Source: Kordiimonas pumila (lineage in GTDB: Bacteria; Pseudomonadota; Alphaproteobacteria; Sphingomonadales; Kordiimonadaceae). Taken from it: a DNA stretch of 64,000 nucleotides. The notes under the pieces are model-generated. The model was not told the origin of the DNA. It saw only the letters and a program-made list of their open reading frames with translations, and did no database searches. Location of the stretch: NCBI RefSeq assembly GCF_015240255.1, contig NZ_CP061205.1:3148501-3212500 (forward strand), read 5' to 3'. Position numbers and translations under genes: made by a program. This document shows, piece after piece, positions 1 to 64,000 of the stretch (position 1 is the stretch's first letter; each line of letters begins with the position of its first letter).

Positions 1-1153
1 TATCCGCAGACTTGTCACCAAGCTCCTGCATATCGGCAAGCACAGCGATACGGCGTCCTTCACCGCAGACAGGAGATAGGCGAAGCCTTCTAAGCGCAGC
101 ACGAATACTAAGAGGGCTTGCATTATAACTATCATCCAAGATGGTAATATTATCATCGCCGTATGCCAGAGTGTAAGTACGACCCCTGCCAGGTTCAGCT
201 TCCAAGGATGCAAGCGTAATAGCGGCTTGCCCCAAATCAGCGTCAAGGGCTTGTACTGTGGCAAGAACAAGTAAGCTATTTAGCACCCACTCCCTTCCCG
301 GCTGGGCTATTTTATAGGTAACAGGAACACCTGATACATCAGCTGTTAGGCATGTACAATCATGCCGTTCTGTCATACGACGCGGGCTAACATCTGCCGG
401 ACTTTCTGCGGATACAGTTATTACCCGAACGCCACGACTAATTGCATAATCACAAATTTTAGCCGCATGCGGGTTATCAATCCCAACAATGGCTATGCCG
501 CCATCTTGCAGGGTATCAATAATGCTAATTTTTTCGTCCACAATGGCATCTTCATTTTCAAAGTTACCAACATGAGCAGAACCAATAGTCGTCAGCACCA
601 CTATATTGGGCGCTATCAGGTTACCACCCTCTAGAATTTCGCCCGGCCTATTCATACCCACTTCAAAAACGCCGTACTGGCTACTACGTGGCATGCGCGC
701 CAATGATAAAGGAATACCAGTGTAATTATTAAAACTGCGGATACTTGAATGTGTTTTCTCGCTAGGCTGTAATGACTTTCGCAGAGCTTGAACAACACTT
801 GTTTTACCGACACTACCCGTTACAGCCACAATTTTGGCGGGCACCCGCTTACGCGCCGCCGTAGCCAGCTCCCTCATGGCTTCAACCGTATCCTGCACAT
901 AGATAAGGCGGCTATCAGCGCTATCAACCCCTTCAGGTGTACGTGAAACGAGTGCTGACACAGCACCTTGTGCAAATGCACCAAGAACGTGCTGGTGACC
1001 ATCACTTGAACTGCCTTTTAAAGCAATAAACAAATCACCTGAAACCACATCCCTACTATCTATTTGCACACCATCTGCATACCAGCCATTTTCTAGGTGG
1101 TTCGCATAAATGGTATTCATTTCTTCGGCTGACCAGAGAGGACTATCAATCAT
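1..1153 (-). CDS. murF: UDP-N-acetylmuramoyl-tripeptide--D-alanyl-D-alanine ligase MurF (C-terminus cut by window edge)
   Basis: The frame is open from an ATG at 1153 to base 1 without a stop, so the C-terminal part lies outside the window. MurF is the cytoplasmic Mur ligase that adds D-Ala-D-Ala to the UDP-MurNAc-tripeptide using ATP. The translation has the Mur ligase P-loop (VAVTGSVGKTS), a central-domain segment (FEVGMNRPGEI) and a later DDSYNASP motif typical of MurF. The start overlaps the murE stop by 4 bases (ATGA), which implies translational coupling and matches the conserved murE-murF order. MurF is assigned rather than MurC or MurD because of the DDSYNASP motif and the gene order. 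Confidence 0.95.
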   Translation of the reverse strand, partial: MIDSPLWSAEEMNTIYANHLENGWYADGVQIDSRDVVSGDLFIALKGSSSDGHQHVLGAFAQGAVSALVSRTPEGVDSADSRLIYVQDTVEAMRELATAARKRVPAKIVAVTGSVGKTSVVQALRKSLQPSEKTHSSIRSFNNYTGIPLSLARMPRSSQYGVFEVGMNRPGEILEGGNLIAPNIVVLTTIGSAHVGNFENEDAIVDEKISIIDTLQDGGIAIVGIDNPHAAKICDYAISRGVRVITVSAESPADVSPRRMTERHDCTCLTADVSGVPVTYKIAQPGREWVLNSLLVLATVQALDADLGQAAITLASLEAEPGRGRTYTLAYGDDNITILDDSYNASPLSIRAALRRLRLSPVCGEGRRIAVLADMQELGDKSAD

Positions 1154-2607
1154 ATCCGCCCTCCGTCTTCATTTAAAAGCCGTTTGACAGTTTCAATATC
1201 TGAAAAAGGTAAAACCTGATCGCCAATAATTTGGCCTTCTTCATGGCCTTTGCCCGCGACAACCAACATGTCTCCGGCACTCATTGCAGTAATGGCTGCA
1301 GCAATCGCAGTGGCACGGTCGCCAATTTCAATAGCATTTGGAGTAGTTGCTATAATTTCACTTCTAATAGTAGCCGCATTTTCTGTACGTGGATTATCGT
1401 CAGTTACATACACATAATCCGCCAAAGCTGCCGCAATCATCCCCATTTGGGCGCGCTTACCTTTATCACGGTCACCACCACAGCCAAAAACCGTATGTAA
1501 TTTTGTTGGATTGTGGGCACGTGCCGCTAAGAGAACTGTCTCGAGGCCGTTAGGAGTGTGCGCATAATCTACAAACACGCTGCCACCTTTAGCTGTGTGC
1601 CCCACAAGCTCCATACGTCCAGACACGCCCGCAAGCTTTGATAGTGCATTAAAGCTTTTTTCAGTGTCAGCCCCACTTGCAATAACAAGTCCCGCTGCCA
1701 AAAGGGCGTTTTCAGCCTGAAACCCACCGACAAGTGGTAATTCCACTTCATAAACCTGCTCTTCAAAGGCAAACTTAATAACCTGCCCAGATGGCAACAC
1801 ACATTCGCTGATAATTCTTAAGCCAGCCTTGTCTGACCGGCCTACAGTCAGCTTTCCAAGCCCTCTACCCCAAGCAATATCATCAAGAACAGAGCCCCAT
1901 TTGTTATCGATATTAATAACCGCATAACCACCCGGCCCAAGCAATTCGCCAAATAAACGCGCCTTGGCATAAAAATAACCTTGTTCAGTCTTATGGTAAT
2001 CAAGGTGGTCCCGCGTCAGGTTGGTAAACCCCGCAGCCTTAATAGAAACACCGTCGAGCCGGTATTGGTCCAGACCATGGCTTGATGCTTCTAACGCAGC
2101 ATGCGTAACACCGGCATCTACCAGTTTTTTCAATGCCTTATGCAACCCCATTGGATCAGGTGTCGTTAAGCCAGATGGTTCACTGTAAACTTCTGAGCGC
2201 ACCCCTAAAGTGCCAAGGCTTGCTGCTTCATGCCCAGCTGCCCCCCACAGCTGACGGCAAAAATCCGCTACTGATGTTTTACCATTTGTGCCCGTAACGG
2301 CAACTTGCACTGCAGGCTGAGCTGCATAAAACCGGGCAGCCATTTCAGCATATCGACGGCGCGGGTTACTATCTTCAACAACAGGAAAACTATCATCATC
2401 AAGTTTTACACCCGGGGTCGTAAGAATTGCCGAAGCCCCAGCACGAATGGCATCCTGAATATACCTACGCCCGTCTACTTTAGTGCCTGGCAGCGCTACA
2501 AATAAATTATCCTTTTGCACAGCCCGACTATCAACAGTAAGCCCTGACACCAGAACAGAGCCATCTGCCTTTTTACCCCCCAAAAGCTGCGCAAGCGTTA
2601 ACGACAT
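1150..2607 (-). CDS. murE: UDP-N-acetylmuramoyl-L-alanyl-D-glutamate--2,6-diaminopimelate ligase MurE
   Basis: This 485-residue protein is full length for MurE, the cytoplasmic ligase that adds meso-diaminopimelate to UDP-MurNAc-L-Ala-D-Glu. The P-loop GTNGKTS is at residues 106-112. The DNPR signature at about 404-407 is the motif known to select meso-DAP rather than lysine, so the peptidoglycan should be of the standard Gram-negative type. The gene begins 3 bases after the ftsI stop and overlaps murF by 4 bases, so all division-cluster genes here read as one transcript. Confidence 0.97.
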   Translation of the reverse strand: MSLTLAQLLGGKKADGSVLVSGLTVDSRAVQKDNLFVALPGTKVDGRRYIQDAIRAGASAILTTPGVKLDDDSFPVVEDSNPRRRYAEMAARFYAAQPAVQVAVTGTNGKTSVADFCRQLWGAAGHEAASLGTLGVRSEVYSEPSGLTTPDPMGLHKALKKLVDAGVTHAALEASSHGLDQYRLDGVSIKAAGFTNLTRDHLDYHKTEQGYFYAKARLFGELLGPGGYAVINIDNKWGSVLDDIAWGRGLGKLTVGRSDKAGLRIISECVLPSGQVIKFAFEEQVYEVELPLVGGFQAENALLAAGLVIASGADTEKSFNALSKLAGVSGRMELVGHTAKGGSVFVDYAHTPNGLETVLLAARAHNPTKLHTVFGCGGDRDKGKRAQMGMIAAALADYVYVTDDNPRTENAATIRSEIIATTPNAIEIGDRATAIAAAITAMSAGDMLVVAGKGHEEGQIIGDQVLPFSDIETVKRLLNEDGGRI

Positions 2608-2610
2608 TTC

Positions 2611-4293
2611 CTACTTCTCAATCATCAAAGCCAGTTTTTGATACAAACCTTCATCTTCATTTTCTGGTGCTACACCCAAAAGTGGTGCTGTACGCAAAAT
2701 TACATTCCTGACAACAGGGGCTGCAACCCATCCGCCAGAAGCGAAACCGTATGTTTCCTTTGTTCCTTTTGGTTCATCCAAAAGAGCAAAGACCACATAC
2801 TGCGGATCATCCATTGGATAGACGCCAACAAATGATGAAATCAGGGATTTTCGTTTATACCCACCAGCGACCGCTTTTTCGGCGGTGCCCGTTTTACCGC
2901 CGACACGATATCCAATCGCCTCACCACGCTTACCTGTCCCTTTTCGGACAGCGAGCCTAAGCAACTGCCTGATCTGCCTACTGGTCGCGGGGCTAATAAC
3001 CTGCTTACCATTCTGCCAAGCATCAGGATTATGGACAAGTGTGGCAGGATGAAGACGCCCACCGTTCACCATTGCAGCAATACCAGAGGCAAGCTGCAAG
3101 GGGCTTACGGCAATACCGTGCCCGTACGATATAGTCATAATAGACGATTTGCGCCATGTGGTCGGATAAAGTGGTGCACCAACCTCTGTTAACTCAATAT
3201 TTGCTGGCTGCATCATGCCAAGGCTAGACAGAAATGCCTGCTGCTTGTCAGCCCCCAAATCCAGCGCCATTTGCGCGGTACCAATATTGGATGAATAGGT
3301 GAAAATTTCAGGTAGCGTCAGATACCGATTTTTAGGATGATCATCCTTAATGGTAAAGCGTGCAACGCGCAGTGGCTTCGATGCATCGTAGCCATCCGTC
3401 ATGTCAACAATGCCGTTATCAAGAGCCGCAGCAAAAGTGAACGTTTTGAACGTAGAACCCAATTCATAAACACCTTGGGTTACACGGTTAAAAAGCGCTT
3501 CATCCGCAACACCCCGAAGGTTATTCGGATCATAATTAGGCAGCGACACCATACCCAATACTTCGCCGCTATTAACATTCATCACTAGCCCAGCAGCACC
3601 AATCGCCTGATAAGCATTCATGGCAGATTCAAGCTCGTCAGCAAGAGCGTATTGCACGCGCATATCAAGAGATAATTTCAGCGGCTCGCCCGTCTTGTTT
3701 TTTGACACAAGACTAGCATCAAAAAAGTGCTCAACACCACCAAGGCCATTACCATCAACATCAACATAGCCTAGAACGTGTGCTGCAAGCCTGCCTTGCG
3801 GGTAAAGGCGCTCTTCCTCGCGCTGAAACTGGAATGCAGGAATACCCAGCGCATTCACTTGCCACTTTTGACGTGGCGTTAATTTTCTCTTCAACCAAAT
3901 AAACCGCTTACCCGAAGAAAGCTTTGCCTCAACCTCAGCAAAAGATAAATCAGGCAATATCGAAACGAGCTTTTGCGCCGCCATAGTAGGATTTTTAATG
4001 GCCGTCGCATCCGCGTATAAAGAAGACGTTTCGAGGTTCGTCGCCAATATATCGCCGTTACGATCAACAATATCCGCCCTCGCAACCTCAACCGGTGGCA
4101 CAACAGCCCGCAAGCCAGATGTAACGACTCTTGGTTGCGGCGCGCTAAACCCCAACTCAATCGTACGAGCAATCATCACCAAAAAAGCCGCAAAGAACAA
4201 TAAAACCGCTATCATCAAACGCGCACGAGCCGTACTAATACGGCTTGGCTTATTGGTTTCAATGAAACTGTATGATTGTGCAAAGTCAGTCAT
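2611..4293 (-). CDS. ftsI: Division-specific peptidoglycan transpeptidase FtsI (PBP3)
   Basis: This 560-residue class B penicillin-binding protein cross-links septal peptidoglycan in the periplasm. A short cytoplasmic N-terminus is followed by one membrane anchor (about residues 26-45), a dimerisation domain, and a transpeptidase domain with all three active-site motifs: S280-TF-K283, S334-S-N336 and K467-T-G469. The start codon overlaps the ftsL stop (ATGA). The position between ftsL and murE identifies it as FtsI rather than the elongation enzyme PBP2. Confidence 0.96.
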   Translation of the reverse strand: MTDFAQSYSFIETNKPSRISTARARLMIAVLLFFAAFLVMIARTIELGFSAPQPRVVTSGLRAVVPPVEVARADIVDRNGDILATNLETSSLYADATAIKNPTMAAQKLVSILPDLSFAEVEAKLSSGKRFIWLKRKLTPRQKWQVNALGIPAFQFQREEERLYPQGRLAAHVLGYVDVDGNGLGGVEHFFDASLVSKNKTGEPLKLSLDMRVQYALADELESAMNAYQAIGAAGLVMNVNSGEVLGMVSLPNYDPNNLRGVADEALFNRVTQGVYELGSTFKTFTFAAALDNGIVDMTDGYDASKPLRVARFTIKDDHPKNRYLTLPEIFTYSSNIGTAQMALDLGADKQQAFLSSLGMMQPANIELTEVGAPLYPTTWRKSSIMTISYGHGIAVSPLQLASGIAAMVNGGRLHPATLVHNPDAWQNGKQVISPATSRQIRQLLRLAVRKGTGKRGEAIGYRVGGKTGTAEKAVAGGYKRKSLISSFVGVYPMDDPQYVVFALLDEPKGTKETYGFASGGWVAAPVVRNVILRTAPLLGVAPENEDEGLYQKLALMIEK

Positions 4294-4697
4294 AGCCCCA
4301 CACCCTGTCGCGGTTTCTTGGTCGTTTTCTTCTCATCGCCCCTGTCGTTTTTTTCTGCGTCGCTGCTATAAGAAGCAGGCAACAAAACACTATCTTCTGA
4401 ATCGACCTTGATACCCTCTGGCCTCAAAGGAATTACCGATGCAGTAGACAAAATCTGGTTCGCCTTTGGTGGCATAAGCGCTAAAAACCGAATGGAATTT
4501 TCCTGCAAGGTATGCGGCGATGACTGATAAGCCCATTCAGCCTCAAGCACTCTAATGGCTTCCTTGTCATCATGTATGCCGTTTACAAGCGCTCTAATCT
4601 CATCGGTTTTATTCTGCACCGTTGCTTTGAGCTGGAGCACGGCAACACCTGAGGCAATCGCTGTGATTGCGGCAAATGTGGTTACATACTTACGCAT
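4290..4697 (-). CDS. ftsL: Cell division protein FtsL
   Basis: This small bitopic membrane protein (135 residues from the chosen start) carries one transmembrane segment at about residues 4-24 followed by a charged, heptad-like periplasmic region and a low-complexity C-terminus. FtsL bridges FtsB/FtsQ and FtsW/FtsI in the divisome. Sequence conservation is low and the call rests mainly on topology and position between rsmH and ftsI. I chose the ATG at 4697 because a strong AAGGAG Shine-Dalgarno precedes it; an upstream in-frame start at 4784 would run deep into rsmH. The gene overlaps the rsmH end by 8 bases and ftsI by 4. Confidence 0.87.
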   Translation of the reverse strand: MRKYVTTFAAITAIASGVAVLQLKATVQNKTDEIRALVNGIHDDKEAIRVLEAEWAYQSSPHTLQENSIRFLALMPPKANQILSTASVIPLRPEGIKVDSEDSVLLPASYSSDAEKNDRGDEKKTTKKPRQGVGL

Positions 4698-5697
4698 AGC
4701 CACCCTCTCCTTCGCCCCAAGCGGGATGCGCTGTACGCACAGCCGTGCGAAGCCGAGAAGACCGAGCCCTTGCATTCCCCACAAGCTCGTCCTTACCCGG
4801 CTTCACTGCTCCCTTTGTCTTCAAGTAAAAAGATGGCGGCAGCCCCACTTCGGTGGACTGAGGCATATGCCTTGATCCACCTGCCGTACGACCACCGCGC
4901 TCTGCCATAAACTGTTTTACAATTCTGTCTTCAAGCGAATGAAAGGAAACAACAACCAGCCGCCCCCCCTCAGATAGCAAGCTTTCAGCCCCCGCAAGGC
5001 CGCGGGAAAGCTCCCCCAATTCATCATTCACATAAATTCTAAGCGCCTGAAACGTGCGCGTTGCCGGGTGCACCTGCTTCTGCCCCGCCTTACGCGGCGG
5101 CCTCCCAACAACGCTTTCCACCAAATCAGCCAGCTCTTTTGTGCGCGTAAAAGGCTGATCCAAACGCGCTCTTACGATAGCCGCAGCAATACGCCTAGAT
5201 TTGCGTTCGTCACCAAGTTCATAAATAATATTGGCAATATCTTCTTCAGCGAAAGTATTCACCACATCAGCGGCACTTTGACCAGACTGCGCCATGCGCA
5301 TATCAAGCGGGCCATCAGACTGAAAAGAAAAACCGCGTTCCGCCTCATCTATCTGAAAAGATGAAACGCCAATATCAAGCACAATACCGTCAACAGCATC
5401 GACGCCCGCCCCAGCAAGCAATTCAGCCATATCGCCAAAACAGCCTTGCAAAATTTTAAACCGATTTGGATATTCAACCGCAAAAGTTTCTGCGCGCTTG
5501 ATAGCGTCCGGGTCGCGGTCAATAGCAACAACACTACAATCCGCAGCCTCCAGAATGGCACGTGTGTACCCCCCTGCGCCGAATGTGCCATCTACATATA
5601 CCTTATTATCCTGCGGCTCTAAGGCCGTAACAATTTCGTCCAGAAGGACAGGGATATGTTGGGAGGCTTTTTGTGTGGCATTTCTCTGCATGGTCAT
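4690..5697 (-). CDS. rsmH: 16S rRNA (cytosine1402-N4)-methyltransferase RsmH
   Basis: This 335-residue protein (also called MraW) methylates N4 of C1402 in the ribosomal P site of 16S rRNA using S-adenosylmethionine. The N-terminal HIPVLLDEIV and the SAM-binding DGTFGAGG motif (residues 36-43) are diagnostic, as is the later VVSFHSLEDRIVK segment. The start at 5697 overlaps the mraZ stop by 4 bases; a second ATG lies two codons further in. As in most bacteria it sits second in the division cluster behind mraZ. Confidence 0.96.
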   Translation of the reverse strand: MTMQRNATQKASQHIPVLLDEIVTALEPQDNKVYVDGTFGAGGYTRAILEAADCSVVAIDRDPDAIKRAETFAVEYPNRFKILQGCFGDMAELLAGAGVDAVDGIVLDIGVSSFQIDEAERGFSFQSDGPLDMRMAQSGQSAADVVNTFAEEDIANIIYELGDERKSRRIAAAIVRARLDQPFTRTKELADLVESVVGRPPRKAGQKQVHPATRTFQALRIYVNDELGELSRGLAGAESLLSEGGRLVVVSFHSLEDRIVKQFMAERGGRTAGGSRHMPQSTEVGLPPSFYLKTKGAVKPGKDELVGNARARSSRLRTAVRTAHPAWGEGEGGYA

Positions 5698-6161
5698 GAT
5701 TGACCACCTCCCCTGAAGGGGGACAGGGTCGGCCCTGTCACGGCGGCTTTTTGCATAGCCTCTGCCTTATGGGCCATAAAGGCATCAGGATTCCAAATCT
5801 GGAAGCGTCGCCCAAGCCCTGCAAAGGTAGCCGTACCATCAACTCCCGCAAAAGCCACAAGCTCCTGCGGCAGAACAACTCGGCCCTCAGGATCGAACCC
5901 TAGCTGACTAGAGCCCGCAAGAATAGCGGTCGCCATCGACATTTGCTCAGGATTAAACGGGCCAAAATCCGTGTCTAAGTGGTTAGACATCTGCTCAAGA
6001 AAACTAATATCCGCACCCTCAATACAGGGGAGAGAGAGATGCTGATAAACAATAATTCCATTGAAGCTGCTGGCAGATACGGTCGCACGAAAAGACGCAG
6101 GCACAGAGACCCGTCCCTTGCGGTCAATCTTGTTCGTAAATGTGGACAAAAATAACGCCAC
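5694..6161 (-). CDS. mraZ: Transcriptional regulator MraZ
   Basis: MraZ is a DNA-binding protein with two SpoVT/AbrB-like domains that forms ring oligomers and represses its own division-cell wall operon. Both half-motifs are present: KIDRKGRVSVPASFR near the N-terminus and FDPEGRVVLPQELV in the second half. The longest frame starts at 6221, but I prefer the GTG at 6161: it gives the family N-terminus (ALFLSTF), is preceded by AGGGGG, and lies downstream of a TATAAT and the MraZ box array. The 6221 ATG would fall inside the promoter. The C-terminus is somewhat longer than in E. coli. Confidence 0.93.
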   Translation of the reverse strand: MALFLSTFTNKIDRKGRVSVPASFRATVSASSFNGIIVYQHLSLPCIEGADISFLEQMSNHLDTDFGPFNPEQMSMATAILAGSSQLGFDPEGRVVLPQELVAFAGVDGTATFAGLGRRFQIWNPDAFMAHKAEAMQKAAVTGPTLSPFRGGGQS

Positions 6162-6223
6162 TGAACCATATCCCCCTGTGTTTGCGTGCTCGCACGCGTC
6201 CTGATCGTCATCAAGGACCATTT

Positions 6224-6288
6224 TGGGATATCATGGTATTATATGGGGGTCAATGGTTTTACATGGGAATTAATGGATTTTTTTGGGT
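6224..6288. promoter_or_regulatory. MraZ operator array (seven TGG boxes at 10-bp period) with mra promoter
   Basis: On the plus strand TGG begins at exactly 6224, 6234, 6244, 6254, 6264, 6274 and 6284. The boxes alternate: 6224, 6244, 6264 and 6284 are TGGG, while 6234, 6254 and 6274 are TGGT or TGGA. MraZ is known to bind TGGG-type repeats with 5-base spacers, matching this period. On the minus strand a perfect TATAAT lies at 6243-6238 inside the array, with a weak -35 at about 6266-6261, so bound MraZ should block the polymerase. That the promoter is used is inference. Confidence 0.85.
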
Positions 6289-6536
6289 TACAGCACCACC
6301 TATATTTTTTCATAAATTAACATTAACTATCTGTAATAATTTAAATATTGCATGAGTGTTCTTTTTTTGTTTCCTTGCCAGCAAGATACGCCTACTGCAT
6401 CAAATGCGATGCCTCAAGAGAGGCATATGGGAAAAAGAGAAAGTGGAAATAAAACACCCATATCGACATCTATAGATTGACGAATTTGCCCCATAGAATT
6501 ATCAGTGCTCCATAAATCTTGATACAGTGCGGATAG
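6289..6536. other. Intergenic region between mraZ and the HPP protein
   Basis: This AT-rich stretch upstream of the MraZ boxes and before the next gene shows no ORF with a ribosome binding site and no strong hairpin. A TTAACATTAAC tract occurs near 6318. I see no convincing promoter for the downstream plus-strand gene. Confidence 0.4.
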
Positions 6537-7697
6537 GTGGATCACTTGGAGAAAGCATTTGCGCGAATGCTACGCGGTCTATCACCCGCAATGGGGCAGG
6601 CCTATAAACGTGAAATGGCACGAGCCGGGATCTGCGCCAGTATTGGCCTTATATCTACGGCGATCGTTATCACCTATTTGAATCAAGCATTTGGTTGGAA
6701 CCTTTTTCTAATTGCCCCTATAGGCGCAACCGCAGTACTTGTTTTTGCCGTACCTAACAGCCCGCTGGCACAGCCATGGTCTGCCATTATAGGAAATAGT
6801 TCGTCTGCATTATTTGCTCTTTGTGTTGTACATGTCATACCCTACCCTTGGTCGGCTGGCATTGCGGTAGGCGGTGCAATTTTCGTAATGATGTTAGTAC
6901 GCGCGGCACACCCACCGGGCGGCGCTGTCGCATTACTCATAGTTTTACAATATCAGGCCACACAGGAAATTAGTTTTCAATTTGTGGTTGCGCCAGTTGC
7001 CGTAACAACCAGCCTCGTTGTAGCACTTGCCATTTTAAGCAATAGAATAACAGGACGAATATACCCGTTCAGGCAGCCTGCGGAGAAAAGCAGCCCACCC
7101 CACCAAGAAGCCCCTAATTCCGCCCTAAGCCTTACGGTTGCTGAGCGCGAAGAATTACTCATCCGGTTTAACCAATCAACAAATCTGGGCGTAGAAGATC
7201 TTGGTCGCCTACTTGCTGCAGCCGAAATGGAGGCAGCCGCACACCGCTTTGGTGCCAAAACATGCGCTGATATTATGACAAAGGATCTTTTGACAGCATT
7301 CCAAAACACACCGCTACAGGAAATCTGGGATATCTATCGTTCTCATGCCATTAAAAGCATCCCTGTGATAAATACAAACAGCAAGTTAATAGGTATTATC
7401 CTGCCTGCAAATTTGATTGCATGGGCCATGCAATCACAAAAAGATAAAAGCCGGAAGCCTTTAATATGGTTTCCACGCCAACGCCTTCATAAAGTGATCG
7501 TCGCCGCTGATGTAATGGATACAGCAGTAACATCAGTTCCCCATAGTACCCCCGTAGGAAACCTTCTCAATCTACTTTCAGACCAGTCTATACAAGTTGT
7601 TCCTGTGACAAAGGAAGAAAAACTGGTAGGCATCATTACGCGCTCTGACATCATCAAACTCCTGATGGCAGAAATAGGGAATAACTGGGTGACCTAG
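6537..7697 (+). CDS. HPP family membrane protein with paired CBS domains
   Basis: This 386-residue protein begins at a GTG. The N-terminal half has about four hydrophobic segments between residues 30 and 170 and the family signature HPPGG at 125-129 following an RAA tripeptide. The C-terminal half carries two CBS modules, about 240-295 and 320-378, each with the characteristic ...IPV.....LIGII or VVPV....LVGIIT pattern. HPP proteins are integral membrane proteins of uncertain role, some linked to nitrite transport; CBS pairs usually sense adenine nucleotides. The gene stands alone, facing away from mraZ. Family assignment is firm, substrate unknown. Confidence 0.9.
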   Translation: MDHLEKAFARMLRGLSPAMGQAYKREMARAGICASIGLISTAIVITYLNQAFGWNLFLIAPIGATAVLVFAVPNSPLAQPWSAIIGNSSSALFALCVVHVIPYPWSAGIAVGGAIFVMMLVRAAHPPGGAVALLIVLQYQATQEISFQFVVAPVAVTTSLVVALAILSNRITGRIYPFRQPAEKSSPPHQEAPNSALSLTVAEREELLIRFNQSTNLGVEDLGRLLAAAEMEAAAHRFGAKTCADIMTKDLLTAFQNTPLQEIWDIYRSHAIKSIPVINTNSKLIGIILPANLIAWAMQSQKDKSRKPLIWFPRQRLHKVIVAADVMDTAVTSVPHSTPVGNLLNLLSDQSIQVVPVTKEEKLVGIITRSDIIKLLMAEIGNNWVT

Positions 7698-7739
7698 CAC
7701 ACCCAAAGCAGCATTTCCCTATTTCAAGACGGGCAGCCG

Positions 7740-8408
7740 CTACACTAGAACCTCATCAGGTAATACAATCCCCAGCTTTGCAGCTGCGGCCTTTTCCCTA
7801 ACAAGCATCTTTACAAAAGACGGTCTTTTTCTTAGCCGTTTTGCATGATCAACGATGTCTGGGTAGGCAGAAACATCAAGACCGCCATTTGCTGCCGTAG
7901 AGATATTCCAGAAAATATACATATCCACAATGGACCATCTATCGCCGTACCACCAGCGGTTACCAGAAACTCTTTCCGTTACCATCTCTAAAATGGGTTG
8001 ATATTTTGCAATACCATCAACACGCACGCCTTCAGGATTTTCTGCTGTAAACCTCATTGGCATTCTGACCTGGCGGGTTATCGGGTGCAGTGTACTTGCA
8101 CACCAGACCAAATCCTGCAGTCCTTCATTAACCCCAATATCAGAGCCTTCTTTTGGTAATAAACCGGAAGAAGGGTATTGACCATGCAGATAGTATAAAA
8201 TTGCAGCATTTTCAGTAAAAACTCTTTCACCTATTTTGAGCGCCGGCACACGCCCCATGGGGTTTATAGCTATATAATCAGCTTCTTTTTGCTGATTTTT
8301 ACTTGGATCAAGCGGATAGTCTGTAAAATCAAGGCCGATCTCCTCAAGCGCCGTCATAGTCACACGCGAGCAAGCTCGAGGTATGTGAAACAGAGTTATG
8401 TTGGTCAC
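7740..8408 (-). CDS. Glutathione S-transferase family protein
   Basis: This protein of about 222 residues has a thioredoxin-fold N-terminal domain (ITLFHIPRACSRVTMTALEE, then the cis-proline segment RVPAL and the ENAAIL motif that contacts the glutathione gamma-glutamyl group) and an all-helical C-terminal domain with the N-capping SIVDMY segment. I prefer the GTG start at 8408 because a GGAG lies 6 bases upstream and it gives the usual GST N-terminus; the longest frame starts at 8444. It is a single gene, so its substrate cannot be told from context. Confidence 0.88.
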   Translation of the reverse strand: MTNITLFHIPRACSRVTMTALEEIGLDFTDYPLDPSKNQQKEADYIAINPMGRVPALKIGERVFTENAAILYYLHGQYPSSGLLPKEGSDIGVNEGLQDLVWCASTLHPITRQVRMPMRFTAENPEGVRVDGIAKYQPILEMVTERVSGNRWWYGDRWSIVDMYIFWNISTAANGGLDVSAYPDIVDHAKRLRKRPSFVKMLVREKAAAAKLGIVLPDEVLV

Positions 8409-8714
8409 AGTATTCTCCAATAAACATCTAAAACAGGCTAGCACCAGATACAGACTTTAAGCACATCACCAGCATCAGCGCAAAATATCGAAATTTTCAG
8501 GTATAGTCCAGCTATGCTTTATGTACCGTGCGTAAGAGTCAAGCAAACCCACTGGCAAGATTGTTTTTCCTATTTTTCATGATGGTACATATTTACTGAA
8601 TTCTAACTAAGCTCCCATTATTCCCTGTAGCTTTACACGGGTTTCCCTATATAAGAGCGGACACATCCCTCAATGAGACCTTGAGTTTATATAAAAGATC
8701 GTGAGACAGGACCA
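8409..8714. other. Intergenic region without recognised features
   Basis: This AT-rich spacer lies between two divergently oriented genes. No ORF with a convincing ribosome binding site, no repeat and no clear promoter pair was found; the only -10-like strings (TATATAA near 8650 and TTTATATAAAA near 8687) lack a good -35 at proper distance. Confidence 0.4.
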
Positions 8715-9032
8715 ATGGCTGACAATTCCATAAACCACGAAGATGCTGACAAGCTGATTGCCGCGATAGATATTGACCAATATGAAAAGTGTGCTCAGCT
8801 TGCCGAAACAATCCACGTAAAAGTACTCCCTCCAGAACAGCATAATAGCGAGCACCCTTTCAGTGATTATATGGGCCTAAAAAACCATAGTACCGACGAC
8901 GTACAAGCCTTTTTGCGTTGGCGAGAAAAGCCAGAAGGTGTCCCTGTAAAACTAAAAGTACCAGGCGAAACCACCGTATATGTCGCAAAAAAGGGCAACT
9001 ACCCCTTCCTTTACCGCGAACGCGTTTGCTAA
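8715..9032 (+). CDS. Small protein of unknown function (105 residues)
   Basis: I do not recognise this protein. It starts at an ATG with ACAGGACC just upstream. The sequence is soluble, with no signal peptide or membrane segment. The first part is acidic (DNSINHEDADKL), the middle holds a short helix-forming stretch, and the last third is basic and beta-rich (VPVKLKVPGETTVYVAKK) with a single C-terminal cysteine. It ends just before the 3' end of the oppositely oriented RNase P RNA gene. The sensible ribosome binding site and coding-like composition argue for a real gene, but no function can be assigned. Confidence 0.6.
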   Translation: MADNSINHEDADKLIAAIDIDQYEKCAQLAETIHVKVLPPEQHNSEHPFSDYMGLKNHSTDDVQAFLRWREKPEGVPVKLKVPGETTVYVAKKGNYPFLYRERVC

Positions 9033-9045
9033 TCACTGATAAAAA

Positions 9046-9422
9046 ATGGCAGACGGCGTGTAAGCCGGGTTCTGTACTGCGCATAGAGCACAGTGATGAT
9101 CATTCCTCTAGACATGCTGTCGCCAGCATGCTCAGGCAACCACCCGGACAGTGGCGCAGAAACCCGCCTGCTACTTAAAGCAACTATCCCTATTGGTCTT
9201 GCTTCCGGTGGGGTTTGCCTTGCCAGCCCTGTTACCAACGCCGCGGTGCGCTCTTACCGCACCCTTTCATCCTTACCTGTTACATGAACAGGCGGTTTGC
9301 TTTCTGTGGCACTTTCCCTGAGGTCGCCCTCGCCGGCCATTAACCGGCACCGTGTTTCCGTGAAGCCCGGACTTTCCTCTCCCCGCGAACGGGCAGCGAT
9401 CATCCAGCCATCTGCCGGGCTG
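9046..9422 (-). ncRNA. rnpB: RNase P RNA (bacterial type A)
   Basis: The minus strand carries the conserved RNase P core: GAGGAAAGTCCGGGC near the 5' end (P4 and flanking residues) and ACAGAACCCGGCTTAC near the 3' end. The terminal P1 helix can be drawn between GGCAGATGGC (9416-9407) and GCCGTCTGCC (9057-9048), ten pairs including one G-U, which fixes the ends to within a few bases. A run of T residues follows the 3' strand. This RNA is the catalytic subunit that trims the 5' leader of pre-tRNAs. All reading frames in the interval are artefacts. Confidence 0.97.
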
Positions 9423-9522
9423 CAATCAACCATTAACAATGCTTTTCGTCAAGGATATTGCGATTAGATAAAAATTAAGGCACAGTCCGCAAATCAGTTT
9501 AATCAGGGAAATACACAGTATC

Positions 9523-9738
9523 ATGATGAAAAAACTACTACTTGCCATTGTTGTCCTTAACCTTTCAGCTTGCAGCATCTTTAAAGGCAAGGGTGACACA
9601 ATCGTATTTGATACTGTTTTAGGACCAGAGACAAAAGCACAGGTTAAAACACTACCATCAAACCTGAAAGGCGATAGCGAAAACGCCCGTTACAGTAGCG
9701 AAAAGAAGGTCGGCCACAATATGGCAGACCCAAAATAG
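9523..9738 (+). CDS. Small lipoprotein
   Basis: This 71-residue protein has a typical lipoprotein signal: MMKKLL, a hydrophobic core and the lipobox LSAC, giving a predicted lipidated Cys at residue 17 and a mature protein of about 55 polar residues. The residue after the Cys is Ser, so outer-membrane sorting is expected if Lol rules apply. It starts at either of two adjacent ATGs (9523 or 9526). The mature part matches no family I know. It is flanked by rnpB and a converging tetR. Confidence 0.72.
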   Translation: MMKKLLLAIVVLNLSACSIFKGKGDTIVFDTVLGPETKAQVKTLPSNLKGDSENARYSSEKKVGHNMADPK

Positions 9739-9745
9739 CGAACGC

Positions 9746-10390
9746 TTAAGCTTTATAAAGCTTCATAAATACGCCGATTGCTTCCTTGACGGTTTCTTTG
9801 ATCATGTCATCGTCTATTTCGTCAATCAAGCCAATCGAGCGCTGATAATGGGCACGCCCCTTTAGCAGAGTAAATAAGAGATTGCACGCCTTGCCAATGT
9901 CATCAATGGCAAGCTCACCCCTATCTACCCACATCTGCAAAAAGGCTTCCAGTTTGGCTTCCATTTCATTAGGGCCTGATTCCCAAAAAATCTTCGCCAG
10001 ACCAGGTTTTTCATCCGCTGCTGATACGAGGAGGCGGTACATAGACAGAGCGCGGCGACTAAGCAGCAAACCCGCAAAACTCTCGCACACCGCAAGCATA
10101 TCACCTTCAAGTGACCGTTTTTCCAGTTTCTTCAAAACGGTATCAGGGTAACGGCTTTCTATTTCGGCCCTAATACTGGCACTGAACAATTGCTCTTTGC
10201 CAGAAAAGTGACTGTATACAGTTTGCTTTGAAACACCGGCAACACGAGCCACTTCATCCATACTAGTGCTGTCAAAGCCCTTTTCCAAAAACAGCTGCAC
10301 TGCCGCTTCGATAATAGCAATATTCTTACTTTCATCCCGTGGCCTCCCTCGAGTTGCCTTGGCTGGTTTAGGCTTTTTTATATCTTTCAC
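9746..10390 (-). CDS. TetR/AcrR family transcriptional regulator
   Basis: This 214-residue protein has a basic N-terminal tail (KKPKPAKATRGRPRDESK) and a TetR helix-turn-helix at about residues 25-70 (STSMDEVARVAGVSKQTVYSHFSGKEQLF), followed by a helical ligand-binding domain. It starts at a GTG with GAAGGG 7 bases upstream. It is divergent from an RND efflux adaptor-pump pair at 10646-14923, the classic arrangement of an AcrR/MexR-like local repressor, so its likely targets are that pump and itself. The ligand is unknown. Confidence 0.92.
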   Translation of the reverse strand: MKDIKKPKPAKATRGRPRDESKNIAIIEAAVQLFLEKGFDSTSMDEVARVAGVSKQTVYSHFSGKEQLFSASIRAEIESRYPDTVLKKLEKRSLEGDMLAVCESFAGLLLSRRALSMYRLLVSAADEKPGLAKIFWESGPNEMEAKLEAFLQMWVDRGELAIDDIGKACNLLFTLLKGRAHYQRSIGLIDEIDDDMIKETVKEAIGVFMKLYKA

Positions 10391-10467
10391 CCCTATTCCC
10401 TTCAGAACGGATAAGCACTTAAGACCCCACAGTATACCGCGCGAAAGCGGTTCTGTAACATTTTCAT

Positions 10468-10500
10468 ACTATATAGTCCAGAAAGCATAAGATTATATGC
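10468..10500. promoter_or_regulatory. Candidate TetR operator in the divergent tetR/RND spacer
   Basis: A perfect 10-bp palindrome ACTATATAGT lies at 10468-10477, followed by a second inverted repeat (GCATA ... TATGC) at 10485-10500. Both lie about 80-110 bases upstream of the tetR start and 150-180 bases before the adaptor start. AT-rich short palindromes occur by chance, so this is only a candidate operator for the adjacent regulator. Confidence 0.35.
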
Positions 10501-10645
10501 TTATACCCCCACAACTTTTAAAACTATATTTTACGTTACGGATACATAGCTCAATAATTATTAGACTTATTGGTCCAGTTATTATATATAGAGTCACAAG
10601 AAGGCCTAAAGCCCGTGTCACGACATGTATAAACAGGATATAAAA

Positions 10646-11764
10646 ATGAGCAAAAAAACCACAAAGCTTTGGTGGTATGGTATAGTAGTGCTTGTTATTG
10701 CCGCTATTGTGGGTATACGCCTCTCGGGTCACGCCCAAGCTGAAACAAAAGAACAACGTTTAATCCCTGTCATAACGACAACGGTTAAACTCGAAGATGG
10801 TTATTTTGCTAAGCGATCTTTCACGGGCCGTGCGGTCACCGGCAGAATTAGTAATATTGCTTTTGAATTAAGCGGCACGCTCAAAAAGGTATATGTAGAC
10901 ACAGGCAGTAAAGTCAAAGCTGGCGACGCTATCGCCAGTCTTGATACAGCCCGGCTAGAAGCAAATAGAAAACAATTACTCGCGCAAAAGCATGAGATTG
11001 CCTCCAACTTTGAACTTTCGAAGCGCACCTTTGACCGAATTGCAGCAACGTATAAACAAGGCCATGTATCAGCCCAGCGCCTTGACGAGGCAGAGGCTAA
11101 TCTTATTGCCATGAAAGCAGGGTTAGAGAGGCTTGACGCTTCCATTGATGCCCTCGATGTTGATTTAGAAAAAGCCCATATCCGCGCACCTTTTGACGGC
11201 GTTATAACCAATCGCATGCTGGATGAAGGCACGGTTGTCACACCAGCCTCCCCGATCATTGAATTAACTGAAACCAGTCATATGGAAGCCCATATAGGCT
11301 TGCCGCAATCTTATGCACTTGCAATCCAGAAGGGTGCACCATTTGAACTGCGAGACGGTAAAAGAAATATTATATATGGCGCAACCCTGCGTTCTGTAGT
11401 TCCCACCATTGAAGGCCAAACACGCACCATGATGGTAATACTGGATTTGCCAGCAGGCCTTATTGCTCGCGGCGAACTAATTTCAATCGTGATTAATGAC
11501 TGGCAAGAAGATAGTGGCGCATGGCTACCGCTTAGGGCGCTTTCTTCTGATGTACGCGGTATGTGGCGAGTTTATAAGGTCATTACCACTACCAACACCC
11601 CAGCCTATGTCGAGTTTGAGAATGTTCAAATCCTATACAGCGAGGCTAACCGGGCATTTGTAACTGGTACTATCACAAACGATGACTTAATCATCGCTGA
11701 TGGCATAAGCAGATTAGCACCCGGCCAATATGTAACCATTTCTGCGCGTTCAGAAAAACCTTAA
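10646..11764 (+). CDS. RND efflux periplasmic adaptor (membrane fusion protein)
   Basis: This protein of about 372 residues begins with a basic tail and a hydrophobic signal/anchor segment (WWYGIVVLVIAAIVGI). It contains the adaptor elements in order: a beta-barrel/lipoyl half (SGTLKKVYVDTGSKVKAGDAIASLD), an alpha-helical hairpin, and the second lipoyl half (KAHIRAPFDGVITNRMLDEGTVV). It links an inner-membrane RND pump to an outer-membrane channel. The ATG at 10646, preceded by CAGGAT, is preferred to the upstream 10625 start. The pump gene follows after 12 bases. No outer-membrane channel gene is near, so a TolC encoded elsewhere must serve. Confidence 0.92.
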   Translation: MSKKTTKLWWYGIVVLVIAAIVGIRLSGHAQAETKEQRLIPVITTTVKLEDGYFAKRSFTGRAVTGRISNIAFELSGTLKKVYVDTGSKVKAGDAIASLDTARLEANRKQLLAQKHEIASNFELSKRTFDRIAATYKQGHVSAQRLDEAEANLIAMKAGLERLDASIDALDVDLEKAHIRAPFDGVITNRMLDEGTVVTPASPIIELTETSHMEAHIGLPQSYALAIQKGAPFELRDGKRNIIYGATLRSVVPTIEGQTRTMMVILDLPAGLIARGELISIVINDWQEDSGAWLPLRALSSDVRGMWRVYKVITTTNTPAYVEFENVQILYSEANRAFVTGTITNDDLIIADGISRLAPGQYVTISARSEKP

Positions 11765-11776
11765 GGGATAGAGACC

Positions 11777-14700
11777 ATGAAAGGATCCCTTTACAATCAC
11801 CCCCGGGTTGTGTGGCTTCTGTTACTGCTTATCATTGTAGCTGGCTTCAATGCTTTTTCCACTATGCCTCGCCTTGAAGACCCCCACATGGAAAGCCGTA
11901 TAGTACAGGTTACGACCTTTTATCCCGGCGCTGATGCAGAACGGGTAGAAGCAGAAATCACTGAAAAGCTTGAGCGTAAAATGCGCGAGGTTCCCGAGGT
12001 CAAAAAGCTTATCAGCGTCTCACGCCCAGGCAGTTCCTTTATTAGCATTGAACTGCAAGACCGTGTGAACGACGCAAAACCAATCACAGCGCGCCTTAGG
12101 GATAAAGTAAGCGAGGTAACAGACCTGCCTGCCGGTGCAAGCGCGCCCGATTTTTCTGATACTCGCATTTACGCACACTCTGCTGTTCTAGCCCTCACAT
12201 GGGAAACAGACAGCCCTATAAACTATGCCATTTTAGGGCGGCATGCCCGTGAAATAGAAAGCAAAATTAGAAATCTGGAAGCAACAGATTTTGTAGATGT
12301 ACTAGGGTTGCCCGATGAAGAGTTTCGCATAAGTATTGATGACGCCGAACTTGCGGCTTACGGCCTAACTATTAATGACGTTGCGGCCCGCATTCAAGGC
12401 TCTGATGCACGTGGTTCTGCTGGCATTGTATCAAATGATAAAGACAGAATGGTTGTACAGGTTTCTGGCGCACTGGATAACCTAGCCAGAATTCGCCGTA
12501 TCCCCATTGGCCTTGATCCGGCGGGAGCCAGCCTTCGTCTAGGCGACTTTGCCAAGATTGAACGCACCTTTCAAGACCCGCCAGAGCGCTTAACATACCT
12601 CAACGGCAAATACGGCGTTGTTATTGCGGCACGTATGTATGAAAACGCCCGCATAGATGCATGGTCTAACCAGATGGGCAAGCTTGTAGCAACGTATCAA
12701 GCTGCTTTGCCAGCTAGTGTTCATTTAGAACGGATATTTGACCAGCGCGATTATGCAGATGACAGGCTACATGGCTTGATGGGTAATTTGGCGGTTGGTG
12801 CCCTTGTTGTCCTTGCTGTACTCCTCATTTCCCTAGGCTGGCGAGCTGCCCTTGTATCAGCCTCAATTTTACCCCTTACCTTACTGGCATCCCTTGCCAT
12901 CACCCATGCTTTTGGTATGCGAATTGAGCAGGTGCTGGTTACAGGTTTAATAGTGGCTCTCGGGATAATGGTTGATAATGCCATTGTTATCACAGATGAA
13001 ATCCAGCATTTACGCCTAAAAGGTGAACGACGTTCTATAGCCGTTGCAAAAACTGTTCGCAAACTTTGGCTACCCCTGCTTGGCAGCACACTCACGACAA
13101 TCATTGCTTTCATGCCGCTTGTACTAATGCCCGGCAATGCTGGCGACTTTTTGGTTGGGGTTCCTGCCGCTGTTATTTCATCCCTTGTGGCATCGTATGT
13201 GATTGCTTTCACAATTATTTCTGCAATGGCAGGCCGAATTGTAGAAGGCCGGGAAGGCGCGGCAGCTTCAGCCCCTCTTAAACGGATATGGTGGCGCGAT
13301 GGTATTGAAGGAAAGTATTTCTCTGAAAAATTCCGTCGCAGCCTGGAATGGTCAGTAAAAAAACCTTTACGCTCAGTCCTTATCGCAACCGCTATTCCGC
13401 TAATGGGCTTCTTTTTAGCAGGCCAGCTTACAGAACAATTTTTTCCCACAAGTGACAGGAATCAGTTCCGTATCCAACTTCATATGCCCGGACAGGCGTC
13501 TATTGAAGAAACCCGCCAAGCTGTCGAAAAAATAGATAAAGTCATTCAGACTTATGACGATGTGAATACAAGTTACTGGTTTATCGGTACACGCCCCGCA
13601 AAATTTTATTACAGCATGATTAGCAGTAATGACGGCATTTCGAATATTGCAGAAAATATTATAACCGTTGATAGATATGAGCAAATAGCAGGCCTTGTTC
13701 CAAAGCTGCAAAGCCAGCTAGAAGAACAATTCCCTGAAGCGATGATCTTAGTGCGTCAGCTTGAAAGTGGCCCTCCTATTCAGGCACCGATCGAAATTAG
13801 AGTTGCCGGTCCAGACCTCGCTGTTCTGGAAGTCGCTGGCGATCAACTGCGTTCTATTATTAGCCACATACCAGAAGTAACTTATACACGCTCCTCTCTC
13901 TCTGCAGGTAGGCCTATGGTGTCTGTTGAAGCCCGAGAGGATGATGTTTCCGTTACCGGGTTAACACTTCGGGATGTAGAACAGCAGCTTCAAGCCCTGA
14001 CACGCGGGATTATTGTTTCCTATGTTATAGAAGAAACGCAGCAAGTGCCTGTAAGGCTGATTGCCAAGCGTGCAAACCGCAATGACCTTGATTCTATCGC
14101 CAACATGAACCTGATCGGCAAATCATCAAAAATGGAAGAAGATGGCTCTTTTGCCGATGTTCCCATTTCTGCTGTAGCTGATGTTAAACTAACAACAAAG
14201 GTTGGGGCCATTGAGCATTTAAACGGTGAGAGAATTAATAAAATCCAAGCGTATCTTGATTTTGATGTTCTGCCTGCTAAGCCCCTTGAGGCTATTACCA
14301 AAGCATTAGAGGAACAGAACTTTTCTCTGCCGCCCGGCTATACACTTGCCTTTGGCGGAGAAAGTGAAGAACGCGATTCTGCCCTTAGTGAATTATTTGG
14401 AACAGCAGGCATGCTTGTTGTCCTGATGCTTCTTGCTGTTGTTCTAACATTCAACAGCTTCCGTCTCGCCTACATCACACTAGCCGCCGCAATACAAGCT
14501 GCAGGGTTAGGTTTTTTCTCCCTGTGGCTATTTGATTTTCCCCTTAGCTTTGTAGTTATATTTGGCCTTATGGGGCTTGTAGGGCTTGCGATTAATGCCG
14601 CCATTGTGATTTTGAGTGAGCTTCGCGGTATTGAGGCCGCCAGAAACGGCGATGCTACTGCCGTTGTCGAAGGGGTTATGGGCACTGGCAGGCATATCAT

Positions 14701-14923
14701 TTCAACAACCATAACCACAGTTGGTGGTTTTATGCCTTTAATTATTGCAGGCGGACCGTTTTGGCCTCCCTTTGCTGTTGCCATTGCTGGCGGCGCTTTC
14801 CTGTCAATGGTGGTCAGTTTTTATTTTGCACCTGCTGCCTTCTTGTGGCTCACACGTATTCGGGCTGTATCAGCCCCGGGAGCACCAAAACCAAATGCAG
14901 CAGCCACATCAACACAACCATAA
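11777..14923 (+). CDS. RND family efflux pump, inner-membrane subunit
   Basis: This 1048-residue protein has full RND length: two repeats of one plus five transmembrane helices with large periplasmic loops after TM1 and TM7. The proton-relay helix TM4 reads ALGIMVDNAIVITDEI, keeping one of the two aspartates of AcrB (D407-like) with Asn in place of the second; this DN variant occurs in a subset of RND pumps. It exports toxic compounds with proton motive force. It is co-transcribed with the adaptor at 10646 and probably repressed by the divergent TetR protein. Substrates cannot be predicted. Confidence 0.93.
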   Translation: MKGSLYNHPRVVWLLLLLIIVAGFNAFSTMPRLEDPHMESRIVQVTTFYPGADAERVEAEITEKLERKMREVPEVKKLISVSRPGSSFISIELQDRVNDAKPITARLRDKVSEVTDLPAGASAPDFSDTRIYAHSAVLALTWETDSPINYAILGRHAREIESKIRNLEATDFVDVLGLPDEEFRISIDDAELAAYGLTINDVAARIQGSDARGSAGIVSNDKDRMVVQVSGALDNLARIRRIPIGLDPAGASLRLGDFAKIERTFQDPPERLTYLNGKYGVVIAARMYENARIDAWSNQMGKLVATYQAALPASVHLERIFDQRDYADDRLHGLMGNLAVGALVVLAVLLISLGWRAALVSASILPLTLLASLAITHAFGMRIEQVLVTGLIVALGIMVDNAIVITDEIQHLRLKGERRSIAVAKTVRKLWLPLLGSTLTTIIAFMPLVLMPGNAGDFLVGVPAAVISSLVASYVIAFTIISAMAGRIVEGREGAAASAPLKRIWWRDGIEGKYFSEKFRRSLEWSVKKPLRSVLIATAIPLMGFFLAGQLTEQFFPTSDRNQFRIQLHMPGQASIEETRQAVEKIDKVIQTYDDVNTSYWFIGTRPAKFYYSMISSNDGISNIAENIITVDRYEQIAGLVPKLQSQLEEQFPEAMILVRQLESGPPIQAPIEIRVAGPDLAVLEVAGDQLRSIISHIPEVTYTRSSLSAGRPMVSVEAREDDVSVTGLTLRDVEQQLQALTRGIIVSYVIEETQQVPVRLIAKRANRNDLDSIANMNLIGKSSKMEEDGSFADVPISAVADVKLTTKVGAIEHLNGERINKIQAYLDFDVLPAKPLEAITKALEEQNFSLPPGYTLAFGGESEERDSALSELFGTAGMLVVLMLLAVVLTFNSFRLAYITLAAAIQAAGLGFFSLWLFDFPLSFVVIFGLMGLVGLAINAAIVILSELRGIEAARNGDATAVVEGVMGTGRHIISTTITTVGGFMPLIIAGGPFWPPFAVAIAGGAFLSMVVSFYFAPAAFLWLTRIRAVSAPGAPKPNAAATSTQP

Positions 14924-14957
14924 TAGGCACTTGCATGTACCCCGGCAGGGTTCACAA

Positions 14958-14987
14958 AAAAGGCATGGGGTATTTCCCATGCCTTTA
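14958..14987. terminator. Bidirectional terminator between RND pump and fadJ-like gene
   Basis: A perfect 11-bp stem (AAAGGCATGGG at 14959-14969 with CCCATGCCTTT at 14976-14986) and a 6-base loop lie between two convergent genes. The A-run on one side and T-run on the other make it usable from both strands. Confidence 0.8.
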
Positions 14988-15010
14988 TATACCCACATAA
15001 CATACCTATT

Positions 15011-17113
15011 TTAGGCTGCATTCTCACGGTCAAAATCAGCAAACGTTTTACCTTCTGCAGCCAATTTCTCTATAAGCGGGGCAACCGTACCCCAATTACT
15101 GTCTTCTTTAATAAAGCCGTGTAGCTTTTTAACGACAGCATCAAGACCTAAGCTATCGGCATAGTGCATTGGTCCACCACGAAATGGCGGGAAACCATAT
15201 CCATTTGCATATACAACATCAATATCACTCGCGCGGTATGCCTTACCTTCTGCAAGAATTTTTGCACCCTCATTCACTAAGGCCAGAATTGCACGTTCAA
15301 CAATATCGCCCGCCGCCTTCGGTGTGCGTGTAATGCCTAAGCGTTTGCTTTCCTCGTCAATAATATTCTCAGTAAAAGCTGACGGTTTTGGTGCACGGCT
15401 ACCCTCATCATAGTCGTAAATACCGGCCCCTACTTTAAGACCTTTTCTCCCGGCCTCAACCAGCTTGTCTTGCCAATCAAAAGCTCGTGTATCATAGTTA
15501 TCACGCCCGATAGACTGCCGGTTCATATAACCAATATCAAGGCCTGCCATATCTGCCATTGTCAACGGGCCCATAGGCATACCAAAATCAAATAACGCCG
15601 CATCTACTTCTTCCGGTTTATTACCTGAAATGACACTAATAGCAGACACCCAGCCATATTTTGACAACATCCGGTTACCAATAAACCCATGACAAACACC
15701 TGCAACAACGCCCACTTTTTTAATTTTTTTCGCAAGATCAACCGCAGTAGCCAAAACATCATCTGCCGTTTTTTCAGCACGAACAATCTCAAGCAAACGC
15801 ATAACATTAGCGGGTGAAAAGAAGTGAAGACCAATAACATCCTCGGGGCGCGATGTGCTCGCCGCAATCTCATCTATATCAAGGTAGGATGTATTAGAAG
15901 CCAGAATGGCACCCTTTTTAGCAACACGGTCAAGCTCGGCAAAGACCTGCTTCTTGATCTCCATTTTCTCAAATACAGCTTCAATAATCAGGTCACAATC
16001 TGAAAGCGCATCATATGATAATGTGCCAGTGAAGCGCGCCATCAACTCATCCACCTGCCCCATAGTTAGCCTGCCGCTTTTCACTGAGCGTTCATAATTG
16101 CCGCGCACCACTTTAAGACCGCGATCAAGCGCATCTTGCTGTAGCTCCAGCATCATTACCTCTATACCCGCATTGGCAAAGTTCATGGCGATGCCACCGC
16201 CCATAGTGCCAGCACCAATAATGCCAACCTTTTTAATATCCCGGCGCGGTGTTTCTTTGGTAATGCCTGGAATACGACTGACTTGCCGCTCAGCAAAAAA
16301 CATATGCCGCAGAGCTGCCGACTGGGGATTCCCCATGCATTCCATAAACAGGCGGCGCTCTGCTTTAAGGCCTTCTGCAAGCGGCATATTCACAGCAGCT
16401 TCCACGGCTTTTATGCATTGTTCTGGTGCAAAATAGCCTCGTGTTTTTTTAGCAACTGATGCCCTAAAAGCATTGAAGAAAGCTGGGTCATATTTGCCAC
16501 TATCAATCGAGATATCACCTGTGCGGCGCGGCCCTTCGCTTACTTTCTCCGTGGCCAGTTTGATTGCAGCGGGGAGTAACTGATCAGCATCTTCAACCAA
16601 TTGGTCAACGGCACCCCATTTATGTGCTTCAACCACAGAGATATGACGGCCACTCACAATTGCGTCTAGTGCATTTTCAACACCCGCAATACGCGGAAAA
16701 CGCTGTGTACCACCGGCGCCAGGCAATATGCCCAGCATCACTTCAGGCAGGCCAACTTTTGCACTTTTCAAGGCCACGCGGTAATGGCAAGAAAGCGCCA
16801 CTTCAAGCCCGCCGCCAAGCGCCGTACCATGCAGCGCAGCAACAACAGGTTTTTCTGTTGCTTCAATAGTCTCAACCACATCAGGGAGTGAAGGGTTCAT
16901 AGGCGGCTTGCCAAACTCTGTTATATCAGCACCCGCAAAAAAAGTGCGCCCAGCACATGCTATCACAATTGCATCCACAGCGTCATCTGCCGCCATTGCC
17001 TGCACTTCACGCACCAAACCCTCACGCACAGCTTGCGACAAAGCGTTCACGGGCGGGTTGTCCGCCGTAACAATAGCTATTCGACCTTCAATTGTGCTTG
17101 ATATAACCGTCAT
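15011..17113 (-). CDS. Bifunctional enoyl-CoA hydratase / 3-hydroxyacyl-CoA dehydrogenase
   Basis: This 700-residue FadB/FadJ-type protein carries out two steps of beta-oxidation. The N-terminal crotonase domain (about 1-190) has the oxyanion-hole segment [10 protein letters not shown] and the catalytic-Glu regions [14 protein letters not shown] and [18 protein letters not shown]. The NAD-binding domain starts at about residue 297 with [15 protein letters not shown], followed by the dehydrogenase C-terminal repeats ([27 protein letters not shown]). No thiolase gene accompanies it, unlike classical fadBA operons. A 30-bp near-perfect palindrome lies about 125 bases upstream and probably regulates it. 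Confidence 0.93.
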
Positions 17114-17237
17114 GTCTTCTTCCTCAAATTAATTTGGGCCTCTAAATGGGTGGTAAGTACCCTTTACATAGAGCGGTGTGGCATCTGAACCAACCTTTTC
17201 AGTGTATAAATTATGGCAGTTTAGATAAAAGGCAATA

Positions 17238-17267
17238 GTTAATAAACCAACTGGTTGGTTTATTAAC
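17238..17267. promoter_or_regulatory. 30-bp palindrome upstream of the beta-oxidation gene (probable TetR-type operator)
   Basis: Two perfect 14-base arms (GTTAATAAACCAAC and its exact complement) are separated by TG. The core AACCAACTGGTTGGTT has the shape of TetR-family operators such as those used by fatty-acid degradation regulators. It lies between the end of the asparaginase gene and the start of the fadJ-like gene, both on the minus strand. It lacks a following T-run in the direction of transcription, so an operator is more likely than a terminator. The regulator is not in the neighbourhood. Confidence 0.65.
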
Positions 17268-17352
17268 TATATTAATCAATTTCATTCTGGTTCATCAAAC
17301 CCAATGAAGCGTTACAAAATAAACAGCTTTCCGCGTTAAGCACAAATCAAGC

Positions 17353-18375
17353 TTACTCAGCCCACCTATCAATATAGCGCTGAAGTTCTGCTCTGCTTTC
17401 AATGCTATACATTAGCAACAACACCAATAAAAGCCTTGCCTTAGCACCGCTTAGCGTGCCAGCAAATAGCAGGCCACGATTTGCCAAATCAATCTCTGAG
17501 CCAACAAAGCCATATGTATTTTGCAGCACTTCGCCTGCCCCTGTCCGCGAAGCCATAATAACAGGCATCGTCTTTGCTGCCTGCTCCAGTGCTGCAGCTA
17601 CGGCCGGTGTCACATGGCCACCGCCAACACCCTCTATAACCAGCCCTTTGTAACCAGCCGCAATTGTTGCTGTAACCATTTTACCATCATCGCCTATCCA
17701 TGTGGAAAGCAACGCCACTTCTGGAACAGGTATATCTGATATTCTATGTAAGCCAACCAAAGGTTTAGGTGATAAGGCAAAAGGTATGCGTACTTTACCT
17801 TCTACAATACCGCCCAGTGGCCCTAAATAAGGTGACTGGAAAGCAGCTGTAGAACTTGTATGGCGCTTACTAACAAACCGCGCTGCATGGATAACATCAT
17901 TAAATGTAACCAAAACCCCCTTCTCACGCGCTTGATCACTTGCTGCAACACGAATAGACGCAAGAAGATTAGCGGGTCCATCAGCACCCGGTTGGGAGGG
18001 GCTACGCATGGCGCCGGTTACCACAACAGGCACAGCGCAGTCGAGCAGCACATCAAGAGCAAAAGCCGTTTCCTCAATGGTGTCTGTACCCTGCGTTATA
18101 ACAATACCATTCACGCCAGTAGCAATAAGCCGGTTAATTTCAGATGCCACATCGATAAGATCGGCCAAAGTCAAATGTGCGCTGGCAATCTGCCTGAAAG
18201 AATGTGCCTGAATATCAGCTACAGCCGCCGCTTCCGGCACCATTTGCAATATAGCTTCACCTGTTAGTTTTGGCGTCACACCACCTGCAGCATCAGGCAT
18301 CATGGCTATTGTTCCGCCAAGTGCCAGCATTGCAACTTGAGGCAATTGTTTAGAATTGGTCATAATATTACTCAT
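17353..18375 (-). CDS. L-asparaginase (asparaginase/glutaminase family)
   Basis: This 340-residue protein has both catalytic threonine motifs of the family: ALGGTIAM near the N-terminus and ITQGTDTIEETA at about 95-107, plus GAMRSPSQPGADGP and the lysine-containing SKRHTSSTAAF region. It hydrolyses L-asparagine to aspartate and ammonia. There is no clear signal peptide, so a cytoplasmic enzyme is expected. Two ATGs are possible (18375 and 18363). It lies 65 bases beyond the symporter gene on the same strand and may or may not share its transcript. Confidence 0.92.
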   Translation of the reverse strand: MSNIMTNSKQLPQVAMLALGGTIAMMPDAAGGVTPKLTGEAILQMVPEAAAVADIQAHSFRQIASAHLTLADLIDVASEINRLIATGVNGIVITQGTDTIEETAFALDVLLDCAVPVVVTGAMRSPSQPGADGPANLLASIRVAASDQAREKGVLVTFNDVIHAARFVSKRHTSSTAAFQSPYLGPLGGIVEGKVRIPFALSPKPLVGLHRISDIPVPEVALLSTWIGDDGKMVTATIAAGYKGLVIEGVGGGHVTPAVAAALEQAAKTMPVIMASRTGAGEVLQNTYGFVGSEIDLANRGLLFAGTLSGAKARLLLVLLLMYSIESRAELQRYIDRWAE

Positions 18376-18440
18376 TCATACACCTATCAGGCATGTCATT
18401 ACCAACATGCCTGACAGTAGGTCAAGAACACTAATAGCCG

Positions 18441-20216
18441 TTAATGTACATGGCCTGCTTTTGCGCCAGATGGTATCCTGATATCCTCTACCAACGCCTG
18501 AACTTCAGGAGGCGGAGCTTTGGTTGTTTTTGAAACAATGGCAGAAACCATAAAGTTCAAAACCATTCCCACAGCGCCTATACCCTCTGGGGAAATACCA
18601 AAGAGCCAGTTTTCTTCTGTATTTAATTCAGGAGATACAAATTTAAAAAAGACAATATAGGCAAACGTTGAGAATAAACCAACCAGCATGCCAGCAATTG
18701 CTCCCTCCTTATTCATTCGACGCGAAAATATCCCCATAAGAATTGCAGGAAATAGGCTAGCTGCGGCAAGCCCGAAAGCAAATGCGACCACTTGCGCTAC
18801 AAACCCAGGTGGGTTGATGCCAAGGTAGCCTGCCACACCAATGGCGCATGCAGCAGCAAGCCGTGCATAACGAAGCTCCTGCTTGTCTGTAATAGCTGGC
18901 ATAAAAGTTTTTTTCAGTAAATCATGGCTAACAGCAGACGAAATTACGAGCAAAAGCCCCGCCGCCGTTGAAAGTGCAGCTGCCAAACTACCTGCAGCAA
19001 CAAGTGCAATTACCCAGTTAGGCAACTGGGCAATTTCAGGGTTTGCCAAAACCATAATATCACGGTCGACATAAACTTCATTGGCGTTTGCAGTTGTAGT
19101 ATTCAGAACAATCCTTTCGCCGCTTACCCCGCGCCCATCTTCCTTGAAAGTTGGGGTGCCTTCAAACGGCGCCCCCGCCCGGTACTGAATGGCGCCATCA
19201 CCATTTTTGTCCTGCCAACCAATCAGCCCCAATGTTTCCCAATTTTTAAACCATTGAGGTGTTGCCTGATACGGCGTTTCATTCACTTCATTAATAAAGT
19301 TGATACGCGCGAAAGCCCCAACAGCAGGTGCTGTTGTATATAGAATGGCAATAAACACGAGCGCCCACCCTGCTGATTTACGAGCATCTGAAACCTTCGG
19401 TACTGTAAAAAAGCGCACAATAACATGAGGCAACCCAGCTGTTCCCACCATGAGGGCAGCTGTAATCGCAAATATGTCAGCCTTGGACTTTGTGCCCTCA
19501 GTATAGGCATTAAAACCTAAATCCTGAAGTACACTATCAAGCTTACCAAGCACCGTCAGACCAGAGCCATCAGTTACCTCTGCGCCCAAACCAAATTGAG
19601 GTACAGGGTTGCCTGTAACCATCATCGAAATAAATATCGCTGGTACAGTATAAGCAAAAATCAACACACAGAATTGTGCGACCTGTGTGTAGGTAATACC
19701 TTTCATTCCACCAAGAACAGCATACATAAAGACAATTGCCATGCCCGCAACTACACCGGTATTTATATCAACTTCCAGAAAGCGGGAAAACACAATACCG
19801 ACGCCGCGCATTTGCCCGGCAACATATGTAAAACTAATAAAAATAAGGCAAACAACAGCAACAAGCCGTGCTGCATCGCTGTAATATCTGTCGCCAATAA
19901 AATCGGGTACCGTAAACTTGCCAAACTTACGCAGATAAGGTGCTAGAAGAAGAGCAAGCAACACATACCCACCAGTCCAGCCCATCAAATAAACAGAGCC
20001 ATCATAGCCTAAAAAGGCAATGAGGCCAGCCATAGAAATGAACGACGCCGCGCTCATCCAGTCAGCGGCGGTTGCCATACCATTCACAACCGGATGAATA
20101 CCACCACCAGCCACATAAAATTCTTTAGTTGAACCAACACGCGACCAAACCGCAATGCCAATATAAAGCGCAAAAGAAATCCCTACAAATATATAGGTAA
20201 GGGTTGAAGCATCCAT
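18441..20216 (-). CDS. Sodium:solute symporter, acetate permease-like (VC_2705 family)
   Basis: This 591-residue integral membrane protein has about 13 hydrophobic segments. Family landmarks include the N-terminal STKEFYVAGGG, NGMATAADWMSAASFISMAG (sodium and substrate site) and the long loop between residues 300 and 370. This subclass is paired with a small DUF4212 membrane protein, here encoded 13 bases upstream, and is predicted to import acetate or a similar short monocarboxylate with Na+. That fits a cell that converts acetyl units into PHB (genes at 25942-32386). Confidence 0.92.
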   Translation of the reverse strand: MDASTLTYIFVGISFALYIGIAVWSRVGSTKEFYVAGGGIHPVVNGMATAADWMSAASFISMAGLIAFLGYDGSVYLMGWTGGYVLLALLLAPYLRKFGKFTVPDFIGDRYYSDAARLVAVVCLIFISFTYVAGQMRGVGIVFSRFLEVDINTGVVAGMAIVFMYAVLGGMKGITYTQVAQFCVLIFAYTVPAIFISMMVTGNPVPQFGLGAEVTDGSGLTVLGKLDSVLQDLGFNAYTEGTKSKADIFAITAALMVGTAGLPHVIVRFFTVPKVSDARKSAGWALVFIAILYTTAPAVGAFARINFINEVNETPYQATPQWFKNWETLGLIGWQDKNGDGAIQYRAGAPFEGTPTFKEDGRGVSGERIVLNTTTANANEVYVDRDIMVLANPEIAQLPNWVIALVAAGSLAAALSTAAGLLLVISSAVSHDLLKKTFMPAITDKQELRYARLAAACAIGVAGYLGINPPGFVAQVVAFAFGLAAASLFPAILMGIFSRRMNKEGAIAGMLVGLFSTFAYIVFFKFVSPELNTEENWLFGISPEGIGAVGMVLNFMVSAIVSKTTKAPPPEVQALVEDIRIPSGAKAGHVH

Positions 20217-20229
20217 GATCTATCCTCCC

Positions 20230-20526
20230 TTAATCTTCTAGGCCATGTTTTTGCTCTAACCTACGCATCAGCGCGGCATAAACAAAAATAAGGATCACAA
20301 AAACATAAATAGATCCTTGCTGAGCAAACCAGAAACCAAGCTTTACACCAAAAAAATCTATAGCATTGAGAGCATCAACAAATAAAATACCCGCACCGAA
20401 AGAAACCGCGAACCAAACAGCGAGTAGCTTCAACAACAGGCTGATATTCTCTTTCCAGTAACTATTGGCATTTTTTTGATGTGCACTAATCGTGATATCG
20501 CCATCCGGCTTTGATGGTTTTTCCAT
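20230..20526 (-). CDS. DUF4212 small membrane subunit of the symporter
   Basis: This 98-residue protein has two transmembrane segments (SLLLKLLAVWFAVSFGAGIL and the later YVFVILIFVYAALM) and ends in RRLEQKHGLED, typical of DUF4212. The family occurs almost only next to VC_2705-type sodium symporters, as here. I chose the ATG at 20526, which has GGAGGGG upstream, over the longest frame at 20553. Confidence 0.88.
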   Translation of the reverse strand: MEKPSKPDGDITISAHQKNANSYWKENISLLLKLLAVWFAVSFGAGILFVDALNAIDFFGVKLGFWFAQQGSIYVFVILIFVYAALMRRLEQKHGLED

Positions 20527-20637
20527 ATTCCCCTCCAGTTTCCCAGTTCCCAATAATATTGGTACAGTGCAAAAACGCTACATGCAAAAGGAATTAAAAT
20601 TTTGGCCTAATGGCAGTACTATTAAGGCTGATCAGAC

Positions 20638-20669
20638 AAAAAAGGCCCTGATTTCATCAGAGCCTTTTT
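20638..20669 (-). terminator. Terminator after the branched-chain aminotransferase gene
   Basis: An imperfect stem (AAAAAGGC-C-CTGA with TCAG-A-GCCTTTTT, one mismatch, 5-base loop) ending in T residues on the minus strand lies 25 bases beyond the aminotransferase stop. Confidence 0.65.
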
Positions 20670-20693
20670 GCTTAATACATATATAAAACCGAC

Positions 20694-21761
20694 CTAATCG
20701 ATCACATGAACCCAGTTAAATGGGTCTTCTGCCGTGCCGTATTGAATGCCCGTTAGCGAATCGTAAAGTTTTTTAGCAACAGGCCCGGCTTTATTATCAT
20801 TGATAATGTAATCTTCACCTTTGAAGCATAGACGCCCAATCGGGGATATTACAGCCGCCGTCCCGCAGCCAAATACTTCTGTGATTTTACCAGCCTTGAT
20901 ATCAGCAAGAATGGTATTCACGTCCAGCCGCGCTTCCTCGACCTCGAATCCAATATGCGGCGCCAGTTTAAGGACAGAATCACGTGTAATACCAGGTAGA
21001 ATACTGCCACTCAGCGACGGTGTTACAACCCTTTCACCGCCGTAAACAAAGCACACATTCATTGCGCCTACTTCTTCAGCATAGCGGCCCTCCACAGCAT
21101 CAAGCCACAGAACCTGTGTGTAGCCTTTACTTGCTACATCTTCACTCACCAGCAGGCTTGCGGCGTAGTTACCGCCCGTTTTTGCCTCACCTACACCGCC
21201 AACTACAGCACGGCGGTATTTATCAGAAATATAGACAGAAACAGGGTTGAGCCCTTCCTTGAAATATGGACCAACAGGGCTTGTAATGATGAAATGCATG
21301 TAGGCTTTGGCCGCGCCAAGACCCAACTTAGGGCTAGTGGCAATCATTGTTGGCCGAATATAAAGCGATGAGCCAGGCTCAGATGGCACCCATTTTTGGT
21401 CTAGGCTAATGAGCTTTTCAAGTGCTTCCAAATGGACAGCTTCATCCACTTCAGGCATTACCATACGCGCAGCCGACCGGTTAAAACGCTTGATGTTTGC
21501 GTCCGGCCTAAAAAAGCTAACCTTACCATCTGGGCGGCGATAAGCTTTCATGCCTTCAAAAATTTCTTGTCCATAATGAAGTACTGCCGCCGCCGGGCTT
21601 AATTTCAAATCATGGAAACGGCCAATAACTGCATCATGCCACCCAAGGCCATCATCATAGAGCTGGGTAAACATATGGTCAGCAAACGCCGCGCCAAAAG
21701 CGAGCTCTTTGGGGCATGAACCACGTTCGTTTTCTGGTATTGGATTCACGGTAATAGACAT
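20694..21761 (-). CDS. ilvE: Branched-chain amino acid aminotransferase
   Basis: This 355-residue fold-type IV PLP enzyme interconverts leucine, isoleucine and valine with their 2-oxo acids. The PLP-lysine segment is AKTGGNYAASLL, and the QVLWLDAVEGRYAEEVGAMNVCFV stretch is the signature of the longer BCAT II-like subfamily rather than the E. coli type. It is a single gene with its own terminator, next to the oxo-acid-oxidising IOR gene. Both could act in amino acid catabolism. Confidence 0.93.
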   Translation of the reverse strand: MSITVNPIPENERGSCPKELAFGAAFADHMFTQLYDDGLGWHDAVIGRFHDLKLSPAAAVLHYGQEIFEGMKAYRRPDGKVSFFRPDANIKRFNRSAARMVMPEVDEAVHLEALEKLISLDQKWVPSEPGSSLYIRPTMIATSPKLGLGAAKAYMHFIITSPVGPYFKEGLNPVSVYISDKYRRAVVGGVGEAKTGGNYAASLLVSEDVASKGYTQVLWLDAVEGRYAEEVGAMNVCFVYGGERVVTPSLSGSILPGITRDSVLKLAPHIGFEVEEARLDVNTILADIKAGKITEVFGCGTAAVISPIGRLCFKGEDYIINDNKAGPVAKKLYDSLTGIQYGTAEDPFNWVHVID

Positions 21762-21807
21762 ACGATTAATTCCTAAATCAGTTCCTGCTTTCTAAAACAC
21801 CAAAAAA

Positions 21808-24800
21808 TCAAGCTGACAAGCGATTTATCGCTTCTACAGCTGACTTTGCTGGGTCTTGCCGCTGTTCTTTTTCATGCCCTGCCTTAAATTGTGCGATCAT
21901 GTCATGCCATGAGCCATCTATTTTTGCAATATTGAGTTCTTTAATATGGCCATATCCACGAATTTGTTCAGGGAAAGCCGCAATCTGGCATGCAAAATCA
22001 AGATTCCCCGCAGTCAGGTTGTCGAGCAAATCATCAACTAATTGCTGATATTCAACAATCAGCTTCCGCTCCTGCTTTCGTTCCCGCGTATATGAAAAAA
22101 TATCAAAAGCTGTGCCGCGCAAAACCTTAAACTGCGCCAATAACTTTAGAAACGGCAATATCCAGCCTTTAAAATGAACCTTCTTAGCCACGCCTGTTTT
22201 TTTATCTGGCCTAGATATAATAGGCGGCGCCATATGGAACGTAAGCTTATAATCGCCTTCAAATGTTTCGTTCAAATCATTGAAGAAGCTTTTATGGGTT
22301 AAAAGCCTTGCCACTTCATACTCGTCTTTATAGGCCATTAATTTAAAAGCATATTTAGCCACTGTTTTAGCCAAAACCTCAGAGCTTGGATTTAACGCCT
22401 GTTCGCTCGCCCTAACCTTTTCAATTAATTGAGTATAAACACCCGCATAACTGCTATTTTGATAATCGGTCAGGAACGCAGACCTTTCCTGAATAATATC
22501 ATCCAGCGTTGCTTCTTGTTTTTGCTTAGTATCACCCATTAATGCAGCTAATTGCTTGCTGTCATATGCCGCAAGCCTGCCTGCTGTGAAGGCCTTTTTA
22601 TTAGCTTCTACAGCAACACCGTTTAATTCAATCGCTTGGTAAAGCGATGATAACTGTAATGGTACACATCCTCGTTGGTAAGCATACCCCAGCATAAATA
22701 TATTTGCTGTCGTTGTGCCCCCAAGTAGTTTTTGGGTCACTTTGTAAGCATCCGTTACATTGGTTTCCAATGCTCGCTGCTGCAGCAAAGAAATAATCTT
22801 TTGGTTTTCATCCGGGATATTTTTACCCAGCACAAAAGCTGACGTTGGCATAACATCAGTATTAATGATTACCTTGGTTTTGTTCACCTGAAGTTTGGAC
22901 AGGCACGATGCTTCAGAACTTGCGGCAACAAGATCACAGGCAATAAGAGCATTGGCCCCGGCATCCCCTATTCTAACCGCATGGAGATGTGCCGCGCTAG
23001 AGGCAATTCGGATATGCGAATATACAGCCCCGCCTTTTTGAGCAAGGCCTGTTTGGTCAAGCGTTGTAACCGCCTTGCCTTCAATATGCGCTGCCATTGA
23101 AAGAAGGGCGCCCACAGTCACCACCCCAGTACCACCAATACCCGTTACCAGCGTGTTCCAAGGCGCGTCAAGAGATGGAAGCACAGGGTCTGGGAGTGAT
23201 GCTGTCACCATTTCCGGGTCAAACTCGGCCCCGGCAGACTTACGCAGCTTACCACCCTCAACTGTTACAAAAGATGGGCAAAAGCCCTTAACACAAGACA
23301 TATCTTTATTACAGCTTGTCTGGTTAATTTGACGTTTTGTACCAAAAGAGGTTTCTTTGGGTTCTACAGAGATACAGTTAGACTGTACGGAACAATCACC
23401 GCATCCTTCACAAACAAGGGAGTTGATAAAGGCGCGCCGATTTGGGTCTGGTAACAGCCCGCGTTTGCGTTTTCTACGCAGCTCTGTCGCGCAGGTCTGA
23501 TCATACAGAATACAGGTAACACCTGCATGTTCCCTCAGTTCCCGCTGGATTGCATCCATATCATCCCGGTGACGTATTTCAACATTTTCAGGAAGCGTAA
23601 AGGCCTGTTGATACTTGCTTGTATCATCCATAACCCACACCAGCTTTTTCACGCCCTCTGCCATCACTTGGCGTACAATCATATCAGGTCGTAGTTCGCC
23701 GTCATGTGGTTGGCCACCTGTCATGGCAACAGCATCATTAAACAGTATTTTATAGGTTACATTCACACCAGCTGCAACAGAGGCCCGAACAGCCAAAACA
23801 CCCGAATGGAAATACGTCCCATCTCCCAAGTTCACAAAAACATGAGGGGTATCAGTAAAGCCTGCCTGCCCCACCCAGTTCACACCTTCACCGCCCATTT
23901 GGGTAAAGGTTTGGGTGTTCCTGTCCATTGTCTGAACAAGGTAGTGACAGCCAATACCAGCTAAAGCACGAGAACCATCAGGAACTTTGGTTGATGTGTT
24001 ATGAGGGCACCCTGAGCAAAAGAATGGTGCACGCTGCGTTTTTAAAGAAACTTCTGCGGCTAGCCGCTTGCCTTCAAGCAACTGGCTGAGCCGGGTTTTC
24101 ATACCCTCACCCATCTTTTCAGAAGGGATTATGCGGGCCAGTGCCTCAGCGACTACCGCGGGCGACAATTCCCCATATGATGACAGCAATGGTTTATCGT
24201 TCGAATCATTTTTGCCCAAAATTTGTGGGAAGTGCGGGTCTTTAACGATATAATTATACAGCTCTTCTTTCATTTGAACTTCAATCAGGCTGCGTTTTTC
24301 CTCAATAACAAACAGATGATCAAGCCCGTGCGAAAATTTCCTGATAATTTCTACATCAAGTGGGTATGTCATACCTATTTTGAGAATTCTAATTCCCAGA
24401 TCTTTTAGCTTGCCTTCGTCAATGCCCAAATCTGAAAGCGCTTGCATCAAATCAAGATGTGCTTTTCCTGCCGTTACAATACCAAGGCTTGCCTCAGGAT
24501 TCTCGAACACAACCTTATTAATTTTATTTGCCCTACAAAATGCGAGAGCCGCAGGCCTTTTATAGCGCCACAGCCGCTCTTCTTGCTCAAGCGGAGCATC
24601 TGGCAAGCGAATATTCAAACCACCTGCAGGCATTTCAAAATCTTTTGGATACTCTATCTGTACACGGTCAGGCCCAACATCCACGGTTGCTGAACTATCC
24701 ATATTCTCAGTCAAGGTTATCAAGGCTGTCCAACACCCACTAAAGCGAGAGAGTTCTATGCCATATATGCCATAGTCGAGTACTTCCTGAACATCTGATG

Positions 24801-25320
24801 GGTTCAGTACAGGCATGTGCATATCAACAAAAGCAAACTCACTCTGCCCCGGATAAGACGATGATTTACAGCCGTGATCATCGCCTGCAATAACAAGGAC
24901 ACCACCACGGCGCGATGAACCCGCAGCATTGCCATGCCTGAAAGCATCTGTCGAGCGATCAACACCCGGCGTTTTGCCGTACCAAATACCGCAAACACCA
25001 TCAACCGTTGCCCCGTCAAACAAATTTACCTGCTGGGAACCCCAAACAGCGGTAGCAGCAAGTTCCTCATTCACACCAGGCTGAAACCTGACATTGAAAC
25101 TATCTAAAAGCTTTTTATTACGGGTTAACTGAAAATCATACCCACCAAGTGGGGACCCCCGGTAACCAGAAATGAACACCCCAGTATTAAGATTGTTTTT
25201 TCGGTCACGCCGCATCTGGTCCATAGGCAAACGCACAAGAGCCTGAATACCAGATAAAAGCACAGAGCCGCTTTCCGCAGTGAATCGATCATTCAAGGTA
25301 ATGGGGAGATTATCAGGCAT
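21808..25320 (-). CDS. Indolepyruvate ferredoxin oxidoreductase (fused alpha/beta/gamma)
   Basis: This 1170-residue protein decarboxylates aryl or branched 2-oxo acids to acyl-CoA with ferredoxin as electron acceptor. It combines the pyrimidine-binding domain (N-terminal, GYRGSPLGGYD), the thiamine-diphosphate domain (GEGVNWVGQAGF, NLGDGTYFHSG), cysteine clusters (CEGCGDCSVQSNC and SCNKDMSCVKGFCP) and the gamma domain (GIGGTGVVTVGALL, QKGGAVYSHIRI). Such fused aerobic versions are common in alphaproteobacteria and function in amino acid breakdown. The divergent Lrp-type regulator at 25477 is the likely controller. Confidence 0.93.
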   Translation of the reverse strand: MPDNLPITLNDRFTAESGSVLLSGIQALVRLPMDQMRRDRKNNLNTGVFISGYRGSPLGGYDFQLTRNKKLLDSFNVRFQPGVNEELAATAVWGSQQVNLFDGATVDGVCGIWYGKTPGVDRSTDAFRHGNAAGSSRRGGVLVIAGDDHGCKSSSYPGQSEFAFVDMHMPVLNPSDVQEVLDYGIYGIELSRFSGCWTALITLTENMDSSATVDVGPDRVQIEYPKDFEMPAGGLNIRLPDAPLEQEERLWRYKRPAALAFCRANKINKVVFENPEASLGIVTAGKAHLDLMQALSDLGIDEGKLKDLGIRILKIGMTYPLDVEIIRKFSHGLDHLFVIEEKRSLIEVQMKEELYNYIVKDPHFPQILGKNDSNDKPLLSSYGELSPAVVAEALARIIPSEKMGEGMKTRLSQLLEGKRLAAEVSLKTQRAPFFCSGCPHNTSTKVPDGSRALAGIGCHYLVQTMDRNTQTFTQMGGEGVNWVGQAGFTDTPHVFVNLGDGTYFHSGVLAVRASVAAGVNVTYKILFNDAVAMTGGQPHDGELRPDMIVRQVMAEGVKKLVWVMDDTSKYQQAFTLPENVEIRHRDDMDAIQRELREHAGVTCILYDQTCATELRRKRKRGLLPDPNRRAFINSLVCEGCGDCSVQSNCISVEPKETSFGTKRQINQTSCNKDMSCVKGFCPSFVTVEGGKLRKSAGAEFDPEMVTASLPDPVLPSLDAPWNTLVTGIGGTGVVTVGALLSMAAHIEGKAVTTLDQTGLAQKGGAVYSHIRIASSAAHLHAVRIGDAGANALIACDLVAASSEASCLSKLQVNKTKVIINTDVMPTSAFVLGKNIPDENQKIISLLQQRALETNVTDAYKVTQKLLGGTTTANIFMLGYAYQRGCVPLQLSSLYQAIELNGVAVEANKKAFTAGRLAAYDSKQLAALMGDTKQKQEATLDDIIQERSAFLTDYQNSSYAGVYTQLIEKVRASEQALNPSSEVLAKTVAKYAFKLMAYKDEYEVARLLTHKSFFNDLNETFEGDYKLTFHMAPPIISRPDKKTGVAKKVHFKGWILPFLKLLAQFKVLRGTAFDIFSYTRERKQERKLIVEYQQLVDDLLDNLTAGNLDFACQIAAFPEQIRGYGHIKELNIAKIDGSWHDMIAQFKAGHEKEQRQDPAKSAVEAINRLSA

Positions 25321-25396
25321 AAAGGGATACCTTTTCCATATTATGTTGGCCCAAGGATATTAAGCTTTAGCATACATGCTTCGTAAAATTATTTTT

Positions 25397-25425
25397 TTGC
25401 TATTTTTTGCTGAAATCTCTATAAT
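25397..25425 (+). promoter_or_regulatory. Sigma70-type promoter of the lrp-like gene
   Basis: TTGCTA (25397-25402) and a perfect TATAAT (25420-25425) are separated by 17 bases. Transcription would start near 25432, about 45 bases before the ATG. The site lies in the divergent spacer with the IOR gene. Confidence 0.7.
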
Positions 25426-25476
25426 ACTAGGTCATATATCATATTTTCTTTGTAAAATTAGGATAGTTATTTCATC

Positions 25477-25935
25477 ATGGAAATCGACAAGTTTGATCGT
25501 ACCATATTAGAAGCTTTACAGGAGAATGCCGACTATTCCATGGCAGAGCTCGGTGAAAAGGTTGGCTTATCACACACCCCTTGCTGGCGGCGTATTAAGC
25601 GTTTGCACAAAGAAGGTATTATCAAAGGTAAAGTTACCTTACTAGACCCACAAAAGCTTGGTTTAAGCGTTACCGTATACGCCTATATCACCATAAAAAG
25701 CCATGACGAACTATCGCTAGAAGCATTTGAAACCGCGGTTCAAAGCGTGAAAAATATTGTTGAATGCAACTCAACAAGCGGTGAAAAAGATTATCTGCTC
25801 AGGATAATTGTTCAAAGTGTTGGTCACTATGAGCAATTCCTGAAACAGACATTAATGCATTTACCGAACGTTGCGGCTGTTAATTCGACATTTGCCTTGA
25901 AACAGGTCAAATATACTACTGAGCTTCCTCTTTAA
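25477..25935 (+). CDS. Lrp/AsnC family transcriptional regulator
   Basis: This 152-residue protein has an N-terminal helix-turn-helix (FDRTILEALQENADYSMAELGEKVGLSHTPCWRRIKRL) and a C-terminal RAM ligand-binding domain (VTVYAYITIKSHDELS... VVECNSTSGEKDYLLRI). Lrp-type proteins form octamers and sense amino acids. Divergence from the 2-oxoacid oxidoreductase gene suggests local control of amino acid catabolism. The ATG at 25477 follows a moderate TTAGGATAG site. Confidence 0.92.
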   Translation: MEIDKFDRTILEALQENADYSMAELGEKVGLSHTPCWRRIKRLHKEGIIKGKVTLLDPQKLGLSVTVYAYITIKSHDELSLEAFETAVQSVKNIVECNSTSGEKDYLLRIIVQSVGHYEQFLKQTLMHLPNVAAVNSTFALKQVKYTTELPL

Positions 25936-25941
25936 AAAAGC

Positions 25942-26679
25942 TTAGTACATATGCTGCCCACCATTGATTGAAATGGTTGAGCCATTTACAAATTCACTGT
26001 CTGCCCGCACTAAAAACCAGACTGCATTTGCAATCTCAAGCGGATTACCGAGCCTGCCAATAGGAATGTTTGCAATAATTTTATCAAGTACATTTTGTGG
26101 TACGGCTGCAACCATATCAGTTGCGACATAACCTGGCGCAACAGCATTAACTGTTACATTAAATTTTGCGCCCTCTTGAGCCATAGCCTTAGTCATGCCA
26201 ATAACACCGGCCTTCGCTGCACAGTAATTAACCTGCCCATACTGGCCACCCTGCCCGTTAATGGAGCTAATATTCACAATACGACCAAAATGAGCATCCA
26301 GCATATCCTGCCACAAAACCTTGCTCATATTAAACACCGATGTCAGGTTAGTAGAAATAACATCATCCCACATGCTTCTGTTCATGCGCTTCAGGGTCCC
26401 ATCACGGGTGATACCGGCATTATTAACAAGGACTGTTATAAGCCCGTGTTTTTCTTTGATCTCAGCCACAGCTTTTTCGCAAGCATCAAAGTCTGCAACA
26501 TCCCACTTATAGGCTGGAATGCCGGTTTCTTCTCTAAACTGATCAGCAACACTTTCGTTGCCGCCGTACCCAGCCACTACATTATAGCCCTTTTGGGCTA
26601 ATAGTTCGCATATACCACGGCCAATACCGCGCGTACCGCCGGTTACGATTGCTGTATACGGCTTTTCATAAGTTGCCAT
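25942..26679 (-). CDS. phaB: Acetoacetyl-CoA reductase
   Basis: This 245-residue short-chain dehydrogenase reduces acetoacetyl-CoA to (R)-3-hydroxybutyryl-CoA with NADPH, the second step of PHB synthesis. The nucleotide-binding TGGTRGIG, the NNAG motif, and the catalytic Ser with Y-CAA-K (NISSINGQGGQYGQVNYCAAK) are present, and the sequence pattern GRIVNISSINGQ...GQ.NY is that of PhaB rather than FabG. The ATG at 26679 follows GGGGGAG; an upstream GTG at 26685 is less likely. It lies in the PHA locus, converging on the lrp-like gene. Confidence 0.93.
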   Translation of the reverse strand: MATYEKPYTAIVTGGTRGIGRGICELLAQKGYNVVAGYGGNESVADQFREETGIPAYKWDVADFDACEKAVAEIKEKHGLITVLVNNAGITRDGTLKRMNRSMWDDVISTNLTSVFNMSKVLWQDMLDAHFGRIVNISSINGQGGQYGQVNYCAAKAGVIGMTKAMAQEGAKFNVTVNAVAPGYVATDMVAAVPQNVLDKIIANIPIGRLGNPLEIANAVWFLVRADSEFVNGSTISINGGQHMY

Positions 26680-26907
26680 AATCACTCCCCCTTTTATGAC
26701 GTCACCAAAATTGAATCAGGTACCTTACAGAGGCCTTTTTCTCTGTAGTTTATGACATGATAAAGACATTTACCGGCTCACAGGCAAATAATATCCACTT
26801 CTTTTAAAGCATCATTTTAATTAGGTGTCGGGTCAAGGGCTTTTGGATAGATTACATGGTATATTCAGTATATTTACACGTGCCCCACGTAAACACTGCC
26901 TATAAAA

Positions 26908-26937
26908 AAAGCTGCTGCCTTATTAGGCAGCAGCTTT
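26908..26937 (-). terminator. Intrinsic terminator after phaZ
   Basis: A perfect 12-bp stem (AAAGCTGCTGCC at 26908-26919, GGCAGCAGCTTT at 26926-26937) with a 6-base loop is followed on the minus strand by a run of seven T residues. It lies about 30 bases beyond the phaZ stop. Confidence 0.88.
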
Positions 26938-26967
26938 AGGCTCTCAACCTTTTTTACTCTGTAACAA

Positions 26968-28602
26968 TTACACCTTTTTAGACGGTTTCTTCATATCAGC
27001 AGACACTGAAGGAGAAGCCTTTGCCGGTGTAGTCTCAGCTTTCAAGGCCGGAGTCGCACTGGTAGCTGTACCCTGTACAGTAACCTTAGCGGGTACTGGT
27101 TCAGGTTTTGTTTCTTTCACTACGACTCTACGTGGTGCAACGGGTTTTGCCTTTATTGCTTTAGCTCGCCCTGCTTTCTTCACTGCAGGCTTCGATATTC
27201 GTTTCGCAACAGCTTTTTTCTTAACAGTCGTTGCTTTAGCTTTTTGCACCGGCTCGCCTGTTTTTACAGCAATTGTCTTCGTAGGCGGCGGTGTTGCTGC
27301 AATTTTTGGTTTCTCCGGTATGTCTTTAACAGGCTCAGCCTTCTCCGCGGCAACAGGTTCAGAATTTGCATCAATAAACGCAAGCACCATCGGGCGAATG
27401 TTCACCCGCCATGATGTGCCACTAAAAATACCATAATGTCCAGCATCTGGCTCAAGATGATGTGCTTTTTTATTTTCCGGCAGGCCTGTAAGGATGCCGT
27501 GAGCTGCCTTACATTGCCCTGGCGCCGTAATATCGTCTTTACCACCCTCGACCGTTTTAACTGCCGTGCGTGTAATTTTACCGATATCTACCTTTTTACC
27601 ATTCACCACGAACTTGTTTTTACCGATCTCATGTTTCTGGAAAACCCGCTCAACAGTTGAGAGGTAAAACTCTGCAGTCATGTCCATAACGGACAGGTAT
27701 TCATCGTAAAATGTGTTATGATAGTCGTGGTCCGTAGCTTCACCTTGGGCAATAGCCAAAGCTTCATTGATATGAGACTTCAAATGCATCTGCCACTTCA
27801 TCGACATAAAAGCGGAAAGCTGAATAGCGCCCGGATACACCTGCCGGCCAAATCCTTTAAAGGCTGAGCCAACAGTGTGAACAACAGAGGTTTCCAATTG
27901 TTCAATTGAGTATGTATCCCCAAAAACGGTAACATCTGTTTTACTAACGCTCGTATCAATAGGCCCCCCAATAAGGGTAAGAGTTCTTGGCTGTGCATCA
28001 GACTTTTCTTCAGCCAGTATAGCTGTGGCGGCAAGCGCGAGCGGTGCAGGTTGACAAATAGCAATCACATTCAAATCTGAGCCAAGTTCTTTCATAAAAT
28101 CAACGAGATACAGCGTATAATCTTCAATATCAAACTTGCCCTTTGACAAAGGAACATCACGCGCATTTTTCCAGTCCGTTACAAAAACTTCACAGTCTGG
28201 TAATAAGCTTTTTACTGTTTTCCTGATAAGTGTTGCATGGTGCCCAGACATAGGGGCCACCAATAAAACACGTCTGCTCGCTGGCTTTTTGCGTGTCTCT
28301 TTACGATTCACCCGAAAATGAATCAGGTTACAGAAAGGCTTATCCACAACAGTGTCTGCACTGACAACATATTCACGTTCATCAATCACGATAGTTTCAA
28401 TGCCCCAGTCAGGTTTTGCCTGAACACGACTATGAGCACGCTCAACAACCTCACCCCACCCAGCGAGAACTCTGGGTATAGGACTTGGTGTCAAACCAAA
28501 GGCAGGATTACGCCAGAATGCCTTGGTCGTTGCTCCAAGCCACTGGTTCGTTTGGCGTAAGCTTTCGAAGTAGTCATACGTAATTGGCGATTGAGCAATC
28601 AT
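26968..28602 (-). CDS. phaZ: Intracellular PHB depolymerase with Lys/Ala/Pro-rich C-terminal tail
   Basis: This 544-residue protein degrades stored PHB granules. The first 414 residues match the intracellular depolymerase family (Ralstonia PhaZa1 type), where a cysteine replaces the usual lipase-box serine: here IAICQPAPLALAA. A later Asp (TVEGGKDDITAPG) and His (EPDAGHYGIFSG) complete the expected Cys-Asp-His triad. Residues about 415-544 form a low-complexity tail rich in Lys, Ala, Pro, Thr and Val, resembling AlgP/histone-H1-like or PhaF tails and absent from the standard enzyme. It is divergent from phaC with an extremely short spacer. The start ATG at 28602 has TTGGAC upstream. Confidence 0.9.
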   Translation of the reverse strand: MIAQSPITYDYFESLRQTNQWLGATTKAFWRNPAFGLTPSPIPRVLAGWGEVVERAHSRVQAKPDWGIETIVIDEREYVVSADTVVDKPFCNLIHFRVNRKETRKKPASRRVLLVAPMSGHHATLIRKTVKSLLPDCEVFVTDWKNARDVPLSKGKFDIEDYTLYLVDFMKELGSDLNVIAICQPAPLALAATAILAEEKSDAQPRTLTLIGGPIDTSVSKTDVTVFGDTYSIEQLETSVVHTVGSAFKGFGRQVYPGAIQLSAFMSMKWQMHLKSHINEALAIAQGEATDHDYHNTFYDEYLSVMDMTAEFYLSTVERVFQKHEIGKNKFVVNGKKVDIGKITRTAVKTVEGGKDDITAPGQCKAAHGILTGLPENKKAHHLEPDAGHYGIFSGTSWRVNIRPMVLAFIDANSEPVAAEKAEPVKDIPEKPKIAATPPPTKTIAVKTGEPVQKAKATTVKKKAVAKRISKPAVKKAGRAKAIKAKPVAPRRVVVKETKPEPVPAKVTVQGTATSATPALKAETTPAKASPSVSADMKKPSKKV

Positions 28603-28668
28603 GTTACTTGTCCAATGGAAAAATTAATGTTCATAATGGTTCAGCAACCACAATACAGGATCATTGAT

Positions 28669-30450
28669 ATGCCTGAATTTCTACAAGATGATGCCGGTAA
28701 TTTTGCTAAACTGAAAGCAAATTTTGAAAAACTTGATGAATTAACTAAAAGGCTGGTGGATGCAATTGGCCAAAAAGAGCCGTCTAATCTTGATATTCCC
28801 ACCCCTAGTTCAGAGTTTTATTCAAAAGCAATGATGGCGTATTTTTCAGAGGTTTTAGATAACCCCGCCAAGCTTATTGAGCAACAGGTGGGCTATTGGC
28901 AAGAATCTGTAAATGCATGGGCCGAGGCGCAGTCGCGGCTATTTTCAAAAGAAGATCAAGGCACGCCGAGTACACCAACAAAAGATAAACGCTTCAAAAG
29001 CCCTCTCTGGGAAACACACCCCTATTTTAGCTATGTGAAGCAACAATATTTGCTGTCATCCACCGCGATTGAAGAGGCAACACAAAATTTAAGCCATCTA
29101 TCTCCCTCTGAACAACGCCGGATCAAGTTTTTTACACGCCAGATTGTAGACTTGTTTGCCCCGTCAAACTTTCTTGCCACAAACCCTGAAGCCTTAAACA
29201 AAGCGGTTGAAACCGGCGGGCAATCCTTAGTTGATGGCCTAGAAAAACTGGTAAAAGATCTGGAAGACAATGATGGTCGCCTTGCTGTTACCCTAACCGA
29301 CCCTGATGCTTTTGAGATAGGTAAAAACATTGCCACGACAGAAGGTTCTGTTGTTTTTCAAAACAGAATGTTTCAATTGATACAATATAAGCCTCTGACA
29401 GAAACCGTCTTTAAAACACCGCTTCTTATCCTGCCTCCTTGGATTAACAAATACTATATTCTCGACATGAAGCCCGAAAATAGCATGGTAAAATACCTTG
29501 TAGAGCAAGGATACACCGTTTTTATTGTATCATGGGTAAACCCTGACAGCAGCTACCGCGATGTAGGTATCGATACATATCTTGAGGAAGGTTTATTAAC
29601 AGCGCTTAACACTGTCCTTTCCATAACAGGGGAAGAAAAAGCTAACATTGTAGGATACTGTGTTGGAGGCACCTTGCTTGCTATTGCTTTGGCGTGGATG
29701 GCAAAAAAGAAAATCAATACAGTCAAATCCGCCACATTCTTTACAACACTTACTGACTTCGAAGACCCTGGCGAATTAAATGTCTTTATTGAGGAAGGCT
29801 TTTTGACCGGCATTGAAAAAGATGTTGATGAAAAAGGCTATATGGATTCCTTTTATCTCACCCGTACTTTTAGTTTCCTTCGCGCTAATGATCTCGTATA
29901 TGGGCCCGCCATTCGCTCTTACATGATGGGCGAAGCACCGCCCGTGTTTGATCTATTATACTGGAATAGTGATTCGCCTAATTTGCCAGCCCGCATGACC
30001 AAAGAGTACCTTCGCGGCCTTTACATGAATAATGACCTAGCAGAAGGGCGCTTTACAATTTGTGGAGAAAAGCTATCCCTAAAAGCAATCCGTAAACCTC
30101 TTTATGCTATTGCCACTGAAAGTGATCATATTGCACCGTGGAAAGCCTCCTTCAAAGGGCTTTCCCAAACACGTGGTAAATCCCGCTTTATTTTATCACA
30201 GTCCGGCCATATTGCAGGCGTCGTGAACCCAGCATCTGCCGATAAATACGGCCATTGGACCAACAATAATAAACCCGAGGATATAGATCGCTGGAAAAAT
30301 GAAGCAACCTTTGCGCCCACATCATGGTGGCGTGACTGGACACAATGGCTGGAAGGCCAATCAGGCAAACAAGAATCCGCAAGGATACCAGGGTCAGAAC
30401 AATACCACATTATTGAGCCCGCACCGGGCTCTTACGTAGTTAAACGTTAG
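28669..30450 (+). CDS. phaC: Class I poly(3-hydroxyalkanoate) synthase
   Basis: This protein of about 593 residues polymerises (R)-3-hydroxybutyryl-CoA into PHB on the granule surface. The catalytic Cys lies in IVGYCVGGTLLA (Cys 331 from this start), with the Asp in YAIATESDHIAPW and the His in ILSQSGHIAGVVNP. The start is uncertain. The longest frame begins at a TTG (28591) overlapping phaZ, with ATGs at 28615, 28627, 28636 and 28669. I prefer 28669 because AGGA lies 8 bases upstream, it gives the family-like N-terminus MPEFLQDD, and it leaves room for divergent promoters. Confidence 0.94.
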   Translation: MPEFLQDDAGNFAKLKANFEKLDELTKRLVDAIGQKEPSNLDIPTPSSEFYSKAMMAYFSEVLDNPAKLIEQQVGYWQESVNAWAEAQSRLFSKEDQGTPSTPTKDKRFKSPLWETHPYFSYVKQQYLLSSTAIEEATQNLSHLSPSEQRRIKFFTRQIVDLFAPSNFLATNPEALNKAVETGGQSLVDGLEKLVKDLEDNDGRLAVTLTDPDAFEIGKNIATTEGSVVFQNRMFQLIQYKPLTETVFKTPLLILPPWINKYYILDMKPENSMVKYLVEQGYTVFIVSWVNPDSSYRDVGIDTYLEEGLLTALNTVLSITGEEKANIVGYCVGGTLLAIALAWMAKKKINTVKSATFFTTLTDFEDPGELNVFIEEGFLTGIEKDVDEKGYMDSFYLTRTFSFLRANDLVYGPAIRSYMMGEAPPVFDLLYWNSDSPNLPARMTKEYLRGLYMNNDLAEGRFTICGEKLSLKAIRKPLYAIATESDHIAPWKASFKGLSQTRGKSRFILSQSGHIAGVVNPASADKYGHWTNNNKPEDIDRWKNEATFAPTSWWRDWTQWLEGQSGKQESARIPGSEQYHIIEPAPGSYVVKR

Positions 30451-30466
30451 CCAAAATATTTTTCCG

Positions 30467-30516
30467 CCGCATTGCAGCATTTTATGCTTGCCATTCTGCG
30501 TCGCAGCATATATACA
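30467..30516 (+). promoter_or_regulatory. Phasin promoter P1 with two PhaR boxes
   Basis: A -35 TTGCCA (30488-30493) and -10 TATACA (30511-30516) are 17 bases apart. A perfect CTGC-N3-GCAG palindrome (30496-30506) fills the spacer, and a degenerate copy (CCGCATTGCAG, 30467-30477) lies exactly 29 bases upstream. CTGC-N3/4-GCAG is the known PhaR operator of Paracoccus and Rhodobacter, so PhaR (encoded at 31799) should repress here and be released when PHB granules bind it. Confidence 0.8.
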
Positions 30517-30558
30517 TAATGCAGATGCAGCAAAATTCTTTGTCTTCGGAGAGAAAAA

Positions 30559-31002
30559 ATGGCAGTTAAATTTGACACACCAGATTTTACAAAAGCTTTT
30601 GAAACTTTTTTCAAAGCAGTCCCAAAAGACGCGTCTGCCTTTGAAGGTGCCTTTAAAAGCACGTCAGAATTTGCTAGCAAATATAGCGATATTGTCATTG
30701 GTGCAGCACAGAAAAATGTTGATCTGAGCGCAGCTTGGACAAAAGCAACACTTAACAGCTTCGATAAAATGGCGAAGCCTCAAGACGAAGTCGGTGCTTA
30801 TGCTAAAGTAGCAAGCGACACATACACAGACATGATGCAAACTGCACCAGAGCGTATTGCAGACTATGCAGAAATTGCAAAGCAAGCACAACTTGATACA
30901 ATTGAATTATTCATGGCTGCTGGCAAAAAATCAGCAACTACAGCAACTAAAGCTGCAGCAAAAGTTCCTGCCAAAGCAGAGGCTGCAGCAAAAACAGCAT
31001 AA
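30559..31002 (+). CDS. Phasin (first copy)
   Basis: This 147-residue phasin_2-type protein coats PHB granules. It is helical and amphipathic, with no signal or membrane segment, and ends in a Lys/Ala-rich tail (KKSATTATKAAAKVPAKAE). The first 20 residues are identical to those of the next gene and similarity continues throughout (IGAAQKN.DLSAAWTK, PERIAD.AE.AK.AQLDTIELFMAAGK). A strong GGAGAG precedes the ATG. Expression should be controlled by PhaR at the upstream boxes. Confidence 0.9.
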   Translation: MAVKFDTPDFTKAFETFFKAVPKDASAFEGAFKSTSEFASKYSDIVIGAAQKNVDLSAAWTKATLNSFDKMAKPQDEVGAYAKVASDTYTDMMQTAPERIADYAEIAKQAQLDTIELFMAAGKKSATTATKAAAKVPAKAEAAAKTA

Positions 31003-31052
31003 TCTTCCTGGTCCTTACCTTCCCCAAAGTAATCTTCCCCCCAGGAAGCATT

Positions 31053-31085
31053 AAGAGCGAACCCTTCCCCGGTTCGCTCTTTTCT
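31053..31085 (+). terminator. Terminator after first phasin gene
   Basis: An 11-bp stem (AAGAGCGAACC at 31053-31063 with GGTTCGCTCTT at 31071-31081), a 7-base loop and a following T-rich tract separate the two phasin genes, so each has its own transcript. Confidence 0.85.
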
Positions 31086-31141
31086 TTTGTCTCATTAACA
31101 CTCCTCCACTACCACGTTGTGTTTTAAATAATATTATTTTG

Positions 31142-31191
31142 CTGCATTGCAGCAAAATGCCCTTGAAATTCTGCATTGCAGCATATATATA
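31142..31191 (+). promoter_or_regulatory. Phasin promoter P2 with two PhaR boxes
   Basis: The -35 TTGAAA (31163-31168) and -10 TATATA (31186-31191) are 17 bases apart. Two perfect CTGCATTGCAG palindromes lie at 31142-31152 and 31171-31181, again 29 bases apart with the second one in the promoter spacer. The geometry equals that of P1, indicating that gene and promoter were duplicated together. Confidence 0.82.
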
Positions 31192-31233
31192 GAATGCAAG
31201 GGCAGCGACCTTATTTATAAATGGAGAGAAAAA

Positions 31234-31656
31234 ATGGCCGTAAAATTTGACACACCTGATTTCACAAAAGCGTTTGAAACTTTTTTCAAAGCTATCCCAA
31301 CTGACACATCTGCTTTTGATGAAGCCTTTAAAAGTGCTTCAACATTTGCTGGTAAATACAGCGATATCATGATTGGTGCCGCACAGAAGAATATTGACCT
31401 AAGTGCTGCGTGGACAAAAGATGCCCTTGCAGGTCTAGACAAAATTGCTAAGCCTCAAGCAGAAGCCGCCGCATACGAAAAAGTAACGACTGATGTTGTT
31501 GGCGATTTTGTACAAGCAACGCCTGAACGCATCGCTGATTTCGCAGAGGTTGCCAAAAAAGCGCAACTAGACACAATTGAACTGTTTATGGCAGCGGGTA
31601 AAGAAACTACGGAAACAGCTAAAAAAGCAGTTAAAACTGCTACTAAGGCCGCATAA
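31234..31656 (+). CDS. Phasin (second copy)
   Basis: This 140-residue paralogue of the preceding phasin has the same first 20 residues. I chose the ATG at 31234, preceded by GGAGAG as in the first copy; the longest frame starts at 31147 inside the PhaR boxes and is not plausible. It ends in a short Lys/Thr/Ala tail. The role is PHB granule coating. Two copies under the same control may tune granule number and size or form mixed surface layers. Confidence 0.9.
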   Translation: MAVKFDTPDFTKAFETFFKAIPTDTSAFDEAFKSASTFAGKYSDIMIGAAQKNIDLSAAWTKDALAGLDKIAKPQAEAAAYEKVTTDVVGDFVQATPERIADFAEVAKKAQLDTIELFMAAGKETTETAKKAVKTATKAA

Positions 31657-31698
31657 TTTCAAATTATCAGTTCCGGTTATCTTTTCTGTACTATACTA

Positions 31699-31727
31699 AG
31701 GGGCGTACAACTTGTGCGCCCTTTTTA
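31699..31727 (+). terminator. Terminator after second phasin gene
   Basis: A GC-rich stem (GGGCGTACAA with TTGTGCGCCC, one G-U pair) is followed directly by TTTTT, about 45 bases beyond the stop codon. Confidence 0.82.
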
Positions 31728-31798
31728 TTGGGCGTAAAAGACTATAAAGATTTGCCTGAAAAACGATAATTTGTCATCATAGGGCTGGAGTTACACAT

Positions 31799-32386
31799 AT
31801 GTCAGAAAAACAAGACCCTATTATAATCAAGCGTTACTCTAGCAGACGCCTCTATAATACAGCGACAAGTACCTATGTAACAACAGATGACATTGCCGAG
31901 CTGGTTCGTCAGAATATTGATCTGCAAATAATCGACAGTAAGACAGGCGAAGACATTACCCGCAATATTCTACTACAAATTATTTCTGAACAAGAGCGCG
32001 ATAACGAAACTGTTTTACCAATTAATATCCTTAAGGATGTTATCCGCGCCTATAACACACAAGCAGAAAGCATGCTGCCTGACTTTCTTGAGCAATCTTT
32101 TCAGCTTTATAAGGAACAACAGGAACAGATTCTATCTGGCCTTAGTAAAAACATCCCCCCCGCCATACCCGGCATGAACATGACAGACTGGCAGAATACC
32201 CAGCGCCATCTCCTGGATACAATGTTTGGTGGGTGGATGGGAAAAACAGAGAAAAAGTCGACCGAAGACGCTCCTGAAAAAACTGAACCTAGTTCAGCAG
32301 GCGAAACGCCAGTTACAGAAGAATCTGATCTGGATGAAATTAAAAAACAGTTAGCTGCACTTCAAACCAAAATCGCCAATATGTAG
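31799..32386 (+). CDS. phaR: PHA synthesis repressor PhaR
   Basis: This 195-residue protein has the PhaR DNA-binding domain at the N-terminus (KRYSSRRLYNTATSTYVTTDDIAELVR...IDSKTGEDITR) and the PHB-accumulation regulatory region at about 65-120. The C-terminal part is acidic and ends in a probable coiled coil (DLDEIKKQLAALQTKIANM). PhaR binds CTGC-N3-GCAG sites and also nascent PHB, which releases it from DNA. The two phasin promoters just upstream contain such sites. No box was seen before phaC or phaR itself. Confidence 0.95.
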   Translation: MSEKQDPIIIKRYSSRRLYNTATSTYVTTDDIAELVRQNIDLQIIDSKTGEDITRNILLQIISEQERDNETVLPINILKDVIRAYNTQAESMLPDFLEQSFQLYKEQQEQILSGLSKNIPPAIPGMNMTDWQNTQRHLLDTMFGGWMGKTEKKSTEDAPEKTEPSSAGETPVTEESDLDEIKKQLAALQTKIANM

Positions 32387-32411
32387 GAAAACATAAGCTG
32401 TGCAACTGAGC

Positions 32412-33194
32412 TTATTTTGCTGACCAACCACCATCGATAGACAGCATCGCACCAGTAATGGACCGGGCAGAATCTGAGCAAAGATAAGCCGTAAATTCGC
32501 TTACCTGCTCTATCGTCACAAACTCTTTTGTAGGTTGCGCAGACAGCATAACATTTTTAACCACGTCTTCTTTTGAAATGTTACGGGCTTTAGCCGTGTC
32601 AGCAATCTGGCCTTCAACCAAATCAGTTAACACATACCCTGGGCACAAGGCATTGCATGTGATCTTATGCTCTGCAAGTTCAAGAGCTACTGTTTTAGTT
32701 AACCCTGCTATGCCATGCTTGGCTGCAACATACGCAGACTTAAAGGGCGATGCCGACAGCGCATGAGCAGAAGCAATATTTACAATTCGCCCCCAGCCTG
32801 CTTTTTTCATGGCTGGTACAGCAAGCCGGATAGTATGAAATGACGAACTAAGATTAATTGCAATAATAGCATCCCACTTTTCAACCGGCATTTCCTCAAC
32901 CGGCGCAACATGCTGAATGCCTGCGTTATTTACCAAAATATCTACCGAGCCAAATTTTTCAATCGCATCCGTAAATAGCGCTTCAATTTCATGTACCTTG
33001 CTAACATCAGCGCCGTTATAAACCACATCAACATCGTAGGTTGTTGCAATATGCTTTTGTACTGCATCAATAGCGGCTCTATCGCCAAAACCATTGAGGA
33101 CGATATTAACACCTTCCTGAGCAAGCCGGTGTGCAATACCAAGCCCTATGCCACTTGTGGAACCTGTAATAACAGCCGTTTTACCTTGCAACAT
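32412..33194 (-). CDS. bdhA: 3-hydroxybutyrate dehydrogenase
   Basis: This 260-residue short-chain dehydrogenase oxidises (R)-3-hydroxybutyrate, the PhaZ product, to acetoacetate with NAD+. It has TGSTSGIGLG, NNAG, and the catalytic Y-VAA-K (AYVAAKHGIAGLTK), and ends in the family-typical ITGAMLSIDGGWSAK. The ATG at 33194 is preferred because GAGAGG precedes it; the longer frame starts at 33209. It converges on phaR, completing the PHB turnover set. Confidence 0.92.
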   Translation of the reverse strand: MLQGKTAVITGSTSGIGLGIAHRLAQEGVNIVLNGFGDRAAIDAVQKHIATTYDVDVVYNGADVSKVHEIEALFTDAIEKFGSVDILVNNAGIQHVAPVEEMPVEKWDAIIAINLSSSFHTIRLAVPAMKKAGWGRIVNIASAHALSASPFKSAYVAAKHGIAGLTKTVALELAEHKITCNALCPGYVLTDLVEGQIADTAKARNISKEDVVKNVMLSAQPTKEFVTIEQVSEFTAYLCSDSARSITGAMLSIDGGWSAK

Positions 33195-33463
33195 TGCTTT
33201 TCCTCTCATTCATAAACAGGTCACTAAGTCACATAGCACCCACTGCCAATATTTCATCTAATAATGGTGCGCAAACATGATATTTATTTTTCATCTATAT
33301 GCATGAAAATATCCAACCAATCTTTACATTTTGCTCCACAACTTAGCAAATGAAGTGTCTGGATATTACCACCAGAAGTATCTATTTTTTTGGAATGGTA
33401 ACATGGGTGCCACCCACCTTTAAAAAGGTAGCGCTGTATGCAGCCTTACAGGCCTAAAACACC

Positions 33464-34111
33464 TTAATCCGCGTCAGGCTGAACAGAAGGGTGGGCTTTG
33501 GTGAATGCCGGATGCTGCAAAGCGTGGCTCGCAACAGCCATCAAACGAGGATATGGCTGTAAATCAACATTAAAGCGCTCTGCCGAATAAATCTGGGGCA
33601 TGATGTAACAATCAGCAACAGTTGGCGCATCACCAAAAGCAAACTTTCCACCGGCCTTTTCAATCATCGTCTCTAGCGTATCAAAACCGGCACTTATCCA
33701 TTTTGCCGTCCAGTTTGAGATAGCCGCCTCATCGCCGCCAAGTTCGGTTTTTATATGCTGTAATATACGCAAATTATTAATTGGATGCACATCGCATCCA
33801 ACAACCGCAGCCATTGCCCGCACATAGGCACGGTCTTGCAAGTTTTTAGGTAACAAAGCCGGTTCTGGGTATGCTTCTTCAAGCCATTCTATAATCGCAG
33901 GGCTTTGCGCTAAAATCGCCGTACCCGTATCAAGAGCTGGCACCAGCCCTTGTGGGTTCAACTGAAGGAAAGCGGATTGCTTATGTTGGCCTTGCCGCAA
34001 GTCTACTGGGTGCGTCTCATACGCAACCCCTTTTAGATTAAGGGCAATACGAGTTCTGTACGACGTACCTGAGCGCCAGTATCCATATAGTTTCAGCTTA
34101 TTTTCTATCAT
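33464..34111 (-). CDS. maiA: Maleylacetoacetate isomerase
   Basis: This 215-residue zeta-class GST-like enzyme isomerises maleylacetoacetate to fumarylacetoacetate using glutathione. The N-terminal LYGYWRSGTSYRTRIALNLKG contains the family SS/T-C-like active region, here SGTSYR; the C-terminal domain has the usual DVHPINNLRI motif. Its start overlaps the fahA stop by 4 bases, so the two are translationally coupled in the tyrosine degradation operon. Confidence 0.94.
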   Translation of the reverse strand: MIENKLKLYGYWRSGTSYRTRIALNLKGVAYETHPVDLRQGQHKQSAFLQLNPQGLVPALDTGTAILAQSPAIIEWLEEAYPEPALLPKNLQDRAYVRAMAAVVGCDVHPINNLRILQHIKTELGGDEAAISNWTAKWISAGFDTLETMIEKAGGKFAFGDAPTVADCYIMPQIYSAERFNVDLQPYPRLMAVASHALQHPAFTKAHPSVQPDAD

Positions 34112-35409
34112 CGTGCTGGTTGCACCTTACCTCTGCATGAGCCAAAACCAATTCTAACCCGATTTTCTCTTTCAGCATATGCCGATAATATGAGTTCATC
34201 ATTATCTTCAAGGAAAGTACGCGTTTCACCATTAGGCAAGGTAATAGGTGCTTTTCCACCATTTGAAAGCTCCAGCAAACTACCATAACTAGACGAATCT
34301 GCGCCAGAAAGCGTACCTGTTCCAAGCAAGTCACCCGGTTGCAAATTACAGCCACCTGACGCATGATGTGCCACAAGCTGTGCTGCTGTCCAGTACATGG
34401 CTGACATATTACCCTTGCTCAGCCTGCATGGCTCTTCCCCCGCCGCACGCATTTTTTCAGTTAAAATGTGCACTTCCATTATAACATTATAGGCACCTGT
34501 TTTCTGGTCCTCTGCATCACTCAGGTATGCAAGTGGTTTTGGATCATCTTCAGGCCGAGCGGGCTGCGCAACCTGATACGGCGCAAGCGCTTCAGTGGTT
34601 ATAACCCACGGCGAAACTGTAGAAATAAAGTTTTTAGCGAGAAATGGCCCTAAAGGCTGATATTCCCACGCTTGAATATCTCGAGCCGACCAATCATTCA
34701 ATAAGCATAAGCCTGCAATATGCTGCTTTGCGCTCGCAATTGGTATCGTATCGCCAAGGTCATTACCGTGGCTAACCCAAATACCCATTTCCAGTTCATA
34801 ATCAAGTCTGTGACAAGGGCCAAAGGCAGGTTCCGAAGCATCCGGCGTTTTAATTTGGCCTTTCGGGCGCGGGAAATTCGTTCCAGAAACGCGAATAGAG
34901 CTTGCACGCCCATGATAGCCGATCGGAACATATTTATAATTTGGCAGTAAAGGGTTATCTGGGCGAAACAGTTTGCCAACATTTTCAGCGTGGTTAATAC
35001 CCGTGTAAAAATCTGTATAGTCCCCAACATGGGCGGGCAGGTACAGTGTGCTGGGAGTAGCCGAAAACAACAGAGGCCTTATCAGGTTTTCTTTTGTGCT
35101 GTCAGTCAATAGCGCAAAAACAGCACGGCGCAGAGCACGACGCGGACCTGCACCAAGTGCGAATAAGGCGTTTAAGCTTGACCCACCAGCGGCTTTAGCT
35201 GCCAGTGCAGCATCACCCGACAAGTGGCTTTCAAGGCCGCCAAGATCAAGAATATGATCACCAATTGCAATGCCACCCCGTGGTTTATCATCGCCTTCAG
35301 GACTAAAAACACCTAGCGGCAAATTTTGCAATGGAAAGTCAGAATGTCCATTTGCATCCTCAAGCCAGCTTTGTGCCTTAGGGTCATGGGTTTCATCAAT
35401 GTATGTCAT
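34108..35409 (-). CDS. fahA: Fumarylacetoacetase
   Basis: This 433-residue enzyme cleaves fumarylacetoacetate to fumarate and acetoacetate, the last step of tyrosine breakdown. It has the family N-terminal domain (FPLQNLPLGVFSPEG) and the metal/catalytic region (DYTDFYTGINHAENVG..FRP, YHGRASSIRVSG, LDYELEMGIWV, NDWSARDIQAWEYQPLGPFLAKNF). Products feed the TCA cycle and, through acetoacetate, PHB metabolism. It is located between the VOC gene and maiA in a four-gene unit. Confidence 0.95.
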   Translation of the reverse strand: MTYIDETHDPKAQSWLEDANGHSDFPLQNLPLGVFSPEGDDKPRGGIAIGDHILDLGGLESHLSGDAALAAKAAGGSSLNALFALGAGPRRALRRAVFALLTDSTKENLIRPLLFSATPSTLYLPAHVGDYTDFYTGINHAENVGKLFRPDNPLLPNYKYVPIGYHGRASSIRVSGTNFPRPKGQIKTPDASEPAFGPCHRLDYELEMGIWVSHGNDLGDTIPIASAKQHIAGLCLLNDWSARDIQAWEYQPLGPFLAKNFISTVSPWVITTEALAPYQVAQPARPEDDPKPLAYLSDAEDQKTGAYNVIMEVHILTEKMRAAGEEPCRLSKGNMSAMYWTAAQLVAHHASGGCNLQPGDLLGTGTLSGADSSSYGSLLELSNGGKAPITLPNGETRTFLEDNDELILSAYAERENRVRIGFGSCRGKVQPAR

Positions 35410-35423
35410 AAACTCTGTATCCC

Positions 35424-35960
35424 TTAAGCTTGTTCATGTAACCATGCAGCATGCTTTGGTGCCTTCTTGGTTTTTGACCATTCTTCGATCATCAAGGGGG
35501 CAACTCTGTGAAGCTCTGCCATTTGTTCTTCAGTACCAATATTGGCAGCTAGCTCCAAACGGTGACCGTTCGGGTCAAAAAAATAAATAGACTTAAATAT
35601 ACCGTGATGGGTTGGCCCTAAAACGTCCAGCCCTTGCTCTTCAAGATGGGCTTTTGCTTTCAAAAGCGCATCCATATCCTCAACTTCAAAAGCAATATGC
35701 TGGACCCATGCTGGCGTATTCGGGTCTTTTCCCATTTCAGGCGCATTGGGAAGTTCAAAGAATGCCAGCACATTACCCATACCTGCATCCATAAAAATGT
35801 GCATATAGGGGTCTTGCTGCTTTGTTGACGGCACTTCATCTTCAGCGATCGCCAAAACGAATTTCATGTTCAGCACTCGCTGATAAAACTCAACTGTTTC
35901 CTTGGCATCGCGGCAGCGATAAGCCACATGGTGTATACGTTTAATATTCACAGTCATCAC
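35424..35960 (-). CDS. VOC (glyoxalase/bleomycin resistance/extradiol fold) protein in tyrosine operon
   Basis: This 178-residue protein has two beta-alpha-beta-beta-beta modules. Candidate metal ligands sit in the normal VOC places: a His in RIHHVAYR, a His in VQHIAFEV and a Glu in GHRLELAAN. VOC enzymes include extradiol dioxygenases, glyoxalases and fosfomycin resistance proteins, so the reaction cannot be named from sequence alone. It lies between hpd and fahA, where homogentisate 1,2-dioxygenase (hmgA) would be expected, and hmgA is not in the window. A role in the homogentisate step or in detoxifying an intermediate is inference. Confidence 0.82.
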   Translation of the reverse strand: MMTVNIKRIHHVAYRCRDAKETVEFYQRVLNMKFVLAIAEDEVPSTKQQDPYMHIFMDAGMGNVLAFFELPNAPEMGKDPNTPAWVQHIAFEVEDMDALLKAKAHLEEQGLDVLGPTHHGIFKSIYFFDPNGHRLELAANIGTEEQMAELHRVAPLMIEEWSKTKKAPKHAAWLHEQA

Positions 35961-35969
35961 GTTGCCTTT

Positions 35970-37046
35970 TTATGCTGTTTCAAGCGCGCCGCGTTTAATT
36001 TGATCACGCTCGATAGATTCGAAAAGCGCTTTAAAATTACCTTCCCCAAAACCTTCGTCTTTCTTTCTTTGAATAAATTCAAAGAAAACCGGACCAACCA
36101 TTGTTTCAGAGAAAATTTGCAACAACAGGCGCGGATCACCTTCTGTCGTTGAGCCATCGAGCAAAATACCACGTTTCTGAAGCTCTTCAACTGGCTCCCC
36201 GTGGTTTGGTAAGCGCTCATCAAGGCCTTCATAATAGGTTGCTGGCGGCGCAGTCATAAACGGCGCACCAATCTTTTTCAGCGCATCCCAACACTCAAGG
36301 AGATTATCACACGAGAAAGCAATATGCTGGATACCTTCCCCGTTATAATCCACTAGAAACTCTTCAATCTGGCCGCGACCGCTAGGGCCCTCCTCATTAA
36401 GTGGAATCCGAATTTTACCGTCCGGAGCGGTCATGGCTTTAGATAAAAGGCCTGTGTATTCACCCTTAATGTCAAAATAGCGGATTTCACGAAAGTTGAA
36501 GATACGCTCGTAATAATCCGCCCAGTAATCCATCCGCCCACGGTAAACATTATGTGTCAGATGGTCCACGACCTTAAAGCCACAGCCAACTGGATGGCGT
36601 TCAACACCTTCAATATATTCAAAATCAATATCGTATATCGTACTACCTGCCTCGTAACGGTCTATAAGGTATAATAAAGCCCCTCCAATACCCTTAATCG
36701 CTGGTAGTTTTAGCTCCATTGGGCCAGCTGGTACATCAATAACCTGAGCACCGCGCTCAGCAGCAAGCTTAATTGCTTTATGAGAATCTTTAACCCTAAA
36801 AGCCAACCCGCTCACAGATGGGCCATGCTCCAATGCATAATAATAGGCAGGAGACCCTTTTTCATAGTTGGCAATAAAATTGATATCACCTTGGCGCCAC
36901 AATTCCACATCTTTTGACCTGTGCTTTGCAACCTTGGAAAAACCAATAGTTTGAAAAACCTTCTCCAACACACCTTTTTCAGGTGCTGAGAACTCGACAA
37001 ACTCAAAACCGTCAAGCCCTAGTGGGTTATCAAAAATATCAGTCAT
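35970..37046 (-). CDS. hpd: 4-hydroxyphenylpyruvate dioxygenase
   Basis: This 358-residue non-haem iron enzyme converts 4-hydroxyphenylpyruvate to homogentisate. Iron ligands are visible: His in [12 protein letters not shown], His in [11 protein letters not shown] and Glu in VFFEFIQRK. The IDFEYIEG and QGDINFIAN segments are also typical. It is the first gene of the hpd-VOC-fahA-maiA unit and divergent from a MarR regulator. Confidence 0.95.
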
Positions 37047-37134
37047 CCTTACCTCCGTATCACCATGTGAATAGTTAATCTGGCATCCCCAGAAACTTTA
37101 TATTACCTTGTATATCTACAAATTTGCATCTATA

Positions 37135-37156
37135 GAAACTAGTTTCATATGTAACT
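37135..37156. promoter_or_regulatory. Overlapping palindromes in hpd/marR spacer (candidate MarR operator)
   Basis: A perfect 12-bp palindrome GAAACTAGTTTC (37135-37146) overlaps a second near-palindrome AGTTTCATATGTAACT (37141-37156, one mismatched pair). They lie 17-38 bases before the marR ATG and about 90 bases before hpd, a typical autoregulated divergent MarR operator position. Confidence 0.6.
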
Positions 37157-37172
37157 ATTAGGTTAAACGCCC

Positions 37173-37658
37173 ATGAAAGTCAATGAGAAACTGAAGCCTA
37201 TTCAGCTTGGTAAATTTTTACCGTACCAAGTTAATGTACTAGCGCACGATATATCAAAGAAAACAGGCCGAGCGGCTGATCAGCTAGGAGGGCTTAGCCT
37301 GTCTCAGTGGCGCGTACTAGCAGCGCTTGCAGAAGTGCCAGGGCGTACTGCAAATGAAGTAGTTTCGGTTACCCCAACCGATAAGGTTATTGTTAGCAGG
37401 GCTGTAAAAACCTTGCTTGAGATGGGCTTGGTGGTCCGCACGGCTTCACAGGATGATGGCCGCGTTAGCCATCTCTTCCTTACAGAACAAGGCAACGTGA
37501 TCTACACAAAAATAGCGGAGGCTGTACTTAAAATAGAAGCAGAAATGGTGGCAGGCATTTCTGCAGAAGATGTAAAAATCTTTTCTAGGGTTTTGAGTAT
37601 ACTATCTACACAGATTAGCAAAATCCCACCACAGCAGCTTAGTCCAAATCAAGATTGA
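37173..37658 (+). CDS. MarR family transcriptional regulator
   Basis: This 161-residue winged-helix protein has the MarR core LSQWRVLAALAEVPGRTANEVVSVTPTDKVIVSRAVKTLLEMGLVVR followed by the wing (DDGRVSHLFLTEQG). Divergence from the tyrosine degradation operon suggests that it responds to homogentisate or a related aromatic acid. The 3' end overlaps the end of eda by 20 bases in convergent orientation. Confidence 0.92.
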   Translation: MKVNEKLKPIQLGKFLPYQVNVLAHDISKKTGRAADQLGGLSLSQWRVLAALAEVPGRTANEVVSVTPTDKVIVSRAVKTLLEMGLVVRTASQDDGRVSHLFLTEQGNVIYTKIAEAVLKIEAEMVAGISAEDVKIFSRVLSILSTQISKIPPQQLSPNQD

Positions 37659-38238
37659 GATGGATTTCACCGTCTATACCACGCGGTGTTAACCACGAGC
37701 CACCAACCGTTACGACGTTGGGAAGTGACCGATAATCTTCAGCCGTATCAGAAGAAATACCGCCCGTTGGGCAGAATGTTAATTCAGGCAACACGCTGCC
37801 AACTGCTTTCAAAAAAGCAGGACCACCCGACACTGCCGCCGGGAAAAACTTTAATTCTGTAAAGCCCCATTCTTTTGCCTGCATTGCTTCTGAAAGCGTT
37901 GCAACACCGGGCAAAAACGGCCAGTCCAGTTCTTTAACAGCTTTTGCAAGCTCTTCTGTAAACCCAGGGCTAACGCCAAAAGCGGCGCCTGCTTCTTTTG
38001 CGTTCTTTGCTATTTCAGGCGTTAAAACTGTTCCTGCACCAACAACTGCGTCAGCGGGTAAGTCCTTTTTCACTGCAGCAATAGCTGCTAGGCCGCTTTC
38101 ATGTCGGAGGGTGATTTCTAGAACTTTAAGGCCCGCGCCGTATAGAGCACGACAAACTTGTACAGCCTCTTCTGCGCTTTTAAAGGACAGTACCGGAATA
38201 ACCGGGCTTGCATTCATGATTTCTAAAATTTTGGTCAT
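37639..38238 (-). CDS. eda: 2-keto-3-deoxy-6-phosphogluconate aldolase
   Basis: This 199-residue class I aldolase splits KDPG into pyruvate and glyceraldehyde 3-phosphate. The catalytic Glu is in LEITLRHESGLAAI, the proton-relay/Schiff-base Lys in LKFFPAAVSGG, and the substrate-binding FCPTGGIS motif is present. It is the last gene of the ppc-like/zwf/pgl/edd/eda unit, 21 bases after edd. Confidence 0.95.
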   Translation of the reverse strand: MTKILEIMNASPVIPVLSFKSAEEAVQVCRALYGAGLKVLEITLRHESGLAAIAAVKKDLPADAVVGAGTVLTPEIAKNAKEAGAAFGVSPGFTEELAKAVKELDWPFLPGVATLSEAMQAKEWGFTELKFFPAAVSGGPAFLKAVGSVLPELTFCPTGGISSDTAEDYRSLPNVVTVGGSWLTPRGIDGEIHLNLDLD

Positions 38239-38259
38239 TCCTAGATTAATCCCTAACCA

Positions 38260-40059
38260 TTAAAATATTGTAGCACCTTCGCCAGCAGGGCCAGCAAGCC
38301 CACGCATCCCAGCAAAAAGATTTCGGCCAAAAGTTTGTAATATTGCAGGTTGCTCAGCAGGATTACGTTCTGCCATTTCTTCTGCGCTTACAAGCACTTC
38401 AAGAACACCAGCCTCAGCATCAATGCGCACTATATCACCAGTTTTAACCCGCGCAATCATGCCTCCATTTGCAGCCTCTGGCGTTACATGAATGGCGGCA
38501 GGCACCTTTCCTGAAGCACCTGACATACGGCCATCAGTGACCAGTGCAACATGAAAACCTTTATCCTGTAATACACCAAGTGTGGGTGTTAATTTATGCA
38601 GCTCTGGCATACCGTTTGCCTTAGGCCCCTGAAAACGAATAACTGCTATAAAATCTTTTTCCATTTCGCCTCTTTTATAGGCATCAATCAGGTCATTTTG
38701 ATCATCAAAAACTACAGCAGGAGCTTCGACAATACGGTGCTCTGGCTTAACGGCTGATACCTTCATCACAGCCTCCCCCATAGTGCCCTTTAAAACGGCA
38801 AGGCCGCCATTTTTCTGAAATGGATTATCAATTTTGCGCAAAATCATATCGTCGCCCGGTTCATCAGGCGCAAGACGCCAAACAGCATGGTCTGCAACAA
38901 GAGCTGGCTCTTCGGCAAAAGGCGCTAGCCCTTGCCCTAAAACCGTTTGCACATCATCATGCAGCAACCCCGCCGATAATAGCTCGCGGATCACAAACGG
39001 CGTACCTCCAGCTTCATGAAATGCATTCACATCTGCCGTACCGTTTGGATATACTCGGCATAATAGCGGTATAATATCTGAAAGGTCTGCAAAATCCTGC
39101 CACGTAATTTTGATGCCTGCTGCCGCTGCAATTGCCACAATATGAAGCGTATGGTTTGTAGAACCACCTGTTGCAAGCAGACCCACCGTACCATTTACAA
39201 TTGCTTCTTCCGTGACCATTTCTGCAAGCCCATGTTTTTGTAACGGCGATGATAGTGCCACAACACATTCAGCTGCTTTTTCGTTTAGTTTATCACGCAA
39301 AGGGTCAGACGGGTTTACAAAACTGCTACCCGGTAACTGTAGGCCCATCATCTCCAGCATCATCTGGTTAGAGTTTGCTGTGCCATAAAATGTACAGGTT
39401 CCGGGGCTGTGATATGCCCGAGATTCACTTTGCAAAAGTTCTGCGCGGCCAATATCACCTGATGCATACTGTTGTCGCACCTTGGCCTTCTCAGAATTTG
39501 AAATACCCGTTGGCATAGGGCCTGCTGGTAAAAACAAAAATGGAAGATGCCCAAATGACAAGGCACCTATCAGTAAGCCTGGGACAATTTTATCGCATAT
39601 ACCAAACAGCATGCCTGCATCAAAAACATTATGAGACATCGCAATTGCAGTCGCCATCGCAATAACCTCACGGCTAAAGAGCGACATTTCCATACCCACC
39701 TGTCCTTGGGTTACCCCATCGCACATTGCAGGCACACCGCCCGCCATTTGTGCCACACCGCCTGCAGCCACAATTTGCGCTTTAACAGTATCCAGCATTT
39801 TATGATATGGCTGGTGGGCAGAAAGCATATCATTATAGGCACTGACAATAGCGATATTTGCCATACCGTCTTGCATCAGCTTGCCTTTTTCCGCATCAGA
39901 GCACGCTGCAAGGGCATGTGCCAAATTCCCGCAGGAAAGCCTAGGCCGCGCACGCCCTTCTGATCGCATGGCATCAATTCGTTCCATATATCCTTGGCGG
40001 CTGCCTTTTGATCTCTCTTTTATACGGTTCGTTATATCTATGAGTGTTTTATTGGTCAT
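38260..40059 (-). CDS. edd: 6-phosphogluconate dehydratase
   Basis: This protein of about 599 residues dehydrates 6-phosphogluconate to KDPG and carries a [4Fe-4S] cluster with cysteines in the GVPAMCDGVTQG, GTCTFYGTANSNQ and LLFGICDK regions. The ATG at 40059 is chosen because it gives the standard N-terminus (NKTLIDITNRI); a longer frame from 40101 would overlap pgl. With eda it forms the Entner-Doudoroff core. Confidence 0.95.
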   Translation of the reverse strand: MTNKTLIDITNRIKERSKGSRQGYMERIDAMRSEGRARPRLSCGNLAHALAACSDAEKGKLMQDGMANIAIVSAYNDMLSAHQPYHKMLDTVKAQIVAAGGVAQMAGGVPAMCDGVTQGQVGMEMSLFSREVIAMATAIAMSHNVFDAGMLFGICDKIVPGLLIGALSFGHLPFLFLPAGPMPTGISNSEKAKVRQQYASGDIGRAELLQSESRAYHSPGTCTFYGTANSNQMMLEMMGLQLPGSSFVNPSDPLRDKLNEKAAECVVALSSPLQKHGLAEMVTEEAIVNGTVGLLATGGSTNHTLHIVAIAAAAGIKITWQDFADLSDIIPLLCRVYPNGTADVNAFHEAGGTPFVIRELLSAGLLHDDVQTVLGQGLAPFAEEPALVADHAVWRLAPDEPGDDMILRKIDNPFQKNGGLAVLKGTMGEAVMKVSAVKPEHRIVEAPAVVFDDQNDLIDAYKRGEMEKDFIAVIRFQGPKANGMPELHKLTPTLGVLQDKGFHVALVTDGRMSGASGKVPAAIHVTPEAANGGMIARVKTGDIVRIDAEAGVLEVLVSAEEMAERNPAEQPAILQTFGRNLFAGMRGLAGPAGEGATIF

Positions 40060-40078
40060 TATTTTATGTCCTGCACCT

Positions 40079-40777
40079 TTAGGGTGCCCAGTAAATATCA
40101 AAGGGTTTCAGCTGCGCTAGCCGGCCAACCGGTGTGCTTCTAGCTCCCTGCAGTGCCTCATCAAGCACTTTCTTTTTTTCGCGCCCTGTAATCATGAGAG
40201 CTACATTTTTTGCCGCTATTATAGCTGCAGCTGATAAACTCATTCTGTTTAGCTCATCACCGGTTACATCACTTTTTAGCGCATGAAGCGCCACACAGAC
40301 TTTACCACAGGACGGGTCCAACGCACGCCCCAGACCTTCAGCTCCGGGGAAAAAGGAAGCCGTGTGTGCATCAGGCCCCATACCCAGTAAAATACTATCA
40401 AAAGGTAACTCTATTGTGCCGTAACGCTCGTTTACAAAAACCTCTGCTTCTTGTGGTGTTTCATGTGGTGTTTTCATTCCTATAAATCTGGCTTTTGCAG
40501 ACATGTTTTTACATAGCACTGACTTGACCGACGTTTCATTCGACCGCGCGTGCCCTGGATTCACCCAGCGCTCATCAACAAGTGCAATTTGCACACGGGC
40601 CCAATCCAATTGCACATCGCGCATGGCTTCAAAAAAAGGGGTCGGCGTAGTGCCACCTGATACCGCCCAACTTGCCCTGCCCTTCTTGAGCATACCCTCA
40701 ATAAGGGCCTCTGTTGTTGCAGTTTTAAGCGCCTGCACCATTTCCTTGCGGCTATCAAAAATATGCCACTTAGTCAC
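40079..40777 (-). CDS. pgl: 6-phosphogluconolactonase (DevB type)
   Basis: This 232-residue protein hydrolyses 6-phosphogluconolactone. The N-terminal segment WAVSGGTTPTPFFEAM and the IALVDERWVNPGHARSNE and LLGMGPDAHTASFFPG motifs are diagnostic of the SOL/DevB family. The start overlaps the zwf stop by 4 bases and the gene sits in pathway order between zwf and edd. Confidence 0.95.
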   Translation of the reverse strand: MTKWHIFDSRKEMVQALKTATTEALIEGMLKKGRASWAVSGGTTPTPFFEAMRDVQLDWARVQIALVDERWVNPGHARSNETSVKSVLCKNMSAKARFIGMKTPHETPQEAEVFVNERYGTIELPFDSILLGMGPDAHTASFFPGAEGLGRALDPSCGKVCVALHALKSDVTGDELNRMSLSAAAIIAAKNVALMITGREKKKVLDEALQGARSTPVGRLAQLKPFDIYWAP

Positions 40778-42252
40778 ATGCGCACCTTTCTGCCGCTAGT
40801 TTCATGAAACCATTCACGCCTGTCACGGGTCATCAGATCGTGGGCTTCATACGGCCCCCAAGTGCCTGATTGATATGTTTTTGGCGTAGCACCTTTGGCA
40901 GCCCAGTGATTTATAATACGGTCAACCCAGCGCCATGCATATTCCACCTCGTCCCGGTGTACAAAAAGACTCTGATCACCGCGCACTGTATCTAAAATAA
41001 GCCTCAAATATGGGCCAAGACGAGTACTATCATCAGCCACTACATCAAGGTTCATCTCAACCTCTTTTAGAGTGTCTGACTTGGCGCCATGATTTTTCAC
41101 CATCATTCTAAGCGCAAGATGATCTTCCGGTTGCAGACGAATAATAAACCTGTTCGGGTTTATATTTTGGCCCCAGCCTGCATGCGGTGAGTGCGGAATA
41201 GGTTTAAATTGAATAACAATTTCGGCAAACCGATCTGGTAACCGCTTACCCGTCCGAAGATAAAATGGAACCCCGGCCCAGCGCCAATTTTCAATATTAG
41301 CTTTAATAGCAACAAAAGTTTCGGTATCGCTTGGGCTTTCCAGTTCCAGATCGTCAGCATAGCTACCAACGGCTTTACCCATCATAGCACCAGCACCATA
41401 CTGGCCGCGCACCACGTTCCTATCGATGCCTTCACCTTCAAGCGGGCGCAGAGATTTAAGGACCTTTAGTTTTTCATCACGGATGCTTTCTGCGTCAATA
41501 CGGGCCGGTGGTTCCATTGCCACAAGACACAAAAGCTGCAACAAGTGATTTTGCACCATATCGCGCATTGCACCGATACCCTCATAAAAACCACCGCGCC
41601 CCTCCACACCCAAATCTTCCGCAATTGTAATCTGGATATGGTCAATTGTGCGCGAGCTCCACAGTTCTTCAAACAACACATTTGAAAACCTGAGAGCCAA
41701 TAGGTTTTGAACCGCTTCTTTACCAAGGTAGTGATCAATACGAAATGTCTGGTTTTCAGAGAAAAAGCGCCCAACATCAGCATTAATAGCCTGTGCAGAT
41801 TCAAGATTATGGCCCAAAGGTTTCTCTAAAACCACACGCGCATTTTCACCGTTCAAGCCGTATTGACCAAGCAATTCACATGTGCTGGTAAACAGCCCCG
41901 GCGGAATAGCGAGGAAATGAACAAGAGGCCTGTCAGCGTCAGCTTTCAAGCTTTGCTTGAGGGCTTCCCAATCATCACCACCATCTTTCAGGCTTAGGGT
42001 TTGAAAGCGCACCATGCTGGCAAATTCTGCCAGCATCTTTTTCTCAAGCCCGCATGCTGGCTTATTTTCAGCAAAAACTTCTTTTAGCCAGTCAATCATT
42101 TCACCGTCATACGGCGCACGTGATGTCAGTATAATACGGCAACCCTCAAGCAACCGTCCTGCAACATAGCCTGCGAACAGTGCTGGCAGCAATTTCTTAC
42201 GGGAAAGGTCCCCCGTGCCGCCAAAAATAATCAGGTCGAATTGACAATCCAT
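40774..42252 (-). CDS. zwf: Glucose-6-phosphate 1-dehydrogenase
   Basis: This 492-residue enzyme makes 6-phosphogluconolactone and NADPH (or NADH). It has the nucleotide-binding IIFGGTGDLSRKKLLPAL at the N-terminus and the active-site FRIDHYLGKEAVQNLL motif. It lies 37 bases after the ppc-like gene, in the same unit. NADPH from this step supports the acetoacetyl-CoA reductase of PHB synthesis. Confidence 0.96.
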   Translation of the reverse strand: MDCQFDLIIFGGTGDLSRKKLLPALFAGYVAGRLLEGCRIILTSRAPYDGEMIDWLKEVFAENKPACGLEKKMLAEFASMVRFQTLSLKDGGDDWEALKQSLKADADRPLVHFLAIPPGLFTSTCELLGQYGLNGENARVVLEKPLGHNLESAQAINADVGRFFSENQTFRIDHYLGKEAVQNLLALRFSNVLFEELWSSRTIDHIQITIAEDLGVEGRGGFYEGIGAMRDMVQNHLLQLLCLVAMEPPARIDAESIRDEKLKVLKSLRPLEGEGIDRNVVRGQYGAGAMMGKAVGSYADDLELESPSDTETFVAIKANIENWRWAGVPFYLRTGKRLPDRFAEIVIQFKPIPHSPHAGWGQNINPNRFIIRLQPEDHLALRMMVKNHGAKSDTLKEVEMNLDVVADDSTRLGPYLRLILDTVRGDQSLFVHRDEVEYAWRWVDRIINHWAAKGATPKTYQSGTWGPYEAHDLMTRDRREWFHETSGRKVRM

Positions 42253-42289
42253 TATACTTCCTCACATCACACAAAAGCTTAGTGCAGCT

Positions 42290-45106
42290 CTAACCGAATG
42301 CTCCAGCCTTCAAGGCAATAAGACCACTAAGCTCCAGCACCAAATCATAGGCTTTTTCAATCTTGTCAAAAATTTGCCTATGGGCCATTTCATAGCCTGC
42401 AGATGCACCGCCTTCATACGTTGTCTCTTCACCGTAGACCTCATCATTACGCGGTGTTGGTGCCTCAGGAAAAATCCTTCGTAGCTGTGCAATGCTATCC
42501 GGTACTTCAAGGTGCAGTAATTCGACGAGTAACTCCTCAAGCGAGAAATCAAACCGTGTACTGAACCGCGGTATTTCCATTGCTTTTAAGAAGATATACT
42601 CAATCAGGCCTATTCTTATCTGGTGCAATTCAAATAACTCAGCATCAGGCTCTGTTGTTAATATTTCTGCTTCTGCTTCATCCGCAAGACAATCCGTTAA
42701 CATGCCGGCATCACGCCGTAATTTTCGGATGCAAGCATCAACGCTGTCACTTTCAAACATGCCTTCAAGCAGCGACGACAGCCGCCTTAGGTTAGCACGT
42801 TTATCGGCGGGAACCGTGTCATCGCAGCGGTCAAGCCAATAACCGGGGCTAAGGAGCTTAGCATATGCTTCTATTATACCTACATCAGACCGCGCGAGCG
42901 CATTAAGCGCCAAACTCGTGACCATTTTAAGACGCAAGCTTTTTGCATGAATGGCTGTAAACTGATCAGGCGAGCGGCTCATAGCTGTACCGAGGCCTGC
43001 ACAGCTATTGGCCAGATACCCAAGCTGCTGCAACACCGCGTTATGCGGAATAGCCCGAATCTGAGAAATACGTTCAAGCCGCTGGTGAACAGCCCCCCCA
43101 CTTTGGCGGCGCATAGAACGCGAACCAGTGGGAAACAACAGGCTACGACCAATAGAATCAATCAGTCTTATATAGCCTTTATTATCAGTAAGATGGTTTT
43201 GGTATTCAACAAGCGTTAGGAAAAAATCTAGTGCCCAGCCTTTTTCCTCATAAAGCCTATCGTCGCTCGCATCATAGCTATCAAATCTGACCTCCAGAAA
43301 ATCTGTCAGTGTGGCAAGAGCTGTTTCTTCTGACAAAAACCACAAGAACCCTTCAGCGCCCTGAAAACTTACTTCATGTTTTTCAGGTCTAGCAAGTGTA
43401 GCGAGCTGCTCACGAACCCGGGGGGGATGCGTGTATAAAAAGCGTTTCTTGAGGCTTTCAGGATACGCGCCACGCCCAACAGATTCGCCGTGTGTATCAA
43501 AAAACAATAGCTGAATATCACCTAGCCCACGCTGCTTCCACAGCCTTACCAGCCGCAGCTTAAACCGTTCGATTGCAAGTGTGGCAGCGGGCTGACCAAT
43601 ATAACGGCCAGAATCAGAGAAGCCAAGCTGCAGGCAAAACCTACCCTGCGATTTGATATAAGCCAGAAAATGCGGATTATCCAAAAGCTCCGCAATAACA
43701 CGGTCCCCGCGCTCAAGCCCGATCGCTGTTTCAAACAATGGCGATATCTCTACGTGGTTTTCAACGCCAAATAGCTTGGCGTAATAAAGCGCTGTCAAAA
43801 GTGTGAACGGCGTATCAGATTCGGCTACCAGCATACGAATACGGGTTGCGGCATCGAAATGTTTCATAAACTGCGCTGCCAACATAAAGACCCGACGAGC
43901 CGTTGTTTGTTCTAGCGCCAATGTACCGTAGTTAATGGATTTGGTTTCAACCGTATCCAGCTTTTCAGTAATAGCCGCCAGAAAATGGCGCCGCATCGCG
44001 CTTTGATCTGGTGCTTTTGTTAGCTCTATTTCCGGCCCAATCGCGTTATGTAACTGTGCCGCATTTAACCGAAAATGAATATGGGAAAGCCCAAGTCCAA
44101 CAGATGCCCATTCTGTATATAATGTGGCGATCTGACACCATTCAGCTTTACCTAGATCAAGTGCAAGAACCTTTTCAAATGCTTCATTTATAAGCTTTAT
44201 AGCCGCTTGTTTACGGGAAAGGTTTTCAACCACAAGCTGGTTCAACTCACCCAGTCCCATGGGGCTATCCTTATGGGCCTGCATTTTATTTTCGCCAAGG
44301 CTAAAACAATCATGCAGATCTGTGAAGCCAGCCAGAATATCTTGAAGATACTTTTGCCCCTGAGGGTTTTCGCTGTGTAAGGCCCCGCTTAGGGTAAGGC
44401 ACTCATCAAGCCCTGCAAGCGCGGACCTATACCTGAAAATAACACCTAAAGACCAGTCGATATCGGTTCTGCCATCCAGATCAAACCCAACCCAGCTTGC
44501 AACAGTTGCAAGCCTTGGCCTCAGCGCTTTATAATCATCGGGATAAAGTTCTACCGCTTGCTCAAAAACCACCTTGTAAACAGTGCGTATTGAGCGCCGG
44601 ATATTTGATACAGCAACACGGGCATATTCCAGCTCTTCATAAAGAGTTGGGGACTGCGTGGGATGTACAGTTTCAAGTTCTATATCAGCTACTGCTGCTG
44701 CCGTATCTTCGCCGCGTGACAAGGCAGTCAGATATTTTCCCGCAAATTTCCAAGCAGAGCCTGAAAAAGAAAAGGTGGGATGCGCCGTTACAACAAACCC
44801 GGCCATGTCTTCCTCAAGTTTTGCCTTAAACTGATCAAAAGGAAGCCTGCTGCCATCAGGCGATTTTGCAAGTTTTTGCAAAATTACCGCTATGCGCTTT
44901 TTGTTCTTATCTGCTGAAATGCTGCTCCACTGTGCAGCGAGATTATCCAATCGTCCCTCAAGGCATCTTTTGTTACGACTTTGAATATTTTCACCCAAAG
45001 CCTCTAGGCTTAAGCTATTATCAACCAACTGGTTCGCTATATTGAATGCGGCAGATAAATGTTGGCGACGCGTTTCGCCCTTATGCTGGAATGACTGTTT
45101 AACCAT
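42290..45106 (-). CDS. PEP carboxylase-like protein with altered active-site motifs
   Basis: This 938-residue protein has the length and order of motifs of bacterial PEP carboxylase: TAHPT at residues 107-111, SWVGFDLDG at about 204-212, SDIS-like PLFET at 456-460, LGFSDSGRYIG at 494-504 and SQIRAIPHNAV further on. Several key motifs differ: TAHPTE is TAHPTF, GGDRDGNP is GFDLDGRT, the SNKDAG loop is SGRYIG, and the HGRGGSVGRGG loop is DTHGESVGRGA, so the first His and Arg of that loop are replaced. The catalytic His109 and the second Arg remain. It may be a diverged carboxylase, a different enzyme or a regulator. It is first in the Entner-Doudoroff operon. Confidence 0.85.
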   Translation of the reverse strand: MVKQSFQHKGETRRQHLSAAFNIANQLVDNSLSLEALGENIQSRNKRCLEGRLDNLAAQWSSISADKNKKRIAVILQKLAKSPDGSRLPFDQFKAKLEEDMAGFVVTAHPTFSFSGSAWKFAGKYLTALSRGEDTAAAVADIELETVHPTQSPTLYEELEYARVAVSNIRRSIRTVYKVVFEQAVELYPDDYKALRPRLATVASWVGFDLDGRTDIDWSLGVIFRYRSALAGLDECLTLSGALHSENPQGQKYLQDILAGFTDLHDCFSLGENKMQAHKDSPMGLGELNQLVVENLSRKQAAIKLINEAFEKVLALDLGKAEWCQIATLYTEWASVGLGLSHIHFRLNAAQLHNAIGPEIELTKAPDQSAMRRHFLAAITEKLDTVETKSINYGTLALEQTTARRVFMLAAQFMKHFDAATRIRMLVAESDTPFTLLTALYYAKLFGVENHVEISPLFETAIGLERGDRVIAELLDNPHFLAYIKSQGRFCLQLGFSDSGRYIGQPAATLAIERFKLRLVRLWKQRGLGDIQLLFFDTHGESVGRGAYPESLKKRFLYTHPPRVREQLATLARPEKHEVSFQGAEGFLWFLSEETALATLTDFLEVRFDSYDASDDRLYEEKGWALDFFLTLVEYQNHLTDNKGYIRLIDSIGRSLLFPTGSRSMRRQSGGAVHQRLERISQIRAIPHNAVLQQLGYLANSCAGLGTAMSRSPDQFTAIHAKSLRLKMVTSLALNALARSDVGIIEAYAKLLSPGYWLDRCDDTVPADKRANLRRLSSLLEGMFESDSVDACIRKLRRDAGMLTDCLADEAEAEILTTEPDAELFELHQIRIGLIEYIFLKAMEIPRFSTRFDFSLEELLVELLHLEVPDSIAQLRRIFPEAPTPRNDEVYGEETTYEGGASAGYEMAHRQIFDKIEKAYDLVLELSGLIALKAGAFG

Positions 45107-45214
45107 GATTTCCTCAAAATTTTATTTAAAGTTTCATACTTTCATGTCCAGGTGGGCTTTTATTAAATCGGCTTCTACGGCCTAATTGCTCCAAGCATTC
45201 GCCAGTAAGCAATC

Positions 45215-45263
45215 TATATATACCGGTATGAGTACGGCACAAATTTTAGGTAGTAATATTACC
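45215..45263 (-). promoter_or_regulatory. Proximal promoter of the ppc-like/zwf operon with HexR-like palindrome
   Basis: GGTAGTAATATTACC (45249-45263) fits the HexR operator consensus as I remember it (TGTARTWWWAYTACA) at all 13 inner positions, failing only at the two ends. HexR, an RpiR-family regulator, controls zwf-edd-eda genes in gammaproteobacteria. Just downstream on the minus strand TTGTGC (45242-45237) and TATATA (45220-45215), 16 bases apart, could be a promoter. No RpiR gene is in the window, so the regulator is hypothetical. Confidence 0.45.
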
Positions 45264-45653
45264 AAAAAAATTAAATATTGATAATATTATTTCAACAAAA
45301 AGATATTTTATTTCACAGTTCATATATTGCAGGTGTGACCCACTTCTGCAAAATCAGTGTGTATACTAATGCGTAACGGGCAAAATTGTCCAGCCTGCAT
45401 TTCCCCTTCCCTTACTATGTTTTCAACCACAAAAAATAAGGAGAGGTTTTAGGGAACCCCCTCACCCCTCCTCAGTTTGCCCCAATGAAGGGCCTGGAAG
45501 GTAATAGCCAAAACAGCGGCCATTACAATTTCGTACTACATTCCAATTTACAGCGCCAACACTCATAACAAGCCTGCCAAAGCATAAAATGACCAGCCCA
45601 CAAAATATCAAATCATACTTAATAGAGCACCAATTCCCCTATTGATAGAACGC

Positions 45654-45682
45654 ACTTTAAAAGCATTTGACAGCGCTGTCAA
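45654..45682 (-). promoter_or_regulatory. Distal promoter with LacI-type operator
   Basis: A perfect 16-bp palindrome TTGACAGCGCTGTCAA (45667-45682) has the central CG typical of LacI-family operators. Its minus-strand 3' half-site supplies a consensus -35 TTGACA (45682-45677), with TAAAGT as -10 (45659-45654) after 17 bases, so the operator overlaps a promoter facing the ppc-like/zwf/pgl/edd/eda genes. The LacI gene ends 75 bases away. Control of the sugar operon by this LacI protein is inference. Confidence 0.65.
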
Positions 45683-45756
45683 TTTTAATGGAGAAATATT
45701 TATTGAACAGCTAAAACCGGAAACAAACTTAGCTAACCCCAGTGCTTTTTGCTTAC

Positions 45757-46782
45757 CTAAATACTGGTTTTTTGGCTCGAACCTCGAACTTTTAGCTCAA
45801 AGCCATGTTGAAAAACCATACTACTACCATCTTCAACAAGCACCTTTTTCGCTATAAGCTGTAATAACAAATCAGCCGCATGATTTCCCATTTCACGAAT
45901 AGGTTGGCGTATCGTGGTAAGGCTAGGCCACACCTGCCGCGAAATAGGCGTGTCATCAAAGCCAACGACCGCCAAAGCTTCAGGTATCGCAATACCCAGC
46001 TTGTGCGCCGCATGTAAAACCCCGGCTGCCATATCATCATTACTCGCAAAAATCGCTGTTGGGCGTTTCCCTTTCAGCAAGCGTTGCGCAGCTATTTCAC
46101 CTGAGTCAAAATCAAAACGACCTTCAACCACATAAGCGCCATTAATAGCAATACCCGCTCCAGCAAGTGCGGCCTTAAATCCTTCATAGCGTGATTGACT
46201 GGCCGAATGAGCCGCAGGCCCCTTAATAAAGCCAATTTCTGTGTGCCCAAGCGCTATTAAGTGCAAGGTCATTTGCCGTGCAGCCTCAACTTCATCAATC
46301 ACAACAGCAGGAACCTGCCCTGCCCCTAAGGAAGACACAAGCACAACCGGTACCCCCGCTTTTTCAAGAGCGACAAGTAACGGCGCACAATCTGTAAGTG
46401 GCGGCGTTAATAAAACGCCGTCCACCTGTGAATGTCGCACCCATGCCATTACATGCTCAACAAGGCCTGTTTCTGCATAAGCCACAGGGCAAAGCGCCAA
46501 ACCGTAACTGGCAGCATGGCAGGTTTCAATCATGCCGGACTGAAGATTTATTAAATAGTTAGGACTAATATTATCGTAAACCACCCCTATCAGGTATGAG
46601 CGCCGCCCCGCGAGCCCACGCGCCGCTTGATTAGGCCGGTAATTCAATGCCTCAATCGCAGCCATTACCTTATTGCGGGTTTTTTCACTGACATTTGCTT
46701 CCCTGTTCACAACGCGGGAAACAGTTTTGATCGAAACACCTGCATGTGCCGCCACATCATCTATTGTAACAGAAACCGCCAT
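45757..46782 (-). CDS. LacI family transcriptional regulator
   Basis: This 341-residue protein has the LacI helix-turn-helix and hinge at the N-terminus (TIDDVAAHAGVSIKTVSRVVNREANVSEKTRNKV, then ALNYRPNQAARGLAG) and a periplasmic-binding-like sugar domain (FASNDDMAAGVLHAAHKLG, VVGFDDTPISRQVWPSLTTIRQPI). The sequence is of the subgroup that senses free or phosphorylated sugars. Its likely operator lies just downstream of the gene, in front of the Entner-Doudoroff operon, so it probably acts as a glucose/gluconate-responsive repressor. Confidence 0.92.
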   Translation of the reverse strand: MAVSVTIDDVAAHAGVSIKTVSRVVNREANVSEKTRNKVMAAIEALNYRPNQAARGLAGRRSYLIGVVYDNISPNYLINLQSGMIETCHAASYGLALCPVAYAETGLVEHVMAWVRHSQVDGVLLTPPLTDCAPLLVALEKAGVPVVLVSSLGAGQVPAVVIDEVEAARQMTLHLIALGHTEIGFIKGPAAHSASQSRYEGFKAALAGAGIAINGAYVVEGRFDFDSGEIAAQRLLKGKRPTAIFASNDDMAAGVLHAAHKLGIAIPEALAVVGFDDTPISRQVWPSLTTIRQPIREMGNHAADLLLQLIAKKVLVEDGSSMVFQHGFELKVRGSSQKTSI

Positions 46783-46884
46783 TCAAATCCTTCACCACAC
46801 AGTGTGTTTTACAAACACTATCAGCACATTAGTAACGTGTGTAGCTTTTACCGCGAAAAAACGATCAAGTAATCAAGCTCTTTA

Positions 46885-47604
46885 TCAAAGAGAGGTCTGG
46901 TTAACCCGCTTCATTAATTCTTCTGCGCTTTCAACCCGCTCAGAATACCGGTCAACCAAACAGGCAGCATTATCACGGGTTAAAAGAGTGAACCTAACAA
47001 GCTCCTCCATCACATCAACAATGCGATTATAATAGCCTGAAGGCTTCATTCTGTCGTTTTCATCAAACTCTAAAAAAGCTTTAGCAACGGATGATTGATT
47101 AGGAATGGTAAGCATGCGCATCCACCGCCCCAAAATGCGCAATTGATTCACGGCATTAAAAGACTGCGAACCACCGCACACCTGCATAACAGCAAGGGTT
47201 TTGCCCTGTGTCGGGCGCACTGCGCCAAGGGAGAGTGGTATCCAGTCTATTTGGGCTTTCATAATGCCGGTCATGCTGCCATGCCGCTCTGGCGAGCACC
47301 AGACCTGCCCTTCAGACCATACAACAAGGTCTCGTAGTTCCTTTACCTTGGCGTGCGTGTCATCTGCATCATCGGGTAGCGGTAGGCCAGAAGGGTCAAA
47401 TATTTTTACATCCGCCCCCATACGCAGCAAGAGCCTCGCACTTTCTTCTATCACAAGCCTACTAAAGGAGCGCTTTCTAAGCGAACCATACAACAATAAG
47501 ATTCTCGGCTTATGCGTGCTATACCGAGCTGCAAAGCTTGTAATATCCGGCACCTCAAATTGTGCCTCATCAATGTTTGGCAATGATAAATCAGGCAACA
47601 CCAC
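46885..47604 (-). CDS. arsH: Arsenical resistance flavoprotein ArsH
   Basis: This 239-residue NADPH-dependent FMN reductase-fold protein has the FMN phosphate loop [12 protein letters not shown] (residues 39-50) and [19 protein letters not shown], both typical of ArsH. ArsH oxidises trivalent organoarsenicals such as methylarsenite to the less toxic pentavalent form. It starts with a GTG 4 bases after the arsC stop and is the last gene of arsR-arsC-arsH. Confidence 0.93.
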
Positions 47605-47608
47605 AATA

Positions 47609-48067
47609 TTACACCAATACCCTAAGCGCAGATTGCCAGTTTGCTCTATCTAGTTCAGCAACAGTCCGCAAAGCATCTACTCTTTCAGAAATAACATCGA
47701 TCGCATTATTGAATGCAGCCTTCACTTCCTGCTCTGTCCCTTTTAGTTTAGAGGGATCTTCAAGCCCCCAGTGCAGTTTTATGGCTTTACCAAACCACAC
47801 TGGGCATGTTTCTCCGGCAGCTGAATCGCAAACAGTAATAACAACATCTGGGTCAAAGCTTTCATGATCATCCCATGACTGACTGACAAGCCCAGTTACA
47901 GGAAAGCCAGCCTCAGCCAGATACCTGATGGAAAGCGGGTGCACTTCTCCTGCCGGCTGGCTTCCGGCACTTTTTGCAATTATTGTACCCTGCGATTTAT
48001 GGTTCGTAACCGCCTCTGATAAAATACTGCGGCACCTGTTATGAGTGCAAATATACAAAATTTTCAT
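47609..48067 (-). CDS. arsC: Arsenate reductase (thioredoxin-linked, LMW-phosphatase fold)
   Basis: This 152-residue protein has the CX5R phosphatase loop C7-THNRC-R13 and two more cysteines at C80 and C88 ([14 protein letters not shown]), matching the three-cysteine thioredoxin-coupled ArsC type (as in S. aureus, Cys10/82/89). It reduces arsenate to arsenite in the cytoplasm. It lies between arsR and arsH. Arsenite needs an exporter that is not encoded here. Confidence 0.93.
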
Positions 48068-48098
48068 TAACTATTTCTTTCCATGGCTAGTGACAACA

Positions 48099-48422
48099 TC
48101 ATGCGCCACCTGACGACTGCTTTAACAAATTTAGACACGGCTTTAGGTATGCCTCATTATTATCAACCGACATTTGCAGTATCGTACGTACCCACGCTGG
48201 CAGGTTTGAGTTCAACTGATAATAAACCCACTTGCCGCGACGCTCATCTTGCAGCAAACCACATTTCCTTAACTCGGCTAAGTGCCTCGATATTTTGGGC
48301 TGGCTTAAGTCTAGGGCAGATTGCAGATGGCAAACGCATAACTCACCTTTAACCGTAATTAGCAACAAAGACTTTAAGCGTGTATCATCAGACAAGCATT
48401 TATAAAAAGTGAGTGGTGACAT
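48099..48422 (-). CDS. arsR: ArsR family metalloregulator
   Basis: This 107-residue winged-helix repressor carries the arsenite-sensing ELCVCHL motif with C29 and C31 in the recognition region, and the DNA-binding helix LSQPKISRHLAELRKCGLL. An additional Cys (C45 region, RKCG) might serve as third ligand. It heads the arsR-arsC-arsH unit, 31 bases before arsC. The palindromes just upstream are its probable operator. Confidence 0.93.
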   Translation of the reverse strand: MSPLTFYKCLSDDTRLKSLLLITVKGELCVCHLQSALDLSQPKISRHLAELRKCGLLQDERRGKWVYYQLNSNLPAWVRTILQMSVDNNEAYLKPCLNLLKQSSGGA

Positions 48423-48437
48423 AGTAGTTTTCCATAA

Positions 48438-48462
48438 ATATATGAAAAATCATATATATGAT
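48438..48462. promoter_or_regulatory. Candidate ArsR operator
   Basis: Two overlapping inverted repeats lie 16-40 bases before the arsR start: ATATATGA-AAAA-TCATATAT (48438-48457) and the perfect 14-bp palindrome ATCATATATATGAT (48449-48462). Position and AT-rich dyad form agree with ArsR-type operators. Confidence 0.65.
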
Positions 48463-48551
48463 TTTGCGAATGTCAATCCGTAAGCAAGGCCTCTGTAAAA
48501 AAGCTGATCACCAAAGGCGGAACTAAAAACATAAAACCTGCCTAGCACATC

Positions 48552-48590
48552 AAAAAAGAAGGTAAAGACTCACAAGCCTTTACCTTCTTT
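48552..48590 (-). terminator. Terminator after the second RND operon
   Basis: A 13-bp stem (AAAGAAGGTAAAG with CTTTACCTTCTTT, 48555-48567 and 48578-48590) with a 10-base loop ends in a T-run on the minus strand, about 30 bases beyond the pump stop. Confidence 0.85.
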
Positions 48591-48619
48591 TCCTCTGTCG
48601 TGACATTATTTATATGTTC

Positions 48620-51600
48620 TTAGTCTGTGGTAGTTGGCGCCTCATGCGCACGATGGTTTTGTGCAATAAGAGTGTAGAAAGTTGGTAGAACAAACAACGT
48701 AAAGAGTGTTCCAATCAACATACCCATAACAACCACAATACCGATGGCGAAACGGCTTGCCGCACCAGCACCCACTGCAAAGATAAGCGGTATAAGCCCT
48801 GTAATCATTGCCGCCGTGGTCATTAAAACAGGCCTCATACGAACAGAAGCAGCTTCAACAATTGCATCCCGGCGATTATAGCCTTTCGTTAATTGAATCT
48901 CATTTGCAAAAGCCACCATCAGAATACCGTGTTTTGAGATCAACCCGATCAAGGTTACAAGACCAATCTGGGTATAAATATTGATCGTCGTAAAACCTAG
49001 ATACAGCGGCAGCAAAGCACCGCAAAGAGCAAGCGGCACCGTAACCAAAATAACCAATGGGTCACGAAAGCTTTCATACTGTGCCGCTAGCACAAGGAAA
49101 ATAACGATCAGCGCAAGACCAAAAGAAATGGTTAACTGGTTACCCTCATGAACATATTGACGGCTATCAGCGAGCCAGTCGATTGTGGTGCCCGCGGGTA
49201 ATGGCTGAGACTGCATGAAGGAAACCGCCTGCCCCATCGTCACCCCAGGACGCAAAACAGCAGACATTGTTGCAGCGTTCATTTGGTTGAACTGCGACAA
49301 ATAATTGGCCTGCACGCCCACTTCCACCTTAATGACCGTAGACAAAGGAACCAAATCGCCAGACTTGGTCCGCACGAAATAGCGGCCAAGGCTTTCGGGT
49401 GTAAGACGGTCCTTTTCTCGCACCTGTGGGATAACATCGTACGATCGCTCAAAATAGTTGAAGCGATTGATATACCCTTCCCCAACCAATGAGCTTAACG
49501 TACTAGCAATATCCTGCATGCTAATATCCATTTCGCCAGCCTTTGCAGCATCAATTGTGATATGTGCGGTAGAGCTATCGAACGCAAGGTTGCTATCAAC
49601 AAAGACAAACAAACCACTACTGCGGGCCGCGGCCTTTAGTCCTTCCATATCATTAAACAGCGCCCCAAAGCCTGCAGTTGAGCGCAACACCATTTGAAAC
49701 GGCACACCCTCTTCAGCAGCAGGCAGTGCCGTTGGCTGGAAAGGAGTAATCAGGGCACCACGAACATTATTGGCCATACCATAAAGCTGGTTTTGTACGT
49801 CAGTTGCGCTGCGGTCACGCTCGCTCCACTCTTTCAGCATAATACCGCCAAACGCATTATTGAGGCCACCTTGGCCCGTCACAAAAAAGCTGCCATCATA
49901 CTCTGGAAAGCTTTTAAATATCTCCACCATTTCCAGAGCAACTTTATCTGTATATTTAATATTGGCATACTGCGGGGCCTTCACCGCTGTAAACACATAA
50001 CCTTGGTCTTCTTGCGGCGCCAATTCCTTTTGGCTACCAAGAAACATAAAGGCACTTGCGGCCATTGTTGCTGCTGCCAGTAGCAGCATTGCAGACCGGT
50101 ATTGAAGAGTGATTGCTAAAAGCCGGGCATACCCACGAGCCATTTTCTCAAAAAAGCGTTCAACAGCTTTAGCAAAGCCACCTTCAGAAACCTTCCTGTT
50201 CAAAAGTTTCGCACTCATCATGGGGGATAACGTCAAGGCAATCACCCCTGAAACACAAACAGAGCCTGCCAAAGTAAAGGCAAATTCCCTAAACAGACTA
50301 CCTGTCAAGCCGCCCATCATGCCAATAGGTGCATAAACAGCGGCCAATGTAATTGTCATTGCAATAACCGGCCCGACAATTTCTCTGGCACCAACTATCG
50401 CCGCCTCAACTCTGGACAGTCCCTCTTCAATATGACGGTGGATATTTTCCACAACTACAATGGCATCATCCACAACAAGTCCAATCGCCAAAACCATGGC
50501 AAGCAACGTTAAAAGGTTAATGGAAAAACCAAATGCCAGCATCAATGCCGCTGTCCCAATGATAGACAATGGAATTGTAACAACTGGGATAATGACAGAG
50601 CGAAAAGACCCAAGGAAAAGAAAGATCACAACGACCACAATCGCGATTGCTTCCATAAGCGTATTCTTCACTTCGTCAATAGAGGCATTAACAAAATGAG
50701 TAACATCAAAAACGCTTTTGACGGTTAGCCCTGGCGGTGCCACTTTCTGTATCTCAATAATCAGCTTTTTTGTGTCCTCAACAATGTCAATCGGGTTTCC
50801 GTCTGGCGTTGGAGCAATAGCGAGTATCACCCCAAGCTTCCCATTATCGCGCGAGCGTGAATCATAATTTTGCCCGCCCAGTTCAATAGTACCAACATCA
50901 CCAAGGCGAACTAAGCCACCATTGTCGCCACCACTTTTAATAACCATTGAACGGAAATGCTCAATATCCACAACATCAGTTGCGGCGGTAATATTCATCA
51001 CAGTTTCGCCGTTCCTCAACTGGCCGGGTGCAGCCTGAACATTATTGCGGACAAGAGCTGATGTTACATCAGACGCTGCTAAATCTCTTGATGCCAGCTT
51101 ATCTGGATCAAGCCAGATGCGCATGGCAAGAGGCTGCCCACCGGAATAATCAGCGGAAGCAACACCAGGCACAGAAGTGAATAAAGGCTGCGCAACACGT
51201 GTTGCAAAGTCTGTTACTTGCGGCAACGACAGCGTATCACTCATGAAAGTGATATACTGAACAGCTGATGCGCCGTCTGTGATTTTTGAAATTACAGGGT
51301 CAAAAACACCGTCCGGCAATAAATATTTCACCTGTTGAACCTTGGCCAGAACTTCAGTCATTGCCCTGTCTGAATCAGCATTGATAACAAGCTTTACTTT
51401 AATCTGGCTTGAGCCCTGCTTTGACGTAGATGACAGATATTCAATACCGTTCACTGTAGCAACTGCTTGCGCAATAGGTGTGGTTACAAAGCCCTGCATC
51501 ACTTCCTGTGTGGCACCAGGATAAGATGTTGCAATGGTAATGGTTGCACTTTGTAAGTTCGGATACTGGCGAACAGACAATGAAAAAATAGAAACAGCTC

Positions 51601-51673
51601 CAACCAGAAAAATAAGAATACTGATAACAATGGAAAGGATTGGCCGTTTTATAAAAAGATCAGTTGAAATCAT
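48620..51673 (-). CDS. RND family efflux pump, HAE-1-like inner-membrane subunit
   Basis: This 1017-residue pump begins ISTDLFIKRPILSIVISIL and has the twelve-helix RND plan. The TM4 proton relay GLVVDDAIVVVENIHRHIEEG keeps both aspartates (D407/D408 of AcrB), unlike the pump at 11777. It belongs to the hydrophobe/amphiphile efflux group that exports drugs, bile salts or solvents. It overlaps the adaptor gene by 4 bases. No outer-membrane channel gene is adjacent. The operon is preceded by a structured leader RNA (52884-53040). Confidence 0.93.
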   Translation of the reverse strand: MISTDLFIKRPILSIVISILIFLVGAVSIFSLSVRQYPNLQSATITIATSYPGATQEVMQGFVTTPIAQAVATVNGIEYLSSTSKQGSSQIKVKLVINADSDRAMTEVLAKVQQVKYLLPDGVFDPVISKITDGASAVQYITFMSDTLSLPQVTDFATRVAQPLFTSVPGVASADYSGGQPLAMRIWLDPDKLASRDLAASDVTSALVRNNVQAAPGQLRNGETVMNITAATDVVDIEHFRSMVIKSGGDNGGLVRLGDVGTIELGGQNYDSRSRDNGKLGVILAIAPTPDGNPIDIVEDTKKLIIEIQKVAPPGLTVKSVFDVTHFVNASIDEVKNTLMEAIAIVVVVIFLFLGSFRSVIIPVVTIPLSIIGTAALMLAFGFSINLLTLLAMVLAIGLVVDDAIVVVENIHRHIEEGLSRVEAAIVGAREIVGPVIAMTITLAAVYAPIGMMGGLTGSLFREFAFTLAGSVCVSGVIALTLSPMMSAKLLNRKVSEGGFAKAVERFFEKMARGYARLLAITLQYRSAMLLLAAATMAASAFMFLGSQKELAPQEDQGYVFTAVKAPQYANIKYTDKVALEMVEIFKSFPEYDGSFFVTGQGGLNNAFGGIMLKEWSERDRSATDVQNQLYGMANNVRGALITPFQPTALPAAEEGVPFQMVLRSTAGFGALFNDMEGLKAAARSSGLFVFVDSNLAFDSSTAHITIDAAKAGEMDISMQDIASTLSSLVGEGYINRFNYFERSYDVIPQVREKDRLTPESLGRYFVRTKSGDLVPLSTVIKVEVGVQANYLSQFNQMNAATMSAVLRPGVTMGQAVSFMQSQPLPAGTTIDWLADSRQYVHEGNQLTISFGLALIVIFLVLAAQYESFRDPLVILVTVPLALCGALLPLYLGFTTINIYTQIGLVTLIGLISKHGILMVAFANEIQLTKGYNRRDAIVEAASVRMRPVLMTTAAMITGLIPLIFAVGAGAASRFAIGIVVVMGMLIGTLFTLFVLPTFYTLIAQNHRAHEAPTTTD

Positions 51674-52791
51674 TGCCCTACAGCCCCCGCATGGTCATCA
51701 CCTTGCACAACTGTTACCGAAGACCCCGGATAGACACGAACCTGACCGTCCAAAATTACTACTTCACCAGCCATTACACCTTTTTCAATCACAACACGGT
51801 CACCCACATGCTGTCCTGTAATGACAGGCACAATAGTAACCGTGCCATCTTTTACTTTATACACCATGTCACCGTAAGCGCTGGTCTGCACAGCGGTAAG
51901 GGGAAGAATAATCACATTATCCCTACTAGGTAGCTCAACATGAACTGTCACAAAAAGGCCAGGACGCAGAAGATCACGGTCGTTACTGAGTGTAGCCTGC
52001 ACTGCAATATTACGCGTATCGGCATTAATCACAGGGTTAATAGCATTAATATATGCTTCAAATTGCTGACCTGGATAAGCGTCTGTTTCAACAATCACCT
52101 TGCCATCAACCGCTAGCTTACTCAGTTCTTGCTGTGGCACGGTAAAGTTCACATACAGTTCATCAAGTGCGGTCAGGTGTGTAAAGCTAACGCCAGGGTC
52201 CACATACTGGCCAAGGTCTGCGTTCCTGATACCAATTTGGCCGCTAAAAGGCGCACGAATGAGCATTTTCTGGCCAATAAGAGCATTAAGCTGGTTCACT
52301 GCTGCGTGGGCTTGCTCCAGTTCAGAGACGCGGAGCTGAAGGGTTTGTGTGGACTCAGCCCCCGTGGAACTGAGTTCTTTGGCACGGCGCAGTTGCAGTT
52401 CCGCATATTTAACCTGCGCCATAGCGCCAGCAAGCTGAGCGCGTTCAACACTGTCATTGAGCTGTACGAGCGGGTCCCCCACCTTAACCTTTTGGCCTGA
52501 TACAAAATGTAATGCCGATATTGTTCCAGCCACTTCAGATGCGATATCTACTTCCTGCTTTGCTTTAAGCGAGCCAATAGCTTGCAGCGCTTGAGGCAAG
52601 CTTTCAGGGTGAACTATACTGGCATTGACCGGGGTGGGCGGTGCTTCATGACCGTGCCCCATCGATGCACTATCGCGGGCCGATTTCCATAGATAAACAC
52701 CATAGAAAACAGCCGTAATCATGACTATAACAATAATAAAAACAAATATTTTGCGCTGCCTCTGAGGCTGTTGAAGCTGAGTTTCAGGCAT
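51670..52791 (-). CDS. RND efflux periplasmic adaptor
   Basis: This 373-residue membrane fusion protein has an N-terminal anchor (IFVFIIVIVMITAVFYGVYL), the first lipoyl half (SEVAGTISALHFVSGQKVKVGDPLVQLND), a helical hairpin, the second lipoyl half (MLIRAPFSGQIGIRNADLGQYVDPG) and a beta-barrel domain. It lacks an obvious lipobox. A Met/Gly/His-bearing patch (SMGHGHEAPPTP) follows the membrane anchor; such patches sometimes bind metals, which is suggestive next to the ars genes but not proof. The start shares TAATG with a 31-codon upstream ORF. Confidence 0.92.
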   Translation of the reverse strand: MPETQLQQPQRQRKIFVFIIVIVMITAVFYGVYLWKSARDSASMGHGHEAPPTPVNASIVHPESLPQALQAIGSLKAKQEVDIASEVAGTISALHFVSGQKVKVGDPLVQLNDSVERAQLAGAMAQVKYAELQLRRAKELSSTGAESTQTLQLRVSELEQAHAAVNQLNALIGQKMLIRAPFSGQIGIRNADLGQYVDPGVSFTHLTALDELYVNFTVPQQELSKLAVDGKVIVETDAYPGQQFEAYINAINPVINADTRNIAVQATLSNDRDLLRPGLFVTVHVELPSRDNVIILPLTAVQTSAYGDMVYKVKDGTVTIVPVITGQHVGDRVVIEKGVMAGEVVILDGQVRVYPGSSVTVVQGDDHAGAVGQ

Positions 52792-52886
52792 TATTCAGCT
52801 CCAAAAACAAAGGATTGACGCGATAAGAAAGCCCTAAAACTACTATTAAAGGCCACATTCAAATATGATTTTTTATATGAAATCAT
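52791..52886 (-). CDS. 31-residue upstream ORF coupled to the adaptor gene
   Basis: An ATG at 52886 is preceded by AAGAGGA at an ideal 8-base spacing and opens a frame of 31 codons (MISYKKSYLNVAFNSSF..., ending FVFGAE). Its stop TAA overlaps the adaptor ATG as TAATG, so ribosomes finishing it could restart on the adaptor, which has only a weak Shine-Dalgarno of its own. The peptide is basic and Ser/Phe-rich with no known relatives. Its ribosome binding site can be hidden in a hairpin. It may be a coupling leader rather than a functional protein. Confidence 0.55.
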   Translation of the reverse strand: MISYKKSYLNVAFNSSFRAFLSRQSFVFGAE

Positions 52887-53040
52887 GAAACTATCCTCTT
52901 AAACATTAACAAGAGGCGCATTGTTTCATCAAGAATCCACGCGCCTCAAGGGCGCCGTGGGATCGCACAAATAAGCGACTGACTACTTGCAAAAGCAAGC
53001 TACCGGATCAACCAACCGGCTATTTCATTCATTTTCGACA
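52884..53040 (-). promoter_or_regulatory. Structured leader RNA of the second RND operon (candidate attenuator or riboswitch)
   Basis: Read on the minus strand, hairpins follow in order: H1 GCCGG/CCGGU (53020-53002), H2 GCUUGC/GCAAGU with UUUU loop (53000-52985), H3 GUCGC/GCGAU (52979-52962) and H4, a strong CCAC-G-GCGCC/GGCGCGUGG stem (52960-52937). The 3' arm of H4 can instead pair as GAGGCGC with GCGCCUC (H5, 52947-52941 with 52919-52913). H5 in turn excludes H6, CCUCUU/AAGAGG (52916-52911 with 52900-52895), which buries the Shine-Dalgarno of the 31-codon ORF. Thus H4 plus H6 is the off state and H5 the on state. The trigger is unknown. Confidence 0.6.
53000..53032 (-). CDS. 10-codon leader ORF in the RND leader RNA
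   Basis: ATG at 53032 opens MNEIAGWLIR and stops with TAG at 53002-53000, just at H2. There is no Shine-Dalgarno, but the predicted transcription start lies about 8 bases upstream, so it would be translated as a nearly leaderless message. Its codons overlap hairpin H1. A ribosome moving on or stalling here could shift the hairpin balance downstream. Existence as a translated peptide is inference. Confidence 0.35.
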   Translation of the reverse strand: MNEIAGWLIR

Positions 53041-53046
53041 CGCAAA

Positions 53047-53074
53047 TATATATGTTTACAAGAAATAAAATCAA
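53047..53074 (-). promoter_or_regulatory. Promoter of the RND leader transcript
   Basis: On the minus strand TTGATT (53074-53069) and TATATA (53052-53047) are 16 bases apart, predicting initiation near 53040, directly ahead of the leader ORF and structured region. Confidence 0.55.
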
Positions 53075-53138
53075 GCCCCATTTACGAGGTTACTATTTTT
53101 TCAGCACTATATTTTTTACAATAACAGAAAAGATTTTA

Positions 53139-53180
53139 TAAACAAAAGGCCTCGTCAAAACTGGCGAGGCCTTTTGTTTA
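53139..53180 (-). terminator. Terminator of the tRNA-Met gene
   Basis: A perfect 16-bp inverted repeat (53139-53154 and 53165-53180, core AAAAGGCCTCG/CGAGGCCTTTT) with a 10-base loop lies immediately beyond the tRNA 3' end, with a T-rich tract in the minus direction. Confidence 0.85.
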
Positions 53181-53181
53181 T

Positions 53182-53258
53182 TGGTAGCCGAGGAGGGACT
53201 CGAACCCCCGACACGCGGATTATGATTCCGCTGCTCTAACCAGCTGAGCTACTCGGCC
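53182..53258 (-). tRNA. tRNA-Met (anticodon CAT, elongator type)
   Basis: The minus strand folds as a complete cloverleaf of 77 bases with encoded CCA: D-arm GCTCAGCTGGTTAGAGC, anticodon arm GCGGA-ATCATAA-TCCGC with CAT, and T-arm with TTCGAGT. The anticodon arm is the one usual for alphaproteobacterial elongator tRNA-Met, not the GGG/CCC stem of the initiator. The acceptor begins GGCCGAG and pairs with CTCGGCT, giving a G1-U72 wobble. An Ile2 (lysidine) tRNA is the alternative for a CAT anticodon but fits the sequence less well. Confidence 0.95.
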
Positions 53259-53470
53259 ATATGACAAAACATTATATGTATCAGCTTCATTCCCAAATCG
53301 TTTTGGGATACTGAAAACTGCGCCGGTATATAAGAGGTGTGTCACCCCGTCAAGGCAGTTTTTAGTCAAAAAGCAAACACAACGAGAGATTGACCTAAAA
53401 ATTGAAAAGCGTATCGTTCTAATTATACAATTGGAGTAACAGACTTCCCTTCAGTCTACGGGCAAAACTT

Positions 53471-53944
53471 ATGACAAAAACACACCAGTATAAAACCTAT
53501 ACCGTTTGGACAGACAACAACGGCAACAGCACAAAATCATATAAAAGTTATAGCCGTAACCATGTGATACTTGCAGACAGTAAGCCTGACATTCTTGCCT
53601 CTGCTGACCCAGCCTTCAGGGGTGACCCCTCTCGTTATAACCCTGAGGAAATGCTGGTTGCCGCCACATCGTCGTGCCACATGTTATGGTATCTGCACTT
53701 TTGCGCCGTAAACGGTGTGCAGGTGTTGAGCTATGCTGACACAGCAGAAGGCGCCATGACCGAAGGCGAAGGGAACGGGGGGTATTTTACAGCTATTACA
53801 CTGCGCCCAGCCATTACTATATCTGCCGATTCAGATATTGAGATAGCAATGAAACTGCACAAAGATGCCGCAAAAGAATGTTTCATCGCCAACAGCCTGA
53901 AATGCCCGGTTACGCATGCCCCCATTATCAAAAAAGCTGAATAA
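53471..53944 (+). CDS. OsmC family peroxidase-like protein
   Basis: This 157-residue OsmC/Ohr-fold protein has the first redox Cys in EEMLVAATSSCHMLWYLHFC and the second in SLKCPVTHAPI near the C-terminus. Such proteins reduce organic hydroperoxides with thiol cofactors. It resembles the OsmC subgroup rather than Ohr by its N-terminal sequence (YTVWTDNNGNSTKSYKSYSR). It faces a convergent tetR gene that ends 2 bases away. Confidence 0.88.
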   Translation: MTKTHQYKTYTVWTDNNGNSTKSYKSYSRNHVILADSKPDILASADPAFRGDPSRYNPEEMLVAATSSCHMLWYLHFCAVNGVQVLSYADTAEGAMTEGEGNGGYFTAITLRPAITISADSDIEIAMKLHKDAAKECFIANSLKCPVTHAPIIKKAE

Positions 53945-53946
53945 TT

Positions 53947-54564
53947 TTATTTACTGGAAAAAGCCAGAACCACATCAATAGTGTGATCAATAAACCGTTT
54001 CAGCTTTTCATCAGGCTCGCCGTCCAGCTTCATTTGTGCAAGTGCCTGACTGGCGGAAAGCAAAATCCGAGCATCATCGCGGTTATCTTGCCGCGGCAGG
54101 CCACTGTGCGCCCATATAATTTCGCTAACCTTGGTGAGCAACTCCCCCTGAAAAGCCAGATACCGATCTCGTAGCTGTTTATCGAACCGCGTACTAAAGC
54201 CCAGCAAGACTCGCACATAATTAGGGTGTTCATCTTCCGCATGCAGCATGCGCCCTGCAAGCTCACGCAGTATTGCTGCAGCGCCGCCTTTCTCAGGCTG
54301 CACACCATCAAACAAAGCAAGAAAATACCGGCTCACTTCATCAGACACATCTAACAGCAAGGCATCCCGTGTTGGAAAATATACAAATGTAGAAGCTGTA
54401 GACATGCCCGAGCGTCGAGCAATATCAGCGTGCTTTGCCTCACCAATGCCTTTTTCGGCGAACAGGTCAATTGCAACCACTAACAATTGCTTTTTTCGCG
54501 CCTCTGGCGACAGTCTTGTGCGGCGCTGTCCAGACAAAGCCTGCTTTCCCCTGTATATGCCCAC
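53947..54564 (-). CDS. TetR family transcriptional regulator
   Basis: This 205-residue protein has a TetR DNA-binding domain (LSPEARKKQLLVVAIDLFAEKGIGEAKHADIARRSGMSTASTFVYFPTRDALLLDV) after a basic N-terminus, and a variable C-terminal domain. It starts at a GTG without a clear Shine-Dalgarno. A short ACTATAGT palindrome overlaps the region immediately before the start. No divergent target gene is adjacent, so its regulon is unknown; it is the closest regulator to the second RND operon but separated from it by tRNA and osmC. Confidence 0.88.
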   Translation of the reverse strand: MGIYRGKQALSGQRRTRLSPEARKKQLLVVAIDLFAEKGIGEAKHADIARRSGMSTASTFVYFPTRDALLLDVSDEVSRYFLALFDGVQPEKGGAAAILRELAGRMLHAEDEHPNYVRVLLGFSTRFDKQLRDRYLAFQGELLTKVSEIIWAHSGLPRQDNRDDARILLSASQALAQMKLDGEPDEKLKRFIDHTIDVVLAFSSK

Positions 54565-54747
54565 TATAGTAGAAAGGGCTTTTATTTATTTAAGGTCATA
54601 TGCCTTGAATTCTCAAGCTTTAACACATAATCGCATCCATAGCCCCACAGATATTGATGCTCTGCTTATGTGTAATCACCCTTTATCTTACTGAGTTTTA
54701 ATAAGCCTATCCCTAACATGAAACTTGTCAAACATAGGAGAAAGACC

Positions 54748-54930
54748 ATGCTTAGTTGGGCACTTACATTTTTCATTCTTGCAATAGTTGCAGCAATCTT
54801 TGGTTTTGGTGGCATTGCAGGGACACTGGCAGGCGCTGCAAAACTGTTGTTCCTTGCCTTTATTATTCTGTTTATAGTGACGCTGATTGCCAATGTTATA
54901 CGCGGCAAAGGCACACCACCACCACTTTGA
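54748..54930 (+). CDS. DUF1328 family small membrane protein
   Basis: This 60-residue protein has two hydrophobic helices (WALTFFILAIVAAIFGFGGIA and KLLFLAFIILFIVTLIANVI) and a glycine-rich turn, matching the YtjA/DUF1328 family of unknown function, often stress related. The ATG at 54748 follows AGGAGAAAGACC; the longer frame from 54718 is unlikely. It is followed by its own terminator. Confidence 0.88.
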   Translation: MLSWALTFFILAIVAAIFGFGGIAGTLAGAAKLLFLAFIILFIVTLIANVIRGKGTPPPL

Positions 54931-54949
54931 TAACATCAAATAGAGACAT

Positions 54950-54986
54950 AAAGCGGCTTCAAGTTCTCCCACTTGAGCCGCTTTTG
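54950..54986 (+). terminator. Terminator after DUF1328 gene
   Basis: The stem AAGCGGCT-T-CAAG with CTTGAGCCGCTT (one bulged base) is followed by TTTTG, about 20 bases beyond the stop. It lies between convergent genes and may also serve mnmA. Confidence 0.75.
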
Positions 54987-55009
54987 TATTAAAAAGATAT
55001 ACAAATAGC

Positions 55010-56200
55010 TTAGGCCGCAGCCAATCTTGGGTCTGCACTAATTGCCGCATCGATCCAACCACCACCTAAAACGCGGTTACCATCATAAAATACAGCGGCC
55101 TGCCCTGGCGACACCCCAGCCTCTGGCACATGCAGTTGCAGGCGGGCATGACGGCCAGCATCCATATAAAGGCGCGCAGCAACACCCGGACGGGTAGAGC
55201 GGATTTTAGCGACCACCTCGATACCCTCTTCTGGCACAATCTCGCCAACCCAGTTAATATCCTTGACGCCTATTTCTAGTGTTTCGAGCGCTTCCTTTGG
55301 CCCAACGATGACCTGTTTTTTAACAGGATCAAGCTTCACTACATAAAGCGGTTCTGTTGACCCACCGACACCAATACCGCGGCGTTGCCCGATCGTATAT
55401 TTGATAATGCCGTCATGCTGCCCAAGTATATTACCGTCCACATCGACAATATCACCCGGCTCAAGCGCCCCAGGGCGCAGTCGTTCAATAACATCAACAT
55501 AGCGGCCTTCAGGCACAAAACAAATATCTTGGCTATCTGGCTTGTCAGCAACGACAAGGCCAAACCGTTCAGCGTGCTGCCGAGTTTCGGCTTTATCCAT
55601 ATGACCAAGCGGAAAACGCAGAAAATTGATCTGTTCCTGCGTGGTTGCAAACAAGAAATAGCTTTGATCCTTGCCGCTATCAACACCGCGCAGCAAACGC
55701 GCTTTACCGTCATCGCCGACAACACGCTGCACATAGTGCCCCGTTGCCATGCAGGCAGCACCCAAATCGCGAGCTGTTGCAAGCAAGTCTTTGAATTTCA
55801 CTGTCTGGTTACAACGCACACAGGGGATCGGTGTTTCCCCTTTAATATAACTGTCGGCAAATTCTTCCATGACCTGCTCTTTGAACCGGCTTTCATAATC
55901 CAGAACATAATGTGGAATACCAAGCTCTTCCGCCACACGGCGCGCATCATGGATATCTTGGCCGGCACAGCAGCTGCCTTTTTTCTGAACAGCAACACCG
56001 TGATCATAAAGCTGCAAGGTAATCCCTACCACATCATAGCCCTGCTCTTTTAAAAGGGCGGCGGTTACACTGCTATCAACGCCGCCAGACATAGCAACAA
56101 CAACCCGTGTGTCAGCGGGGTCACCCTTAAAGCCTAAACTATTCAGTGTATCATTCATATCCGTATCAATCTTTGCCGCAGCTAGGTTCAAGTCCTGCAT
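55010..56200 (-). CDS. mnmA: tRNA-specific 2-thiouridylase MnmA
   Basis: This protein of about 396 residues introduces the 2-thio group at U34 of tRNA-Lys, -Glu and -Gln. The PP-loop [11 protein letters not shown] adenylates the uridine. Catalytic cysteines are visible in [10 protein letters not shown] and [10 protein letters not shown], and ATGHYV is also conserved. The exact start is uncertain: TTG 56218, ATG 56200 and ATG 56158 are all in frame, none with a strong Shine-Dalgarno. Confidence 0.94.
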
Positions 56201-56362
56201 ATAAGGATCATAACACAAAGAGGCAAGGGATTCCGCCTTAAAGAATCTGGGGGCATTTTACCCGGCAATAAAGACCTTATCTCGGGCAAAGCTCGCAAAT
56301 GCGTTTGAACACACTTTACCATCATCTAGCATTTCCAACATCTTACACAGGCATTCTGAAAT

Positions 56363-56377
56363 TGGCCCACGACTTGC
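56363..56377 (+). promoter_or_regulatory. Sigma54-type promoter of the fliK-flgD-flgE genes
   Basis: TGGCCCACGACTTGC has the invariant GG-N10-GC and matches TGGCACG-N4-TTGC at most positions. It lies about 55 bases before the fliK ATG. Late flagellar operons of Caulobacter and related bacteria use sigma54 with FlbD, so the location fits. Activity is inference. Confidence 0.6.
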
Positions 56378-56430
56378 TTATTAAGGCCTGAATAAACCAG
56401 ATTGACCGATACGGATATAATGGAACAGCC

Positions 56431-58107
56431 ATGAACGCTATTGAACAATTTATGCAAAACAGTGGTGCGAACCCGACCCAGTCGCTTAGCGATTTCTATG
56501 CATCAATAGCAGGCAAAGTTGATGAAAACGGCGATTTGGCAAGCCAGTTCACAGAGGCTCTCAAAAGCATAAACCCGGCCATTTCCGCATCTGGGCAGGT
56601 TTGGGGTGTTAAAACACCAGAAGGGGTGGATGGTATTGTCGTTGTTGATCCATCTGACCTTCTCGCTGAAGCCACAGACATTGCCGACCTGAGCGGCCTG
56701 CAAACTCTATCCCCAGAAAGCATCGATGTAGCATCGATAGAAGGCATTGCTGGCCTGCAACTTATTCAGATGTCAGGCCTTGAGCTTGCCAATCGCATTC
56801 AGGCTGGCCAACTACAAACTGAACCGGCAACAATAGCTTCGCTTGAAAGTTCTGCGCAAAACGACATTTTCATTTTTGCGGCAGATGCCAGCACAGCGAC
56901 GGGTGAAGTCCACCTTCTGCCACTTGCGCAGCTAGAGGCCCTAACAACAACGCCGCCTGCGCCTCTTACAAATCTAACTGATGCAGCACCTAAAGACATG
57001 CTTACTGTGCCAACGCTTGCAGCAGTCACAGCACCTACACCTGATGCCGCATTATCCTTAGATACGGCACAAAACATTACACCTGAGAGCATTGTATCAG
57101 CAGCGGCGGCAGCCAAGCCCGTGAATGCACAGCAAACTCGCGGCGGCGCAGAGCTTATGTCAGTCACAGAAGCTTATGATGTCAATCTTGACGCCAAGGC
57201 TGCTGAAGCTCAAGCCGTGACGGTCAATGCTGCACAACAAAAGGCCGCTGCACAAACAGCACCTGCACAGCAAGCAACAACTGACACTGCAAGCCAGCAA
57301 GCAGCCGCAACAGCACAGGCTGCCCAAGCAAATGCGGCAAAACAAGCTACATCTAAAACGGCATCAACTGATACAGCCAAGCCACTTACACCTGAGGCAG
57401 TTTTAGGCCAAAACAACAGCGCTGTACCAACACTGACAGCGAACCCCGTAACTGAAATGATGGCAGCGCGGTCTTCAGAAGCTGCAAGGGCGCCTGTCAT
57501 TACATGGACACCCGAGACAATTAGCGGCGGCGGTGATGGCTCTGCCGCTGAGGCCGTCTCAGCAGGCCTTAGCAGCCTGAGAGGTGATACGGGCTTTATG
57601 AGCAGCATGGGCTTACTTGGCGGCAAACCCTCCCCTGCTCTCGGCGGGCAGATCGCAAAGCAGCTTAACCTTGCTGTATCACGCACCCTTAAAAATGGGG
57701 GTGATCAATTTACTATGCGGCTTGACCCACCAGAGCTTGGCCGCGTGAGAGTGAGCATGGCCTTTGGCTCTGATGGCACCGTAACAGCCCGTGTTGTAGC
57801 AGAGCGGCCCGAAACGCTAGAGCTTTTACAGCGCGACACAAAGGGACTGGAACGCGCGCTTGAAGCTGGTGGCCACAAAGTAGAAAATGGCAGTATTTCC
57901 TTCAGTTTGGATTCTGGTGACGGTGAAAGCGCTGGCAAAGCCTTTGCCGAAGCTGTTCAGGACGAGCAGCATAAAAACGGTAAAAACTCTGCGGGTGGCT
58001 CAGGGGCCGACACTACAGACGACGGCGGCGATGAACTTGATACTGCTACACTCGATGAAATTCTGGCTCATGTTACAGTTGAAACCGGGCTTGATGTAAG
58101 GGTCTGA
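56431..58107 (+). CDS. fliK: Flagellar hook-length control protein FliK
   Basis: This 558-residue protein has a long, disordered Ala/Gln/Thr-rich middle (about 190-340) and the conserved hook-length C-terminal domain at about 405-500 (LKNGGDQFTMRLDPPELGRVRVSMAF...ERPETLELLQRD). FliK is exported and measures hook length before switching FlhB specificity. It begins the fliK-flgD-flgE unit. The variable N-terminus is usual for the family. Confidence 0.9.
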   Translation: MNAIEQFMQNSGANPTQSLSDFYASIAGKVDENGDLASQFTEALKSINPAISASGQVWGVKTPEGVDGIVVVDPSDLLAEATDIADLSGLQTLSPESIDVASIEGIAGLQLIQMSGLELANRIQAGQLQTEPATIASLESSAQNDIFIFAADASTATGEVHLLPLAQLEALTTTPPAPLTNLTDAAPKDMLTVPTLAAVTAPTPDAALSLDTAQNITPESIVSAAAAAKPVNAQQTRGGAELMSVTEAYDVNLDAKAAEAQAVTVNAAQQKAAAQTAPAQQATTDTASQQAAATAQAAQANAAKQATSKTASTDTAKPLTPEAVLGQNNSAVPTLTANPVTEMMAARSSEAARAPVITWTPETISGGGDGSAAEAVSAGLSSLRGDTGFMSSMGLLGGKPSPALGGQIAKQLNLAVSRTLKNGGDQFTMRLDPPELGRVRVSMAFGSDGTVTARVVAERPETLELLQRDTKGLERALEAGGHKVENGSISFSLDSGDGESAGKAFAEAVQDEQHKNGKNSAGGSGADTTDDGGDELDTATLDEILAHVTVETGLDVRV

Positions 58108-58133
58108 TAGACCACGGAAAGAAAGATTTAGAA

Positions 58134-58799
58134 ATGGCTGATGTATCTTCTGTCACTAATAACTCGGCAGCAACAACAACGGCGCAAAAAGATTCTGCGG
58201 CACTTGCCACTGATTTTAGCGATTTCCTGACTTTGCTTACAACACAGTTGCAGTATCAGGACCCGCTTGACCCAATGGACAGCGGCGAATTCACCAACCA
58301 GCTTGTTGCTTTTGCTGGCGTAGAGCAACAGATCAAGGCGAATGAAAATCTTGAATCAATCGCGCTCCTAACATCTCTGAACAGCGCGGGTGCCGCCGTT
58401 GGATACCTAGGCCATACCGCCCTTGTTGAATCGCCCTTTGGCGAGCACAGTACTACAGGTGTTAACTGGCAGTATAGCAATACAGATATTATTGAAGAAA
58501 TTACTATTCAGGTTAAAGACGAAGATGGCAAAGTTGTTTATGAAACAACAGGCGAAACAGGCCTCGGCCTCCATGACTTTAAATGGGACGGCCTTAAAAC
58601 AGATGGCACCCTTGCAGACGCAGGTACTTATGAGCTGTCTATTACAGCAACAGACCCAGAAGGCGAAAAAGTAAGCCCTAACATTGCCGTAGAAGGCAGG
58701 GTAACTGCTGTCGACACCTCTGGCCTTGAACCTTATTTCACGATTGGGCCAAATCTTGTGGCTCAATCAGATATCGTACGATTGCTGGCACAAAACTAG
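58134..58799 (+). CDS. flgD: Flagellar hook assembly (capping) protein FlgD
   Basis: This 221-residue protein has the FlgD N-terminal motif FLTLLTTQLQYQDPLDPMDSGEFTNQLVAFAGVEQQIKANENL and a C-terminal FlgD/Tudor-like region. It caps the growing hook and aids FlgE polymerisation. It lies 26 bases after fliK and about 116 bases before flgE. Confidence 0.95.
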   Translation: MADVSSVTNNSAATTTAQKDSAALATDFSDFLTLLTTQLQYQDPLDPMDSGEFTNQLVAFAGVEQQIKANENLESIALLTSLNSAGAAVGYLGHTALVESPFGEHSTTGVNWQYSNTDIIEEITIQVKDEDGKVVYETTGETGLGLHDFKWDGLKTDGTLADAGTYELSITATDPEGEKVSPNIAVEGRVTAVDTSGLEPYFTIGPNLVAQSDIVRLLAQN

Positions 58800-58915
58800 C
58801 ATCGTGATTACACGGCTGGACCAGAAGTGTCTGGCCTTAGCGCGCGGGGATAACCCGCAGCAAAAGCAGAACGCCACAGTGATGTGAAAATGCAAAAGAG
58901 TTTAGGAGAATTATA

Positions 58916-60283
58916 ATGGCATTCACGGCTTTGGCAGCCGGCGTATCGGGACTACAGGCCTTTTCTGAGGGTGTAGCCGTAATCGCCGATAATATTACAA
59001 ACGTTAATACAATCGGGTATAAAGAAACCCGGTCGCGTTTCTCAACACTTGTTACAGAAACCGCGTCCCTAAGTTCCTATTCACCCGGTGGTGTAAAATC
59101 ATTTTCAGAAACCCTTGTTTCAAAACAGGGCCTATTGCAGCCTTCAGGGCGTTCAACCGACCTGTCGATAGACGGCTCTGGTTTTTTTGTGGTTCGAGCT
59201 GGCGTAAATGCAAATGATTCTAACGGTGAAATTCTATACACACGTGCAGGGTCATTTACACAGGATGATGAAGGCTATCTGCGAAACACATCAGGCTTGT
59301 ATCTTATGGGGTGGCCTGTAGCGAGTGATGGAAGTATCACCTCAAACCAGAACGACACAAGCGAGCTTAAGCCTATCAACATTAACGAGCTTAACAGCCT
59401 TGGCACAGCCACACAGAATGTTTCCCTGCGAGCTAACCTCCAAACTACGGCGGCAGGGGTTACAGGCTATACAACCGGTGATCTGGCTGCAGGTAATGTG
59501 GAAGCTGATCTGGAAACAAATATTCAAATTTATGACTCGCAAGGCCGCCAGCATACTGTTGTCATTTCAGCTGTAAAAGATGCTGATACTGGCTCAACCA
59601 ATACATGGGACTATGAGCTATACTTTGATGACGACACCCAGCTAGATGCAACAGCGCATACAAACGGTGTTATTGCCACGGGGCAACTTGTTTTCAATCC
59701 TGATGGCTCTATCGATTTGGCAAATTCTACAATGCAGGACGCCGCTGGCGCAACAGTCGATTTGGCAAGTGCAAGTTCACAGTTGTCCTTCACATATAAT
59801 GCGGCTCTAAACACCGAAGTTGAACAAGGCTCAATTCACTTTGATTTTGGATCTGACGGCGAAAGTGATGGCTTTTCACAAACGGACAATGCTTCAAACC
59901 TTCTCAGTTCAAGTGTTGACGGTGCAAGCTTTGAAAACGTGACAGGTGTATCCATTGGTGAGGACGGCAACGTAACAGCTATCTTTGATAATGGCCTGAC
60001 ACTGACGGTTTACAAACTACCAATTGCAACATTCCAAAATGCAGACGGGCTTACACGGCGCCAAGGTAATGCTTACAGCCTCTCCGATCTTTCTGGTGAC
60101 CCATCATACCAGCAGGCAGGTCAAGGTGGCTCTGGCAGTGTTGCACCCTTCTCACTTGAGCAATCAACAGTTGATCTTGCAAGCGAGTTTGCAGAACTTA
60201 TCAAAGTTCAACGTGCATTCTCTGCGTCCACACGGATCATCACAACATCCGACCAAATTCTGGAAGAACTCGTCAGAATTTAA
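58916..60283 (+). CDS. flgE: Flagellar hook protein FlgE
   Basis: This 455-residue protein forms the hook. The N-terminal AAGVSGLQAFSEGVAVIADNITNVNTIGYK and C-terminal VDLASEFAELIKVQRAFSASTRIITTSDQILEELVRI segments are the paired coiled-coil ends of rod/hook proteins, and the central D1/D2 region includes the usual GSGFFVVR motif. TTAGGAGAATTATA gives a strong ribosome binding site, in keeping with high expression. Confidence 0.95.
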   Translation: MAFTALAAGVSGLQAFSEGVAVIADNITNVNTIGYKETRSRFSTLVTETASLSSYSPGGVKSFSETLVSKQGLLQPSGRSTDLSIDGSGFFVVRAGVNANDSNGEILYTRAGSFTQDDEGYLRNTSGLYLMGWPVASDGSITSNQNDTSELKPININELNSLGTATQNVSLRANLQTTAAGVTGYTTGDLAAGNVEADLETNIQIYDSQGRQHTVVISAVKDADTGSTNTWDYELYFDDDTQLDATAHTNGVIATGQLVFNPDGSIDLANSTMQDAAGATVDLASASSQLSFTYNAALNTEVEQGSIHFDFGSDGESDGFSQTDNASNLLSSSVDGASFENVTGVSIGEDGNVTAIFDNGLTLTVYKLPIATFQNADGLTRRQGNAYSLSDLSGDPSYQQAGQGGSGSVAPFSLEQSTVDLASEFAELIKVQRAFSASTRIITTSDQILEELVRI

Positions 60284-60303
60284 TAAAAGGCTAACTCTTT
60301 TGC

Positions 60304-60338
60304 AAAAAACCGGAAGGCATAAAGCCTTTCGGTTTTTT
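60304..60338 (+). terminator. Terminator after flgE
   Basis: The stem AAAAACCGGAAGGC / GCCTTTCGGTTTTT (5-base loop, one G-U or A mismatch) is followed by a T-run, 20 bases beyond flgE. Confidence 0.85.
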
Positions 60339-60387
60339 TGTTATTCTATGTGCTGCCTTACTTATTAATAACAATTAACCCTATACA

Positions 60388-60402
60388 TTAGTTTTTTCTT
60401 AA
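60388..60402. promoter_or_regulatory. CtrA-like box upstream of sciP
   Basis: TTAG-TTTTTTC-TTAA matches the CtrA consensus TTAA-N7-TTAA except one base. It lies about 55 bases before the sciP start. SciP and CtrA form a feedback loop in Caulobacter. Confidence 0.45.
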
Positions 60403-60457
60403 GCCTGAGTACCTATAGTAACACTTGAATTTCACGCAAACTAACCGGATTACAGGC

Positions 60458-60748
60458 ATGAAAAACCGGGATAAACAGGCTGTTGATAATCAGATAATTG
60501 GCCCAACTGGCCGCCCTCTGAGTTTGGCAGATTTACCTCCCCAAGACACCGAGCGCTGGGTTATCCGCAGAAAAGCCGAAGTCGTAGCTGCGGTACAAGG
60601 GGGTTTACTAACTCTAGAGGATGCGTGCAGTCGATACAGTCTATCAGTAGAAGAATTTTTATCATGGCAACAAGCTATTCATAAAAATGGCATGCCAGGG
60701 CTTCGCACAACACGCATTCAAAAATACCGTGGTATTCAACAGGATTAG
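60458..60748 (+). CDS. sciP: CtrA inhibitor SciP (DUF1153)
   Basis: This 96-residue helix-turn-helix protein is nearly identical in pattern to the DUF1153 family: IIGPTGRPLSLADLPPQDTERWVIRRKAEVVAAVQGGLLTLEDACSRYSLSVEEFLSWQ. In Caulobacter SciP binds CtrA and blocks its recruitment of RNA polymerase, shaping cell-cycle and flagellar gene timing. The ATG at 60458 is preferred to the upstream TTG at 60425. Its placement between flgE and fliF fits control of flagellar genes. Confidence 0.93.
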   Translation: MKNRDKQAVDNQIIGPTGRPLSLADLPPQDTERWVIRRKAEVVAAVQGGLLTLEDACSRYSLSVEEFLSWQQAIHKNGMPGLRTTRIQKYRGIQQD

Positions 60749-60799
60749 GCCGCCCAGATATCTTTATTGTGTGATATGCAAAATTTTTCTTTACATTTA

Positions 60800-60834
60800 T
60801 AGGCAAAATTTGCCTAGATTTAACTATCTGTTTA
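60800..60834. promoter_or_regulatory. Palindrome and CtrA-like box upstream of fliF
   Basis: TAGGCAAA-A-TTTGCCTA (60800-60816) is an 8-bp inverted repeat, followed by TTAA-CTATCTG-TTTA (60820-60834), a one-mismatch CtrA box. In Caulobacter the fliF promoter is activated by CtrA and repressed by FlbD, so an activator box plus a second operator in this place is plausible. Confidence 0.5.
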
Positions 60835-60904
60835 CTGAATAGACAGTAAGTTGGGGCGCAGTGAAGCGTTGGCGGGTGGGCCAATTGCATTTACCGAGGT
60901 GGCA

Positions 60905-62611
60905 TTGGAAAGTCTTTTTCAGTTTTTAAGAAACATGGGTACAGGCCGTTTAATGATGGTCGCCTTTGTTGGTGTTGTTGTTGTTGGCTTCTTCGTAATT
61001 GTGATTGGGGGGCTGCAAACTTCACGCATGTCAACGCTCTATGCTGACCTTGACCCGGCCGCTGCCGCGTCTATCGCTCAGCAGCTCGACGCTGAAGGAA
61101 TTCCTTACGAATCAGATGCAACGGGTAGGCTTGTCCGTGTTCCACAAGAACAGGTTGACCGGCTTCGGCTACGATTCGCCGGGGAAGGTCTAACCGGCGG
61201 TGTTGTTGGTAAAGAAATTTTCGACGGCGAATCAAGTTTTGGCAGAACCAGCTTTGAATTGAATATCAATTATGTTCGCGCTGTTGAGGGTGAACTGGCA
61301 CGAACCATAAAGTTTATCAGATCTGTATCTGAAGCCCGTGTGCATATCGTTATGCCAGAGCGGCGGCCATTCCAGCGTGAGGAAAGCCAGCCTTCAGCCT
61401 CTATTCTTCTGAAAACCTCAGGCTCGATAAGCCAGCAGCAAGCCCATGCTATTCAGGCACTTGTATCTTCTGCTGTCCCTAGTCTATCGCCTGACCGTGT
61501 TACAATCACAGACACCAATGGACGCCTTATACTTGACGGTGCAACAAAAAAAGAATTTAGCAGTTTTTCAACACTTGAAGATGCGCGACTTTCAGCAGAA
61601 AGCATATACCGAGGCCGCATTGAGGAATTGATCGGCAGTGTTGTAGGGCGCGGGCTTGTGCGGGCAGAAATCTCTGTTCAAATGGATATGAACCGCACCA
61701 CAACAAGTGAAGTGACATACGACCCTGATACGCAGGTTGTTCTTTCCCAGAATGTTTTGGAAGAAACATCAAAAGAGGCACCCGCTGGTGGGCAGGTTAC
61801 AGCATCCCTTAACCTGCCTGATGCCCAAGGCGGACAAAATGGACAGCAAACCAACGACACGTCTAAAACCAATGAAGTCACTAATTTTGAGAACTCAAAA
61901 ACCGAAACCACAACGATAAAAGAACCCGGCACAATCACACAGATACGCGCTTCTGTACTCGTGGATTATATTCGCGACCTAGACGAAGAAGGCAATACTG
62001 TAGGCACGCCAACGCCGCGTACGGCAGAAGAACTGCAACAACTGGAAGACCTCGTTAAAACGGCTATCCCGTATGATGAAAATCGCGGCGATCAGGTAAC
62101 TGTTGCAACAATGCGTTTTATTGACCCCGCCCCACTCGGCGAAACAACCGAAGCCTTTAGCATGCTGGGGCTTAACAAACAGGATGTCTTTGATGTCATG
62201 AAATACGGTGGTACCGTGTTACTGGCAATTCTTGTGCTTCTGTTGATTGTTCGCCCTCTGGTTGCTCGACTTATTGAAGCAATTCCAGATGCGCCGCCAC
62301 CAATAGACCCTAACCAGATTGAAGCGCGGCAACAGGAAGCCCCAGCAGCACTTGCAGGCCCTGGTTACGGCCTTTCGGCAGAAGTTTTAGCAGCAGCAGC
62401 AGCGGGAGACCCTGCCGCAACTGCAGCCGTTATGGCGGCGCGGGATTCTGGATCACTAGAGCCAGCAAAGCTAGGCACTGATGGTAAAATTGACGTGGCG
62501 CAAGTTGAAGGCCGCATTCAGGAATCTGCAATTAAGAAAGTGGCTGAAATTATTCGGGCTAACCCAGAAGAATCTGTCGCCATTGTTAGAACATGGCTTT
62601 ACACCGACTAA
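60905..62611 (+). CDS. fliF: Flagellar MS-ring protein FliF
   Basis: This protein of about 568 residues builds the MS ring in the inner membrane. It has a first transmembrane helix (LMMVAFVGVVVVGFFVIVIGG), the YscJ/FliF secretin-like periplasmic region (LYADLDPAAAASIAQQLDAEGIPYE), a central beta-collar region and a second helix (VLLAILVLLLIVRPLVARL). The C-terminus ends with the FliG-binding segment (ESVAIVRTWLYTD). The start is uncertain: I prefer TTG 60905 with GAGG 5 bases upstream; GTG 60899 and TTG 60851 are alternatives. Confidence 0.94.
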   Translation: MESLFQFLRNMGTGRLMMVAFVGVVVVGFFVIVIGGLQTSRMSTLYADLDPAAAASIAQQLDAEGIPYESDATGRLVRVPQEQVDRLRLRFAGEGLTGGVVGKEIFDGESSFGRTSFELNINYVRAVEGELARTIKFIRSVSEARVHIVMPERRPFQREESQPSASILLKTSGSISQQQAHAIQALVSSAVPSLSPDRVTITDTNGRLILDGATKKEFSSFSTLEDARLSAESIYRGRIEELIGSVVGRGLVRAEISVQMDMNRTTTSEVTYDPDTQVVLSQNVLEETSKEAPAGGQVTASLNLPDAQGGQNGQQTNDTSKTNEVTNFENSKTETTTIKEPGTITQIRASVLVDYIRDLDEEGNTVGTPTPRTAEELQQLEDLVKTAIPYDENRGDQVTVATMRFIDPAPLGETTEAFSMLGLNKQDVFDVMKYGGTVLLAILVLLLIVRPLVARLIEAIPDAPPPIDPNQIEARQQEAPAALAGPGYGLSAEVLAAAAAGDPAATAAVMAARDSGSLEPAKLGTDGKIDVAQVEGRIQESAIKKVAEIIRANPEESVAIVRTWLYTD

Positions 62612-62621
62612 GTGAGATACA

Positions 62622-63641
62622 ATGAACGAGCAAAGTAAAGACCTTAGCAAAATGACAGGCTCCCAAAAGGCGGCTGCTTTTATGCTTGCCATTGGCGAAG
62701 AATATGGCCGGCTTATATGGGAAAAGCTCTCAGAAGATGAGATCAAAGAGTTGTCCCAGCATATGTCTAACCTAGGCAGCGTTCGGGCTAAGTCTGTAGA
62801 AGAGCTCTTCATTGAATTTGCCGGTAAAGTATCAACTGTAGGGAACCTTAATGGTTCCTTCGAAAGCACGGAGCGCCTTCTTGGTAAAATGCTGCCCGGC
62901 GACCGGGTGCAACAAATTATGGATGAAATCCGTGGCCCAGCCGGTCGCACTATGTGGGATAAGCTTGGCAACGTGAACGAAATGGTGCTCGCCAGCTATC
63001 TGAAAAACGAATATCCGCAAACTGTTGCCGTGGTTCTACAGAAAATTAAAGCAGAGCACGCAGCACGGGTGTTAGCTGTACTACCAGAAGATTTTTCCAT
63101 GGAAGTCATTATGCGGATGCTGAGAATGGAATCCGTACAGAAAGACATTCTCGACAAAGTGGAACAAACTTTGCGCGTTGAATTTATGAACAATCTTGCC
63201 CGGACCAGCAGACGCGACAGCCACGAAACAATTGCAGAAATTTTCAATTACCTAGATAGAGGCGCAGAATCACGCTTTCTTGCAGCACTTGAAGATCGTA
63301 ACCGGGATAGCGCAGAGCGCATCCGTGCCTTGATGTTTACGTTTGAAGACCTTGCAAACCTTGACCCAAGCGGCGTGCAAACCCTGCTCCGGAACGTGGA
63401 TAAAGATAAACTCGCTCTGGCAATGAAAGGTGCTTCTGACACGCTTCGGGATCTGTTTTTCTCCAACATGTCAGAGCGGGCAGCCAAAATTCTGCGCGAA
63501 GACATGGAGGCAATGGGCCCTGTGCGATTGCGGGATGTAGACGAAGCGCAAATGGAAATGGTGAATAAAGCGAAGGATCTCGCTGAAGCAGGCGAAATTC
63601 TTCTTTCTGACAATAAAGGCGAAGATGAACTAATTTACTAA
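62622..63641 (+). CDS. fliG: Flagellar motor switch protein FliG
   Basis: This 339-residue cytoplasmic protein couples stator force to the rotor. It has FliG-N ([37 protein letters not shown]), FliG-M ([27 protein letters not shown], an EYPQ variant of EHPQ), and FliG-C with the charged torque helix ([33 protein letters not shown]). It begins 10 bases after fliF, in the same transcript. Confidence 0.96.
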
Positions 63642-63657
63642 GTTCAACAGGATTAAA

Positions 63658-64000
63658 ATGGCACAACCAGTTAAATTTACTTTTGATCAAGCATTCGATG
63701 GCGGCGCCAAAAGCCGCTATGACGTTCAGCTTGAGCGACTGCAAAAAGAAAATGTCACTGCAAAAGAAGAAATGCGGAACCAAGGCTTTGTGGAGGGCCG
63801 TGAAAAAGCATTAGCTGAGATAGAGGCTGCAACACAGGTAGCCATGGAAACCATATCACAGTCTGCCGAAGCCTTATTTGCCCAGCATAATCAACTCCGG
63901 GAAGAACTGAAACAGGATATGGTACAGCTAGCCTACGCAATAGCCAGCAAGCTCTCCCCTGCCCTTATACGCCAGCACCCTCTTGAGGAAATTTCAGCCC
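63658..64000 (+). CDS. fliH: FliH-like flagellar assembly protein (partial, cut by window end)
   Basis: A frame opens at ATG 63658, after ACAGGATT, and runs to the window end (114 codons). The sequence (QPVKFTFDQAFD..., then a charged helical EGREKALAEIEAATQ region and LAYAIASKLSPALI) has the composition and position of FliH, the negative regulator of the export ATPase FliI. It directly follows fliG, as in many alphaproteobacteria. Only the N-terminal half is visible, so the call rests partly on gene order. Confidence 0.8.
   Translation, partial: MAQPVKFTFDQAFDGGAKSRYDVQLERLQKENVTAKEEMRNQGFVEGREKALAEIEAATQVAMETISQSAEALFAQHNQLREELKQDMVQLAYAIASKLSPALIRQHPLEEISA

Follow-up and report, generated by a model that had tools for sequence, protein, structure and literature searches.

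The window analyzed here is a 64,000-nucleotide stretch of the Kordiimonas pumila genome. On its minus strand we found an RND efflux operon preceded by a hairpin-rich leader and a small open reading frame (ORF). The features are as follows; SD denotes a Shine-Dalgarno sequence, and openness its predicted unpaired fraction.

53045..53074, minus strand: candidate sigma-70-type promoter, TTGATT-18-TATATT, with a transcription start expected at about 53038
52937..52960, minus strand: H4, a hairpin of the predicted fold
52913..52947, minus strand: H5, an alternative helix (52947-52941 with 52919-52913), incompatible with both H4 and H6 (-46.3 versus -53.1 kcal/mol)
52885..52929, minus strand: H6, a hairpin with an outer stem, predicted to mask the SD at 52900-52894 together with two bases of the AUG at 52886 (SD openness in the full leader, 0.11)
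52791..52886, minus strand: small ORF of 31 codons from the ORF scan, its TAA overlapping the adaptor ATG (TAATG)
52773..52802, minus strand: second hairpin, GGAGCUGA with UCAGCUUC, predicted by folding to mask the adaptor's own SD (openness 0.007)
51670..52791, minus strand: RND periplasmic adaptor gene, by protein family assignment
48620..51673, minus strand: RND permease gene, by protein family assignment, with an ATGA overlap with the adaptor gene

Genes resembling arsR, arsC, and arsH lie directly downstream of the pump on the same strand (46885-48422).

A first-pass annotation had proposed H4, H5, and H6 from the sequence. H4 is present at 52960-52937, in both sequence and folding. H5 is indeed GAGGCGC (52947-52941) paired with GCGCCUC (52919-52913), a helix of 7 pairs, and as proposed it has one arm in common with H4 and bases 52913-52916 in common with H6. 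For H6, the CCUCUU/AAGAGG pairing held (52916-52911 with 52900-52895, within a stem of 52916-52910 with 52901-52895), but its extent had been understated. An outer stem, AUGAAAC (52929-52923) with GUUUCAU (52891-52885), had been missed, and in the predicted fold this stem engages the two AUG bases. The description of the three hairpins as mutually exclusive did not survive folding. In the minimum-energy fold (-53.1 kcal/mol), H4 and H6 are both present, while H5 excludes both and, when enforced, gives a fold that is 6.8 kcal/mol worse (-46.3 kcal/mol). Because H4 and H6 coexist in the minimum-energy fold, the switch logic is H4 plus H6 versus H5.

We then started the RNA in silico at different positions. 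With a start at 52950, which removes the 5' arm of H4, the mean openness of the SD rose from 0.11 to 0.58. With a start at 52935, neither arm of H4 is left, and SD openness was 0.10. In prediction, the leader has the hidden SD of an ermC-type attenuator and the alternative helix by which such an SD is freed; 18 of 199 gene starts from the same genome equal it in this. We rejected an RNA thermometer, with predicted SD openness of 0.057 at 15°C, 0.097 at 37°C, and 0.131 at 60°C.

The fold was compared with shuffled sequences and with gene starts of the same genome, the latter being crude calls, made from ORFs of 200 codons or longer that have an SD match of at least 4; the adaptor is included among them. 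None of 200 dinucleotide shuffles folded with an energy as low as that of the 181-base leader (z, -2.73). In the comparison with gene starts, the energy was equally low in 2 of 400 shuffles and in 14 of 199 starts. Shuffling the part upstream of the SD gave, in 11 of 400 cases, an SD at least as hidden and at least as strongly opened by 5' truncation; the 18 of 199 gene starts noted above are matches by the same combined test. In a 120-base context the SD of the small ORF is unremarkable, as 46 of 200 genes are equally closed. Openness averaged over -14 to +2 was 0.43 for the small ORF and 0.41 for the adaptor, and the mean was 0.43 for 83 loci of pump relatives (the best 80 of 472 relatives plus L007-L009), so that by this measure both starts are ordinary. 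We conclude that leader structure is above shuffles, yet not rare among real gene starts, and that the switch-like behavior is modestly unusual. By itself, the structure of the leader proves nothing.

The first-pass annotation had taken AAGAGGA to be the ribosome site of the pump. We found instead that the SD at 52900-52894 serves the 31-codon ORF (ATG at 52886), not the adaptor. The adaptor has its own SD, GGAG at 52802-52799, which pairs with the downstream UCAGCUUC. Of 200 gene starts in this genome, the adaptor itself counted, 4 have an SD with openness this low, as does 1 of the 46 relatives with a script-detected SD. An SD-led mini-ORF overlapping a gene start was found at 8 of 199 gene starts, the small ORF included. 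The locus has both marks of a coupled leader ORF: an SD-led small ORF overlaps the next start, and the SD of that next start is hidden. The small ORF matched 0 NCBIfam families, and small-ORF peptides gave a best E value of 0.16 in a tblastn search of the 83 relative loci (best 80 of 472 plus L007-L009).

The expression-platform or attenuator architecture proposed earlier is thus borne out in the H4-plus-H6-versus-H5 layout and not in its target or balance, since the gated SD is that of the small ORF and H5 is the less stable state by 6.8 kcal/mol. The ermC-type translational attenuators, as presented in a paper on attenuation of resistance genes (PMC5418344), are alike in having a hairpin over the SD of an ORF downstream, with an alternative helix that would free this SD. 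They differ in that no SD-led leader ORF was found here over the 5' arm of H4 and in that the masked SD belongs to the small ORF rather than to a resistance gene. If the leader worked by ribosome stalling, as ermC does, a ribosome halted on an ORF upstream would cover the 5' arm of H4, H5 would form, and the SD would be freed. H4 plus H6 versus H5 is the layout that such a mechanism uses, and in silico removal of the H4 5' arm does free the SD. However, the frames that run over this arm start with TTG or GTG and have no SD in our scan, and the ATG-started ORF MNEIAGWLIR (53032-53000) stops 40 bases before H4. We consider ribosome stalling of this kind improbable.

We searched for relatives of the leader. 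An Rfam 15 scan of the whole window at the gathering threshold returned RNase P and tRNA only and no family at the leader, in agreement with the earlier statement that the leader is not recognizable as a known riboswitch class. Among 19 genomes of the genus, the leader DNA was found in its own genome only, and a search of plasmids gave no match. In 384 other genomes of the class, only pieces of 27 to 46 bases matched, in 9 genomes (E, 4.8e-4 to 7.2e-3), and these are taken for chance. Against the 83 relative loci (best 80 of 472 plus L007-L009), blastn gave one 19-base match (E, 2.9) and nhmmer none. A search of viral contigs with a 17-base exact motif matched 4 contigs, a lead that gave nothing. 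We rejected the leader as a repeated element, with one match in its own genome at an E of ≤0.01. Very near genomes may be missing from some of the collections searched for the leader.

We also built a structure model of H4 plus H6, R1, from the one sequence. R1 scored 117 bits in the window, and its next best score in the 83 loci (best 80 of 472 plus L007-L009) was 12.5 bits. Elsewhere it reached at best 25.3 bits among 29 genomes of the family and 26.7 bits among 346 genomes of the order. At an E of ≤0.05 per genome in 345 other genomes, 3 matches were seen versus about 17 expected by chance, a search in which the filters lose weak matches. The matches were weak and were dropped, and those whose surroundings were examined stand in unrelated contexts. 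L111 has a Dps-like gene on one side and a TonB receptor on the other, L133 lies inside a MutM-like gene, and L134 is an H4-like hairpin only, before an outer-membrane efflux gene. L112 and L066 were dropped with them. Because no relative of the leader was found, we grade it, from its predicted folds, as a plausible gate and not a proven switch.

Aptamers are as a rule conserved across species. A riboswitch sensing a drug or metal through H1-H3 would account for a structured leader with an alternative helix, but no Rfam family matched at the gathering threshold and no conservation of the leader was found. The assignment of H1-H3 as the sensing part, made in the first-pass annotation, found no support. 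Nothing supports the riboswitch reading of this leader, and we regard it as barely conceivable.

Three promoter-like sites were present in 901 bases versus a shuffle mean of 2.2; the candidate promoter is thus no evidence by itself. An imperfect AT-rich palindrome lies over the candidate -10 box (53043-53057), a possible operator or chance. The strongest rival of a gate is an ordinary long 5' untranslated region with transcriptional control, in which the hairpins would be chance, the leader would play no regulatory part, and the pump level would be set by transcription, either constitutively or by an unlinked repressor at this palindrome. Lack of conservation of the leader, the 18 of 199 gene starts that behave alike, and the position of the palindrome at the -10 region all fit such a region. 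On the other hand, the palindrome is an AT run that may be chance, the fold has a z of -2.73, the adaptor SD is among the most hidden, and the order of leader, small ORF, and adaptor recurs in relatives. Weighing these points, we see an ordinary untranslated region as a serious contender that nonetheless is somewhat doubtful.

The leader lies downstream of a tRNA-Met gene and of a 19-base inverted repeat with a 4-base loop (53139-53180). The repeat looks like the tRNA-Met terminator; the terminator scan did not list it. We found the tRNA region in 15 other genomes of the genus at an E of ≤1e-15. The tRNA loci fetched from those genomes (about 1.5 to 3.1 kb) carried OsmC in 7, a TetR gene in 6, and the adaptor in none. 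The sequence behind tRNA-Met varies among the six other loci compared, a pattern like that of an insertion hot spot. Across 29 family genomes, adaptor matches outside the operon (E, ≤1e-40) were 31 to 38% identical; there were 4 such matches, one of them in the same genome as the window. Because the other loci fetched from the genus are without the adaptor and the matches in the family are only 31 to 38% identical, the pump is probably an addition at the tRNA-Met site. When the tRNA-Met region (53182-53258) is set beside loci L091-L093, L098, L099, L102, and L104, the pump is seen only at the site in its own genome among the loci fetched. The TetR-family gene at 53947-54564 has a weak likeness to LuxR/HapR-type regulators. 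We rejected this neighbor as a dedicated repressor of the pump, as it also adjoins this tRNA in 6 other genomes of the genus, and the loci fetched from those genomes show no pump.

Relatives of the pump were collected to see how it is controlled elsewhere. A contig search with the adaptor alone gave nothing, and a search with a 4-row alignment gave 472 relatives, of which the best 80 were kept; counts over 83 loci refer to these 80 plus L007-L009, with the adaptor starts inferred. The closest adaptors among the best 80 of 472 are about 50 to 55% identical. We looked for a SoxR-type box, whose consensus we take to be CCTCAA-N6-TTGAGG. In a stretch running from 500 bases upstream of the adaptor start to the 60th base of the gene, the box was present at ≤1 mismatch in 25 of the 83 loci (best 80 of 472 plus L007-L009), against a background of 1 in 680 stretches of the window's own genome and 2 in 1,044 stretches elsewhere in the relatives' loci. 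The boxes of the relatives lie between recognizable -35 and -10 hexamers. In the same stretch, 57 of the 83 loci (same selection) have no box at ≤2 mismatches, which counts against a family-wide rule. A scan of 23 upstream genes included 4 of the MerR family and 2 of the TetR family.

In contrast to these box-bearing relatives, we observed no SoxR box in the 560 bases searched at the window's pump. The best site there has 3 mismatches and lies inside the adaptor, and 136 of 680 background stretches do as well. We rejected H4 as a SoxR box; it matches one half-site exactly (CTTGAGG) but has 4 mismatches in the other. With the SoxR-like protein of L016 as the query, the genomes of 9 of 10 relatives, one of them the query's own, matched at an E of ≤1.6e-49, and the best loci of all 9 encode the CX2CXCX5C motif. 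The tenth genome, that of L010, gave a best match of 1.7e-13 without this motif. The genome of the window gave 4 MerR-family matches (best E, 2.4e-9), none with CX2CXCX5C. Because L010 comes from a metagenome bin, its missing SoxR is weak evidence.

The adaptor tree is based on one protein, and the branch leading to the window is long (0.55). It places the window with L010 (100/99), within a clade of 12 rows (95/97). Within this clade the box is present at ≤1 mismatch in 9 rows and at 2 mismatches in L012, and we observed none in the window and L010. The simplest history suggested by these sequences is that SoxR control was lost once, in the common ancestor of the window's pump and L010. Most likely, then, the leader sits on a pump that lost SoxR control. 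For comparison, MexGHI-OpmD is induced through SoxR, according to PMC9272787. This pump is of the same broad kind as that of the window, whose close relatives have a SoxR-type box and, in most genomes tested, a SoxR gene. The window differs from the system as outlined there in that its operon has no box and its genome no motif-bearing SoxR-like protein.

Behind the SoxR-type box of 18 of the 83 loci (best 80 of 472 plus L007-L009), at the first start codon of the operon, we found a leader element of the relatives' own, R2. It reads (G)UGUCGGCYUG-loop-CARGCYUCC-...-GGAGCCGACAUG and is less complete in Bradyrhizobium. Examples are as follows.

L012, 3883-3964
L013, 3851-3934
L016, 2246-2328
L054, 3911-3991
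L009, 3681-3755
and 13 other loci

R2 members score 42.9 to 66.4 bits, and the next matches in the same 83 loci (best 80 of 472 plus L007-L009) score ≤17.2 bits; 13 of the 18 strong members are rows of the model, to which the remaining 5 are closely related. L011 seems to carry R2 with an insertion, with a score of only 16.9. Six loci (L035, L038, L043, L053, L059, and L088) have a near box but no R2. At L019 (from 3069), L027 (from 3114), and L041 (from 3028), the SoxR-type box is followed by another kind of hairpin, GCTCCC/GGGAGC or GCTTCC/GGAAGC. A scan of 8 loci found no Rfam family matching R2. In 357 genomes of the class at an E of ≤0.01, R2 was found only in the genome of L007 and as a chance match; the match in G102, inside a LigA-like gene, was dropped as chance.

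We examined the two stems of R2 for covariation. In a 13-row alignment, 94.9% of the cells of P2 (GGCYUG/CARGCY) are paired and two-sided changes occur at 2 of 6 pairs, a level reached by 19 of 500 shuffles. On 20 distinct model-fitted rows, changes occur at 3 of 6 pairs (8 of 500 shuffles), with five of the 23 rows being weak matches; alignment A7 includes these five. P1 (UGUC/GACA) has no compensatory change and is broken in three Bradyrhizobium rows. The sequence comparison thus suggests modest covariation support for R2.

In L009, L021, L022, and L029, the AUG of R2 opens an ORF of 51 to 55 codons whose product starts M-I/N-L-F/L-YEPL-N/D-P. Its end lies at the adaptor start or no more than about 5 bases from it, with TAATG in L022 (provided that translation begins at the first in-frame ATG) and ATGA in L021; the ORFs of L009 and L029 are near copies. 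L026 has a 32-codon ORF that ends far upstream. The window and some relatives therefore share the layout of a leader followed by a small ORF and the adaptor. Like the window's leader, the R2 element is structured and sits at the first start codon of an operon of this kind, and in some loci a small ORF runs from it up to the adaptor. It differs in that R2 has no significant match, in sequence or structure, to the window's leader.

We rejected the leader as a member of R2, as it scores 5.2 bits over 16 bases versus 42.9 to 66.4 bits for the family. It could still be a degenerate copy in which H2 is the former P2 and the remainder has been rebuilt. The similar layout and the resemblance of H2 (GCUUGC-UUUU-GCAAGU) to P2 (GCUUGC-loop-GCAAGC) agree with such an origin. 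However, the likeness is confined to those 16 bases (E, 0.2 for 601 bases), the opposite strand of the same hairpin scores 3.6, and a wider search gave no match in the window's own genome. We judge descent from R2 to be very improbable.

For PA5471.1-armZ-mexXY, transcriptional attenuation of an anti-repressor gene has been proposed, as stated in PMC12057347. That system likewise has a short ORF in the leader region, ahead of genes by which the level of an RND pump is set. It differs in that the window's small ORF overlaps the pump gene itself and in that we found no terminator between leader and adaptor. PMC7298713 concerns peTrpL and smeABR. At the level of titles and the openings of abstracts, the literature names no leader of such a kind on a SoxR-type pump, a scope that does not show that none is in print.

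Taken together, the predicted folds and gene overlaps lead us to favor, tentatively and at somewhat less than even confidence, a lineage-specific translational gate with a coupled small ORF. According to this model, the transcript would start at about 53038 and fold by default into H4 plus H6, and H6 would mask the SD and part of the AUG of the 31-codon ORF. Because of the TAATG overlap and the second hairpin over the adaptor SD, translation of the adaptor would depend largely on ribosomes arriving through the small ORF, and translation of the permease would be coupled to that of the adaptor through the ATGA overlap. With this chain from small ORF to adaptor to permease gated by H6, basal synthesis of the pump should therefore be low. 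Of the structures seen, H5 alone would free the first SD, and its formation would require H4 to be broken. Against the gate, the leader is not conserved in any collection searched, the small ORF has no detected homologue, H5 costs 6.8 kcal/mol, and the promoter evidence is weak.

The gate would act on a pump whose relatives are SoxR controlled and that itself appears to have lost this control. A further step, that a lineage without SoxR kept the principle of a leader plus small ORF and evolved the H4/H5/H6 gate to control pump output, so that a protein regulator was swapped for an RNA one, seems to us unlikely on present evidence. If the gate works, SoxR control would have been exchanged for control at the RNA level after the loss of SoxR, a clear case of regulator replacement. 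The R2 element and small ORFs of the relatives raise the question of whether SoxR-regulated efflux has a second, translational layer.
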